DNA of 64,000 bases, taken from Cliona cf. orientalis. Its lineage: Eukaryota; Porifera; Demospongiae; Clionaida; Clionaidae. Below the pieces are notes generated by a model that did not search any database, was not told where the DNA came from, and saw only the letters and a list, made by a program, of their open reading frames with translations. Of the stretch, positions 1 through 64,000 are shown piece by piece. Made by a program: the position numbers and the translations under genes. Within the stretch, counting starts at the first letter, position 1. Every line of letters begins with the position of its first letter. The DNA is taken from assembly GCA_963930775.1 (NCBI GenBank), contig OZ005699.1:5353501-5417500 (forward strand), given 5' to 3'.

Positions 1-315
1 ACGTCATGTGTCGAAATGTTACGAAATCATGGATCCAAACGGGCATAGGCAGTGGGCCAGACCCTCCCCCCGCGTGTTTATCCTGAAAGAACTAAACGCT
101 GCGGAGTGTGAGGGTCTGGCTTGCGAGACTAGTTCGTACGCACGCGCGTGCAACTCGGTTTGTATGGTACGGTACGGATCGCGGAAGTGGCGGTTAGTTT
201 CTATTTTACGCACACCAAAATTGCCAATTATTGCATTCCAGCCGGACGCATTAGTGCAACCCTTTTGACCAGACCCTTTCTCGCGCGTGCATGAAGGGGG
301 CTGGGCACGAGACTA
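1..315. mobile_element. Right part of a TAGTCTCG-family foldback element
   Basis: The last bases (about 262-315) end in CACGAGACTA, and with the CCAGACCC... and GGGGGCTGGGC blocks they match the terminal inverted repeat of the family described at 445-498. A second, inverted CCAGACCC block lies near 57-65. The left end is outside the window or lost, so no target duplication can be checked. The small open frames here have no recognisable domain. Confidence 0.5.
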
Positions 316-444
316 ATCCGATGATATGAACAAGTACAACTAGCTACACTGAAGCCTATTGTCCAGAATAGACGCATTCAATTGAGTGAGTGGTTTTACC
401 GTATAGCCGGAAAATTTGGCGGTTTGGCGGTCTATATTACAACC

Positions 445-498
445 TAGTCTCGTGCCCAGCCCCCTTCATGTGCGTGAAGGGGGCTGGGCACGAGACTA
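445..498. mobile_element. 54-bp hairpin MITE with 9-bp TSD (TAGTCTCG family)
   Basis: The element is almost only two inverted arms, beginning TAGTCTCGTGCCCAGCCCCC and ending with its reverse complement, with a short loop between. It is flanked on both sides by the same 9 bases, ATTACAACC (436-444 and 499-507), which is a clean target-site duplication. A 9-bp duplication is typical of Mutator-like (MULE) elements, but the superfamily is an inference because no transposase is seen. Confidence 0.85.
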
Positions 499-507
499 AT
501 TACAACC

Positions 508-1490
508 GCCAAATAAAAATCCGCCAAAATTTCCTACTCGCATATATACGTATGGCGATCCCGTACCGAACCGCCAAATTTAAATCCGCTAATATTCTTC
601 CAATAGCGATTTTGGACTCAACTGCCAAATTTAATTCCCGCCAATATTTCCAGCCATACGGTAATTATGTGTCTAATTTAGGGCTGTTGCCAGCTAAACA
701 GATTGATCTCTCTTCCATAACATCAAGCACCCTGCATTTTTGTTTTATTTACAATATCATGTAATAATAATAACCAGACTATATCATAGAGTCGGCAGAC
801 TCTATACAAGTATAGGGATGGCCCGGACACTCCATATTTACAAATACCCAAATATCATTCATCAAAACAATTGTAGCTACATGCCAGAACCAGATGTTCA
901 AAAAAATCATGGCCATTTGTCAAATTCTTTCTTTCTTTTTCATTAGCTCAAGACTGCCTTGATCGCTCATCTTAGTTTCCACTCCATTTTGTAGCGCGCA
1001 GGTCCATGACACGCTAGTTTTGCGTTATCTCTATAGTTACGTAATGGTGAGGTGTGTACGGCGCTGTGTCACGATATAAGCGGTAATTGTTACTAAATTT
1101 AGGATATGGACTCGCGTTGTCAAAAATAGCGCACATACAAAATATTGTCGCGTGCTCCTCGTAGACGCCAGAACGCCATCGAAAGACAAGGAAAGGACTT
1201 AGCTACTCGTGGTGCTGCTAAAGAACTGGTATCTCTGTCTACTTTTCTACTTACTCTCGCTCGCTAAAGGTAAATATTACTCGTGGTATACCACCTCGCA
1301 CGTGGTGGATCTAGCTAGACATAGATATCGCTACTCTGGCACAGCCGACTCTCGTCCGTCCTTCTGATAGATCTCTTACCTTCCTCCGCTAGCTGAAGAC
1401 CTTCCAGCTCCAACACTTGAGGCTTTCTTGGACCAATCGCGTTCTGCTACCGCGAACTACAAGCGTTGATTGAAAAGTGGCTGCCAGATT
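508..1490. other. Intergenic, no gene seen
   Basis: Short imperfect repeats of the word CCGCCAAATTTAA occur near 505-640. No coding region, splice-bounded exon or RNA gene can be supported. Confidence 0.5.
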
Positions 1491-1817
1491 TCAATCTAAT
1501 GGGCGCGGTTGCATCACGTGTGACACTAATTTACTAAGAATAGCCCTTATATCGTGGCATAATGCCTTTAAGATTACGGGATAGTGTTCCGCCCACGCAT
1601 GGTCGAAGTTCACATGAATAATAATAAATGAGACAGTTATATTCCAGTTTTTGTCCACGTTCTTTGCACAGTCAAGGCACAGGTAAGTAGCTCTCCTGAT
1701 GCCTGCCCCATGGTCCACAAAAACGAAAAGCAAACCTGCCACTGTCTGTCTGCAAGCGCGGGTAAGTTTTGCAATTTCCTGCGTCAGTTTTTGCCAAGCC
1801 TCTATGTAATGATACAC
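1491..1817 (-). other. Unrecognised 108-aa open frame
   Basis: One open frame of 108 codons on the minus strand. It has a moderately hydrophobic middle and Cys-Leu-Asp-Cys near residue 47. I recognise no family. It sits next to the repeat at 1827-2268, so it may be a chance frame or an exon relic. Confidence 0.15.
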
Positions 1818-1826
1818 AAACGAAAC

Positions 1827-2268
1827 GATAGCTTACGAGCCTCTACAGGGCCAGGTATAGCGTTTGAACTCTATCGAGTTACACGAACAGAAAGCGAACA
1901 TAAAAACTTACTGCTTAGCTGCCATGTGACTCGCTTAATGGCGGCCCTCCAAGACAAAACCTTGTCTGACGACTCACCATCCTAGAGTTTTCGAAAAAGC
2001 GCTATACCTGGCCCTGCTCCGATCGATGGACTAGCGTGAACAACAGCGAAGTCAGTTCGTTCGACTCTCTGATCTTCAAAATTTGACGCAAGAACTTGGA
2101 CTTTGTTTGCATCTAGAAAATGGTCGACGTTCGTTCGCGTTCCCGACTAAACCGCATTAAAACATTAAGATTATGGGATAGTATTCGACGCGCAATTTAC
2201 AAATGATTGCGCACGGACACAATTCACGTACGTTTTAATGCAATTTAGTGAACGAACGTCGACCATTT
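1827..2268. repeat. Interspersed repeat with palindromic end, copy 1
   Basis: About 290 bases from GCTTACGAGCCTCTACAGGG, followed by a palindrome at 2118-2268 whose ends read AAATGGTCGACGTTCGTT and its complement. The same block recurs at 22495-22860 with perhaps 80-85% identity by eye. In the second copy the centre of the palindrome is in the opposite orientation. Confidence 0.7.
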
Positions 2269-2269
2269 C

Positions 2270-3102
2270 CAACTTAGTCTAGCCGTAGCTAAGCGTCAGG
2301 CTCTCCGGCCAGTTCGAGCGCGAGCGCAATAAAGCCAACCTAGCTAGCTAGAGGTTAGCGCGTGTCGCTAGTAGTAGTACTGCGCTGGGATATGGAGACT
2401 CGCGGCCTCAACGTACGGGTGCAGCACGGCCCTCAGCAGTCGCCATAACAGCTAGCTCAGTAGTGACAGAGATAGTCGATAAAATCAATAATAGCTATAC
2501 TAGTCTCATCGCTACTAGGCCGCCTGAAATAGCTTTATCGCCTAGGCGAGTTAACGAGGGGTGTGGCTACTACATTTACGTGCACGCGCGAACTTCGGTA
2601 CCTCCCATCTATAATTAACCCTCGCCGCAAAGCGTAGGCGGAGGGTTACTGCAGTTGTTTGGCGATTTTTGTCCATCTGTCCGTCCGTCCGTCCGTCGCA
2701 ACCGTCCTTTGCTAAATGGTAAGGGTCGTCATAGAGAAAGTACGCATTCTAGGTATACGTAGCATAAAGGAAGAGTGATCATAGTAGTGTGCAGCTGTTG
2801 CAACTTGCCAGTCTGTGTTTACATGGCACCTACCTCAACTACATGACTGATTGTCATTCTGTGCTTTGCTGGTCAGTTGTCAGTGCAGTGACAGTGTAAA
2901 CAGGCAGTGGCTCTCAAGTGCATAATTCAGTTGAAGTATGTCACAGAGGGTTTCAGTTTATATAGTGGCAGAGCCAGGTGCCATCCCCCAACTCTTAGAT
3001 CACTGACTCTAAGGAAAACAGCTAGTTCCAGAACCCTGTTTAGGTGCAGAGTATGTACTAGTTTAGTAGTACCACAACCCTGTTCAGGTGCAGGGTATGT
3101 AG
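2270..3102. other. Intergenic, repeat debris
   Basis: At 2617-2700 there is a TAACCCTCG...CGGAGGGTTA hairpin followed by a GTCC microsatellite, resembling the left end of the repeat at 54213. A duplicated 20-30 base stretch (ACCCTGTTNAGGTGCAG) occurs near 3033 and 3078. No gene is seen. Confidence 0.45.
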
Positions 3103-3503
3103 TGTAACGACGCAAATGCGATCCCGACCCGTTCGCGATACGCCGGTACGTACGCCGCCGCGATCGCTGGACGATATGGATGGGAGGGGCTGGGAGGTCA
3201 GGGGATGGGTTGCGGCGAATGGTTAGCAGGGTTAGTCTCTAGGGTTTGCATATACGTGGACTGGAGGGGCTGGGTTATGAATGGTTAGCAGGGTTAGTGT
3301 GGGAGGGGCTGGGTTGTGTAGGGTTTGTCTATAAAATAGTTGAAATAACGACTGCCAGCAGCAACGACGGTGGCCGAGTGGTTGGGCTCTTATGTATGGG
3401 ACGGAATAGAGCGGGTTCAAATCTTGCCGTACACTTTGATTTTTTTTTCCCTGTCGAATTTTTCTAAGTCTAAGTATTGATAGATCGCATTTGCGTCGTA
3501 ACA
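3103..3503. mobile_element. 400-bp TIR element carrying a tRNA-like module
   Basis: The ends are inverted repeats GTAACGACGCAAATGCGATC (3104-3123) and its near-perfect complement (3483-3502), differing at one base. The 5 bases TGTAG flank both sides if the element is taken as 3103-3503. The interior holds GGGCTGGGTT(A/G)TG...GGGTTAG minisatellite-like repeats at 3190-3330 and a tRNA-like module at 3366-3448. No transposase frame is present. Confidence 0.6.
3366..3448 (+). repeat. tRNA-like Pol III module (SINE head or tRNA relic)
   Basis: It contains an A-box-like GGTGGCCGAGTGG near 3370 and a B-box-like GCGGGTTCAAATC near 3411, spaced as in a tRNA. ACGG at the start can pair with CCGT at 3427-3430. 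A run of nine T at about 3440-3448 would act as a Pol III terminator. The middle does not fold into a normal anticodon arm, so I call it tRNA-derived and not a working tRNA. Confidence 0.5.
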
Positions 3504-3638
3504 TGTAGCATTGAATAGTATACACAGTGAGCCATGCGATACATCTCCAGCTATATTATATGCATGCATGTAGCGGTGAGGGTTCTGCACTCCTGTGCAT
3601 TCATTATAGTTGCACTCATGCAATAAAAAAGAATAGAA

Positions 3639-4032
3639 ACAAGTATAAAAACAATTGAATAAAAATTAATTGAAGAATGAAGTAGGGATGGCAATGCCAA
3701 AAAGTAAGATTTTTAGGGCCGGATAAGAGATAATCATAACCACTATACATCCTTACGCTTGCTTCTTGAGTAGCATGGGGATCATAAATAATCAATAATA
3801 ATTACTGACAGGGAGAACATGAATTTCTCCTATATACAAATCAATAACACGCCAAGGATAGCATGCCTCGAATAAGTCAACATCGATAGGTCTGTAGTAG
3901 CTAATCAAGAAAAGCAAGCGTAGGGATGTATAGTGCATGGTTATGATTATCTCTTATCCCTAAAAAGTACTTTTTGGCATTGCCATCCCTACTTCATTCT
4001 TCAATTTTTATTCAATCGTTTTTATACTTGTG
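3639..4032. mobile_element. 394-bp foldback element with ~130-bp arms
   Basis: The left arm (3639 to about 3775) reappears inverted at about 3903-4032. Both hold the blocks AATTGAAGAATGAAG, TAGGGATGGCAATGCC and GATAATCATAACCA. The central spacer is about 120 bp. The arms are near-identical apart from a few changes. No clear target duplication is seen. Confidence 0.8.
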
Positions 4033-4913
4033 ATATTATAGGAAGGGAAAGATGAACTGAAGCCATAATATCCTAACATAATGTATTAAAGCTACAAAAA
4101 CATCCCTCATTGCCAAGATTGATGTTCATTTCATGCAATCGTTGTAAATATGATTGTTGCTGACTATGTTTGCATAGATCAGTCCATTGATATTATCCAC
4201 GGAGACAGTGATGTTAAAATAAGGTTAAAATAGTATTCCTATAGGTTAAGTGGGCACTATAGCAGTGATTATTGTAGAATTCTCACATGTTAAATAATAA
4301 TGTAAAGACTGTGCCTATTGGGGTAATTAAAAACATACCATTCTTATCTTTAGTGCCATATATACTATTCTATTTTGCTTTCAAATGGAAAAGTACTGAA
4401 TAGCATAATTTTATCTGCAAGTGTTCACTCTGCTTGCTAGCTATCAACTCAGAAATAACTGTCTACAAACTCTCTAGTTTTAGTTCCAGCCCTGGCCCAT
4501 AGCAAATTAAGACAAGTCACAATGCTAGTAGCCATCGGGAAATGTGATGCTAATTGTGCATGGTGGGAGTTGCATTGTGTATATACGTATACAAGGGCGT
4601 AGCCAGAAATTTTTTTATACCGAGGCATGTAACAAAGATTGCGCGCGAAGCGCGCGCGAATTTTAGCCACGCCCCCCTTTGTGGACAAACCACGCCCATT
4701 TTCGGGTGTCTTCTGCGATCTAACAACGTAGAAAATCTTCTCGACTCTAGAACGGTGCGCAAAGCCGTTTTGTCGACGTTACTTACATCATCTCAGAGAG
4801 AGACATCCATCTTGCTATCTTAGAGATGGAGCTATACAGTGAAAGTTCGAGTGCTTAGTCAGCAAACAAACTTGTCATGGCATGCACGCAGCACGGTGAG
4901 TGTTGTTGTGTAT
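4033..4913. other. Intergenic, no gene seen
   Basis: AT-rich sequence to about 4560, then a GC-richer, repeat-like stretch (4590-4860) containing GCGCGCGAAGCGCGCGCG. Nothing codes for a recognisable product. Confidence 0.45.
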
Positions 4914-4917
4914 TTAA

Positions 4918-5932
4918 GGTACCATTTAATTGCGTGGGCGTGAGCGTCAGGAATGGCTAATTCAATTAGCGAATCGTGAAGGGGCGTGGCCGAAGAGGCC
5001 ATACGAGTGCTTTTGGTCGAAGGTGGGCGTGTCCAGAATCGGCCAGGGATGATTATGCGCGTGTAATTAGCGACCGGAAGTGGCCCCTGAAGAAAAGGCC
5101 GGTAATTGCCCACATCAAAGCAAGATCAAAGCATTCTTTCTTAACTATTAACCGCAACGACTTAAAAAAAAAAAAAAAAAAAAAAAAAAGCTTATTAGGC
5201 CTAATTAAGCATGTGGGCGTGTTCCTGGCACTGTGTGGAGTGTGTGCGTGTGCGTTAATGCAGGTTTTATTGCTTCCGATTGGGCGTGGCTTCACGGGCC
5301 AGTGCTTGGACATCGGCGCCTGGGACTTGGCCTCGGCGATAGGTGGGCGTGTCCCGGCTGCGGTTGTGACCTTTGAACCCCGCGAGGAGGCTTTGGGGGC
5401 GTGGCAGGAGGTCAAAGGTGAGGCCATGTCTGTTAATGAGGCTCTGTACGGCGGTGCGATCGAGGGGCCTGTACGGCTGGACGGAAGCTGACGATGGTTT
5501 GAAGCGGATGTGGTTGCGATGACGTGTTGTTACTCCGCCCACACAGGAAATGAGGTGAGCTCTTGCGTGGGCGGTGTGGCAGAACGGCCTCCAAGTGTTT
5601 GTGTGTGTTTTGGCCTTGAGGAAGCTGTGTGTTTTAATTGCGATTGATTGTGGGCTTCCGGTGGACATCCGGTGGTTAGTAGGCACTTGATTGAGAATGG
5701 TGGTCCTTGGGGAACAGGGTGGGGCTGTTTTGGGCGTGGCCTGGCCCCTCCCTTCCGGCTCGGCTTCCGGTCCATGGAGGATATTAAATGAACACTTCCG
5801 GCTCTAGCAGCCACACCCCTGAGACCTGTGCAATTAAAAGGGCGTGGTTACACAACATGCACCTCACTAATGACTTTGATGTGGTTTAGGTGTCATATCC
5901 CCCACCTCACGCCCACGCAATTTAATGGTACC
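4918..5932. mobile_element. 1015-bp non-autonomous element, TTAA flanks
   Basis: The ends are inverted repeats GGTACCATTTAATTGCGTGG and its complement, each bordered by TTAA (4914-4917 and 5933-5936). A TTAA duplication is the hallmark of piggyBac-type elements, but the terminal bases are not typical and no transposase is present, so the superfamily is tentative. The interior has a 26-base poly-A run at 5164-5189 and many GGGCGTGGC blocks. Related copies lie at 9112, 10357-12178 and 20015-22415. The overlapping open frames are repeat shadows. Confidence 0.75.
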
Positions 5933-6093
5933 TTAAGCATATAGCTGGCTGAATTGATGACCGAGGCAGCTGCCTCGGTTGCCTCAATGGTAGCTACGCC
6001 CTTGGTATACTCAGAATAGGAGCTAGTGCAAACAGTGAATGGTGGTTGGTTGTCAATATGGATTAGTCACGCAAGTTCTGAGTGGTTCAAGTT

Positions 6094-7676
6094 ATGTGCA
6101 ATAAACTCAGCATCCATTTATTGTTGTACTTATTGCTATGCATAGGTCTAAGTAGCAACAAGTGCCCAATATGGCATATCTCTAGAAATGGGCAGTGTGA
6201 ATGTTGTAACAGTTTTAATAAAATCATCCAATGTGGTGATAATATCTTATTTGTAGAACATGGTTACTGCTTGACATGGAATAATTCAACCCAGAGTGCT
6301 GAACTTCATCGATGTTTCTTTTCTGGATGGAGTTCTAATTACTCGTTACCACATGCATGGACAGGTGATCACATGGATAGAATCCCACTTGATACTTCTA
6401 GAAGTGCATTAGACAGTTTATCGTGTGGTGAGTACAACAGGAGAGGGACACAATGTAGATAATGCATTGATGGCTATGGACCTGCATTATTCTCTGATGA
6501 TATCTTTTGCACTGACTGTTCAAAGTACAAACACCTTTGGGTATTGATTCTTTTGTTTCAGCTAATAATGCTAACACTAATGTGCCTTGTATTCATCATT
6601 CTTAAGGTCAATGGAAGTGGCAGTCCATTTAACGTAATCATTGCATATGGTCAGCTGATTGCATTGGGGTTCAGACTCAGTGGAAACATGCGCAATAAAA
6701 CACTATGCTTTTTTGGTGAAAAATTTACTAACGTGGCTCTGTCATTACTAGGCCTTTTGAACTTGGATTTCTTTCACACTATACTTCCCAAATTATGCAT
6801 TAGCAATCAACATATTACTATTTTATTATTTAATAGCCATATTTCCTTTAATTATCACCCTTCTTGTTTATTTGTGCTTAAAATTGCACGATAGAAACCT
6901 CAGATTCATTTTATATCTGAGTTTTCCCATAAAGAAATGTTTTAAGTGGTTTGGTGAAACCTGGGATCCCAGACCTACAATTCTTAAGTCATTAAATTTT
7001 GTAACCTTCATTTTACTTTCCTATTCTAAATTTCTTTTTACATCTGTCAAGCTTTTCTTAGCATTTCAAGTGTACACTGTAGATGGTGAAATAGTTCCAA
7101 ATTCAATTGTTCTCATTTACGATCCCTCTATGAGACTAATCCACTCGGAACATATACCATATTTTGTATTGGCATTCTTTGTCATGATGGTATTAATCCT
7201 TCCTCTCCTACTTCTACTATTGTATCCCCTTAAACGTTTCAAGATATGTCCAAGTATGCTTGGATTTCAACGATGGGATATTCTTCATCTCACTATGGAC
7301 ATATTCCAAGGATGGTATAAGGATGGAACAGAGGTCACTCTCTATATTGTATTTGCTGATTAGAATTGGATTTTGTACTGCACTTGCTGTCATGGATAGC
7401 ACAAATGTGACATCAACTACACCGAGGGAAATACTTATTCTTGGGATCATCCATTTAAGTCTTGGTTCATTGTTTCTGATTATTAAACCATACCAGAAAA
7501 TGTGGATGAATCGTGCTGATGGTCTGGTTTTCACCACAGTTGGAATATTGCTATTTTTAGTAATTATTAATACTAAGCCATACTATGTATTGGAGTTGAC
7601 AGTTGGAGTGATAGGAACAGGTTTGATTACTGTATGCATCATTTATGAATACATAAAGGAAAGGCAAAGAAATTGA
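6094..7676 (+). pseudogene. Cys-rich multi-pass membrane protein, decayed copy A
   Basis: A signal peptide (hydrophobic LLLYLLLCIGL) is followed by a cysteine-rich ectodomain with CPIWH, CECC, GYCLTWNN and DGYGPALF motifs. About seven hydrophobic segments follow, including TFILLSYSKFLFTS and the cytoplasm-facing signature FQRWDILHLTMDIFQGWYKD. The motif order is the same as in copy C (15717-17267), and the membrane core is related to copy B (minus strand, 8.4-14 kb). The membrane core resembles the C-terminal domain of large animal beta-helix surface proteins; this is from memory and the ligand is unknown. Breaks: an in-frame stop at about 6460 (between QCR and CIDGYGPALF), a frameshift at about 6830-6870, and another at about 7330 just after YKDGTE. 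The ATG at 6094 precedes the signal peptide. Confidence 0.75.
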
Positions 7677-8164
7677 ACCATCATCTTCCTCTTTTGACTT
7701 GATATAGTATTATTACAGTAACAACTCTTGTACATAATATTATGTCCCTCACCTAGAAAAAATTGGTGATGTTAATTATGCTAAACTGATATTCAGCTTT
7801 GTGCATAAATTATTGTCCTCTTTAAGAAATACATCACTAGTATATGTACCTATACACGCCCCAGTGAGAGTGTGATCAAACATTATTATATACCCCCTTT
7901 GAGTGATTCTCAAACACCTAAAAGTGTATACCCCATGAGGTATTAGGGTACGTATTAAGACTAGTAACACCAGACCTTGAAGGGGGCCTGGTGTTCATGG
8001 CATACCTATTATAAAATTCTTAAAAGGATATTGATTTGACACGTCATTTCTAACAGTGGTAAACTAAATTTTATGATGATATCCTGAATAAAATGGTTAT
8101 CAAATGCACCCATGAAACACATACAAAGTTTTATAGTCAGCAGCGATGATATCTAACCAAGAAG

Positions 8165-8214
8165 TAGCCTCGAACCCAGGCTCACTTTCGAAAGTGAACC
8201 TGGGTTCGAGGCTA
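8165..8214. mobile_element. 50-bp hairpin MITE with 9-bp TSD
   Basis: A nearly perfect palindrome from TAGCCTCGAACCCAGG to its complement, with TTCGAA at the centre. Direct repeats ACCAAGAAG flank it (8156-8164 and 8215-8223). The ends match the TAGTCTCG family. It is the shortest member seen here, essentially two fused terminal repeats. Confidence 0.85.
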
Positions 8215-8426
8215 ACCAAGAAGAGGCTATAGCTCAAAATATCATAAAGTGATCTCTCATACAAACTGTAAAAATTGGCCTCTTGAAAAATATTATTTCC
8301 ATTATAAGAGTATGCTAAATGACACAATGGTGGTTGATGAAATAGTGAGGAAATTCCTATGTTACAGTGTTACACACATGTAAACGAGTTGAATACAGTT
8401 GGTATCAGTCCTGTGCTGTGGCTCTC

Positions 8427-9060
8427 TTAATCGTCAATTAATGGTTCACGTAACTTTGTGGATGTCAGTGTTTCAGTATTGCTCACTACTATAGCAGTAT
8501 CACTCTTATTGTTGTCACTACTGCCAATTCCTTTGGGAACAACCGGAACAAGAAATGATATAAATATTTTTACCTTCTTCAGGGACATTAGTTGTTGACC
8601 AGCATGATGAAGTACGAGAATAATAAAGATAATAAAAGCAACACAAGTTGAAATGCACGTAGTTACAACCCTGCTTTGTCCTATCAAGATAATATAAACT
8701 GTAGATACAGAAAGTAAAAGTAAGTTACAATTTCAAGAGTATTATTCAAAATACTTTTGTAGACACCGCCAGCAAATGTAAGGCCAGCAAGTAGAATGCT
8801 ACTCATCACAGAAATTGCCAAAATATTATTGCCGGGATTATTGGTGAAACTTATGACAAATATGGGCAAGAATATTCCCCTCACTAAGAGTAAAAGTCCA
8901 ACCCAATACCTATGCTTGGCTTTGTATGGTCCAGTATAGGCATCAAAAAGAGGCATTAGCTAATCTGTGTACTCAAAACAAGAGACAGTAGTGGGAAAAC
9001 CGTTGAAATCATTGGATGAACATACATTAATGTAAGTGCATATGGAACTGAAAGTAAACG
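8427..9060 (-). pseudogene. Multi-pass membrane protein copy B, C-terminal part
   Basis: Minus-strand continuation of the gene fragment at 12545-13985. Frames read VPYALTLMYVHPMIS (about 9047-8990), then PLFDAYTGPYKAKHRYWVGL and LLLVRGIFLPIF (from about 8953), further membrane helices, and a tail beginning IGQSRVVTTCIS and ending REPLIDD. FDAYTGPYKAKHRYW aligns with FQGWYKDGTEGTYDYRF of copy C, so this is the same fold. Breaks: a frameshift and stop just before PLFDAYTG (about 8955), and a frameshift near 8705. A transposon nest (9061-12545) separates it from its upstream half, either inside an intron or inside the exon. Confidence 0.7.
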
Positions 9061-9646
9061 TAAGATAAGTTATACACTACTAATACACTAAGTAGAAAAA
9101 AGCGAACTTAAGGTACCATTAAATTGCGTGGGCGTGAGCGTGAGGATTGATCAGCGAATCGTGAAGGGGCGTGGCCGAAGAGGCCATACGAGTGCTTTTG
9201 GTCGAAGGTGGGCATGTCCAGAATCGGCTTGGGATGATTATGCGCGTGTAATTAGCGACCGGAAGTGGCCCCTGAAGAAAACACCGGTAATTGCCCACAT
9301 CAAAGCAAGATCAAAGCATTCTTTCTTAACTATTAATCGCAACGATTTAGTCTTATTACACTAATTACACACTAAGTAGAAAAAAAAAGATTTCCATTAT
9401 TGCGACTCTGGGGAGCGGTTGGGACCGTAAGTTTTATATGGGCATGCAGAATGGCATGGCTCAAATTACGAACTTTGATCGAGAGACTTTTTTGATTCAC
9501 ACCCTAGAATTAAAGTTATGGCTCTTTGAAGTTTGTATAGGAAGCCATTCACTTGCAATGTTTGCCAAAAAAATTTACGGGCACGCGAAAAAAATTTTAC
9601 GGGCGCGCGGCGTACGTTGACGACCCTTTACCGAACATTGTGCATA

Positions 9647-9993
9647 CCGTAGACTCGGGTTATTAAGCGCATGCGCTTATTGCTGTTGGTGATAAAGAAA
9701 TATGCGCTTAATAAAAAATGTGCGCTTATTAATGAGAGTAGTTTAGCCACACCCCCTCACGGGCGGTCGTGATCCGCGCGAGGGATCGAAGTATACTGCA
9801 CTGGTAGAGCTATCAAGTGAGTAGCAGAACCATCAAAAGGGACGGTAACCTGATCAGAAAGCTACAGTGAACAGCTAGGCTACATTTATTGAGTATGCGC
9901 TTATTAGCCAATGCTAATAGTAGGAAGGCAGCATGCGCTTATTAAACAATGTGCGCTTAATAACCAGGTGCGCTTAATAACCCGAGTCTACGG
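9647..9993. mobile_element. CCGTA-type MITE, TA target duplication
   Basis: The ends are CCGTAGACTCGGGTTATTAA and its complement, bordered by TA on both sides. Subterminal GCGCATGCGCTTATT words occur several times near both ends. A TA duplication suggests the Tc1/mariner group. No transposase is present. Confidence 0.8.
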
Positions 9994-10193
9994 TATGCTG
10001 TTTGGGTGCCTGCTTGCATTGTATGGCTCTACTATGCATCCAACTCGACTGTGTGGTGGTTTTTGGACCAATTTTTTCGGCTGTGTCTACAGTACCGGCA
10101 CCGGTACCGGAAATTTTGCGCTTCGAATACCGGCAACTAAGCCCGCCAAAAAACTTAGAAATTTTTCAAAAGTGAGGAAAAAAAAAAATTCAT

Positions 10194-10264
10194 AGACCAA
10201 ACGGGATTCGAACCCAGGACCACCGTACCACCAGCCCAAGCCCTAGTCCGCTCAGCCACCCTGC
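10194..10264 (-). repeat. tRNA-like Pol III module, minus strand
   Basis: On the minus strand it shows an A box, GGTGGCTGAGCGG, and a perfect B box, GGTTCGAATCC, in tRNA spacing. They are followed by a run of 12 T (about 10190-10178) that would terminate Pol III. The region between the boxes looks like a leucine/serine-type tRNA with a long variable arm but does not give a clean anticodon loop. It is probably a tRNA-derived SINE head or a pseudo-tRNA. Confidence 0.5.
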
Positions 10265-10356
10265 TCGCCGCTGCTGAATGCTGTTTTTTGCCAAATTTAT
10301 ACACCTTGCCACTATAATACCATAGATTATATATTCCCCTCCCCTTAAAGAATTAA

Positions 10357-12178
10357 GGTACCATTAAATTGCGTGGGCGTGAGGTGGGGGATATGACACC
10401 TAAACCACATCAAAGTCATTAGGGAGGTGCATGTTGTGTAACCACGCCCTTTTAATTGCACAGGTCTCAGGGGTGTGGCTGCTAGAGCCGGAAGTGTTCA
10501 TTTAATATCCTCCATGGACCGGAAGCCGAGCCGGAAGGGAGGGGCCAGGCCACGCCCAAAACAGCCCCACCCTGTTCCCCGAGGACCACCATTCTCAATC
10601 AAGTGCCTACTAACCACCGGATGTCCACCGGAAGCCCACAATCAATCCCAATTAAAACACACAGCTTCCTCAAGGCCAAAACACACACACACACTGGGAG
10701 GCCGTTCTGCCACACCGCCCACGCAAGAGCTCACCTCATTTCCTGTGTGGGCGGAGTAACAACACGTCATCGCAACCACATCCGCTTCAAACCATCGTCA
10801 GCTTCCGTCCAGCCGTACAGGCCCCTCGATCGCACCGCCGTACAGAGCCTCATTAACTGACATGGCCTCACCTTTGACCTCCTGCCACGCCCCCAAAGCC
10901 TCCTGGCCGGGTTCAAAGGTCACCACCGCATCCGGGACACGCCCACTTATCGCCGCGGCCAAGTCCCAGGCCCCGATGTCCAAGCGCTGGCCTGTGAAGC
11001 CACGCCCAATCGGAAGCAATGAAACCTGCATTAACGCACACGCACACACTCCACACAGTGCCAGGAACACGCCCACATGCTTAATTAGGCCTAATTAAGC
11101 TTTTTTTTTTTTCAAGGCGACCAGAACACTAAGCAGAAAAAAAAATTGTTCGAAAACCGCCACAGAGTTGAGCTGGATGCATAGTAGAGCCATACAATGC
11201 AAGCAGGCAGCCTGAACTTCAAGTTTGTCAATAGTTGGTAAAGGTCGTCACGTTTATGTGCGCGCGACGCCCCGCCCCTCACGTAGCGCGTGGGCGGAAA
11301 ACATTGCAAATGCATGGCTTCCTATACAAACATATGGGGCAACTTCAAAGGGCCGTAACTTTAATTCTAAGGCGTGAATCAAAATTCCCCAGGGTCAAAT
11401 CTCTAGTTTCGACCCATTCTGCGTGCCCATGTAAAAATTATCTCCCCAAGTGCTCCCAAACCCCCCAAACATTAATTAATTATTTAAATCTTTTTTCAAG
11501 GAGACCAGAACACTAAGCAGAAAAAAAATTGTTCGAAAACAGCCACATAGTTGAGCTGGATGCATAGTAGAGCCATACAATGCAAGCAGGCAGCCTATAC
11601 ATCAATTTTGATCAAAGTGGGTAATGGTCGTCACGTTAATGTGCGCGCGTGGCCCCGCCCCTCACGTAGCGCGTGGGCGGAAAACATTGCAAACGCATGG
11701 CTTCCTATACAAACATATGGGAAAACATCAAAGGGCCATAACTTTAATTATAAGGTGTGAATCAAAAATCTGTCCGGTCAAATCTCTAGTTTTGACCCAT
11801 TCTGCATGCTCATGTAAAAATTATCCCCCAAAGTGCTCCCAATCCCCTCATGAATTAGATTATTTAATTATTTAAATATGCTTTTTTTTTCTACTTAGTG
11901 TATAATTTTTTCTACTTAGTGTATAATTTTTTAAGTCGTTGCGGTTAATAGTTAAGAAAGAATGCTTTGATCTTGCTTTGATGTGGGCAATTACCGGTGT
12001 TTTCTTCTGGGGCCATTTCCGGTCGCTAATTACACGCGCATAATCATCCCTGGCCGATTCTGGACACGCCCACCTTCGACCAAAAGCACTCGTATGGCCT
12101 CTTTGGCCACGCCCCTTCACGATTCGCTAATTGAATTAGCCATTCCTGACGCTCACGCCCACGCAATTAAATGGTACC
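10357..12178. mobile_element. TTAA-type element, inverted copy with insertions
   Basis: The same element as 4918-5932 in the opposite orientation, flanked by TTAA at 10353-10356 and 12179-12182. About 830 bp of CACTAAG-type sequence (about 11111-11935) sits at the position of the poly-A run in the first copy. Outside that insertion the two copies are nearly identical, which suggests recent activity. Confidence 0.75.
11127..11925. repeat. Two tandem CACTAAG units
   Basis: Units of about 380 bp start with CACTAAGCAGAAAAAAA at 11127 and 11511. Each carries GGTAA(A/T)GGTCGTCA, CGCCCCTCACGTAGCGCGTG and GACCCATTCTGC in that order. The block closes with TCTACTTAGTGTATAAT, the inverted terminus, written twice. 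Similar units occur at 12190-12530 (reverse), 20705-21660 and, partially, 9380-9640. Confidence 0.7.
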
Positions 12179-12544
12179 TTAAATAATCTAATTCATGGAG
12201 GGTTTGGGAGTACTTGGGGACATAATTTTTATCAGAATGGGTCGAAATCAGAGATTTGATCCAGGGGAATTTTGATTCATGCCTTAGAATTAAAGTTACG
12301 GCCCTTTGAATTTATCCCATATGTTTGTATAGGAAGCCATGCATTTGCAAAGTTTTCCACCCACGCGCTACGTGAGGGGCGGGGCCACGCGTGCACATCA
12401 ACGTGACGACCATTACCCACTTTGGTCAAAATTGATGTATAGGCTGCCTGCTTGCATTGTATGGCTCTACTAAGCATCCAGCTCAACTAAGTGGTGGTTT
12501 TCGGACAATTTTTTTCCTGCTTAGTGTATAGTGTATGGTCTCCT

Positions 12545-13985
12545 TGAAAAGAAAAAAAAAGACAAACAGAACGGCATACTTTCCTCTATGGAATTCTACA
12601 GTGCCGCTGTAGAGCCATACTTTCTTACGAAATCCATCAGGGTAGACCAGTACTGTATATGAAAATACAGTAATAACTACCCTTATGATCTTAGCATAAG
12701 ACAAAAGGAATAAAGTGGCAAATAATTGTACTGGCTTCCTTCCACGTATGTTTGATATGGTGGTGGAATAATGACAACCAATAATCACAGCAATCACCAT
12801 AAACCAGATGTAGAAGGGAAAGACAAACTGGAGCCATGTTTTAGCGTATACATCAAGACCATTGTAGAAACACACTGAGATGCTAAATATTATACCTACA
12901 AAAGAATTTGTGACTCCTGTTGGAAAAAAGGTAACCTGATTTGCTCTAACTATATTGGCAAAGAAGATCAGTCCGTTGATTGTTCCAGTCGACACAGTAA
13001 AGTTCAAAATTATTAAAAACCCCACAAGTAGAATTGCTGCAACAATAATAGTTGGCACTATAGCAAAAGTCATAAAGCTAGAACACTCTTTGCAGTTAGA
13101 TGTTCCAAGACTTGGCTAAGATTTACCAGACATGCACCACAGAGAATGCCTGAGCGGCTGAAAGCACACTGCTTGTCTAGAGTTTCTAGGTGAAAATTCA
13201 GTGAGCTAATATCTCCTTGGCAATAGTCATAAGGGAAATGATCATGAATGATTATTGCAGTGTTAGATGCTGCATGTAACCAATGATACTCACTTATTAT
13301 TTTTTTATAATTTTTCAAGTCACAACCCACTCCATTATGAGATTCTATTATGCTAGAACACACACACTTTTTGAAATCTTGCTAATTTCATAACCCAAGG
13401 GACAGAGCTTCATAATAATGAATTGCTGAAATAGGATGTAGAATCTTGGTGGGAGCATTCTTCTCAACGATTGATCACGAGCGAGCTCAGGAGTACCAGC
13501 GCTAGCATCTAGGGCTCTTAATTTCAGCCAGTAAAGAGACCTCAGAGTACTTATGGTAAAGTGCAAGGTTGTGCAATGTCGTCCTACGCTTTGTACATCT
13601 TATCTTGTGCTTAAACTTCCTTCATCAGGTGATTCTGTGAGATTAACTATGGACGGGACAATCCATAATCTCTGCCCAACTGCATGCGGCTGCTTCAATT
13701 TCAAAAGTTTCACCCCGAAAGATATTCATTCTATATTCAGTGATATTCCATACAGGAACAGAATCAAAACATATGCATATACGAGTCGGATTTGAGATGA
13801 CTGTACCTGTTCCATTGTCTTGAAATATTGTGATTAAGGGTCTGTACAGAGCTGAATCAATCCAACCTCTGTAAATGTCATCATCTGCTATTGTAGCTGT
13901 ATTAGATGAAAAATTCAATACAAATTCCTTATAGGATGTTCCTTTAAAACACGTATAATCTGAATCTTTAGTAAAGATAGCTCCA
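12545..13985 (-). pseudogene. Multi-pass membrane protein copy B, upstream part
   Basis: Minus-strand frames in order: TCFKGTSYKEF...DDDIYRGWID (end of a beta-helix/PMP-like repeat), SNPTRICICFDS, FRGETFEIEA, VGRHCTTLHFTI, KLCPLGYEISK, CAFSRSGILCGACLVNLSQV, then membrane segments with NGLDVYAKTWLQFVFPFYIW, RGRKPVQLFATLFLLSYAK and YPDGFRKKVWLYSGTVEF. This matches the last ectodomain repeats and membrane bundle of large animal surface proteins with polymorphic-outer-membrane-type repeats (family recognised from memory). Breaks: a frameshift near 13700, an in-frame stop near 13590, and a one-base loss in an A run near 13370 between EISK and CVCSS. The reading ends at 12545 in transposon sequence after GKYAVLFVF; the rest is at 8427-9060. 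Confidence 0.75.
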
Positions 13986-14773
13986 CCTTAGCACGAGTTT
14001 CTCTTTCGCTGGCACTTTGCCGTCTATCTTCTCTTTCTTCAGTTGACTCAGCAGCCAGTCTCTCACTCTGGTTAATCCTCATTCGTTGTAGCCTAGCTTC
14101 TCTCTCTCCAGCTGACTCAGCAGCTAGTCTGTCTTGCATCTGCTGTAGCCTGGCGTCTCTTTCTTCAGTTGACTCAGCAGCCAGTCTCTCACTCTGGTTA
14201 ATCCTCATTCGTTGTAGCCTAGCTTCTCTCTCTCCAGCTGACTCAGCAGCTAGTCTGTCTTGCATCCGCTGTAGCCTGGCTTCTCTTTCTTCAGTTGACT
14301 CAGCAGCCAGTCTTGCACTCTGGTTAATCCTCATTCGCTGTAGCCTAGCTTCTCTCTCTACAGCTGACTCGGCAGCTAGTCTGTCTCGCATCTGCTGTAG
14401 CCTGGCCTCTCTCTCTTCAGCTGACTCGGAAGCTAGTCTGTCTCGCATCTGCTGTAGCCTGGCCTCTCTCTCTTCAGCTGACTCGGAAGCTACTCTTTCT
14501 CGCATTTGCTGTAGCCTGCCCTCCCTTTCTTCAGCTGACTCAACATTTAGCCTATCGCGTCTACGTTGCAGATATGCTTGCCTTTGCTCTACTGTTTGAG
14601 CAGCTCGTCTGGCCCTGTCTCTGACTCGCCTCTTTGCCAATCTTTCTTCTTTGTTCGGCTGACTCCGAGGCGCGGCGAGCTCTTTCTCGCTCTCGCCTCC
14701 TCTGAAGCTTTCTTTCTCTTTCATCTACAACTGATTCAGAGAATAATTGACTTTCGTTTTGTGATGAAGCCAT
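13915..14773 (-). pseudogene. STPR-like coiled-coil repeat protein, one frameshift
   Basis: The first ATG is at 14773 and reads MASSQNESQLFSES, then a basic region RRRERERARRASESAEQR. After one frameshift near 14640 (one extra A) an open run of about 240 residues continues to 13915. It consists of about ten repeats of the type ESAEEREARLQQMRDRLA, alternating 19 and 23 residues (a 126-bp DNA super-unit). The 23-residue period and RxARLxxMRxR signature resemble the STPR DNA-binding repeat of FMBP-1 and repeats seen near helicase genes of some Helitrons. That link is an inference. It ends directly where the ectodomain frame of membrane copy B becomes readable, so it may be an exon inserted into that gene or a separate gene. 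Confidence 0.55.
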
Positions 14774-14990
14774 GGGATTTAAAGAAGAACGAAAACACTC
14801 AAAACAGACCGTTCGTTTTGCTTGTACACGAGTGTAAATTTGCAATTGGCTAAATTAGAACGGCGTATATACGGCCCGTATAGCCCAGGCACGAGAATGC
14901 GCAATGGAATATTTCACGTTTACGTTCATAGCAATGCTGGGGATATAATTTCGCGTGACGGACGTACCATGATAATAATAATATATAATA

Positions 14991-15522
14991 CCGTAAAGTC
15001 TGGTTAATAAGCGCACATGCTTATTAAGCGCATATTTTTTAATAAGCGCATGCTTCCTTCCTGTTACTAAGTATTGTCTAATAAGCGCATGCGCCCAATA
15101 AAGACGACAGTAATAGTCACCGTTCGATCAAGAGTGTTCCATGCTCTACATGGCTAGAACTAATTTACCAACCTATTTTCGGATAGCCAGCTGCATGAGA
15201 TCGGCTATACTCAACACTTCGATGTTCCACTGAGACGGGTTCGGACTCTTGACCTCTGCCTTGACCGAAGCGAGCGCCAAAGAAATCGGCTATTTTTCCA
15301 CGGTTTTCTTCCAGCGATGGCTTCCGATCATACTCCCATGAACCATAACAGAGCTTAGTCCAAGAAATGCTGTGTTCATAACTTGCTAGCTTTGTCATTG
15401 AGCGCTCGAACGTGCTGGCAGTGGGCGGGGCCAAAACTTCACTCTCTATTAAGCGCACATCGTCTAATAGGCGCATATTTCGAGAGTGATAAGCGCATGC
15501 GCTTATTAACCAGACTTTACGG
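14991..15522. mobile_element. CCGTA-type MITE with GCGCTTATTAA words
   Basis: The ends are CCGTAAAGTCTGGTTAATAA and its complement, bordered by TA. Both ends carry repeated (A)AGCGCATGCGCTTATTA words. The interior (GGTTGGTAAATTAG, CAGCTGCATGAGATCGG, TGCTGGCAGTGGGCGGGGCC) is shared with 37570-38111 in reverse orientation. Confidence 0.85.
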
Positions 15523-15716
15523 TATATAATATAAAATTCGCGCATAGCTGTACCGTTTATGTGGGGCTCGCTCAGGCTCGCCCCAATAATAGTATTAAAA
15601 TTATAATTATAATATTTTGATGGCTCATTTATGATTTGTGCCTATACATATTGACATTGCAACAGCAATAATTGTCTTGAGATTAATTACGATGAGTTCG
15701 AGGCACCCATCACACG

Positions 15717-17267
15717 ATGAGCTCTTTTCAGGTGTTGCTTTTCTTCTTCTCTAGCATCTGTATACCTCGGATTAGTTGTATTCAACGTGATAATGGTGAT
15801 CAGTGTCCACTTTGGCATATCCATGATAGTAATGGTGAGTGTGCATGTGGAGCAAGTCTTAATGGAATAATAAACTGTGATAAAGATTTTATACATGTGG
15901 AAAATGGCTACTGCTTAACTTGGAATAACTTGACAACAAAAGAAGAATTATATCGCTCTCCGTTAAGTCGTTGGACATTTGCTCTTACTGATCAGGGATA
16001 TTATAGCATACCAATTGATGTAACACGCCAGAGACTCAATCACGTAATGTGCCACCGTTTTAATAGACAGGGGGCACAGTGTAGCCAGTGCATTAGCGGC
16101 TATGGACCTGCTGTGTTTTCAGATGGTATCACCTGTGCTGACCGTTCGAAGCATAAATATCTCTGGATATTGAATCTTATGTTTCAATTGACTATGGTGA
16201 CATTAATGTGCCTTGCATTCATGATATTTCAGATCAAAGGAACTTCTAGCCTCTCAACATCATCATTGCTTACACTCAGAATGTTGCTTTTCAATATGGA
16301 CTTTCTGCAGTAGATTACTTTGGTCGAAAGATAGGCACAATAATCATTACTCTTCTCGATATCTGGAATCTGGATTATTTTAGATTGCTTCTCGGTCCAT
16401 TATGCATTAGTTCATCACTTACAGCAATCCACTGTATTCTTTTCCAATACATTATTGCCATCTATCCACTCCTTTTTACTGGCATGACTTGCTTATGTAT
16501 TAATAATATCGAGAAGTCTATAATTTTTCATCCATTAAGAAGGTGTTTAAGCAAGTCATGGGATCCCAAGACAACAATTCTTCACACTTTCGCCACCTTT
16601 TTCTTACTTTCATACACTAAACTCTTGTATACATCTATAAGTCTTCTGTTAGTTGTTCATTCATACAATGTACGTTACTGGCAAAAAATCACCAAATTCA
16701 GCAGTTCTGCTATTTGATCCCTCCATCAAGTTCCTTCACTTTGATCATGCTCCTTATGCGACTGTTGCACTACTCACTCTTTCGATATGTATTGTCCCAC
16801 CGCCTATGCTACTATTGCTATATCCAACGAAATTATTAAGAAAATGCTTTAATCGCTTTAGATTTCAGCGGTGGGATGTGCTTCACCACATCATGGATGT
16901 ATTTCAAGGATGGTACAAGGATGGAACAGAGGGTACCTATGATTATAGATTTCTTTCGGCCTTCTTTCTTGTCTTGCGAATTGCTCATGGTGGAAAAACT
17001 TTTGTGATATCTTTGGTGGACAACAAGGAGAAACGTATACTCATACAAGTTTTGTTCGTCGGAGTTTTACAAATTTTAATGGGGTTGCTGTTTTTCATAT
17101 TAAAGCCGTTTAAAATAAATTGGATGAGTAAGGTTGATGGAATTATTTTTACTTTGGCTGGATGCTATGTGCTAATAGAGACCCTTAACAACAAGTGGCT
17201 CTTCATCTTCACAACAATAGTGATAATATTAATAGTTGTATTTATGCATGTTATAGGAAGTTTGTGA
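15717..17267 (+). pseudogene. Cys-rich multi-pass membrane protein, decayed copy C
   Basis: The best-preserved of the three paralogues. Signal peptide (VLLFFFSSICI), then CPLWHIHDSNGECACG, GIINCDKDFIHVENGYC, LTWNNLT, MCHRFNRQGAQCSQC and ISGYGPAVFSDGITC, so about ten cysteines before the first helix. Then about seven helices with ATFFLLSYTKLLYTS, SAVLLFDPSIKFLHF, MLLLLYPTKLL, FQRWDVLHHIMDVFQGWYKD and FLSAFFLVLRI, ending at VIGSL. Two frameshifts are needed to read it through: one near 16255-16280 (before NVAFQYGLSAV) and one near 16672 (before TGKKSPNSAV). No intron is evident. It is either a recent pseudogene or a real gene with two assembly indels. Cell-surface role inferred, function unknown. 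Confidence 0.7.
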
Positions 17268-18542
17268 TCATACATTAGTGAGCATAATGTTTTTTTGCTA
17301 AACATATACCCACATGAATAAACTAATTGAACTATTATAGCATAGCAAAATTAATGATAATTTTGGTGTTTTTAAGTAAGTTAGCTTCCCTCAATGTTAT
17401 AGTTTATGCAGTCTTGTTACATTAGGAAACTGGTCATGCTAATTTTTTGTGGAATATTCATTAATGGTTAACATTGTATGTCTATCACTGTAGTTGTGAC
17501 TGTGAAGAGTTTACCTTATAATAATAATAATAATTTATACTCTAGTTATAGGAAAGCCTCTCCTATGGCATACCCCTGGGTGACCACACTGTCACCTGTG
17601 CTAGGATGCTCAGCTAGCCATCATTGTTGTCAAAGATTCATAAGCACTGCCTTGTACACAACATAGCTACAAGTGCTTTCTCGCTCTTTAACTTACTCGG
17701 TGTTATAATACGTATGAACCATATTTTGGTACAGGAAAAGAAGTGGTGCTGCAGTGGAAAGAAAATCAACTGCCCAGTACAACACATGGAAAAACAATTT
17801 AAAAACGCGCTTTTTTCTGGTAAAGGTCGTCAATCGCTCCATAATTTTATTATACATTGTACTAGGGTGATGTATTAAATCATCGAGGGGGCGAGCCTTC
17901 GCTCATAGACTTTAATAGTAGGGGGGATTAGGATACCCCCTCTACTATCTTCGATCCATACTACCAAGAGTACATACAATACAAGCAGCTAGTTATCTGT
18001 TGCTCAGTCTATTGTCACTATATTATATTATTAAAAGACCAAGGGATGAGGATAGTTTCATACCATGCATGATTCATCCCCAATACGTCAGAAGTTTGCC
18101 ACCGAGGCTACTCTGACTACTACATACATGTGCCAGGCTAGAGTACCCGCCTCTGGCCTGATTGTGGTATGTGTGTGTGGTAGGTTCATAAATTTTACCA
18201 TTCTGATCATGAGCGCTAGCTAGTTCCTCCTCTATTATTCAAATGATGTTATGAATCGAATTTGTGTTTACATTAGCACTACTTCTCTGTAGTTAATCAA
18301 ATACAACGCATGATCCAATTTAACGCAAGAAATTAGCATTTTACCATATATAATAGAGGGATATTATCTATTGTCTATGATTTCACCAATTCTCATAACG
18401 TTTATATAATAATTGGGGCGAGCCTGAGCAAACCCCACACTAATCGAGAAAAATGCTGTACTTATGTATGTATGTATGTATATATAATATATATTATATA
18501 TATGTAGCAATACGTCAAACACGTGCTCGCTAGCATACGCAT
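17268..18542. other. Intergenic, repeat fragments
   Basis: It holds a fragment of the CCGTACTTAATC family (about 17790-17845, with GGTAAAGGTCGTCA at 17819), a GGGGCGAGCCTGAGC motif at 18416 that also occurs inverted at 15565 and 32086, and an ATGT/AT microsatellite at 18465-18510. No gene is seen. Confidence 0.5.
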
Positions 18543-19125
18543 AACTACTTTGCGTAGCAGTTCTCGCTCAGCGAGCCACTATGCCAATCTTCGAGATTGA
18601 TATTGACTGGAGTATACTCTTGATATTGAGCGTGCATGCAAGCATTCATGCGCGTGCGCTAAAGTTAGATCACGTGACAAGGGAGTGATATGTATTATAC
18701 ATGCATGCATGGTACATGGTGCATTTGGTCTATGCTGCAGCATTAACAACCAAAGAGGGTCCACTGTGTCATCAATCGTGAAACAATGAAGCCAAGAGTA
18801 GGCCAATTGACAGGCCACATCTAGCAACATCTTTACCATCAGCAACAGGATAAACAACTTTGGGCCTAGAAGGTGCGATCATTTTTGGCCGCGCGAACAT
18901 TGATTTGCCCGGTAAGCACAGTCCAGCAGAACGGTAGAGTTTGTAGGCCTTGCATGACCATCTTGAGGGATGCCACAGCTTTTGACTCAGCAATACATGG
19001 TGACGTGGCCTGAGTCACCGAAGAGAGTAAGAAAGAAAATTTAGACGCACGCGAAAGATACGTCCAGAAGCCATACGAAACGACTCAAGCCCGAGTAGAG
19101 ACCTCGCTTTGCTCGGAATTATCGA
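18543..19125. repeat. 580-bp interspersed repeat, copy 1 (reverse)
   Basis: Reverse-complement homologue of 27015-27606, sharing GGTCATGCAAGGCCTACAAA, the TTCTGCTGGACTGTGCTTAC block and the palindrome CTCGCTGAGCGAG near one end. No confident reading frame survives in both copies. Confidence 0.7.
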
Positions 19126-20010
19126 GGTAAAGATCGTCAACGTTGGCCGCGTTTAACTTAGCTCATCCAAAGATGCAGCCAGTCGCATCCATTCGATGCT
19201 AGAAAGGTACCGTAAGGCATCAGTACAAGTATATACAGCAAAATTGAAGGCTGGGTCTATAGCCTGGCTGCAAGGACTACGTTATGATATAATTTCAGTA
19301 GCTAGCTAGCTGTACAATGCTGTACTTCCAAATAATCAGTGGCTCCTAATCCCACTTACTGTACCGCCTGCTGCGTAGTAAAGCAAGGGCGGAGAAGGGG
19401 CAGCAAATGGGGTGGGGGGAGCTGTGCTTTTTGATGGTAGCTATGGTGTGATCATCGGTGTGCATAAAGCCCATGGCCACTAGGGGGGTTTGGGGGCATG
19501 CTCCCTCAAAACATTTGGACACATTTCGAGAACGTTTTCTGAGGTGTTTTGGCAGTTGTTTTTGAAGCCAATCTATCATATCATATCTGATCTCAGAGGA
19601 GGTACGAAATTAATATTCCACGTGACTTTTGCGCATACGTGTCCCCGTATGCTAATAGCTAAAAACAGCGGGATCGTCAAGGGTTCGCTAGCTCAACTGT
19701 TCGATGGTTTGGCAGGGATCCTGACCCTTGAAAATTGCCATCCAGGAACTATGTAAAGTCTATGGGAATAAAAATGATGACTCAGTAGTTTATCTTGGGC
19801 ACGTGACGCTTTCGTACCTCAAACCGCTGGTCGTAATTAACCTTTGGCTAATAGGTCACTGATTAAATCACTATAACATAGGCTTCCATGAAGGTTTTTG
19901 TTAGGATATCATTGCGATTTTCAAACTCAGTGCTATTGATTTACTGAGGGAGCCCCTGCTAGCTAATTAGCAGCAATTTTTTCTTTGGAATGTTAGTCAG
20001 TCACTTTTGA
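19126..20010. other. Intergenic, no gene seen
   Basis: Mixed low-copy sequence. A GGGGGGTTTGGGGGCATGCT motif lies at about 19483. No exon or RNA gene is supported. Confidence 0.45.
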
Positions 20011-20704
20011 TTAAGGCACAACCTTAATTGTGTGGGTGTAAGGTGGGGGATACGCCCCCTAAACCACATCAAAGTCATAAGAGTGTGGTACATTGGTACA
20101 TGTTGTGTGACCACGCCCTTTTAATTGTCCAGGTCTAAGGGGTGTGGCTGCTATAGCCGGAAGTGTTCATTTAATATCCTCAATGGATCGGAAGCCGAGC
20201 CGGAAGGGAGGGGCCAGGCTACGCCCAAAACAGCACCACCCTGTGCCTCATTATTTTCAATCAAGTGCCGATTGGCCACTGGATGTCCACCGGAAGCCCA
20301 CAATCAATCCCAATTAAAACACACAGCACACAAACACTTCAAGGCCGTTCTGCCACACCGCCCACACGAGCTCACCTCATTTCCGGTGTGGGCGGGGTAA
20401 CAACACATCATCGCAACCACATCCGCTTCAAACCTTCCATCCAGCCGTACGGTTCCCTCGATCATATTGGCGTACAGTGCCTCATTAACTGACATGGCCT
20501 CACTTTTTACCTCCTGTCACGCCCCCAAAGCCACCTGGCGAGGTTTAAAGGTCACACCGCATCGGGGACACGCCCACCTATCGCCGCGGCTCGGTCCTGC
20601 GCCCCGATATCAAACCTGCATTAACGCACACTTGACACGCACACACTGCACACAGTGCCTGGAACACACCCACATGCTTAATCAGCTTTTTTTTTTCAAG
20701 GGGA

Positions 20705-21660
20705 CCACACACTAAGCAGAAAAAAAAAATTATCCAGAAACCACCATATAATCGAGCTGGATGCATAGTAGAACCATACAGGCAGCCTAAACTTCAAGTT
20801 TATCAAAAGTTGGTAAAGGTAGTCACGTTTATGTTCGCGCGAAGCCCCGCCCCTCACGTAGCGCGTGGGCGGAAAACATTGCAAACGCATAGCTTCCCTA
20901 GTGCCATAACTTTAATTCTAAGGTGTGTATCAAAATTCCACGCCATCAAATTTCCTATTTTGACCCATTCTGTGTGCCCGTATAAAAATTACGTCCCCAA
21001 GTGCTCCCAATTCCTCCATGAATTATTTCTTTTTTTCTTAGTGTGTAATTTTTCAAGGGGACCACACACTAAGCAGAAAAAAATGGTCCGAAAACCACAG
21101 CTGGATACATAGTAGAGCCATACAATGCAAACAGGCATCAAAAGAGCAACATATACATACAATGTTTGGTAAAGGGTCGTCAACGTATCCCGCGCGCCGG
21201 TAATTTTTTATGGGCAAATATGGCTTCCTATACAAACCTATGGAGAATTTTAAAGTGCCATATCTCTAATTTTAAGGTGTGAATCAAAATTTCCCACCAT
21301 CAATTTTTTTTAGTTTCAACACATTCTGCGTGCCCATGTAAAAATTATCTCCCCAAGTGCTCCCATTCCCCCGGTGAATTACATTATTTTTTTTCCTACT
21401 TAGTGTATAAGGAGACCACACACTAAGCAGAAAAAAATAGTCCGAAAACCACGACATAGTTGTTAGTAGAGCCATACAATGCAAGCAGGCTGCCTATACG
21501 CCAATTTGGCCCAATTGGGTAAAGGTCGTCAAGTCTATGTGCGCGCGTAGCCCCGCCCCTCACATAGCGCGTGGGCGGAAACATTGCAAATGCATGGCTT
21601 CCCTATTGTAAGGTGTGAATAAAAAAAATCTGTCTAGTTTTGACCCATTCTGCGTGCCCA
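20705..21660. repeat. Array of three CACTAAG units
   Basis: CACTAAGCAGAAAAAAA begins units at about 20708, 21067 and 21419. The first two close with an inverted CTTAGTG terminus (about 21038 and 21397). The repeated order is CACTAAG, CATACAATGCAA(G/A)CAGGC, GGTAAAGG, GCCCCGCCCCTCAC, GACCCATTCTG, GCCCATGTAAAAATT. The head-to-tail arrangement suggests repeated insertion into the same kind of site or tandem duplication. Confidence 0.7.
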
Positions 21661-21685
21661 TGTAAAAATTGTCCCCCATGAATTA

Positions 21686-22135
21686 CCGTATTTTCTCGTT
21701 ATTATGCGCATCTCGCTTATAAGCGCATATTCGTTAGTAAAGCACATACTATTTTCCTGACCTAAGTACTCGTTGTTAGGCGCATTTTGTGTATAAGCGC
21801 ATATGTGACCCTTGACCTCGATATCTGCATGCTTTCTTGCTAGCCCAAGGTTCCAGCCGTTTCAAATTACTCGAAATCACGATGACTACTATCGATTCTC
21901 AGGTTCTTCGAGCTATGAGCGCCATTTTGAGCTGGGCGGTATGCAGCAACTCGAATTATTGTGCGATCGATCGATTGGCTACGCCCCTAAATGATGCTGT
22001 GAGCGCGCATGCGTTCTTGGATGCAGCTATTCTTTGTTATGCGCATCTCGCTATTAGGCGCACTTCGCTATTAAGCGCCGGTTTTTTTTTCCTGTGGAGA
22101 TATAAGCGCATACGCTTAATAGCGGGAAAATACGG
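21686..22135. mobile_element. CCGTA-type MITE
   Basis: The ends are CCGTATTTTCTCGTTATTAT and the complement of CCGTATTTTCCCGCTATTAA, bordered by TA. GCGCAT and AAGCGCAT words repeat near both ends, as in 14991-15522, but the interior differs. Confidence 0.8.
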
Positions 22136-22494
22136 TAGATTATTTAATTATTAATCTTATTTAATTATTTAAGTTTGCTTTTTTCTACTTAGTTTGTAAT
22201 AAGTCGTTGCGGTTAACTTCGAAGTGGGCAATTACTGGTCTTTTCTTCAGGGGCCACTTCCGGTCGCTAATTACACGCGCATAATCGCCCCCTGGCTCTT
22301 TCTGGACACGCCCACCTCTGACCACAAACACTCGTATGGCCTCCTTGGCCACGCACCCTCACGATTTGCTAATTGAATTAGCCAATGCTCACGGTCCGAC
22401 CACGCACTTAAGGTTACCATTCGAAAGGCCAAAAAATTACCCTAGAGTTAATAGCACCGAGTTAAAAAGTCACAATGATATCCTCTGAAGTCAT

Positions 22495-22860
22495 AGCTTA
22501 CGAGTCTCTACAGGGCTAAGTAAAGCGGCGTTTGAACTCCGTCGAGTTAACGTTACACGAACAGAAAGCCAATATAAAAACTTGCTGATCAGCTGCCATG
22601 TGACTCGCTTGAAGGCGGCCCTACAGGATAAACCTTGTCCGACGATTCGCCATCTTCGAATTTACGAAAAAGCGCTGTACTTGAATCGATGGACGACAGC
22701 GAGGTCAGTCTCTTGTCTTCAGAAGTTGACGCAGAAATTCGTTTAAATGGTCGACATTCGTTCGCGTTTCTGACAAAACCGCATTAAAACATACGCGAAT
22801 TGTGTCCATGCGCAATCATTTATAAATTGCGCATCGAATAATAAATTTTCGGACAAACGA
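22495..22860. repeat. Interspersed repeat with palindromic end, copy 2
   Basis: Matches 1827-2268. The segment after CCGCATTAAAACAT (ACGCGAATTGTGTCC...) is the reverse complement of the matching segment in copy 1, so the palindrome centre has been flipped. The right arm is missing. Confidence 0.65.
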
Positions 22861-22995
22861 CCCTGTTCTGCATATAATATTATTTCGTGCGTTTAATTTT
22901 CGCATAAGCCAGGCTATTCGAAATGATTTAACGAAATATTCGCGATTTACGGTAGTTGGCACGCCTGCCTTCAGCGGTCAGACTAGGGGTGGATG

Positions 22996-23160
22996 CAGAG
23001 GAGGTTGGTCACAGGTTCATACGTTTGCCACAGGCTGCAATATACGCCCACACAACCGAGGTCAACCCGCTGAGTCAGCAAAAAACAATATATTGCACAT
23101 GATGCACGATGATAAAATGCTCATTCCGCGAAAATAATTGTGACCAACCTCCTCTGTGGT
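22996..23160. mobile_element. MULE-like MITE, 9-bp direct repeats
   Basis: The ends are CAGAGGAGGTTGGTCAC and its complement. GGGTGGATG occurs at 22987-22995 and 23161-23169 if four extra bases (TGGT) belong to the right end. The interior CAGGCTGC(A/G)ATATACGCCC and GTCAACCCGCTGAGTCAGC is shared with 38681-38846. Confidence 0.7.
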
Positions 23161-23169
23161 GGGTGGATG

Positions 23170-24792
23170 ATCGTACAGAGTAAACGATCAATTGTCGGAC
23201 ACATCAATTTAATATTCGGACCAATATCGGGAGAATGGAAGCAGCTACGATCGTCGATGATGCAGCCCCACCGACGTAATGCTCGCAATAGAATATGGAA
23301 CCTTGGAGCGATGTTGCGTTTTCGCGATATTCCGCCAGAAACACCAGTGTCCGAAAACTGCAGTTGTCAGACAAAACGATCAATTTTCGAGCGCGTATCA
23401 TAGGCGTCCAGAAGCAGAGAAGCAACGCTGCTGAGCGCAAACGAGATTTAGGATATCTGGCGACGCCTATGATAAGCGCTATCCGAAAACTGCACACGGC
23501 GAAAACGCAAGCAACGTGAGTGGGGCTACATCCTCGCTATTTTCTCTCGGATATTGGTTGATGTATCGGACAATTTACTCTAGTGCGTAGAAATTGATTT
23601 TACGGATAAATCACAAACCTTAATTAGCGATTTCAGACCTCCAAATTTCACCGATTTTTCCGCGGATTATTTTTAAGTGGAATATCTATGTTCGAGTATC
23701 AGAAGATAGCTCTCCACGAGGTTTATCTAAGCGCGACATAGCCACGCCCACCTAAGCTTTCTTCATAGAAACTTACAAAAACGAAGCTAACGGCGGTTCC
23801 GCTGAACCAATTTGCACAGTAAGGCATCAGTAGATAGCTCGTTCAGTGAGCTACCTAGCGCAAGTTTTTCTGTGAGTGTACTTCTAGCCAGAGCCGAGAT
23901 ATTTATTATTTACTGGAGGCCCTTGGAGGTCTAATATAGCTACCTTAATCACAGGAGATACCGATGCTCAACTACATATTTAGATCTACTGGTACTAGCC
24001 GCGGCTACTATTATTCAGCCTTGCTGGAGTGCAGCTACAAACCAATTTTCTGCTATGTTTTTGCCTCGGTGGGATGGATTACTCTAACCTGTCCCCAGAA
24101 TGAATGTTAAACTATCCGAAATGCCCTCATTTGATCTAAGATTCTTCCGAGACCATAACAACGGGAGCTACCAAGTCTCACGCGTTAGGCGTGAGTCTAA
24201 CGCATTCGAGCATCACCTCACGCTCACACGCATGGTGCCTTCCAGCACTGTATAAATCTCACGCATTTATAACTAGTCAAGCTCAAAATGGGCGTGTTTT
24301 TCTTGCGCAGTTCGCGAATTTGAAGCTCCACATTCCCATCACCACGCCCATTGCCACACCCACTATAATTGTTCTCACGCTCTGACCTTGGCAGCTCTGT
24401 TATCCTGTCCAGGTGACAACAGTTGAGTCCAACTTAACGTCAGTAACATGCTTGTGTTGTTCTGACTCTGATACATGATAGTATTGAGGTTAGCTACACA
24501 GCTGTAATTAAATACCAGTGCATGTCTGAACTCCTGAATCTTGCCTTCATTGCATGGGTATGGCATATACTATTACCATGGTAGCAACATCTGATGTTGT
24601 ACTATCATGCCGTGATGGTCCCCCACAAATTGTGATCCCTCCAGCCCATGACTGTCCACTGCGCTGATGTATATGGTCCCCTCGGGCAAACCCTGGAGAC
24701 TAACCCTGCCATGCAGAGTCTCTTGAGACTAACCTTGCTAACTGAAACCCAGCCCCTGACCCCTCTCATAAATGGATAGCCGGGGGACCCAT
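23170..24792. other. Intergenic, no gene seen
   Basis: A short hairpin pairs TATCATAGGCGTC (about 23397) with GACGCCTATGATA (about 23461). A pair TGGTCCCCC / GGGGGACCCA (about 24615 and 24783) may mark a further small TIR element. No coding gene can be supported. Confidence 0.45.
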
Positions 24793-24801
24793 GATGTACA
24801 G

Positions 24802-25975
24802 TAGTCTCGTGACCCAGCCCCCTAAACGCACGCGAAAAGGGGTCTGGTAACATTGTGTACAACGAGTTGTCGCAGCGGAATGCAATAATTGCGTACTTGC
24901 GGTTTCGCATTTTAAATTCGAAAACTATTCTACTTTTTGCTGGCCAAAACGACCTGTTTTACGATCGCTATCGTTTCTATGATAGTTTCGTTGCCTCTAT
25001 CACTCACCATTTCGAAGTAAATCTTCAGAGTTCGAGCGGTCTCTCGTTTGAATTTGAAACTACAGCGAGGGGTCCGCAACGAAAGAAATCTCGTACACCT
25101 TCCCCAGAAATCAAGTGAAATCACTGGAAATCAACAGAGAAATCAATAGAAATCACATGAAATCAATCAAGAAATCACTAGAAGTCGACCAGAAATCCGA
25201 CGTATAATGTAGACACGCCCCTTGGTCCACCCACTTTTAATTGATTTTGCCACTCCCCCTCACTTTAAGGGGTGTGGTCTATGCTGCCATGCTCGAGCTC
25301 TCGCTCTAGCTGTTCAAACTGAATTGCGAAATAGCATTGACTTTTAATGCTGTAATAGTATAGGTATTTGTAGTAATGATTTTAAAATGCTATGGTGATA
25401 AACATGATCATCACTATTACATGATACTAGTGAACAATGTAGAAATCAAACAGAAATCTGAAGGAAATGCATGAAATCAGAGAGAAATCAATTTGAAATC
25501 AAGAAATCACAATAGAAATCAAGAAATCACCTTAGAAATCAGCTCTCAGAAAGAAATTATGTAGAAATCAATTGGAAATCAGGAAATATAGGAAGTCATA
25601 CCAGAAATCTGGAAATCCATTCCTGAAATCAGGTGATTTCGAAATCTCGTACATAAAATTAGGTCGTTGCGGACCCCTCGAACTACAGTCAGCTTTTTGC
25701 GTCCAGGACTGTTCTATTTTTGCTTGCCATCAGTCCTTCGGATCGTTTTGTCGTCTTTGCCGCACACACTTCTCGAGTAGTTCAGTAGATCTTCGGTGCT
25801 GGTAGAGCACGAGCTCAAGAGAAAAAATACGCGAATATATAATTATAGCGATTTGATTGCAAATGGAGCGATCTGATTGGTCGCGCCACATTCCAGAGTT
25901 TGGGACAACTCGTTGTGCACAATGTTGCCAGACCCCTTTTTCGCGTGCGTTTAAGGGGGCTGGGCTACGAGACTA
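24802..25975. mobile_element. 1174-bp TAGTCTCG-family element with 9-bp TSD
   Basis: The ends TAGTCTCGTGACCCAGCCCC and its complement extend as inverted repeats through GGTCTGGTAACATTGTGTAC and ACAACGAGTTGTC, about 75 bp in all. The target duplication GATGTACAG is exact (24793-24801, 25976-25984). A 615-bp hAT-like element is inserted in its middle, so the element was about 560 bp before that insertion. Confidence 0.85.
25066..25680. mobile_element. 615-bp hAT-like non-autonomous element
   Basis: Perfect 17-bp terminal inverted repeats CGAGGGGTCCGCAACGA, with exact 8-bp target duplication AACTACAG at 25058-25065 and 25681-25688. An 8-bp duplication and these ends fit the hAT superfamily. The interior is dominated by GAAATCA-type words in two clusters (about 25105-25200 and 25440-25640) around a 240-bp unique core. 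There is no transposase. Confidence 0.9.
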
Positions 25976-26426
25976 GATGTACAGTTGCCATGGATGGTCC
26001 TAAATAGTATGACAGTACTCAAAGTGACACAAAAGATGTTACTTACTCATAATAATTATTATTATTGTACTATCTACATGATTACAGGTGTGTAGCTAAA
26101 TTAATAGAGTTACCCTGTCATGTCGACACAAACATGTTACTGACGTTAAGTTGGACTTCACTATCGTGTACCTGGATAGGATACCGTTGTTATAGGGACT
26201 ATTTATCTCGGAAGCATCCAGCAGCATGATCAAACGAGTGCATGTGTACCTATTCTTTTCATCGATCTGATAATTTTCATTCCAAACAGTATCAGATCAA
26301 AACTCATTCATAATCGAGTAGCTATTCCTAGCAAGAGACCTTGGGACAGGCTAGAGTCACAGTTCATGATACCTCAAACAGGGACAATTGTTCGCTTAGC
26401 TTCAAAGTCCATTAGGCAGTCTTACT

Positions 26427-26846
26427 CTAGTCTCGTGAACCAGACCACTCCCTCTGCTGCGCTGGATGTATTGCATCACCAGCACGCGGAGGGAGGGGTC
26501 TGGCCACTCTGGCACGGTTTTTGTGACCCATGTTGGAATGTGAACATGACCAATCAGATTCAAGCTAGAGCAGTGATTAGAAATTTTGAATGCACCTGGA
26601 GTAGAGATCAAAGTGTGGTTATCAAAATTTGTATGTGACACTGTGTGGAGTGACATCAATGCACTATCTGCAGACAGTGGTGACCACGCTACAAGCTGTT
26701 ATGCGATATGCCCACATCTCAGCCAGGTGCATTCCACTGTGTCACAAAAACTGTGCCAGAGTGGCCAGACCCTCCTTCCGCGTGCTGGTGATGCAATACA
26801 TCCAGCGCTATGGAGGGAGTGGTCTGGTTCACGAGACTAGTGTAGT
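26427..26846. mobile_element. 420-bp TAGTCTCG-family element
   Basis: Long inverted arms (CTAGTCTCGTGAACCAGACC ... and complement) include GGATGTATTGCATCACCAGC and GGTCTGGCCACTCTGGCAC, each arm near 100 bp. AGTCTTACT is repeated at 26418-26426 and 26847-26855. Confidence 0.8.
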
Positions 26847-27014
26847 AGTCTTACTGCGGCAACTAACGGTTAATTGGTGGGTGTGGCCGTATTTCCGACA
26901 TGAAGCGGGGTGAAAATCAAGGGGACGAGGTTGGTAATTTGCGCATGCGCAAGGCAAACGCCCACTTCGTTCCGTGACGTGTACGTGCAATTAGCGAGAT
27001 GCTGACCTGGCTAT

Positions 27015-27606
27015 AATTCCGAGCGAAGCGAGGTCTCTACTCGGGCTCGAGAGTAGTTTCGTATGGCTTCTGGGCGTATCTTTCGCGTGCGTCAAAATTT
27101 TCTTTCTTACTCTCTTCGGCGACTCAGGCCACGTCGCCAAGTATTTCTGAGTCATAAGCTGTGGCCTCCCTCGAGATGGTCATGCAAGGCCTACAAACTC
27201 TACCGTTCTGCTGGACTGTGCTTACCGGGCACTGTCAATGTGCGCGCGGCCAAAAATGATCGCACCTTCTTGGCCCAAAGTTGTTCGTCCTGTCGCTGAT
27301 GGTAAAGATGTTGCTAGCTGTGGCCTGTCAATTGGTCTACTCTTGGCTTCATTCTTCCAAGACCGACGACATAATGGAGCTCCTTTTGCTGCTAATACTT
27401 CAGCATCAGAGTGCTTCAGCATAGACAAAAGAAACCACTCCCTTGTCATGTGATCTACACGTGCAACATAATTTAATTTACAGGGAAGGTGGGGGAACCC
27501 TAAATTCATCATATCATGCATCATGCATAAACAGGAAGTTCAATACAGGATATTGGTTGGCATGGTGGCTCGCTGAGCGAGGACTGCTACACAAAGTGTA
27601 ACTCTA
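27015..27606. repeat. 590-bp interspersed repeat, copy 2
   Basis: Homologue of 18543-19125 in forward orientation. Its end lies about 48 bases before the IRAK-like start codon at 27654, so it probably overlaps that gene's promoter or 5' leader. An open frame at 27063-27299 is not conserved in copy 1. Confidence 0.65.
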
Positions 27607-27653
27607 GTATTTATTATACATGTACTTGGCCTACCGTCTTGTTGGTTAATGCT

Positions 27654-30600
27654 ATGAAGATCAAAGATCTTCCTCCAGGTGTGGTGCTAGAGCTGTGCCG
27701 CTACCTCAACGTCCAAGGCGACGGACAAAAGAACTGGAAACAACTCATCTCACGGATTCCAGGTAAAATGATCTGTGACAAGTCACAAATATTAACTCTG
27801 TCACATCATATTGCAGGTAGAGTATACACAGTGTATCATGTGGAGGCCTTTGCTCAGGCTGGTCAGCGTGCCCACACCAGCCCAGCAGAGGAGGTCATCA
27901 TGGACCTCATTACTCTAGGAATGACTGTGGACAGCCTCTATAGAATTCTTCACACTATGGACGCCAGACAGTGCATGGAAACACTGGCAGAGTATGGTGA
28001 GCATTAAACTTTATAGCTAGTTTGTGGAGATAATGATGTATTTAGCTGAGAGTGATTGTAAACCAATGATCGTATGTAATAATATGAATGGTATGATAGT
28101 AGCAAATCTATGCCGAGAAAGTGACTGATTTCTCTTGGTGGCTATCCCAATAATCTTTATGGAATCAATTAGTAATCTGAGTCCCAATAGTTTATTTAAG
28201 AGGGGAATTTTACCCACTTGTATATAGCAGCTAGCGCTATTGGGATAAAAAACCATACACACTGCATCGGCTGACTAATACTATTTTATATTAAAGCATT
28301 GAAAACATTGACCAAAGGCATCGATGATACTCAGAAGGCAATACAATACCTTTGTGCCGAACGCTCGACAATGCGTCTAGCTCTAGCTATGGCCTGAGGT
28401 ATTAAGACCACTCTTCTTTGTGCATATGGCCCTACAGGTACAGTTCTGACCAATCCTGAGCCTTGTAGTGCAGACTTACTCTCCGCCTGTGCCACATGTT
28501 CACAGCAACCGGGTGTATCGATGCTCTCATGTAATGACACGGACTACATAAGAAAAATGATCGTCTGAAAAATATCTTTCGTTGTATATACATCTAACAA
28601 TTCAACTTTGTATATCTGCTTTAAATTTTTCATCCCTAAACTTATTGTTTTTCTCTCATTCGTGTGTAAACGTACTGCAGTCTCAGTTGAAGTGATTGAT
28701 GAAGTGGAGGCTTTGAGGCAGAGGGATATTGAGATGGCTGCCTACCAACCAGAGCCAATGGCAGGTTTGAAATTATTTTGATATTGCACTATACATAGTG
28801 TTGTATGAAGTATAATATGACATTGTACATGTACCTGGTATGCATCTGAACACATTTGGCATAAGCAACCAACAGACAATATCCCCAATGGGTTGCAGAC
28901 TCCTGCCCTTGATGTTGTATAATAAATTGTGGCATCAAATTGAAAGTGTACTGACTCCTATCTTAGATTATGTACAAATGTACATGTAGTTTCAAAATTT
29001 CCCCTAAGCTTTTGGTACTACAATGGCACAACATTCAGCAATTCCCATTTATGTACATGTACATTGTATAATATTTGCTTTTACCAAGGGCTATAGACTC
29101 CCTTGCTTCTCTACCTACCGTACTTAATCTAATATAATGCATAGAAAAAAAATAATTTCAATTTTGAAAAACGCGCGTTTTTTCTGGTAAAGGTCGTCAA
29201 TCGCTCCATATATAAATGTTATGAGAATTCGTAAAATGCTAATTTATTGCATTGAATTGGAACATGCGTTGTATCAATTAACTACGGTAATCCATTTATC
29301 GAGCTCAGTATTAGCCTACTATCATGTCTTCCTTTATCTCTTCCCTCAGGGGTTGACCCTGGTGGTCCACCAGTGGATGGTGACATCCACCCTCTCTATG
29401 GCCCCCTCCCTGGACCCCCACCACCAACATCCTCCCAAGACCAGCAACAGCTACAGCAACGCTCAAGACAGAACCTCCATTACCACCAAACCTCAGCTGC
29501 TTCCCCACGTCCTCGCTCTCAAGCTCCAGCACAGCAGCATGGCTCTCTCTCCAATGGGGGCTCTGTCTCTACTCACACCTCTACTATTAATAATTGTTAT
29601 TCTGGTAGCAGACAGGTGCAGCAGGGTTCAAGTATGCTGCCTGCACAGAATCTCCATAGTCAGAGTAATTATTATTCTTCTAGTCAGAGGGGAAACTCTG
29701 GTGGAACCTCTCTGAGCTCTACTTCATCCAGCTACGAGGGTGATAAGGGACACAGGCATCCCTCCCCTCCATATCTGTTGTCCCAAACCAGTTTCAGCTA
29801 CTCGCCCACCACGGCTGCTGCTATCACTACTGGCAAGAGTTATCAGTCACAGTCAAAGGATTCACCTCTAGAGTACTCCTGGCCATCTTCCTCGAGTAGA
29901 CAACCTACGGCTAACCAACAGGTATCTAATGGAGGAGTCCCCTTGTATAATCACCACAAGCAGGCAGCCAGCTCAAACCAGCAACAACATGCCTACTCTC
30001 CTAGCTTGCCCAGTACCTACAGCACTAGCAGTTCCTCGCTTGAGCCATCAAGTTTTCCGTACGCTTCCCTGCACAACACATCTAGTTCCAATGAACAACA
30101 ACCTGTGATGCCATACCACCCAGGTCACATGCCCTCTCCTTCTTTCAGTGATGATTCAAGGTACAGTACTAGTGATAGTTCATCTGGACGCAGCCACACG
30201 GGGGGCAGTAGCAGTTTAACATTTCCATCGGGTCCCCTCTTGAGGGACAAGAGGTCAAAAGATGAGGAAAAGTCTGTTGAGCCCAACATCCTTAGGTTCA
30301 CATATGCTGAGCTGTCTGAGGCCACTGATGGTTTCATCAAGGACATGCTGGGACTAGGCTCATTTGGGACTGTCTTTAGAGCCAAAGTCAGAGGGAATGG
30401 ACCATATGCAGTCAAAAAGTTGTACAGTGTAAGTGTATTTACATTGTATGTGTTTAATGCCACGGAGATATATACATAATTGCACATCTACTAGAGCAGA
30501 TTTCCTGAAATGTGACTCTATGTACATGTATGCAAGACCTTAATTGGGGTGCATGAGATGCATGGTCGAATGCACCCCAATTAAGGTCTTGTAACTGTCT

Positions 30601-33600
30601 TATTGGCCAATGACCCCCTCTCATAATTGGCCTACCCTATGATCACCCACACCCCTGTTGTGGCCGGCAATTTGCCTATAGAAACTTTGGTTGCTTGGTG
30701 ATGGCCAATAACTACTGCTATAATACTATGTTCAGTCATGTACTGTAACACTTGTGTACAAACATGGTACATGTATCTGATAGCAGTATCATATGCTGGT
30801 GAACTCCCATGTGGTTTAATCTGAAACAACTGTTATGCCTTCAGTTTCCTTGTAATATAATAGTATTTAACTAGTGGTGATGAAGCACACAGGCATACAT
30901 ATGGGGTTGATACCCCAATAGCTAGGGCCTGAGAAGCTACATGTACACAATAGTGAAAGTATCATAGACTGCCTGCTTTGTTGATCACCTATACTATATT
31001 TAGCAGTCTACATGCTGCCATGACCATTATGAGTCCAAGTATATACCTGTAGCCAGGCTCTGAGGAAATAAGCCTCCATGTAGAGTCATGCACCTTCATG
31101 CTCTGGGAAGTAGAGTCTGCCAGTGATACCGTACTTAATCTAATACTACACATGGAAAAAAATAATTTCAATTTTGAAAAGCGCGCGTTTTTCTGGTAAA
31201 GGTCGTCAATCGCTCCATATATGAAAACTTGACCACATGCCCAGTAACTGCATAATGGTTCGTATGGTAAAAGGTCGTCAACATAATGCGTACACTGTGC
31301 ACCTCAATCGCAGAGATGGCGTCTGAGACCGACTCTCGACCTCGATACTGACAATTTTCAATCACAGGAGACGAACTCGACAGTGCCATACAGCTTCTGA
31401 ACATCGGATTGGTTGCGGCATGGCACGCTGTGTGCGTGCTATATATAGCGCAAGGCTAGCTTTATTTATCCACGGGATTACGTCATCCAAGAGAAAGCGT
31501 GAAGTTCGGCTGGTAGTACTTGTCAGAGAAAGTAGCACTCAGCTTGTAATGTATTCACTGGATACATGCGTTAGATACTCTACATATATACCGATTTTCA
31601 AGTCTCAGAAAGGCTCCATGAAGGCCCTGAATTTTCTGGCAATTACCTCATAGATCACACCATAGGTTTCATCATACATTACACTATAATTACCTCATAA
31701 CACCAGAAAAATAAATTGCTACTGGGCACGTAATAAACGTTATGAGAATTCGCAAATGCTAATTTATTGCATTAAATTGGATCATGCGTTGTATTCGATT
31801 AACTACGGTAGTCATGTTAATCATGGACCTGAGCCTTGCCAGAGTGGTACAGCACTCACCTTTCCAGTTGACGTACATCTTTGCCTGCGCTGTACAGGCC
31901 CGCTGAGTTGTCTCTCAAATTGTGTGCCTATGTACAGTTGTAGTGCAGTGCGGGCGTATGTGCATGACGACCATGCATTACCTTACGCGTTCAAAATTTA
32001 ACTCTCTCCTCACTGAAATGATCACCCCACAAACATACATACAAGTGTATATATACATATAAAACCGCTTCCTGTCTCGTGTATTTGGGGCTCGCTCAGG
32101 CTCGCCCTGAATTACCACAATCTGGTGCAGTTTCAATAAACTCGTAAATGCCATTTTACTGATGTGAATGTATGGCATGTGTTTGCCTATTATGCAGCGA
32201 GTGTGTTATGTGCTTGTACATATGCATGTAAGTATACACAAAGAATGCAATTCATGAGTTGTGGCCATATTTCCTGAAAGTAAAGTTAATGTCTTAAGTA
32301 CATATTTATGTACATTTGAATATGCATCATGTACTTAATGTACATGTAACTTAATTCCGTTTGCAAAATGTTTGTGTTAGAAATATTCGTGTAACAATAT
32401 TTTCAAGCACGTGCCATATATTCGCTAGCTGTATAAGCATGTAAAAAATTTTCATCACTTCACACAAAACGAAATTTTTTAACGACAAAACTTTCACGAA
32501 TTACGGTATAATAGTTGTGGTCTTCTAAGTAAACATGACATACATGTACATCGACTACTTACATGTACCTGGAATTGAAGTTGCATTCATTTCATGAAAG
32601 TACATGTACACGGTTTTATAATTCTGTTTCTACAAAATAATTTAAGAAGTTGTGATTTATATATTTGTCTTTAACCTCATGTACTCACTGAATTGTGTGT
32701 AATGGATTGTTGTTTAGTGCATGTACCTTGTCTGGTACTCGTTCCCCTACAGGAGCGTGAGATGGGGGGAGGGATATTCTATGATACACTTTACCGAGAA
32801 ACATTCACTCAGGAACTAAACATGCTGACGAAGTAAGTTTGGTCAAAGCTACATGTATGTGTTGGGTTTCATGTGATTGATCTCTGCTGAATGTAAACCT
32901 AATTTGCACTTAGTCAATTACATGCTTTGTCCATGCATACCGTAGGTCGGGTTTTAATTGCGAGTATCTATTAATTGTGAATTGCAAGTTTTTCTACGTT
33001 TCGCAATTAATAGATTCGCAGTGCATGTATACTGCAGTACGGTACGGGGTCGTCCATCGCAATTATTGGATTCGCAATTTGGCCTGACTTGACTAGAACA
33101 CAATTATTGAACTACACAATTAAAACCCGTCCTACGGTATGTGATCTTCAGCTGGTGCACACAGAAATTTAAGTTTTAGATCCTTTCCTGTAGAATTATG
33201 TATACATATAATAATATAATATTATACATGTACATGTAACAGGGCTCTCGATAACTTTTTCACTTGTACTGTCAAATGTCAGTATAAATCTAACTATGTC
33301 CAGACATATACAAAATTTGTCCTGTCGACTCCTGCTTTCCTGCTGATGATGGACAAAGGATTACCAACATTTACAGCACTCTCCATAATGTTTTACTTAT
33401 AATAGTGCTCAAGATCTGAGTAAAAGACTAAGAAATATCCATGCAGACAAATTCAGAACTCACAAGCATTTCTAAGTTCCTATAATTATCCAAGTCTGCC
33501 AGTGGTTGTGTGGCTTGGGTGGTGCTAATCACCACTAAACAGGTTTACTCTACAAACTGTGACCATACCAAACAGCCCACCCAGTACATTGCCTGTGTAA

Positions 33601-36600
33601 ACTGCCACCTCTAGCTTACTACCTTTTGTACTGCCACTATGTCTGGCAAAGTAATTTTTAGACTGTCAAATTAAATATTTAAGCAGAAATTGTCCCGTTA
33701 TTGAACGTTAATTCGAGCCCTGATGTAAGGGCAAAGGTTAATGGAGAGTCAGCTTCTCTGCTTGGAGGTCAAATTGTTTCCACTGATCAATCTTCCGTAA
33801 CAGACGGACAGATAACTATGTTTATAATTGTGGTAGGATACAAGAAAAGGGACAACTTTGCACAAAACGCGATTTTTTACCATTTTTCAAGCTGTTACCA
33901 TTTCAAGGCCTCGAGAGCCCTAGGCTTCTGGCTTGGTTTGTTAGCAGTTTTGGCCTTCTACTTCATAGATCCAATGTTAGAAGCTACAGCAAACCTTCCG
34001 GTGAGCTGCCAAAGCAAAGCATAAAACAGTGATTTTTGAATGCTGTCGACACATTTGCCCACCCCGGAAGTGGGTGTGGCATGCAACTCTAGCTAGTGTA
34101 CTATAGTAGGATGATGGAAAAATATTCATGCTAGTTTTGAAGTTCATAGCTGCTATAGTTTCAGATATATATTATTATGTATACATGTAAGTGTGAAAAT
34201 TTGGGAAATGCGCAAATGATAATGATACTCACATAGTTATCTGTATACTGCATGTAAGCTAGCACATATAAATTACTGTAAAGGGAGTGTTGTCCTCTAA
34301 ACTTGTGATCACATGCATTCTCAAGTGGGTATAATTATTTACATATCATATAGTCAGTAACATAATAGGCTCCAACTGTCCCTGAATCTCCACAGTCAGG
34401 ATTTTTAGCAATATTATTGTCCCATGTCCTGGAAGGCTCTTCTATAATTGTATTATTGGTCCTGGAAGAGGTCTAGACACTAGCATAAACACTGTAGTAA
34501 TAGTGAAACTAATCACTTATTGGTGGTAAAATGAACAACCTGCTTGTGGTAGTGCCTTACTAACTTTGTAGCAACACTACAAGAGCTCTACTAGGATGTA
34601 ATCTAAATTCCTCAGAGATCCTTACTGAAAGTACTTCAGTTGATGATATCGCTTCACTGGTGATATTGTTTATATACCTCAATGGCCTTCTGAATCACTG
34701 GAAAATGAATCCTGAACTTTATCCTTGATGTTATCATGTCTATACTTCCTTCTCTGTTGTGGGGTTATGGCCACATATACCATGTCATGCACACATATGT
34801 ACATCCAGTCATTTCGAGTTCACATTAACTTTGATGACATTTTCCATGGCTGTAAATTGCTAGATTGATCATACTTAATATTGATATGTCTGTAAATACA
34901 AGCTCAAGTCTTTGATGCCCAATTTGGTGCTAGTCAGCTAACATGTGGATCAGTCTATACCCCTTGATTGCTTGTGATGATATACTTACTAAATTGATAT
35001 TCATGAATTTAGGTATCATCATCGGAACATCCTGTCCTTGGTTGCCTATAGCAATGATGGCCCCACCCCCTGCTTGGTGTATGAGTATATGGAGAATGGT
35101 AGCCTTGCTGACTGCTTCCAGGGAAAGGTACAGTAAGCACTGAGCTGTTAGCGTTACAATCTGTAGGGCACTGATCATGAAAGGTTTACATGACAAATTA
35201 TTTAGATGTACACTGTACATATACATTTACATTTGTATGTACAGTGTATTAATTTGTACATATACATGTACATATACTTCAGGTTGATCAAAATACAAAT
35301 GTACAATGTTCACTTGGAAAATCGTCAGGGTAGGGGAGGGGAAGGGTGTGGTGGGGGAATATTATCTTGAATCCCTGCTGTAGTGCATGAACTGTATTAG
35401 CGTGGGACAGTGATAACTGAAAAGTTGCACAGTCCGTCAAAAGACCATCAAGGGGGTGTTGATATTTGCCTTTTGTGTAAATAAATATATAGAGCTTTAA
35501 TGTACAAGTATTATAGTGTATTTTGCATCCAGCGGAACATCTCACTGCTGTGGGATCTCCGTCTCCAGGTAGCTAATCAGATTGCTGATGCTCTTCACTT
35601 CCTGCACACTGTTAACAAGCCCAAGAGTGTCCTGGTCCACGGAGATGTCAAAAGGTATAGTCACAGTTGCAATGCTTATGCTAACCTGTACTTACAGTGG
35701 TCTTTAAGGGTATGGTAAAAGGGGTCAAGCCATAATACATGTAGGTGTGAATATTTTATTTCTTCATACAATGGTTGAGGTGATTGGTCTGTCTCCAAAA
35801 GTTACCAGATCTCATTATGTACACGTAGGCATAGAGAAGCGAGTAGCCACTGTCATCAAGGTGTCACAAATGTTATCAATAAATTTAATAGTCGCTTGAT
35901 AAGGATCATGAGCATGCACACTACAATAATTATACAGTAATAGCATGCTTTTATTAATTGGCATTGCTGATTGACCTCACTTACTCGCTCAATTTAATCA
36001 ATTACATGTTTGTGCTAATACTCATACTACATGTACATCCATGGCATTGTAAATATTGTAAGGGAGGACAAGGGGGATAGGTACCATGGTCCACCTCCCT
36101 CCCCTTCTCAAAGGTCTTGCTCCCTGAGAGGCCTTGTGTTAATAAGCTCAATAGTTCAAGAATTCAATTAAAGTGCATGGGTATAGGCCATATGGGCACA
36201 CCCAGTATAGTGGTGTAGTCCATGGAAGTATGCAGTGGTTAAATGTGTGTAGTGTGGTGACCATCAAGAGCCTAACCAATAGCTGCAGGTAGCTTTAATA
36301 TACAATCACTGGATCCAGACTGGAATATATCGTTGGTGGTTCGGAATGTCCCATTTCCCAATCTGACATGAAAGACATAGTCTAGCTGTTGCTGAACTTA
36401 GTTTGTAAGTTCAGATAGGCTAGGTATTGGTCATACCGTTGTTAGCTGACCATTTGCTACATGTGCATGTCCCTGCCCTCCTGGTTTTAGGTGCATGTAA
36501 TACCCCCTCCCCCCCCCCCCCCCCCCACCAAAACTCGTTTTATATGTATACTATAAGAAAATTCTGCAGCTGTTGCAATAAACAATTCTCTCTCTCCTGT

Positions 36601-39258
36601 CCTCCCTCCCTACCCCTCTCCATTTCTCTCTCTCTTCTCCCTCTCTTCCCATCTGTACAGCGCCAACATTTTATTGGATTCTCATTGTGTTCCTAAGTTA
36701 TCTGACTTTGGTTTGGCTCGTGAGTGTTCAACCTCCTCCAACCAGAGTACCACCATCAACACCAAGAGTGATGTCATCATGGGCACTATGGCATACCTAG
36801 CTCCAGAGTTCATCAGAAACAAGAAGTTCAAGCCGAGTGCTGATGTCTACAGCTTTGGGGTGGTGCTGCTGGAGCTGTACACAGGTCAGCTGGCTCTCAG
36901 TGATGACCTCACCCACCAGGAGAGAGTGCTTGTGAGTGACCTACATGTACAGTGATCAAAACTAATATGAACAGTATTACATACATGTATAATTTAATTG
37001 AGGGCACTGTTAAAAGATTTGAAAGCATGCATATGGGTTATTATACTGATAAGTGAGAGAAGATGCTTGACTGGGGACACATTTAGATACATACAGTGTA
37101 CATGTAAAGTGTTCTTGTTCTCCTGTGTGTGGTGAGTCTGACTTGCTTCAGAACAACCCAAGACAATTAATATTCTTTAGCAAGTACATGTAGCTAGCTA
37201 GCATAGATTCTGAAATAGGACCATTCTGATATATGTATCTTAAATCTTGATTGCTGACTATCCTCTCGCTACCACATGCACATACTTAAGACGACTCGTC
37301 TTGCCAACCTGATTGATGATGGATCAGAGAATCATCAAGATGAGGTTCTGATGAGAGCAGACCCCAAGGCTCACTGGCCAACTCAGACTGGACTAGAGAT
37401 GTTTGATATTGCCACTGTCTGCCTGAGGCATAAACCCAGGCACAGACCTCCCATGGAACAGGTACACTTGTGTGATATACATGTACTTTAACATTGATAG
37501 AGCTACATGTATGTCATGTATCTCCATGGAAAATTGAAGAGTGGTGTTATGGTTAAAGATCAAAGGATACCGTAAAGTCTGGTTAATAAGCGCATGCGCT
37601 TATTACTCTCGGTGGTAAGGAAACATGCGCTTATTAGACGATGTGCGCTTAATAGAGAGTGTAATTTTGGCCCCGCCCACTGCCAGCACATTCGAGTGCT
37701 CAATCATAAAGCTAGCTATTTATGAATACAGCGATTCTTGGAATAAGCTCTGTAATAGTTCATGGGAGTATGATTGGAAGCCATAGCTGGAAGAAAACCG
37801 TTGAAAAATAGCTGACTTCTTTGGCGAGACTCGCTTCAAAGTCAAGGTCAAGAGTCCGAACCCGTCTCAGGAGAACATCGCAGTGTTGAGTATAGCCGAT
37901 CTCATGCAGCTGGCTATCCGAAAATAGGTTGGTAAATTAGTTGTAGTGCATGCATATGGAACACTCGATTGAATGGTGACTATTACTGTCGTCTTTATTG
38001 GGCGCATGCGCTTATTAGATAATACTTAACAACAGGAAGCTACATGTAGCATGCGCTTATTAAAAAATATCCGCTTAACAAGCATGTGCGCTTATTAACC
38101 AGATTTCACGGTATTTGTGGTTTCAAAAGCCACATCAAATGCAAAAAGAGCGGAGTTGCACCACTCTACTGCTTTTTAGTGACTTCCCTGTCTGTATCCA
38201 TATGTAATGAGAAATATTGTCCTTCCCTATTGTACTTATACGTATACGTTCATAAGCCATGGGCCTTGAAAGGTGGTACACGTATGCATGATATTGTACA
38301 TGTTCAAGGGTACTTACATGTACCTAGGAATGGGTGCTTGCCTGGAAAATTACGGCATTATTTGACCCAAAGTGGCTATCTTAATTATTATCATAATAAA
38401 AAAAAACATTGAGTTATGTAGTGTACTTGGAATGAATTTGACGCCATATTTTATGTCAGAATTGATTTCAGGGGGTTTCGCCTCCCGGATTGATCCCCAA
38501 ATGGAAATTGGCTTTCCTATATGCATTGTATGTTTATTAATATGGGGTTGCCCCTCTTGAATTTGTATTTGTTTCTATAGGGCATCCTGAAATAAACCCT
38601 TACAACCTAATAGTAATAATAATATAATGTTTAGCTTATAATTATGACAACCATTACCTGTGTACTATACTCAACCTGAGCAGAGAGGTCGATCACGGTT
38701 TCTAATTAGAGCGCATTTGCCATAGGCTGCGATATACGCCCACGCAACCTAGGTCAACCCGCTGAGTCAGCAAAAACAATACATATTGCCTATGATGCGC
38801 GATAATAAAATGCACATTCCACGAAAATCGTGACCAACCTCCTCTGCAACCTGAGTATGCATGATATAAGCTTTAGATGTAGTTGATAAGCATATCCAAT
38901 TGAAATACTCGATTATTTATGGTGCCTAATGAAGCAGCTTGATATGAATGTTTGTTGCCCTTTACTCGTGCAAACAATGGGGGTGATGATTCTCTCTACG
39001 AATCACTCCCTCAAATGGGTGACTACATATACATATACATGTACATAGAATGATATTATTTGTACGTTCTGTAACTACTAAGAATTGCTGCTATATTAAA
39101 TTTTAATTATACCACTACAATGAATAATTATAATGAATTTATTTCAGGTTTTGGATCAGCTTCATTTGATCAGTACCCCCCAGCAGAGCCCCCCAAGTGT
39201 GGGCGTCACCTCACCGCCCCACACTTATGACTTATCCCATGCTGCCTCACGGCACTGA
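27654..39258 (+). CDS. IRAK-like: IRAK/Pelle-like death-domain kinase
   Basis: Predicted cytosolic serine/threonine kinase of the MyD88-Toll/IL-1 pathway. Exons, in matching phase: 27654-27762, 27817-27996, 28681-28764, 29350-30428, 32753-32832, 35013-35127, 35533-35654, 36661-36931, 37291-37461, 39148-39258 (773 aa). Optional phase-1 exons are possible at 28297-28353 and 28438-28530. Death domain about residues 1-97 (DLPPGVVLELCRYL, NWKQLISRIPGRV, MTVDSLYRIL). Then a long linker rich in Gln, Ser, Pro and Tyr (about 125-430). The kinase domain begins FTYAELSEATDGF. It has a glycine loop GLGSFGTVFRA, a lysine in YAVKKL, helix C with ELNML, VHGDVKSANILLD, DFGLA and GTMAYLAPE, with LRHKPRHRPPMEQ near the end. 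HGDVK in place of HRD is as in Pelle/IRAK1. No frameshift or stop was found. The linker is unusually long for the family. Sponges are known to encode IRAK homologues. Confidence 0.88.
29118..29287. mobile_element. 170-bp CCGTACTTAATC MITE, intronic
   Basis: The ends are CCGTACTTAATCTAATA and the complement of CCGTAGTTAATTGATACA, with TA on both sides. It carries GGTAAAGGTCGTCAATCGCT at 29186. It lies in the intron just before the linker exon of the IRAK-like gene. Copies with insertions are at 31129-31808 and 58210-58736. Confidence 0.85.
30533..30591. other. Perfect 22-bp hairpin in IRAK-like intron
   Basis: The arms at 30533-30554 and 30570-30591 are perfectly complementary (start CAAGACCTTAATTGGGG), with a 15-base loop. 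The size fits a small-RNA precursor, but a MITE remnant is equally possible. Expression cannot be judged. Confidence 0.6.
31129..31808. mobile_element. CCGTACTTAATC MITE with 510-bp insertion
   Basis: The left part (31129 to about 31222) and right part (about 31735-31808) match the 170-bp element at 29118. About 510 bp of other repeat sequence, with GCCCAGTA near its left and TACTGGGC near its right edge and a second GGTAAAAGGTCGTCA, has entered the centre. Intronic. Confidence 0.75.
32940..33137. mobile_element. 198-bp CCGTA MITE, intronic
   Basis: The ends are CCGTAGGTCGGGTTTTAATT and its near complement, bordered by TA. Internal CGCAATTAATAGATTCGCA words echo the ends. Same terminal rule as the other CCGTA elements but a different interior. 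Confidence 0.8.
37570..38111. mobile_element. 542-bp CCGTA MITE in last IRAK-like intron
   Basis: The ends are CCGTAAAGTCTGGTTAATAA and the complement of CCGTGAAATCTGGTTAATAA, with TA duplications and repeated GCGCATGCGCTTATTA words. The interior matches 14991-15522 in the opposite orientation over nearly the whole length. Confidence 0.85.
38681..38846. mobile_element. 166-bp MULE-like MITE with exact 9-bp TSD
   Basis: It starts CAGAGAGGTCGATCACG and ends CGTGACCAACCTCCTCTG. The flanking CAACCTGAG is exact at 38672-38680 and 38847-38855. Homologous to 22996-23160. Confidence 0.85.
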
Positions 39259-40124
39259 GTAATAATTAACAATACTGTTACCTGTTTGTTTCGATATTAT
39301 TCATGATTATTACATCCCAAGTCCCAATCAACAAAAAGGATTCGGCCAACCAATGAGGTAATTATATAAAAATGCGGTGTGCGATGAAGACTGTTTCAAA
39401 ATGTTTAGCTTGCATGACAGGGTATTGGGACCCAGAATTCAAACCTAGCGTAGAAGAGATTGTGGACTATCAATGAGATGTGGCAATTTTTTCAGTGTGC
39501 TTTCTTTGGTGAGTTCATGCTCTTTTGGGGGGGGGGGGGGGGGGTCCCTGTATTCAGTCTAGCACGTACACATGGCCAGATCAGATCACGTCCAGGTCAA
39601 CTGGCTCATGCTGCGTACCCAAATATTGGAGCATGCACAATTTGTCGATGTGTCCGAGGTCAATAATGGCAGCGTGGTGTAGTACTTTTTCATGAGGGAC
39701 AAGGGATGTAGTAAGTTCTTCATCCTTCATTTGTGTGATAATTCATTTTTGTAAAGCACTTTAAATTAATCGTATAGTTATTGTTTCCCCTACATATCCG
39801 AGTACTAATTAATCCCCAATTGTACTTGAATTGTTTCCTGGGGCGTGGTTCATGTTCATGTTTTTACTTTTATTTCAAGCATGGCACATGCCGACTAATT
39901 CACAATGGCAGAGTTGTTGGCAAGGTTTTCAGTCTTGATAACGTCCATTACTGTCTGTCCTATCAACTAAAAAAGATTTGTGCCTTCATTTTGTACTTTC
40001 TTGCCTTCATTCTCATCATGTGTTGGACCGGTAGCTATGGCACTCATTACCATAATATTGTGCATAATGCACTATTCTTGAACTATAAAATATAATTAAT
40101 AGGCAATTACACACATTCTCGTCC
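39259..40124. other. 3' flank of IRAK-like gene
   Basis: It contains a 16-20 base G run at about 39526-39543. No AATAAA close to the stop codon is obvious apart from AT-rich candidates. No further gene is seen. Confidence 0.4.
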
Positions 40125-40220
40125 AATTGGGGAATAATAATTGTACACACAATGGTCAAAATTAGACTCGGTTTGCCTCGTCCAATTTTGACCATTGCTA
40201 GTGCAATTATTATTTCCCTA
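40125..40220. repeat. Foldback repeat 1 of a pair
   Basis: The arms AATTGGGGAATAATAATTG / CAATTATTATTTCCCTA and ACAATGGTCAAAATT / AATTTTGACCATTG are nested around the loop GACTCGGTTTGCCTCG. No target duplication identified. Confidence 0.65.
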
Positions 40221-40360
40221 ATAGTATACTTGTACTTTGATGTGTACAAATCTTGTATACCAATTACAAGTATTACAAATGAAATAGGCACCTGAGTTTG
40301 AAATACCCTTCTGAGTTGAAATACCTATCTGACTTTGTGTATGTATACTATTAGCCTGTG

Positions 40361-40512
40361 ATAGTGAGGTTGTATGTTGAATTTGGATAAATAGCACTCT
40401 GAAATAGGCATTTGGTTCATCAAATTGTACTCGCTATCGCTCGTACAATTTTTGAACCAAATACCTATTTCAGAGTGCTGTTTTACCCAAATTCAACATA
40501 CAACCTCACTAT
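40361..40512. repeat. Foldback repeat 2, ~60-bp arms
   Basis: The arm ATAGTGAGGTTGTATGTTGA... pairs almost perfectly with the sequence ending TCAACATACAACCTCACTAT. The loop TACTCGCTATCGCTCGTAC resembles that of foldback 1 in its CTCG spacing. A long near-perfect hairpin of this kind could give double-stranded RNA if transcribed. Confidence 0.75.
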
Positions 40513-42472
40513 TACCTATACTAATTGGACTCGAATGTGTGTGATTTACAGTAATCTATACTAATACTCACAGCTAAGAGTGTTAAACTTATGATGATAT
40601 TATTGTGGGTGAGAAATTCAGGTTGTGCAGGACACTGTGGTAAAAGCTGGCCACATGAAATTATGAACTGGGTTACATGTATAGGTTATATACGAACCGA
40701 GGTGTATAACGGACTTGTACCATGGGCTACGTGGCCCTGACAACGCATCCTCATGGTAGCAACGACAGCGCTGGCTATAAAAGTCGGCTCGAGCAGCACC
40801 CAGCAACACAGAATTTTGAATCATCATGACCGTGAAAGCCGTCTAGTATTTAATATACCTACCGTCAGCTCATGGCCAGGCCTTCAAGAAGGCTAAGATG
40901 CTTCGAAATTTCACAACGATGGCTTTCTTGTTGGCCAGTGCAGTACTAAACATCACAAAATGTGCCTTCCTAGCCAGGATCTTCCTCGAGCTCCAAGATT
41001 CGCCGACTCAGCATCCAATTACTCCGCCCACTTATGGCGGCAATTAACCTTCAACCTCACCATAGTACTATAGTACATTGTACATACGCATACGTAGTAC
41101 TATCATAACGCAATTGCATAGTACAGTGAGTACAGTCCTACTAGTGTGCCCTGAGGTAGTTATCAGACCTTGTATGTAAATACAAGGTTTGATAAGTGAT
41201 TTATCAACCTCATATGGAGAAATCTGATTGGTCAGAATTTACAACCATGGTACAAGTATCACCAAGCTAGGCTAAGCACTGTAGCTATAGTATAATAATT
41301 GTTATTGTAGGATCCAATCACTTGAAGGTAAGTCTAGATCATAACAATTATCCCTTGGTAGGCTTTGACCAACTATGCTTAAAATATTGCCTGCTCTGAG
41401 CTCTGCCTATTATTCGCAAAACAGTTGTAATAATTATAATGTTCGTATTATGCTCTTAAAAATATTAAGTAAGAATTAATCCACAAAAAATAATCAGTAA
41501 TTTGTGTTACAGCATCACATCTTTAATTATCGTAATGAATCGTATAGGTCTGTATGTAGTCTATTAAAGATTGTTCTTGCCTATTTGAGAACAAAATTAA
41601 TTAATATTGTACTAGTATTATGGACAGATCATGTGGTCAAGATCAAACCACACCCCATAACCACACTTTCAAATTAGTGAATCTGACCATAATTTTTACG
41701 CTAGCGTTATACTCGATGCTAATGCCACCAAAAGTTGTCACTATTATTCCAAAATTATGCCAGTATAATTAGTCAAAGCCTATAACTCATGATCAGCTAT
41801 AATTATTATTATAGCTGCTTTAATTTACCAGATGAGCTGTTAGAATGTCCGTGTGTATTGTTTTAAACTACAACCTTCACGCTGCGGTTAAGTTGCCGAA
41901 GTTGAGAATTGAATTAGAAGATCATGCCGGAATAATAATAATTATTTTATCTACCACTGTAGTTATGATAACTAATTATGAAAACCATACTCACAATTAT
42001 AAATTTGTGACTGTCTCATGGATTTGGCCATGGAATAAGAGGACCAGCGTGCACTAGCTGGCTACGGAGTAAAATATACATGTCATGTAGGTAACAGCCA
42101 GTGTTACTCTTTATGGTGCAGTTCAAGTTATCTTGACACCCCCAAATCCCATCCCATGCAATAGGGTAATTTCATTCGTGTATACATAATTGAGTGCCTG
42201 TTTAATTATATTTTAGGTGACCTTGCACCAGTTAACGTTAGTCCCTTCCTAGTAGGTAATAATTAGCATCAACCATAGACAGCTGGATGATATAGACCCT
42301 CACAGCTAGTGGTGCCAACATCACCTATTAGCAGCATCAACTTACTAATGATGATGATAGTTACTATTCATTATTGGCATTTTAAACAACCTTTGAAACC
42401 ACTATCTGCACGTGTGACTTTATAAATGGTATAATTATGTCGTAAGAGCTATTGTAACTCTGCACTGATATA
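40513..42472. other. Intergenic, no gene seen
   Basis: CTATAAAAG at about 40775 looks like a TATA box, but no gene starts nearby. A small hairpin, CCTTGTATGTAAATACAAGG, lies at about 41168. Otherwise AT-rich sequence. Confidence 0.4.
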
Positions 42473-43015
42473 ATGGAAGCAACTGCAGTGGTAATAGATA
42501 ATGGCTCATACATGAGCAAGGCTGGATTTGCAGGACAAGATAGTGCTACTTATGAGTTTCATTCAACTGTAGGACTCCATCGATATTTCACTAATAGATT
42601 TGAATTTGAGAGATTCAGGGGTTCGTATGTGGGAGATGAGGCCCACAATAGAAGGAGTGTGCTCTCCCTAAGTCAACCTATACTATTAAACGTGGAATCA
42701 TCACCAACTGGGATGACATGGAAAAGGTAACATTAAATCACTGAATCAGATGTAGACAATCTTGGCTACAAAATTTATATATCCCTACCATCTTTTCTTG
42801 ATCTTACTTATAATTAACTGCCCAGATCTGGGATCATATTTATTGCAAGCTTCAAGTGGCTCCAGAGAAATCCATTGCTGTTGACTGAAGTGCCATTGAA
42901 TCCTAAGCATAATCGAGAGAAAATGAAGTAGGCTCTATTTGAAACGTTTGAAACGTTTGACATTCCCAGCCTCTATGTTGTCCCACAGGCTACACTTGCT
43001 CTATACAATGTCATA
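42473..43015 (+). pseudogene. Truncated actin-like pseudogene with retained intron
   Basis: Exon 1 (42473-42727) reads VVIDNGSYMSKAGFAGQD, SYVGDEAHNRRSVLSL and, after a frameshift near 42685, YTIKRGIITNWDDMEK, matching actin residues about 5-85. A GT donor follows at 42728, and an AG acceptor leads to exon 2 (about 42830) with NPLLLTEVPLNPKHNREKM and FDIPSLYVVPQATLALY. Breaks: the frameshift, a stop after NREKMK, and a 9-base duplication (TTTGAAACG, 42939-42956). Homology stops near actin residue 145, and the rest (nucleotide-binding and C-terminal parts) is absent. Retention of the intron argues for DNA-level duplication over retrocopy. Confidence 0.85.
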
Positions 43016-43342
43016 GTTATCCCCCTTGCATAATGTAATCGGTTGTGTCTGTCTGTCGTCTGTTAGCACAAAAATCGCCAAATCTGGACATCTAGGCATC
43101 TAAGTGACTCATAATCACAACATATCCATTGATAAACTTGCTTATTATGTTTCGAATCATTTGGTAAGCCCCCTAACATTTTTCATGCATTTGTCCCGAC
43201 AGAGACCGTGCACATCATTATAGTTTCAGAGATATACAATGTCATGTATCGTTCCTGCTTGACATAACTGAATATCACTGTTGGATTCATAATAATGCAA
43301 GTTTAGCCCAAATATGCTGCAGCCACAATTTCTTCCCATGAG

Positions 43343-43772
43343 TAGGCCTTGGCCAAATATTCCTTTCACTTGCATTTTGTCAGCTTATTTTAGAATAATA
43401 GGCTACTTTCTCTTGAATAATGGGGTAGATAAGTGAAGAAAAAATATTTGAATAATGGGCAAATTTAAACATGAGAATGTACATGTAAATTTTGGCCAAC
43501 AAGTGCTGGATTACACGAAAATTTTTTCTTCTGAGGCTAAAGGAACTTTTAGCACTCCCAAAAGTGATCGATGACTAGTTATCTGAGCTGTTTGCTCAAG
43601 TGCTTCCTAATTTGATCACAGACTCATGTCACATGACACAAAATTTTCTATTTTAAGCACACATTGTGTATGCACACTACTTCTTTGAGCAGTTGAAAAG
43701 CCCATTATTCAACTTCTTTAAGAAACTGTCCATTATTCAAAAAATTATTCACGAATATTTGGCCCAGGCCTA
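43343..43772. mobile_element. 430-bp hAT-like MITE with 8-bp TSD
   Basis: The ends are TAGGCCTTGGCCAAATATTC and the complement of TAGGCCTGGGCCAAATATTC, with exact CCCATGAG at 43335-43342 and 43773-43780. GAATAATGG words recur near both ends. No transposase. Confidence 0.85.
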
Positions 43773-45639
43773 CCCATGAGGAAGCAATCTTCAAAGCTTG
43801 TGCTTCAGAGGCAATAATATTATAGGGGGCTATGAATATCACTGCTCCAATTAATGGGCATGCCCAAAATGTGCAAAAAATATAACAGAGAGAACCAATT
43901 GATTAAGAAACACTTGTACAGTAAGTACAAAGTAAGTACAAAGTATGCCCTTAAAAGATTGCATTACCCCAGCAGGGTGTAAAACTTCAGTGTTACATGG
44001 ACACATTATTCTTAATAGTGTAGCCTTCTTATCTCATACAGCCAGGCTGGCATTTGCTTTCATGGATTGTTTCCATATTATTATTATGCAATGCCCCAAT
44101 ACACATTCAGAGAATACTTATAACTTAAGCACTCTAGTATAGATATCATTCAGTAATCACAGAAAAACATATTATCATAGCTAGGGAAATCAAATCGTGG
44201 CCATGCAACTGCATCTAGATATAAACCCACTATATCAAAAATATATAATGCCAAGATGGGGTGGGGTGTGAAAGCATCTTTTTTGCATGCTGGAAATAAA
44301 ATCACTCCCCACCACCTTCGTTTGAGACATGCAGCATTCCAGAAATACCTTAGCACTATATGTATCAATGACATGTGAGATGTAACAATTGTACAGGAAG
44401 TTCATTTGTAGCATTTGCCATCAGAAGATTAAGCATGTTTTGTAATTGCACTGTAAAAAACTGGCAGTATAAGCTAGTATATGTATGGTAGTATATGTTT
44501 GTTATTCAGCTGTTATAAGTCCACTTATATGTGATAGTGACATAAGCTTGTTTTAAGCTAGCTTATATGGTTAGAAGGATATAAGCTGGAGCCAATAACA
44601 CTCTTATATTGTTAGAGGGTATAAGCTGGAGTCAATAACACTCTTATTTCAATCTCATATGGTATATGCTTGCTATAAATATATGCTTATATCAAACCCT
44701 TACTTACTATCAGTACCTGCCCCTCCCATTCCCTGCTGGTCCTAGCCCCTCCCTCTCTCTCCAGCTGGGAGGGGGTGGGGCTAGGCTAGGTTATAATTTC
44801 ATCGTGGAGCTATGACATCATTAAAACTCGACATTAATACCTTCAAGAAGATCTTTCTTGCATTGACGTTAAGAGTACTGTCGATGTCAGTCAGACTGTC
44901 ACAGAGAAGATATCTGATCACCGCCAGTGAGGCTCAGCTAATCACGCGGCTGCTCTGCCGAGTCAGGCTCGATCCCGCCCGAGTACCATACCCCGAGTCG
45001 CCCCATGTTTTGAGCTACGTCTACCAACCATTGTGATGATATCCCGGCCATGCAGGCGTCAATGACGGTACGATCCAGCCCGATTCGCCGGAAAGCCGGC
45101 TGATTACATGCATTAAGTGTTTTAGTATGCCATCTTATTGTGAATAGGTGTGCTCTTAATAGAACTTAATACCCTCTGAGTACCTGTCCCTGCTTTGCAA
45201 GATGATCATTCTCTCCCTGGATATTGTCGAACAGATCATCTGAGACTCCGGTCTCCATGGTATGTAGAATTATATAATATACCAGTATTTATTGTAGTGC
45301 ACTCAGATGAGCCAATTAGGTAATGACAAGCCAGCGTACTTTTTTAATAATCACTGTCTGAGATCATACAGATCCCGATCATTGGATAAATTTATGTGAC
45401 TTGTTAACCGAGTCCCCCCCACTATCACCCTCCAGTGCTAACCAGATTTCAATAATGAGAGGCATTTTCTCCCAGATGAGTGTCACATATTCAGTGCCTA
45501 TAGAGAAGTACGAATGGCAGTCTGAAAACATAAACACTAATAATTTATGCATCTTGAAACATATACAGCATATTATTATCATTTAATGGGGGGGTCCTCA
45601 TTCATTCATTCATCCTGGTTTCAGCCACTCTAATTCTAC

Positions 45640-46290
45640 CAAAAGGCTTACCAGCATGTAATCAGCCGTACACAGGTTCAAGACTATTGTCCAAACCCGT
45701 TTCAGCCAACCACAGTGCTAGTTCTAAACATAAAAGCTTATTATTAGATTTAATTAACTAGTCAGACGTACCTATGGTTCAATTACCCTCTATATCAGTA
45801 TGAAATCAAACACACACACAGTACCAGGAAATTACAGGCATATACCAGCATGTAATCAGCCGTACACAGGTTCAAAGACTATTGTCCAAACCCGTTTCAG
45901 CCAACCACAGTGCTAGTGTTAAACATAAAAGCTTATTATTAGATTTAATTAACTAGCCACGACGTACCTATGGTTCAATCACCCTCTATAATATCAGTAT
46001 GAAATCAAACACACACACACAGTACCAGGAAATTACAGGCGTATACCAGCATGTAATCAGCCGTACACAGGTTCAAAGACTATCATAATGTCCAAACCCG
46101 TTTCAGCCAATTATACTGCTAGTTTGTTACCTATAATTCACATCCCTCACACACCTCACTTTATATGATCAACCGTACACTGCCCATACTGTACTAGGAA
46201 ATATTATGATTACCAGCATGTAGTCAGCCATACACAGGTTCAAAGATTATTGTCCAAACCCGTTTCAGCCAACCACAGTGCTAGTAATAC
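45640..46290. repeat. ~195-bp tandem repeat, about 3.5 copies
   Basis: ACCAGCATGTA(A/G)TCAGCC recurs at about 45650, 45843, 46042 and 46211, each followed by a GTACACAGGTTCAAAGA block and CCAAACCCGTTTCAGCCAA. The second and third units are nearly identical, and the last is shortened. Confidence 0.8.
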
Positions 46291-47269
46291 TAGGCACATT
46301 CATATTATGTAATAGTATTCCGTAAATAAATTCAAAATAAAGCACACCCTAGGATCTGTGTTGCACATAATTTGGTGTCTAGTTATGTGCAAGTCAGTAT
46401 AAAAATAAAGAAGTACAACCCTAGGCCTCCACTTAAAATACTATGTTCTTTTTGCAGGACTCGACAGGATGCCTATGCATAGATGTCACTGGCGGATGAT
46501 TGCACACCCCCCTCCTGACGTCGACCTCGGGTGCTATTTGGGGGTAATATTTGGTGTAGCATTTTGCTGTTCCACGGACAAGCAATAGAGTCTGCTGTTG
46601 TCAACTGAACATGTTAACTTTGTTCTCTCTACCCTTACACAATGCATTGTGAATGTTCAGCACAACATTTTGTCATAACTAGCATAATTTTGCCGCTATC
46701 ATCACTACTAATGCATGTAGCCAAGGAATATAATACATAACTCTGACAATAAACTTCATGCTAGGAGAGAACTTTCATGAAGCGTACTTGGTTTGGTACA
46801 CTTGCAAGTTTCCTGTGTAGGTGGGTGGGGCATAATAATTAACATTGGTATACAACAAGCATGCTACACACATGATCATACAGCCACTGTATAGCTACAC
46901 ACTTGAAGCTCCCGAACTACTCATAATTATTATTATTGTGAAACTTGCTCAACTTCGTTCTCCTGTCTTTAGTAGTCCCTGCTTGATACTATTTCGCGCT
47001 CTCTTCTCGCCGGACTCCTTTAGAGGCACCCATATCATCTGTCCTCGAGCATCATGAGCATTGTCGGGTCGAGGATTCGCGGTCACAAGTTCGCGCCAAA
47101 TTCTTGTCACGGCGCGCGCTGCCATGCCGGCCGGCCATTAATACGACACGTGACTACATGGATTCAAATCCTTCTGACAAAGCTGACCAGGTCGGTGTGG
47201 CTGTTCTGGCCCTGACTCTCTGTGATCGACCATGACTGGTATCTCTCCGGCCGGTGTTTAGCGAGGAAA

Positions 47270-47935
47270 CTACTGTATACGTAGCGTACAGTTTTATTTT
47301 CAACAGATTGGATTCCTGGTGCGTATCTCATGTCGGATCGTAGAGATTTAAACACCGTGTGCCAGGCTAACCCTGTAAGTGGCTGATAACGTGAATACCA
47401 GACTGTCACTTGTTTATTTCTTGCTCAGGTATCTACATACACGTAGCGTACAGTTTTATTATCAACAGACTGGATTCCCGGTGCGTATCTCATGTGGGAT
47501 CGTAAAGGTTTAAACACCGTGTGCCAGGCTAACCCCACATGTAAGTGGCTGATAACGTGAATACCAGATTGTCACTCGTTTATTTCTTGCTCAGGTATCT
47601 ACATATATGTAGCGTACAGTTTTATTTTCAACAGATTGGATTCCTGGTGTGTATCTCATGTGGGATCGTAAGGGTTTAAACACCGTGTGCCAGGCTAACC
47701 CTGTAAGTGGCTGATAACGTGAATACCTGACTGTCACTTGTTTATTTCTTGCTCAGGTATCTACATAATATATGTAGCGTACAGTTTTATTTTCAACAGA
47801 TAGGATTCCCGGTACGTATCTCATGTTGGATCGTAAAGATTTCAACACCGTGTGCCAGGCTAACCCTGTAAGTGGCTGATAACGTGACTACCAGACTGTC
47901 ACTCGTTTTTTTTTCCTTGCTATAGGTATCTACAT
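47270..47935. repeat. ~165-bp tandem repeat with splice-like borders, 4 copies
   Basis: GTAGCGTACAGTTTTAT recurs at 47281, 47442, 47609 and 47774. Copies 2-4 begin after TTGCTCAG and all four end before GTAAGTGGC, so they look like an amplified exon of about 110 bp with acceptor and donor. Lengths 112, 108 and 111 are not all multiples of three, and only the last copy stays open in the best frame. Confidence 0.7.
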
Positions 47936-48401
47936 ATCATGTAGGCCCATCTGTATATATATTTGGCAGCAATGTGCAAGCCTGGTTCGAGGGTTTCACC
48001 TGTAGTATGATGTTAGTTGAAGGTAGGTCAATTTGGCCAGGGTATACTGTTGAACACCTGCTGTCACTATGATGATCATGTAAATATAGGTATGACATTG
48101 TGGCAATCTGAATTGGTTTCAGTGTATAAAAGAAATCTGGAAAAAAACTCAGGTATATTTAAACAAGTATTATGATTGCTACTAGCATCATAATTTTACC
48201 AATCTCTACATGTACTGTAGCTGGTGAGGACTTTGTAGCAATTATGATGTTATTCAAGCCCTCTGGATTGACTCAGGTATATAAAATTTAATAGAATAAT
48301 CATGTGTCTCATAAATGACTATCTTTTCTTAATCAGGCTTGAAGTATAAACCTTGGATCGAGGCACTGCATCCAACACCAATCTTGATGTGTCGGTCACT
48401 A
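47936..48401 (+). other. Exon-like segments of an unrecognised gene
   Basis: Three AG...GT-bounded segments code for VYIFGSNVQAWFEGFTCSMM (about 47930-48020), GEDFVAIMMLFKPSGLTQ (about 48222-48278) and LKYKPWIEALHPTPILMCRS (about 48338-48401). The last junction is out of phase in my reading. I do not recognise the family. They may be part of the CACTA element or captured host exons. Confidence 0.3.
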
Positions 48402-48520
48402 CAGGTAGATATTGCAACTAGTAACATATTGCATACAGACCTTCCATTCATACACTCTCTCTCTCTTACCCCACCATCCTCTCTCTTTCTCGTTTCACTC
48501 TCGCTCATTCACCATTCTCT

Positions 48521-48657
<137 letters not shown>

Positions 48658-49286
48658 CCTCTCTCTATCTCTTTCCCTCTATCTCCCTCGTTTCACTCTC
48701 GCTTATTTCACCATTCCCTCTCTCTCTCTCTCCTATGTCTTTCTGCAGATCTGATGAGCAAATGCCATCTGGACATTCTATTGTTGTTTTTTAAACTGAT
48801 TTGGTGTATTTTGGCCGTTTAACCATTTATGGCTATATGCTATATATATACATGATTATTATATCATAGTGACGCCATTGATCAAGTGCGTATATATAGC
48901 GCTGGCAGTACAGCTCGCTAGTGCGGTTAATATACATTCCTTATGGCTAGCTCGCTAACCGCACGCGCGTAGGCCGGCCGCATAGGATGCATTACGTAAT
49001 TGCATTTATGCGCGCGCGCGCAATCGACGCGTATAAGCTTTGGTATACATCTGGTATAGAGCGTTATTCGCCCTAGTATAAGACCGAATAAGTTGAATGT
49101 ATATCACATGGATAAGCGCGCTTATACGGCCAAGGCTTAAACGATATCCTTAAGCCCGAATACGCACATATAAGCAACCGACCTACAGAGGTATAAGCCC
49201 AGCGGAAACCAGTCTTAATCTAATGATATAATATAGTTTTAAGCCAGTAATAAGGCTGCGTATACTCATCGTTTTTTACAGTGTTG

Positions 49287-50216
49287 ATCCTAAAATTTTG
49301 TATTGTGTATGTTAGAACTACCAGCAGACAAGCTGTAAGTAATTTATAGTGATTCAGAAGTAAACTCAATTGTGGTGAGTAACATTGGATTATGGTGGGT
49401 GAGCAGAGTGAGTTTATGATGTCATTGCATCCTATAGTATTTTTGGTGGTATAACTAGTGGTCTCCATGTGATACAATTTAAGGTCTTCACCACTTTCAA
49501 TGTCAGAAACAGTAGTGTGATATACTATAATATTACACACTGTTCAAAATTAAAGGACAGAAATTGTTGCTATTAAACTATTACTGTGTGTAACAATTAA
49601 TACGAAAAATAGACATTATGGTGTCCATCATCCAATGCATTTAATTTATAAAAGTACATGTATGATGAAAACTGGCTTTCAGTGTACTTGGGAGCTTACA
49701 AGTCACCCTCCCTGTCATCTGTGTATATCAAAAGTATTATGACTCCTCCTACTTAGTAGTAGAACATATTTTTTCTTTATCGAGTATAGTATCTTTTGTT
49801 TAGAATGACAGAGACTGTGGGAAACATTAATTTATATTATATGTATATACAAAGTATGGTGGTATATTTCTTTTATTTTGTTTATATCTCATCTTCTAGT
49901 CTGTCTGGATTCCAAGTGATCCAGAGAATACAGATTTTATGCATGAAACCTCCAATTCAACTCCAATTATGAATTGTGTTTGCATAATAAACAAGCCGTA
50001 TACATTTGGAAACTCCCCAGTTCTGACTTCTCTGTCAGAGCTCCAAGTAGGTATATACATGGAGGATATACTAGCTATAGCTCACCTAGCTTTTTTGGAA
50101 GGTTTAGCAATGATCTTCTACATTTCACCCGGGGAAACGTTAATTCCTATTCCAATCTCCAATGTGGTTATTGCACTTGTAATAGAAACTAGACATGAGT
50201 AGGTGTCCTCTTCGGT
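49287..50216. other. Intergenic with one possible exon
   Basis: An AG-bounded open segment at about 49899-50048 reads SVWIPSDPENTDFMHETSNS and on to LTSLSELQ before a TAGGT. It is not recognised and could be an exon of the same unknown gene as 47936-48401, but it lies outside the CACTA element. Confidence 0.25.
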
Positions 50217-50266
50217 AGCCTCGTCCCCAGGCCACTCCTACGTTTTCAATGTTACACGCAGGCTAC
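50217..50266. mobile_element. ~50-bp TAGTCTCG-family micro-element
   Basis: It begins TAGCCTCGTCCCCAGGCC and ends GCAGGCTA. CTCTTCGG flanks both sides, 8 of the expected 9 bases. Confidence 0.55.
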
Positions 50267-50569
50267 TCTTCGGAAATTGGCACAATTCATTTTGCCCAAT
50301 TATAATATCCGACACTCCTTGAAAGGCTGTGCAACGTGTGCACAGAGTTGGATGGTAAAAGATAGTCTTCTCCCATTTCTAGCCATCCCTAGAAATGTCT
50401 AGGACTGTCACTCCTAGTTCAGCCTCCTTACTTTTGAGGCAATAATACAACCTGCATACCCATAATTCTCCTCCCAATCCATACCTCTGTGGCATATGAG
50501 CCAATAATTTTCACTATCACTAGAAGGAACTTCTCTTATTTACCATACTGAGTTTTCTTTTGACATAAG

Positions 50570-50805
50570 AAGTGTAAACCAAGCCTCTGTCTTAACCTGA
50601 CTCCAAGGTTGATCAGCTTGTTCTACTCATGCAGGGTCCTGCTGTTCCAAATGACCTGGGTCCTCCCCTTGTGCCCGGCAAAGTTGACGGTACAGTAGGG
50701 GTCGACGAGCCCCTTCTGTACGGTACCAACATGGAGGAACTTCTTGACCCCCTCAAAATAGCTGGGGTCCATCTGGGGAAGATCCTCACCACAGTATGAC
50801 CACAT
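50570..50805 (-). pseudogene. Ferlin C2-domain exon relic
   Basis: The minus-strand frame reads CGEDLPQMDPSYFEGVKK, GLVDPYCTVNFAGHKGRTQV and then NKLINLGVR. This matches the C2B-type domain of ferlins (RAEDLPxM...VKK...LVDPYxxVxFAGxKGxT...EWNxxxxLGVR), membrane-fusion proteins of the dysferlin/otoferlin family. The conserved Trp after HE is replaced by TAG at about 50622. No neighbouring ferlin exons are visible, so this is an isolated fragment. Confidence 0.7.
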
Positions 50806-50927
50806 ACTACTGTGTTTATGTTACATCAGCTCATTAGTAAGAGTTGCTAGACCCTTCGAAGTTCCCCCTCGTAAATATAGAATATTCAATAGGAGGGTAT
50901 AGCTGGCCAGACTACTCCATATGCTAC

Positions 50928-51030
50928 TACATGATAGTTCGATGTTGGTTTCGCATATTCTACAAAGCGGCGAAACCACGAGTAGCTAGAATTGCGAAAC
51001 CAACATCTAACTATTATGGTAGCAGTCACT
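50928..51030. repeat. Hairpin repeat
   Basis: GATGTTGGTTTCGCA (50940) pairs with TGCGAAACCAACATC (about 50993), and pairing continues outward through ATGATAGTT/AACTATTAT. Small foldback element, no target duplication resolved. Confidence 0.6.
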
Positions 51031-51229
51031 ACTGACCTGTTAACATACTAATGCCCCTCTATCACCTCTAACTGTCGAGAGTGGTGCAGTATTGGCTATT
51101 TTGTATGGTTTATTTACAGTTGATTTTATCATAGTAAACTTCTATACTTAATGGATATGAAATATAGTTTATTTTATATTTGATCTGTCAACTATTGTCA
51201 ATTATCTTTGCCAATCTATTTCATCAACA

Positions 51230-52350
51230 TTACTTTAGTTCTTACCTGTATACCTATATATATGTCAACCATGTCAATTATGTCAATTGCATCAATTTTG
51301 ACATAATAGTATAATTATTTGATAATAGTTTACAATAGACTGTCAACTATAGCTCGTCAACTATTGCTGCGTGTCCCTGTACCTATGTCAACTATATCAA
51401 TTATGTCAATTGCATCAATTTTTACATAGTTGACCCAATAATAGACTATATATTTGACAATTGTTTACAATAGACTAGCCTGTCAACTATTGCTGTGTGT
51501 CCCTGTACCTACGTCAACTATATCAATTGTCAATTAATTATGTTAATTTTGATGTATTTGATCTAATAATAGACTATAAATTTGATAATAGTTTATAATA
51601 GACTGTCAATTATAGCTCATCAACTATTGCTGTGTGTCCCTGTACCTATATCAACTATGTCAATTATGACATCTTTGACACAGTTGACCCCAAAATAGAC
51701 TGACATAGTTGACCTAATACCGTATTTCTTCTAAAAATTTGGCATGAAAATAATAATATTGCTTTAGCTTCGCCGCATTTTTAGAGGTTAATATTCAACA
51801 TTCTGTCTGCGTACGCATTCCATTCCCGTTTATAGCACAATATATGCATGACGACCTTAGCCGATAAACTATCAATTCGGTAAAGGGTGCCGAATAATTA
51901 GAAGGGCCGAATTTTTAGAAGAAATACGGTAATAGACTATAAATTAGACAATAGTTTACAATAGACTATCAACTATGGCTCGTCAACTACTACTATGTGT
52001 CCCTGTACCAGGCAGGGGGCTGAGGCATTATACGTTTGGCAGGGGAGTCGAGGCATTTAAACATTAATTAAGTTTGGCAGTATGGTCGAGGCATTTATAT
52101 GTTTGGCAGGGGGATCAAGGCATTTAAACATTAATTACGTTTGGCAGGGGAGTCGAGGTGTTTAAACATGATTATGTTTGGTATAGGGGGTTGAGGCATT
52201 TAAACATTAATTAAGTGTCGAGGAATTTATACGTTTGGCAGGGGGGTCAAGGCATTTAAACATTATTGACGTTTGGTAGGGGAGTCGAGGTGTTTAAACA
52301 TGATTACGTTTGGAAGTGGGATCGAGGCATTTAAATATTCATGCTAGGCA
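51230..52350. repeat. Two adjoining minisatellites
   Basis: 51230-51720 and 51930-52010: units of about 120 bp around TATGTCAACTATATCAATTA and GTGTGTCCCTGTACCTA. 52005-52345: about 45-bp units around GGGTCGAGGCATTTAAACAT and ACGTTTGGCAGGGG. A CCGTA MITE interrupts the first array. Noncoding. Confidence 0.8.
51720..51929. mobile_element. 210-bp CCGTA MITE inside minisatellite
   Basis: The ends are CCGTATTTCTTCTAAAAATT and its near complement, bordered by TA. The array sequence AATAATAGAC is cut by it, which confirms insertion. Contains GACGACCTTAGCC. Confidence 0.85.
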
Positions 52351-52359
52351 CTGAGCCGA

Positions 52360-53045
52360 ATTCAAAGATACATAGTTGACACATAATTGACATAGTAGAC
52401 ATAATGGACAAATTATTGACTGTGCCAGTATGGAAAATTGATGTAATAGATACAATTGACAACGTACTTTTAAAATAGATATCAACTATAATTCTATAAG
52501 TTGATCAATTGACAGTCAATAATAGATCAATTATAGTCAAGTATATAAACTCTTATCCAATACTGCACCCTACTGTAACTGTCCCACAATTTGGGATTGA
52601 AGATTATATTGCTATGGTACATGTAACTGCTATAGAACCAACTTGAATATTTATAGAGATGCCATATTCAAGTAACTCAACAGTCATTTGCATCACAAAC
52701 TTATATTTGAAGACTATAAACATTAGCTGAGGCAGCCCAGAGGTTTGATACTAGTGAATCAGAAGCACTGACATGTAGGCTTAATGACAAATACACTGCA
52801 TGCTTAGTTCTTGATCCCACCGTGACTTCATAAGGAAGTAAGCCTATTGTTTTCCATTTCTGTTACCCCAGACACCACTCCAACCCTATGCTCCAACAGA
52901 AGTGATAGATTTACTGCCCTTCGTTCAGTTGATCCTAGTAAGGTTGATTGGAAATGGTCGTCAAAATCAAACGCGTCAGTCCAAAATCCAGTCCAAATCT
53001 CAGTCCATAGTCCAGTCCACAGTCCAGTCCAGAGTCCAGAGTCCA
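52360..53045. other. No gene; short AGTCCA minisatellite at the end
   Basis: 52975-53045 is built of (C)AGTCCA and AGAGTCC words. It abuts the broken end of the helicase fragment and may have replaced its next exon. The rest is AT-rich. Confidence 0.5.
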
Positions 53046-53049
53046 GGTT

Positions 53050-53894
53050 TTACACCAACCCATCGATCACCAAAGCAACAAGTCTACTAGCATAAGGTTG
53101 CTCTCGAAGCACGTGCCTCCATTTGCGGTTTAAAATTAGTGCCTCAGGACTGAACAACACCAGCTGATATGCACCCCCAGTGACAGAAGCTTTCTTATCC
53201 ATGTCACTTTCACAATCAATAAAGGCAGCTTTGATACCTTTGGCACTGTAAGACGCCACCTGGTCTTCCATCAGGGCGATGAGAGGAGAAATAATGCACC
53301 TATCACAGTCATGCCCCTACCGGGCATAGGAGGGGATTAGACCATTTTTGTGTTCTAATTCCCTGCCCACTGGGCATCTTTGGAGGTCTAATCCCCAGGG
53401 TAATACTAGATTTTGCCAAGCTATCATAGTGCTTTTGCATGTTGGTTGCATGGCCATCCTGTTCCGATGCCTATTTTCGATCTTCTGTTATACACCATCA
53501 GAAAATGCAATACATACAGTACGCGCATGCTCACAAGCACGTTGACCTTTGACCCACATGTCTGTACTACTCGATCTAATGCCCATACTGTGGGGTGCTC
53601 CATAGATCTAGCCCCTGTCTAATCCCCTATCTGTGCCCGGTAGGGGGTAGGTGGGGCATGACTTTGATAGGTGCATAACAACCACTATAGCTTTACCACC
53701 ACCAGACTCGACTGCTAAGTAGTCCAACACGAGAGGAAGGAGCATGTAGCACAAGCTCTTCCAAAGCCAGTAGGCAAAGATACAAACACATCTCTCCCTT
53801 CTACGAAAGTACACAAAATGTTCACTTGTTCATCTTTCAGCCGGTCATAGCCTACTGACACACCGGCTTTCCTCACAGCTTCAGCGATATCCAT
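53050..53894 (-). pseudogene. RecQ-like helicase N-terminal fragment
   Basis: The ATG at 53894 starts MDIAEAVRKAGVSVGYDRL, then LKDEQVNILCTFVEGRDVFVSLPTGFGK-type motif I. After a one-base loss at about 53762 the frame continues SLCYMLLPLVLDYL and GGGKAIVVV. After a MITE insertion (53295-53675) it reads IISPLIALMEDQV, GAYQLVLFSPEALI and ALVID (motif II position). The DEAH box is lost: VID is followed by GLV and a stop at 53050. Motif order is that of RecQ helicases (3'-5' DNA unwinding). Such single-copy fragments in animals are often transposon-associated paralogues. The remaining helicase and RQC parts are absent. Confidence 0.75.
53295..53675. mobile_element. 381-bp PIF/Harbinger-like MITE in helicase
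   Basis: The ends are TGCACCTATCACAGTCATGC and the complement of TGCACCTATCAAAGTCATGC. TAA is duplicated at 53292-53294 and 53676-53678. A 3-bp TWA-type duplication fits PIF/Harbinger. It splits AIVVV from IISPLIAL. Confidence 0.85.
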
Positions 53895-54212
53895 GCCGAC
53901 GTTCCTAGCTACATGTAGTTTTGTGTGTGCACACGTATACACTATCGTGGTACTAGCGTGGTTGTGGTTACGCTGGAGCAAATTGCATACCGCGGTGAAG
54001 CGGTAGCCACAACTTATGAATATTCATGTTCCCCAGGATTTCTGGGGAGCAGAACAACTCGGGTAACGGAGCCGTACCAGACCCTTCCTCCTCTTGTGAA
54101 GGGGCGGCGCCGCGAGACTACCCCCTTACTGAGTGAAAAAGTGTAGCCAGTTTCTGGTCTCCAAATGTTGTAGCATGTAAATTAATAATGGCTAGACCTT
54201 AATATGCATTAT

Positions 54213-54252
54213 TAACCCTCGGCGCATGCGCCGCAGGGTTACGGTAGTCGTG

Positions 54253-54319
<67 letters not shown>

Positions 54320-54813
54320 TGTCTGTCAGTCTGTTACCACAAAATCAGCTGCCTACCTCGTTTTTACCTCGCAAACAAAGTTTTATAGGGTTCTTTATGG
54401 TGTTTTCAACGTTTTTACCGTTTGGCTTTCCCTGAAAACGCTTCGTTCAAGAGTTATGGCGTCATTTACTGGTCACCGCTTCCTTCCTCGCTCCCTGGCG
54501 AACTTTCGACGGCCAAACGAGACAGCGATGACTTCTTTTCAATTCGAAAAGTATATATGGTTAGTTATAGATCCAACAACACGACTGGTTCATCGCTGAT
54601 AGTACTACACTGGCAGAGAAGCTTCTGCATGCTACAAAATGCTGACACAGCATTACACACGTGATACTGCTGGACACTATGCAATCGCATGCAATGTGCA
54701 TTCTTGTGGTTACTCTGACATTGTGCTAGGAAGCCTATCATTCATGTATAGGATTGCATGCAAGCATCTTGCACTAATGCAGTACTGCTCAGTGCTTGCG
54801 CGCCGAGGGTTTT
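54213..54813. repeat. TAACCCTCGG repeat with GT microsatellite
   Basis: It starts TAACCCTCGGCGC and ends GCGCGCCGAGGGTTTT. A pure GT tract runs about 54255-54318, then TCTGTCTGTCAGTCTGTTAC. Similar left ends with different microsatellites lie at 2617 and 43018. The Cys/Val-repeat frames are artefacts. Confidence 0.55.
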
Positions 54814-55091
54814 GCACTATAGTGCTTCATATTCAAAGGTAAACATGTTTACTGGAGATAGAGTATATTCCATAGCAGTTTATTTTCTGCATCATTTTGA
54901 CTTACTGTTTCAACCATAGCTACTAATTCTAGAGTTAGTATACACAAGTCTACAGTTGAAGGTAATAATAGTAGTATACTTGTTGACAAATTAATCTGGT
55001 GAAACTTGTTTATCTCAATGATGTACTGAGCTAGACCATTTACATTCTATACTCTAGTACAAGCCTAAGTTGTGCATACTAGTACCTAGTA

Positions 55092-55757
55092 CAGTGGACT
55101 CTCTATTAACGGACACTGCTATATGTACCAACCGATATCTCCATATGTTTAACACAGTAGCAGCACCTGAATAGCGGACAACCTCCGAATTCCGGATAAC
55201 GGACACAGCAGCTCGCACGAAGTAGTAGTACAGTACTATACAAAAAACGTTCCGACTAACGGACGGCGGTGGGTGTGGCTAACCCCGCCCTCGACCTTCT
55301 TACATGCAGGTCGTGGCATTATCATAATAATCTGTACAAAAATAATAATTATTAATTAACTTAAGACAGCAATACATGTAGACACACTCTGAAAGTAGTT
55401 CTTTGTTTAGTAATGGCTGTTACAGTACTATTTCTTGAATTCTATCAATGTATGGCTGAGGTCCATACAAGCATCAACAGCCACTGCTTTAGCAAGTAGC
55501 CATTCGTCCACCGGTCATGATGCAATTGACACTCGATCACTTCTTTGAAATACGGACTGAATAGTGCAATACAATGTCAGATCATGTAAACACTTGAGTA
55601 TGTCATGAGTTTCTTTATAACAATGAATTATTGGCTATAAAATTAATATTAGATGAAGTGGGGGATGACTAAAGTAAAACACCCCAGTAAAGGACATACC
55701 CCGAATAAAGGATAGAAGCCTATGTACCAAGGTGTCCATTACTCGGAGAGTCCACTG
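55092..55757. mobile_element. 666-bp pogo/Tigger-like MITE
   Basis: The ends are CAGTGGACTCTCTATTAACG and the complement of CAGTGGACTCTCCGAGTAAT, with TA duplicated on each side. CAGTGGA...C(C/T)CTC termini with TA duplication are typical of pogo/Tigger elements. There is no transposase frame. Confidence 0.85.
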
Positions 55758-56012
55758 TATATCACTATACAATTATTCGTGAGCATGCCAAACCTGATTT
55801 CTAAACCAGTTGTACTTGAACTTGGAGTAATGGTGCCTATAAATTTATTGCATTTCTGTGTCTGATTCAGTGCTACTCAAGGTATACTATTATTAAACCA
55901 CTAGCTATAGTGGTGCAACCATTGTTTGGACAGCCTCGAGATCTGTAGTAGGTATTGCTGCGAACTTTCAATTGCCATTACACAATATCACCAGTTCCTT
56001 TAGTTATCTATC

Positions 56013-56091
56013 ATGGATATATCAACAGCAGTGATATATTTATGGCTTATTCTCTCGGGTGATGTGGAGCTCAACCCAGGACCAAAAGGAG
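56013..56091 (+). other. Exon 1: short hydrophobic leader ending in a 2A motif
   Basis: 26 complete codons from the ATG at 56013, then a phase-1 GT donor at 56092. Residues 6-14 are hydrophobic (AVIYLWLIL), followed by SGDVELNPGPKG. GDVELNPGP is the full canonical 2A motif, at which ribosomes skip the Gly-Pro bond. In sea urchin NLR genes, N-terminal leaders of this same design act as both signal peptide and 2A, giving two cellular destinations for the product. The joined codon (G|GT) continues in frame into the death-domain exon. Confidence 0.85.
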
Positions 56092-59000
56092 GTAACCAAT
56101 CTGTCACAAAGAATTAATTATGCACATCCTGTATGTATAAGTAGTCCAAAACAATATTGGGATAATGCTTATTGGTCAAAGAAAGCGCACTTATGACTAA
56201 AACATAATTTTAATACTCAGTCCTGCATGGAAATTTATTGTTAAACCATCCACCTGTCTTATGTGTGCATGCAATAAAATTTATGGGTAAATAGCTACCG
56301 GGATCACAAGCACTGTAATTGATTATGCATTTTATCTATATAATTATAATATTATGTAACTGCTGAGCTGCAAAATACAAAATCATAATAATGTTATTAT
56401 GCTACAGTAACCCCTCCAGTGCATTAGTGCAATAATTATACTGTATTTTATCCCTACATACTGGTAATTACAGCATGAATGCATGTCTATATTTTATTTT
56501 AGGTCAATTGACACCCCGTGATCTAAAAACGATTTGTACAGAAATATGGGAAGCCCAATTAAAATGGTGTGACATTGGAATTGAACTTGAATTAAGTAAA
56601 AATATTAATGATCTTGATATAATCCAACAAAATTACACAGAAACAACAAAATGTTTTAATGAAATATTATGTGAATGGCTTAATAGAGTTGATCTACAAC
56701 CAAGTTGGAATTCTTTGGCCAATGCACTTTGTGCACCTGCTGTTGGACTAGGTCACTTGGCAGAAAAATTCAAGAATAAGCATGTTCTTGCACACTCTAA
56801 TCGAGAATCTGCTACTGCAGTTGGCAATGATAATGTATCACAGTGCATAGAAAAATGCCCCAGTAGCAATCGTCAGGTCTCTGTGAACTCAGTAGTTGCA
56901 AGATTTTCGTTCCTCACATCGATCAATGAAGTGTCAACACTTGATGAGGGTCAAAAGAAGGCTCTTGAGCAGCGTCTTAGGGATGAATCACAGCAGATAA
57001 TGCTGCAATTCTGTACATTATTGGATAAATTTTTTGATTCACTTGAAGATTCAACTATGACACCTAAACGACTTATAAGATCTTTAAAGAAACCCCTGAG
57101 GGTCCTTGATCCAGATGGAGATATGCATGAGTTGGACTCTGCAGCTAGCATTGATGATATCCAAAGTATTATTGAAGAAAACTCTTCTTTCATTGATTTT
57201 CGTCTCCTTGAACATATGATTAATCTGGCTGGAACGGAAGAGAATAAGGAAGATCTTAAAAAATACAAAGATAATCTTGAGTGCTATGCAAAGCGTAGAA
57301 TTTATGAATGCCCTGCAAATTTTGGGCCTTCTATCACACCTAATCATGAAGCACTTGTCGTGAAAAGGGATGCTACATACAATGAATACAAAGTTTCTGA
57401 ACTGCAACATTTTCAAGCAAAGCTGAGTCAAATCTTGCAGATTCCTCTACATGTTTTAGTCTTGCAAAAAGTGGAAAAAGGATGTATCAGAGTGGCTTTT
57501 TTGATACCAAAATTCTATTTAAAAGAGATATTCCCACTAATTATTGGTGGTGAGCCTGATGCATCATCATTTTCATCCTCCTCCTACAAGTTAGTATTCT
57601 TCATAAAAAATTAATTCATACTAGTCTTGTGAAATTTAACAAACCTGATCATGCGTCTTTGGATAGTGGTAGTCTCCACAGGTAAGTAGTATGATACCTA
57701 AACCAGCCATAGCTGATTCTTGTCCACCTAGTGAAAGTGAGTTTATACGTACTCCAGTCATATCTTTTTACTCACTTATACTAATCTAGCTAGATGCAGA
57801 ATTATCTGCATACTGTAAAATTAGCTAACAAACCTAGAGCTCACATATTCCCCATGCGCTGTTCCTGTATCCTGCTGCACTATTTATATAGAGCTAGTGA
57901 AGCATGTGTAAAGCTACTGATGACCTATACCTATCAGGCCAGCAGTGGGTGTGGTTGATAGGTGTGACCAATAAATGCAATGTTCACTATGCTCATGGGC
58001 CTTTTTAAACGATTCGAAACATACTGTGTATAGCAGGTTTTTCAATGGAGTTGTGTTTAGGTCGGAGTCACTCTGATGCCTAGATCTCGAGCTTTGGTGA
58101 TTTTCATGCTGACAACAGAAGATAGACAAATCAATAGCTTTACCCCTTGCTGCATATGTGCACGTGGGATAATAACGTTACTTAGATGCATATAATTTTA
58201 GTACCACTACTGTACTTAATCTAATACAACGCATAGAAAAAAAAATAATTTCAATTTTGAAAAACGTACGGTTTTTCTTAGTCTCGTCCCCAGACCCCAC
58301 CCCCAAAAAGGAGGAAGAGGGTCTGGTGACATTTGAGCGCTTTCTTGGTTCTTGCAAGCTCAGCATTCTTACTTTTGCGAAAGCCAATCAGATTGCAGCT
58401 CCACGATTTTCATGTGACCTTGCATCTGGTCGCGCAGTAACGATCGTACAATGTCAGCTGGCGGTTTAGCGCTAGCCAATGAGAACGCAGTTCTTTGATT
58501 GTGCATTGCATTGCGTAGCAACGTGGGACCGGCACGTGATTGATTGCATAATATTGGCATGAAATCACGCGCCCGTACAACCTAGAAATCGTTCCAATGT
58601 CACCAGACCCTTCCCCACGCGGGGATTTGGGGGCTGGGTACGAGGCTAGGTTTTTCTGGTAAAGGTCGTCAATCGCTAACGTTAAGAGAATTCGTAAAAT
58701 TAAATTGGATAATACGTTGTCTTCAATTAACTACGGTATGTATGCTACTATACATGTAACAATTAATGCATGTAGATGAGCTGAGTGTTGAAGTTAAACC
58801 AGCTGTGATCCGTTCTCCAATGAAACGCATGGATAGTATTGGTGAAGATTCAGCTATTGGAACGAGCATAAGGACAGTACTAACTGGAGATGGCGTTAGT
58901 TCATGCAGTGAGGTACCTAATGTACATTAACTCCTGTTTGCAATTAACTAGTGAAACACCGATCGGTATCGATTGGTTGTATTTGGTACTGTGTGTATGC

Positions 59001-62000
59001 AAATAAAATGCTAGATCAAGCACAAGAAAAATTGCGTTGTACATGTAGGATTTTTCATAATGTATCTTTATGTAGAGTGTGACCACTTTACCAGAAAATT
59101 GCGCAAAAATTTAAATCGTAGCTAATTATTTTTTTGCTTGCATTCTATTAGCAAAAATACGGTAAACGGTGATAGTCTCATCCCCAGACCCCACCCTCGA
59201 GGAGGAAAAGGGTCTGGTGACTTTGGGCAAAAAGCTTGGTCCAGTTGACGACCCACGGAGGAATTTGCGCAACCTAATCAGATTGCAGCTTTAGTCCAGT
59301 CATATGACTCACTAGCCGCAGGAATGTAGCAGGGCCATTGCCCGCTATACAAATTTGAATCACCTATGCAACCTTACTGGCCATTCACCAAAGTCACCAG
59401 ATCCTTTTCCCTCCTTTTGAGGGTGGGGTCTGGGGACAAGACTAATGGTGATAGGGCTGGGCCTTTGTTGCTGTGGGAGGGTCATGGCTGCTTGCATGCT
59501 GCTGCTGCTAGCTATACATTTACTGTGATTTGGGGAAAGATCACTTATGGTGATAGGATTTATTTGGGTCCCTGTCATCACAGGAATATTGAAAATAGAT
59601 TATTATGCAATAATTACTGTACCAAAATTTTCAAGTGGGTAGACCCCCTGCAAGCTATAGCTACTTACAGGATATACACTAAGGAATTGCCCCTGCAGTA
59701 GCATAATAATGCGCTTACGGCAATGTCAACTTGATGATGACAGGGTATTTAATGAGGCAAGAAATATTGCTTACTCCCAGGAGAGAATATACTGGCATAC
59801 ATCTCCCTACTGCCTGATTTATACTATTTGCTGCTGCTCCCCTTCTAATTACTCTCTGTTTCTGTTGCCTCTGGGAAGAGACATTATATCCCTTCCTTTT
59901 TTTGTTGGTAGTGCAGTGTACATGCATGCATGCATACATGCTGCTACTATGGGGATGAATGCTATTGTAGTGGGAGAGAATATACTGGCATACATCTCCC
60001 TACTGCCTGAATGTTTGTAAGACTCCTTTGGCTGAGGCAGTAGTGGCTGCTCCTATATGGAAGGAATGGCCTGAATAGTGGGTGCAATCAATGCCTGCTT
60101 TCCTTACGGTGGATTGAGTATATGCTGCTGCAGGTGTGAGATTAGTGCTTGTCCAGATCTGGGGATAGCCCCAAATCTACTGGGTTATCCAGGATTAGAT
60201 AAATGATCCAGCCAGCATATAGTTCTGTATGCAGATAGTCTTCTACCAAGGTGGGGTATACTAGAGCCAAGTGCATGGAATTGTCCGTAGGATGCTATGC
60301 TAAGGCCTTTTCCCATTGATGATAAACAAAAGGCCTGGTGATATTGAGGATAAATTAAAGGGTGGAAGTGGAATTGGTTCTGTATGTGTGTGTGCTTATA
60401 ATTCTAGCAAGTGTTGGGCGTAAGAGTATAACTGCATGTAAGATATTAACTTGCTCGTTTAGATTGATATACCCATGTTTTATTTTGTGCTGCTGAAGGT
60501 AATGGTAATTGGATGCTGGGCTCTAAAGAAGGCATGAGTCAGATATTTGCATGGGTATTCAATGACTGAAGTACCTGCAGAGAGGGATACGTAGTTCTCC
60601 TCTGATTTGCCTCTGCTGATTGGTTTGGCTGTTTATCGCTCTTTGTGACGTTGAAATGTATTTTGAATAGCAGTGCTGGTACATACAGAATGGAAGGTTA
60701 TATCCATCAAATGAATTCCATTTTCTATGGATTGGAATGGTAGCATATGGGCTAACTTAGTCGCCAGCATCCAGCTGGTGTCTTCTTCTGAAGACGTGTT
60801 TTGCCTTTGCCCGCATGAAGTATATTGTCCACAAAGCTGTATCGAGGTGGGCCCATAGCTCATTTGGTGTTGTCGCAGCTTGCCGATGGAAGTGACTGTC
60901 ATTCTGAAGCCATGATATAATATCGTGGTAATCCATGCTCACTTTGATAATGATTAAACAGTATGTGATAAGATCAGCCATGTGCTCAGGCTCGCACATG
61001 GGGGCAATTGTGTAGAAAGTATTATTATATACCCATCCTGAATTGACTTAAGTTTATCCGTCTTTTCGAAGGGATCAAAGATGGTGGGTTCAGGAGCACC
61101 TAACTATGATATGAGTAGGTAGTCTCAGGAAGTCAATGATTCCTGATTCCAGATCCGTTCTGCCATTTTTTAGGTACTACGAGAGAGCTGGGGCCTCTGT
61201 TGATTGCTTCTGTCGATTGTGTTCCTTGAGGGCTGCTGAGGCTTGCCAATAGGATATTAAGGGGAACCAACCATGGGAGGTTTCCGGTTCCAATGGTTTG
61301 TATTCCAGCTAGGGCATGGGAACCGGGTAGCTATGCAACCAGGTACTTTGAGGGATTGGTGATTGCTGCACCCCTATGAATATTAATGATTATTGGTGTT
61401 GCAAATTAATGTAGCCACAGCAGTACTGATCGCCAAGCAATGGGGCCTGCATGAGCTATAAGCCACACTTGGCCAGCACATGAGTGGTGCGTGTGTACTA
61501 GCAATGGTATCAATTAGTAACCTGGATTGGCAAGAGTCTATGATGCAATTTAATGGCATTATCCTGTGACATCCTTAAATCCTGGGTCAGGTCGCTCTTT
61601 AAATGTGTAAACAATGCTGCTTCTGTAGCCAATTCAGACACCTAACTCAGTGTGGCAGCTAAAGTGGTCACATGCCATTGGTACATGGCATGAAATGCAC
61701 ACGTGCCCAGCTCTATCATCAATGCTATCCCAGGGTTAACTTAGTAAAATGTCTAGTATTAATTTTTATTATCCATATTTGCATAATGATACATTTTATA
61801 TTAGGATACGATGGAACTATTCATTAATGAGCTTAGCGATATTGACCCTCTATCATCAGAAACAGCACTAATTCCTATTAGTGACAATACACTCTTTAAA
61901 GCTTCCATGAAGGGAGATCTAGACAAAATCAAACAGCTGGTTGAAGAGAAAGGATATAATCCACTCCAGTTCAGCTCATCACAGCATACATCTCTTCACT

Positions 62001-64000
62001 ATGCCGCCAGAGCGGGTAATTTGGACATATTGAGGTATTAATTTTTATTGAGGAGAGGGGTTGCATGCATTCCCCAGAGGATCATCAAAAGCAAATACCA
62101 CTTCACGTTGTGGCACGTTATGGTCACTTTGAAATAGTTAAGTACCTTGTTAATAAACAAATGGTTGATCCAACGAATCTTGATAGCTGCAATAAAACTG
62201 CATTAGATTATGCTACTATCAAGGGACACTTGGAAATAGTCAAATTCCTCATAAGGGAAATAGCCAAATACATTCCTATTACTGCTCTTGTTTTAAATAA
62301 ATCTTCAGTATCTTCTTACACTCCATTGCACTTTGCTGCTCAGTATGGTCACGTGCATCTTATTGAGTTCTTCTTGACTAAGATACCAGGCTGTGACCCC
62401 AACATAAGAGGTAAGAAGAAACGGCACATTCTACATGAGGCGGCCAAAAAAGGACATGCAAATATTGTCAGATATTTAGCAGAATTTCAACCAAATTGTA
62501 ACTTTTCATGTTTAGATAAGAATAAAGTTACTCCCTTGCATATTGCAGCTGCTAATGGCAACCTTGTTCTAGTCAAGCTATTAGCTCTGGAATTGAAATG
62601 TAATACCAATCAGAAAAATAAAGCTGGATATGCTCCATTATATTATCTTGCTGCGCTCAATGGCTATCTCAGTGTTGTTGGATTTTTTGTGTCCAATTTG
62701 AGATGTGATCCTGATCAACTTACGTCCTTCAAGCAGAGGACATCACTTCATCTTGCTTCTCTAAATGGTCATTTGAATGTTGTCAAATACTTGGTCCGTG
62801 ATAGAAAATGTAATCAAATAATCAAAGATGCTGACGGTATCACCCCAGCTAAACTTGCTTTGACCAATAACCATTTACAGACAGTTCAATATCTTAATTG
62901 CTCCTGGATTAATCACATTGCTTCAGAGGGAGATTTAAAAATCTCTACAAACATTTATATCATCACAAGGATTTGACCCAACCCTTTTGGCCTGCAGTGG
63001 AATAACACCACTTCATACTGCCTTAAGTCAAGGGCATATTGATGTAGCGAAATATCTTACTTCTAATGATATTTGTGATCCAATGAGTAGAGATGGTGAC
63101 AATAACACTGCTCTTCATAAAGCAGCTGGGTACGGTCATCTATCAGCACTTAAGGTTTTTGTATTCAATTGTCGTTGTGATCCCAATGTCACCGGAAAAG
63201 ACGATGATACACCTCTACACTGTGCAGCACTTGGAGGTCATCTTGATATAGTTAAGTACCTTATTGAAAAACATAGTTGTAACCCTTCGAGTCGTACTGA
63301 TTCTAATCATTTTACTCCTCTTCATTATGCTTCACTTTATGGGAATATAGATAGACATTGTGTTATATTTAACCCTTGAGCAAAATTGTGATCCAATGCT
63401 TTGAAGCAAAAACCACTCCTGTTTAGATTGTGCTGCTTTTGGTGGTTCAGTTGAAGTACTTAATTTCTTTATTACAGTATTGGATTGTGATCCTTGCAGG
63501 CAAGGATCGCATATGCTTGAGTATGTACCACTGATCTCTGCAGCTAATGGGGGGCACGTGGATGTAATTAAATACCTAATAATAGGGCAAAATTGCAATC
63601 CATCATTGGTAAACTGTGACAAACGTACTCCCCTTCATGGTGCTGCTCTCAATGGACATCTTAATGTTGTCCAACATCTTATAGAAGTAGAAAATTGTGA
63701 TCCTTTGGTCACTGATAATGAGGGCCAGTGTACTCTAATTAAAGCAGCAATTACTGGTCATGTGCACATCATGAAGTATCTAATACAAGTATTAGGTTTG
63801 CATCCAAATATGCACAGTGGTTCAAGAAAGCTTACACCACTGCATTACGCTGCCTACTTTGGGCACCTTGATGCTGTAAAATATCTTATTGATCAAGGAT
63901 GTGATCCAGCAGTGAGATGTGAATTTAATATAACTCCAATCCACTTAGCTGCTTCTAAAGGTCACTTACACATCCTCAAATTTTTCTTTATCGATTTAAA
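56013..64000 (+). CDS. 2A-leader, death-domain, ankyrin-repeat protein (partial)
   Basis: Exons: 56013-56091 (leader/2A), 56503 to about 57679, about 58776-58912, and 61805 onward past the window end. Exon 2: death domain (LTPRDLKTICTEIW, DLDIIQQNYTETTKCFNEIL, WNSLANALCAPAVGL), then a helical middle region ending in QILQIPLHVLVLQKVEKGC and AFLIPKFYLKEIFPLI, a module I recall from sponge and cnidarian death-fold proteins. Exon 4: at least 20 ankyrin repeats of the type TPLHYAAxxGHLDIVKYLI...CDP; the frame is open from about 63411 to 64000. Probably a signalling adaptor or receptor of innate immunity (inference). Breaks: one-base losses in an A run near 57606 and a T run near 62038, frameshifts near 62947 and 63357, and a stop near 63408. 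Either a decaying paralogue or assembly indels. Confidence 0.75.
57690..58200. other. Intron 2 of the 2A/death-domain gene, left part
   Basis: No coding or RNA feature seen. A strong GTAAGT donor at 57680 is out of phase with the next exon's most obvious acceptor, so the exact join is uncertain (alternative donor GTAGTC at about 57665, or acceptor GAG at about 58785). Confidence 0.4.
58210..58736. mobile_element. CCGTACTTAATC MITE split by another element
   Basis: The left end C(T)GTACTTAATCTAATACAA has one base changed. The right end is AATTAACTACGG followed by TA. The 370-bp TAGTCTCG element is inserted at the GGTTTTTCT site. Lies in intron 2 of the 2A/death-domain gene. Confidence 0.8.
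58279..58648. mobile_element. 370-bp TAGTCTCG-family element with 9-bp TSD
   Basis: It begins TAGTCTCGTCCCCAGACCCC and ends GGGTACGAGGCTA. GGTTTTTCT is exact on both sides (58270-58278, 58649-58657). Removing it and one repeat restores the CCGTACTTAATC MITE, so it inserted later. Confidence 0.85.
59173..59444. mobile_element. 272-bp TAGTCTCG-family element
   Basis: It begins TAGTCTCATCCCCAGACCCC and ends GGGGTCTGGGGACAAGACTA. GGTGA is shared near both flanks but no clean 9-bp duplication remains. Intron 3 of the 2A/death-domain gene. Confidence 0.7.
59980..61200 (-). mobile_element. Decayed tyrosine-recombinase element (DIRS/Ngaro-like)
   Basis: Fossil on the minus strand. An upstream part (about 61000-60757) resembles the gag-like first protein of tyrosine-recombinase retroelements, and a downstream part (about 60110-60000) has the recombinase C-terminal signature HYSGHSFHIGAATT. 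No reverse transcriptase part is recognisable between them. The element is broken, with many interruptions, and looks old. A nearby 40-base direct repeat (about 59773-59812 and 59970-60010) may mark local rearrangement. It lies in intron 3 of the 2A/death-domain gene. Confidence 0.5.
61201..61804. other. Intron 3, right part
   Basis: No feature recognised. It ends in an acceptor TTTTATATTAG directly before the ankyrin exon, which starts in phase 0 after the 58912 donor. Confidence 0.45.

Follow-up and report, generated by a model that had tools for sequence, protein, structure and literature searches.

The cellular use of 2A (StopGo) sequences is called rare in the literature, where NLRs are named with the sea urchin as the example, and a 2024 review likewise gives NLRs as the cellular 2A case (PMC11512398). 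The closest described leaders are those of the sea urchin NLRs (SpNLR2A), which are about 26 amino acids long and for which recoding and dual targeting were measured, with about 80% recoding and a mainly Golgi location when recoding was blocked (Roulston 2016, PMC4981915); the sponge leaders described below are known from sequence. In the sponge Amphimedon, 357 TRADD-N proteins of the NCOA6 clade have been reported, mostly with death-like domains and often with ankyrin repeats (PMC8195603), and a study of Dysidea NLRs reported DEATH-NACHT genes in large numbers together with transmembrane NLR architectures (PMC12909245). The terms 2A-like, NPGP, recoding and signal peptide do not occur in the main text of the former, nor 2A-like or NPGP in the main text of the latter. 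For viral StopGo sequences, upstream motifs are reported to be required for 2A activity, with four tested motifs reaching about 92.7% or more, and an LLLLSG-like class of such motifs is named; in natural contexts, N at p12 and H at p16 are reported to be >95% active beside the usual D, V/I and N (PMC12846837). Judged by title and abstract, none of the papers returned by our literature search deals with 2A sequences in the receptors of sponges, and because the Rao 2025 survey of eukaryotic 2A sequences lay outside its scope we claim no priority.

We analyzed a stretch of 64,000 nucleotides (the window, C11:5353501-5417500) within a 216.8-Mb assembly of 149 contigs. The features of the gene at its downstream end are as follows.

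56013 to 56091, forward strand: exon 1, the 2A leader, MDISTAVIYLWLILSGDVELNPGPKG plus one base; an open frame with a phase-1 donor, supported further by the long leaders of paralogs
56092 to 56502, forward strand: predicted intron 1, phase 1, bounded by GGAG/GTAACC and TTTTAG/GTCAAT, with candidate sites of matching phase at the equivalent position in paralogs
56503 to 57549, forward strand: predicted exon 2, with death domain, helical region and TRADD-N; frame open to 57614, donor TTGGTG/GTGAGC at 57550, phase 1
58776 to 58912, forward strand: predicted exon 3, a linker, based on an acceptor and a donor whose phases agree with those of exons 2 and 4
61805 to 62041, forward strand: predicted exon 4, the start of the ankyrin array, with a premature stop at its end
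62020 to 64000, forward strand: remaining ankyrin array, spread over three more frames, 62020-62976, 62939-63379 and 63405 to about 64421, beyond the window

Exon 1 opens with an ATG at 56013, followed by the hydrophobic stretch ISTAVIYLWLIL and then GDVELNPGP, and its 79 bases amount to 26 codons plus one base. The core, DVELNPGP at 56061-56084, fits the pattern (D/G/C/N)(V/I)ExNPGP, and the predicted skip would fall between the G and P of NPGP. Directly before the core is a short N-terminal hydrophobic segment (best 12-residue hydropathy 2.27, residues 3-14), and the n-region, MDIS, carries no basic residue. Like viral StopGo sequences (PMC12846837), the window leader combines the core octapeptide DVELNPGP with an L-rich hexapeptide ending in SG before the D; this hexapeptide, WLILSG, resembles the LLLLSG class by eye. 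Unlike the viral sequences, the window motif stands in a cellular gene, at the junction between a leader and an immune-type receptor. The sequence-only reading of this DNA had described a 26-codon exon with a hydrophobic stretch and a full GDVELNPGP motif, spliced in phase to a death-domain exon. The exon is as described, and the predicted splice (donor after 56091, acceptor before 56503) joins phase 1 to phase 1.

Measured to the end of the core, the window leader is 24 amino acids long and matches the last residues of long paralog leaders, with 58-62% identity over the last 24-25 amino acids, core codon differences that are mostly synonymous and E values of about 1e-6 to 2e-5 (64-kb window searched). 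These long leaders carry a part of ~190 amino acids upstream, and apart from the last 24 residues tblastn recovered no remnant of it in the window; some alignments extend back to 55962, but across a stop. A DNA search found no copy of 55850-56520 elsewhere in the genome, so this region is not a repeat family, and Rfam gave 0 matches at the gathering threshold across the window. A LINE open frame, the alternative named in the sequence-only reading, was rejected: the leader frame closes at 56114, ten codons past the motif, the next exon encodes a death domain, and neither reverse transcriptase nor endonuclease is present in the leader frame of the window. A viral origin of the leader was also considered and rejected, as no relatives were found in the viral or prokaryotic contigs scanned.

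The four-exon model remains in phase throughout and ends at a stop after 499 amino acids. Exon 2 scored 78 bits with an HMM built from eight paralogous death domains, the window being excluded from the HMM, and was the only match among all window frames of at least 30 amino acids. The Pfam Death model alone stayed under its cut-off on the window (E 0.039) and passed it in one of the seven paralogous death-domain exons scanned, while the L047 exon had no Pfam match at all. The order of domains had been read as a death domain followed by ankyrin repeats; both are present, but a TRADD-N domain between them had been overlooked. Pfam TRADD-N reached 18 bits in the window, under the cut-off of 23.7, and exon 2 with its relatives aligned to the L051 exon with an hhalign E value of 1.2e-45; L051 itself is above the Pfam cut-off for TRADD-N (E 7.1e-8), and L049, another 2A locus, passes too. 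The last TRADD-N strand of the relatives P0002-P0006 is missing or altered in the window. The absence of a NACHT domain, also claimed earlier, agrees with our Pfam scan, in which neither exon 2 nor the two ankyrin frames covered gave a NACHT match. Modeling of the exon 2 structure gave a poor result (pLDDT 63, with 60 or less in the death domain); Foldseek with this model returned nothing at E 0.001, and a sequence search of solved structures with A2 gave 0 matches.

With a death-like domain before TRADD-N and a variable C-terminus such as ankyrin, though frame-broken in the window copy, the predicted architecture of death domain, TRADD-N and ankyrin is a class already described in Amphimedon (PMC8195603). 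The window gene shares with that expansion, in which 1-3 death-like domains are followed by TRADD-N and a variable C-terminus, its domain order, its occurrence in a sponge and its place in a large lineage-specific family. MITE-like inverted-repeat elements with ends TAGTCTC..CCCCAGACCCCACC surround exon 3 (window 58278-59445).

The ankyrin array of the window runs through four successive frames with three breaks, the first frame (61805-62041) ending in a stop, and totals about 880 amino acids, or roughly 25 repeats by length. This is in keeping with the earlier count of 20 or more repeats but not with a single open frame, as is found in four paralogs (L034, 1069 amino acids; L035, 747; L036, at least 1369; L047, 961). 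Because the ankyrin frame is broken and the TRADD-N end is altered, the window copy is probably decaying, and we lean towards regarding this copy, and this copy only, as a pseudogene whose leader has no present function. The three breaks and the altered TRADD-N end occur in an assembly reported at QV 58 (PMC12639293), which favors this reading. Against it, the leader, the death domain and the phases of all four exons are intact and give the 499-aa frame, a truncated protein of death domain and TRADD-N could still act, and assembly error or allelic difference is a possible source of the breaks.

Across the genome we identified 152 exact GD(V/I)ExNPGP sites (86 forward, 66 reverse) and 0 for the reversed pattern, so the motif is not a product of chance. 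We studied the best 30 of 126 places that matched the window's own leader, a set that is biased to this leader because its members were chosen as the best matches to it. A hydrophobic stretch precedes the core in all 30 loci (by eye), and a death domain follows within 1.5 kb in the sense direction in 25, compared with 0 of 30 in antisense. The remaining loci are L004, L007, L021, L022 and L029, of which L004 has its death-domain exon further on (L036), at about 2.5 kb, making it a 26th locus. A script located a phase-1 GTA or GTG donor in 23 of the 25 death-domain loci, L026 and L027 having GTT at the same phase, and in-phase AG candidates stand before the death domain in all 25, some of them poor sites.

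Longer loci revealed what follows the death domain: ankyrin frames in L034, L035, L036 and L047 (two of them Pfam-scanned), NACHT in L037 (E 8.9e-25) and L048 (E 3.1e-21), and in L044 a long frame that matches Roc below the threshold (E 0.004). The leader exon is coding, is in phase with the death domain and recurs before several death-fold architectures, namely DD-TRADD-N-ankyrin, DD-NACHT and a death domain with a weak Roc-like match. The proposal that a 2A-type leader heads a death-domain/ankyrin gene without NACHT stands, but not as a lone case, given 152 sites and DD-NACHT genes that are headed in the same way. Like SpNLR2A, the window gene has an N-terminal leader of ~26 amino acids that ends in D(V/I)ExNPGP before a death-fold immune receptor, but downstream of SpNLR2A comes DEATH-NACHT-LRR (PMC4981915) and downstream of the sponge leaders DD-TRADD-N-ankyrin and others; the window gene has no NACHT-LRR, and NACHT stands behind the leader at other loci.

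Domain-based counts gave a complementary estimate. For 20 of the 24 Pfam TRADD-N matches in the genome, a 2A site lies at most 10 kb upstream on the same strand (19 within 4.3 kb), compared with 0 of 24 on the opposite strand and about 0.08 matches expected under uniform placement by our own arithmetic. Nine TRADD-N matches also have a downstream 2A site, in line with tandem arrays. Among the best 103 of 490 NACHT candidates, counted after one of 104 matches had been dropped as the second half of one gene, 11 have an exact 2A site at most 10 kb upstream on the same strand. This rises to 18 of 103 once 12 variant sites are added, which were hand-picked from the window-leader matches and are not the full set, with 1 downstream and 0 on the opposite strand. 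Thus, 2A leaders are the rule for TRADD-N matches and a minority feature for NACHT here. The Death list consists of the best 150 of 1292 candidates, and no fraction was drawn from it.

At L046 (on C1, and holding L022), a GDIEVNPGP frame around 1031-1056 has HTH matches, and OTU-like and DDE_Tnp_1_7 transposase frames at 7321-9865 lie 6-9 kb past the 2A frame. These transposase-type frames suggest that mobile elements may account for some of the 2A sites. Separately, YqaJ recombinase and PHD-finger frames occur at L032:8543-9927, about 6 kb past the ankyrin array, and are likely to be a mobile element. L045 (C17) holds two 2A frames on one strand, 8.2 kb apart (971 and 9184 of the reverse strand), in frames of 704 and 352 amino acids with no Pfam family match. 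Paired exact 2A sites on one strand occur on C10 at 760122/760492 (370 bases) and 774007/773803 (204 bases), and may represent genes with two 2A sequences.

Three groups of leaders, comprising the C2 loci, C5 with C13, and C15, have in common a homologous upstream stretch of ~190 amino acids; the leader of a fourth group, C3/C4/C6, is long but of a different type, and a few others look 40-50 amino acids long. Several sponge leader groups are thus ~190 amino acids long and conserved along their length, unlike SpNLR2A (PMC4981915). Hydropathy places hydrophobic segments of the long leaders near residues 62-80 and 177-193, and AlphaFold predicts long helices with a low pTM of 0.30; a membrane-type protein is plausible. 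A profile search of public assemblies yielded 74 leader homologs, some of which may come from the same species: 62 with a (D/N)(V/I)ExNPGP core (one of which, P0113, is a different protein), 7 with HPGP or DPGP and 5 with neither. Homologs of the leader and of exon 2 occur together on two contigs, recognized as the same by their identical length. P0113, of 314 amino acids, consists of five tandem LLLS.D.E..PG. units (two exact GD(V/I)ExNPGP, three altered) and is a possible poly-2A protein.

We aligned 52 of the 74 homologs (alignment A3), leaving out fragments and several full-length proteins, including the HPGP-bearing P0046 and P0060. Conservation across these 52 leaders is highest in the 2A core, with a mean entropy of 0.30 bits for SGDVELNPGP, 0.92 for the 14 preceding positions and 1.58 elsewhere. 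S, G, E, P, G and P are invariant in 52 of 52, and variation is found at p12 (D 42, N 10), p13 (V or I) and p16 (N 47, H 4, D 1). Between the window and the 30 loci, core codons differ by 125 synonymous and 25 nonsynonymous changes, and the 14 hydrophobic codons before the core by 126 synonymous and 245 nonsynonymous changes. Whole-leader dN/dS was 0.18-0.25 in the C2 ankyrin group, looser in the C5 group (0.24-0.75) and 0.33-0.64 in a third group, from sets of 4, 6, 6 and 3 leaders; dS was saturated between groups, and these sets omit L003, L010, L014 and L018 as well as L007 or others falling between groups, some being truncated and some redundant. HPGP and the rarer DPGP occur in L005, L008-L013, P0054 and others, several of which precede NACHT genes. 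We had considered that the HPGP leaders of the C5 NACHT group (HPGP or DPGP) were dead, and dropped this idea since H at that position is reported to be >95% active (PMC12846837); doubt about the ability to skip applies only to the rare DPGP form.

Several explanations of the leader compete with ribosome skipping as its main function. It might be only a signal anchor or membrane segment, with NPGP as a conserved topogenic or structural tail and no skipping, which would suit both the position of the core after the hydrophobic stretch in the loci read and the D in place of N in a few members (L005, L008, P0054). We consider this improbable, however, because the tolerated substitutions (D/N at p12, V/I at p13, N/H at p16) are forms reported to be StopGo-active and, by eye, the hexapeptide before the core resembles a StopGo motif class (PMC12846837), while E, P, G and P do not vary in the 52 leaders. 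The best evidence from sequence that skipping, and not just a role within a membrane segment, is what preserves the core is that the leaders differ almost only by reported-active forms, with D at p16 in 1 of 52 as the exception. Less probable still is that the leader is left over from a 2A frame of a retrotransposon or DNA transposon that was captured beside death-domain genes and is now unused. Non-LTR retrotransposons are known to carry 2A (PMC4981915) and L046 provides at least one genome site near transposase-like frames, but the window leader frame shuts soon after the motif and leads to a death domain instead of reverse transcriptase, its surroundings are single copy, the viral and prokaryotic contigs scanned hold no relatives, and dN/dS indicates purifying selection on the leaders.

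A further alternative accepts skipping but not dual targeting: the hydrophobic stretch would serve the ribosome tunnel only, skipping would be near complete and the leader would be discarded. The stretch also looks like the LLLLSG-like context that 2A needs, and so need not be a secretion signal; a leader of 24 amino acids would still be entirely within the exit tunnel at the decision point, so that the role of the stretch may lie in the tunnel no less than in targeting. The dependence of 2A activity on upstream motifs, and the high activity of the four tested (PMC12846837), point in the same direction. Nevertheless, the long leaders have another hydrophobic segment more than 100 residues upstream, their conservation over ~190 amino acids exceeds what 2A requires, and targeting does occur when skipping is blocked in the sea urchin leader (PMC4981915). 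We regard the absence of dual targeting as rather unlikely, though a more serious contender than either an anchor or a mobile relic.

We therefore return to skipping as the preferred reading. The window gene is quite likely to belong to a large sponge family whose members carry, at the end of the first coding exon, a 2A (StopGo) sequence that lets the ribosome skip. In most passages the ribosome would skip the Gly-Pro bond, so that the leader is set free and the receptor, starting with proline, is made as a second product that would remain cytosolic; where skipping failed, the receptor would keep its hydrophobic or membrane leader attached. In the window gene the released leader would be a short hydrophobic peptide, whereas in several paralog groups one mRNA would yield a small membrane-type protein of ~190 amino acids and a death-domain receptor. 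By analogy, this may be the same switch as that of the sea urchin leaders. More tentatively, with the chances somewhat short of even, StopGo could be a standing device of innate immunity in sponges, with one class of 2A exon placed before DD-TRADD-N-ankyrin, DD-NACHT and other death-fold receptors and with the ~190-aa upstream product of several groups acting as a membrane-type partner, in which one mRNA gives a cytosolic receptor, a membrane partner and a minor, fused and tethered receptor in a ratio set by the 2A variant. If true, both halves of a cellular polyprotein would be functional, instead of one being merely a discarded signal peptide.

Together, these results suggest that a signal-plus-2A leader of the sea urchin NLR kind heads several sponge death-fold architectures, for which we infer skipping, transcripts and membrane routing. 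A hydrophobic N-terminus of this type could lie behind some of the membrane predictions reported for sponge NLRs, among which DEATH-NACHT is common and from which the window gene differs in having no NACHT (PMC12909245). With at least 152 exact sites, many of them before death-fold receptors with and without NACHT, programmed ribosome skipping would be a broader feature of immunity in animals, and perhaps an old one. This raises the questions of whether the location of a receptor is set by the efficiency of skipping, and what role the conserved leader protein has once released.

The window also contains other frames that were assessed by eye. A 407-aa frame on the forward strand (29256-30479), ending LRFTYAELSEATDGF..LGLGSFGTVFRAKV, resembles the start of an IRAK/Pelle-like kinase, and frames on the reverse strand at 53050-54023 resemble a RecQ-type helicase. 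Related membrane-protein frames at 6761-7363 and 16653-17267 both contain the motif GWYKDGTE and are likely to be members of a tandem family.
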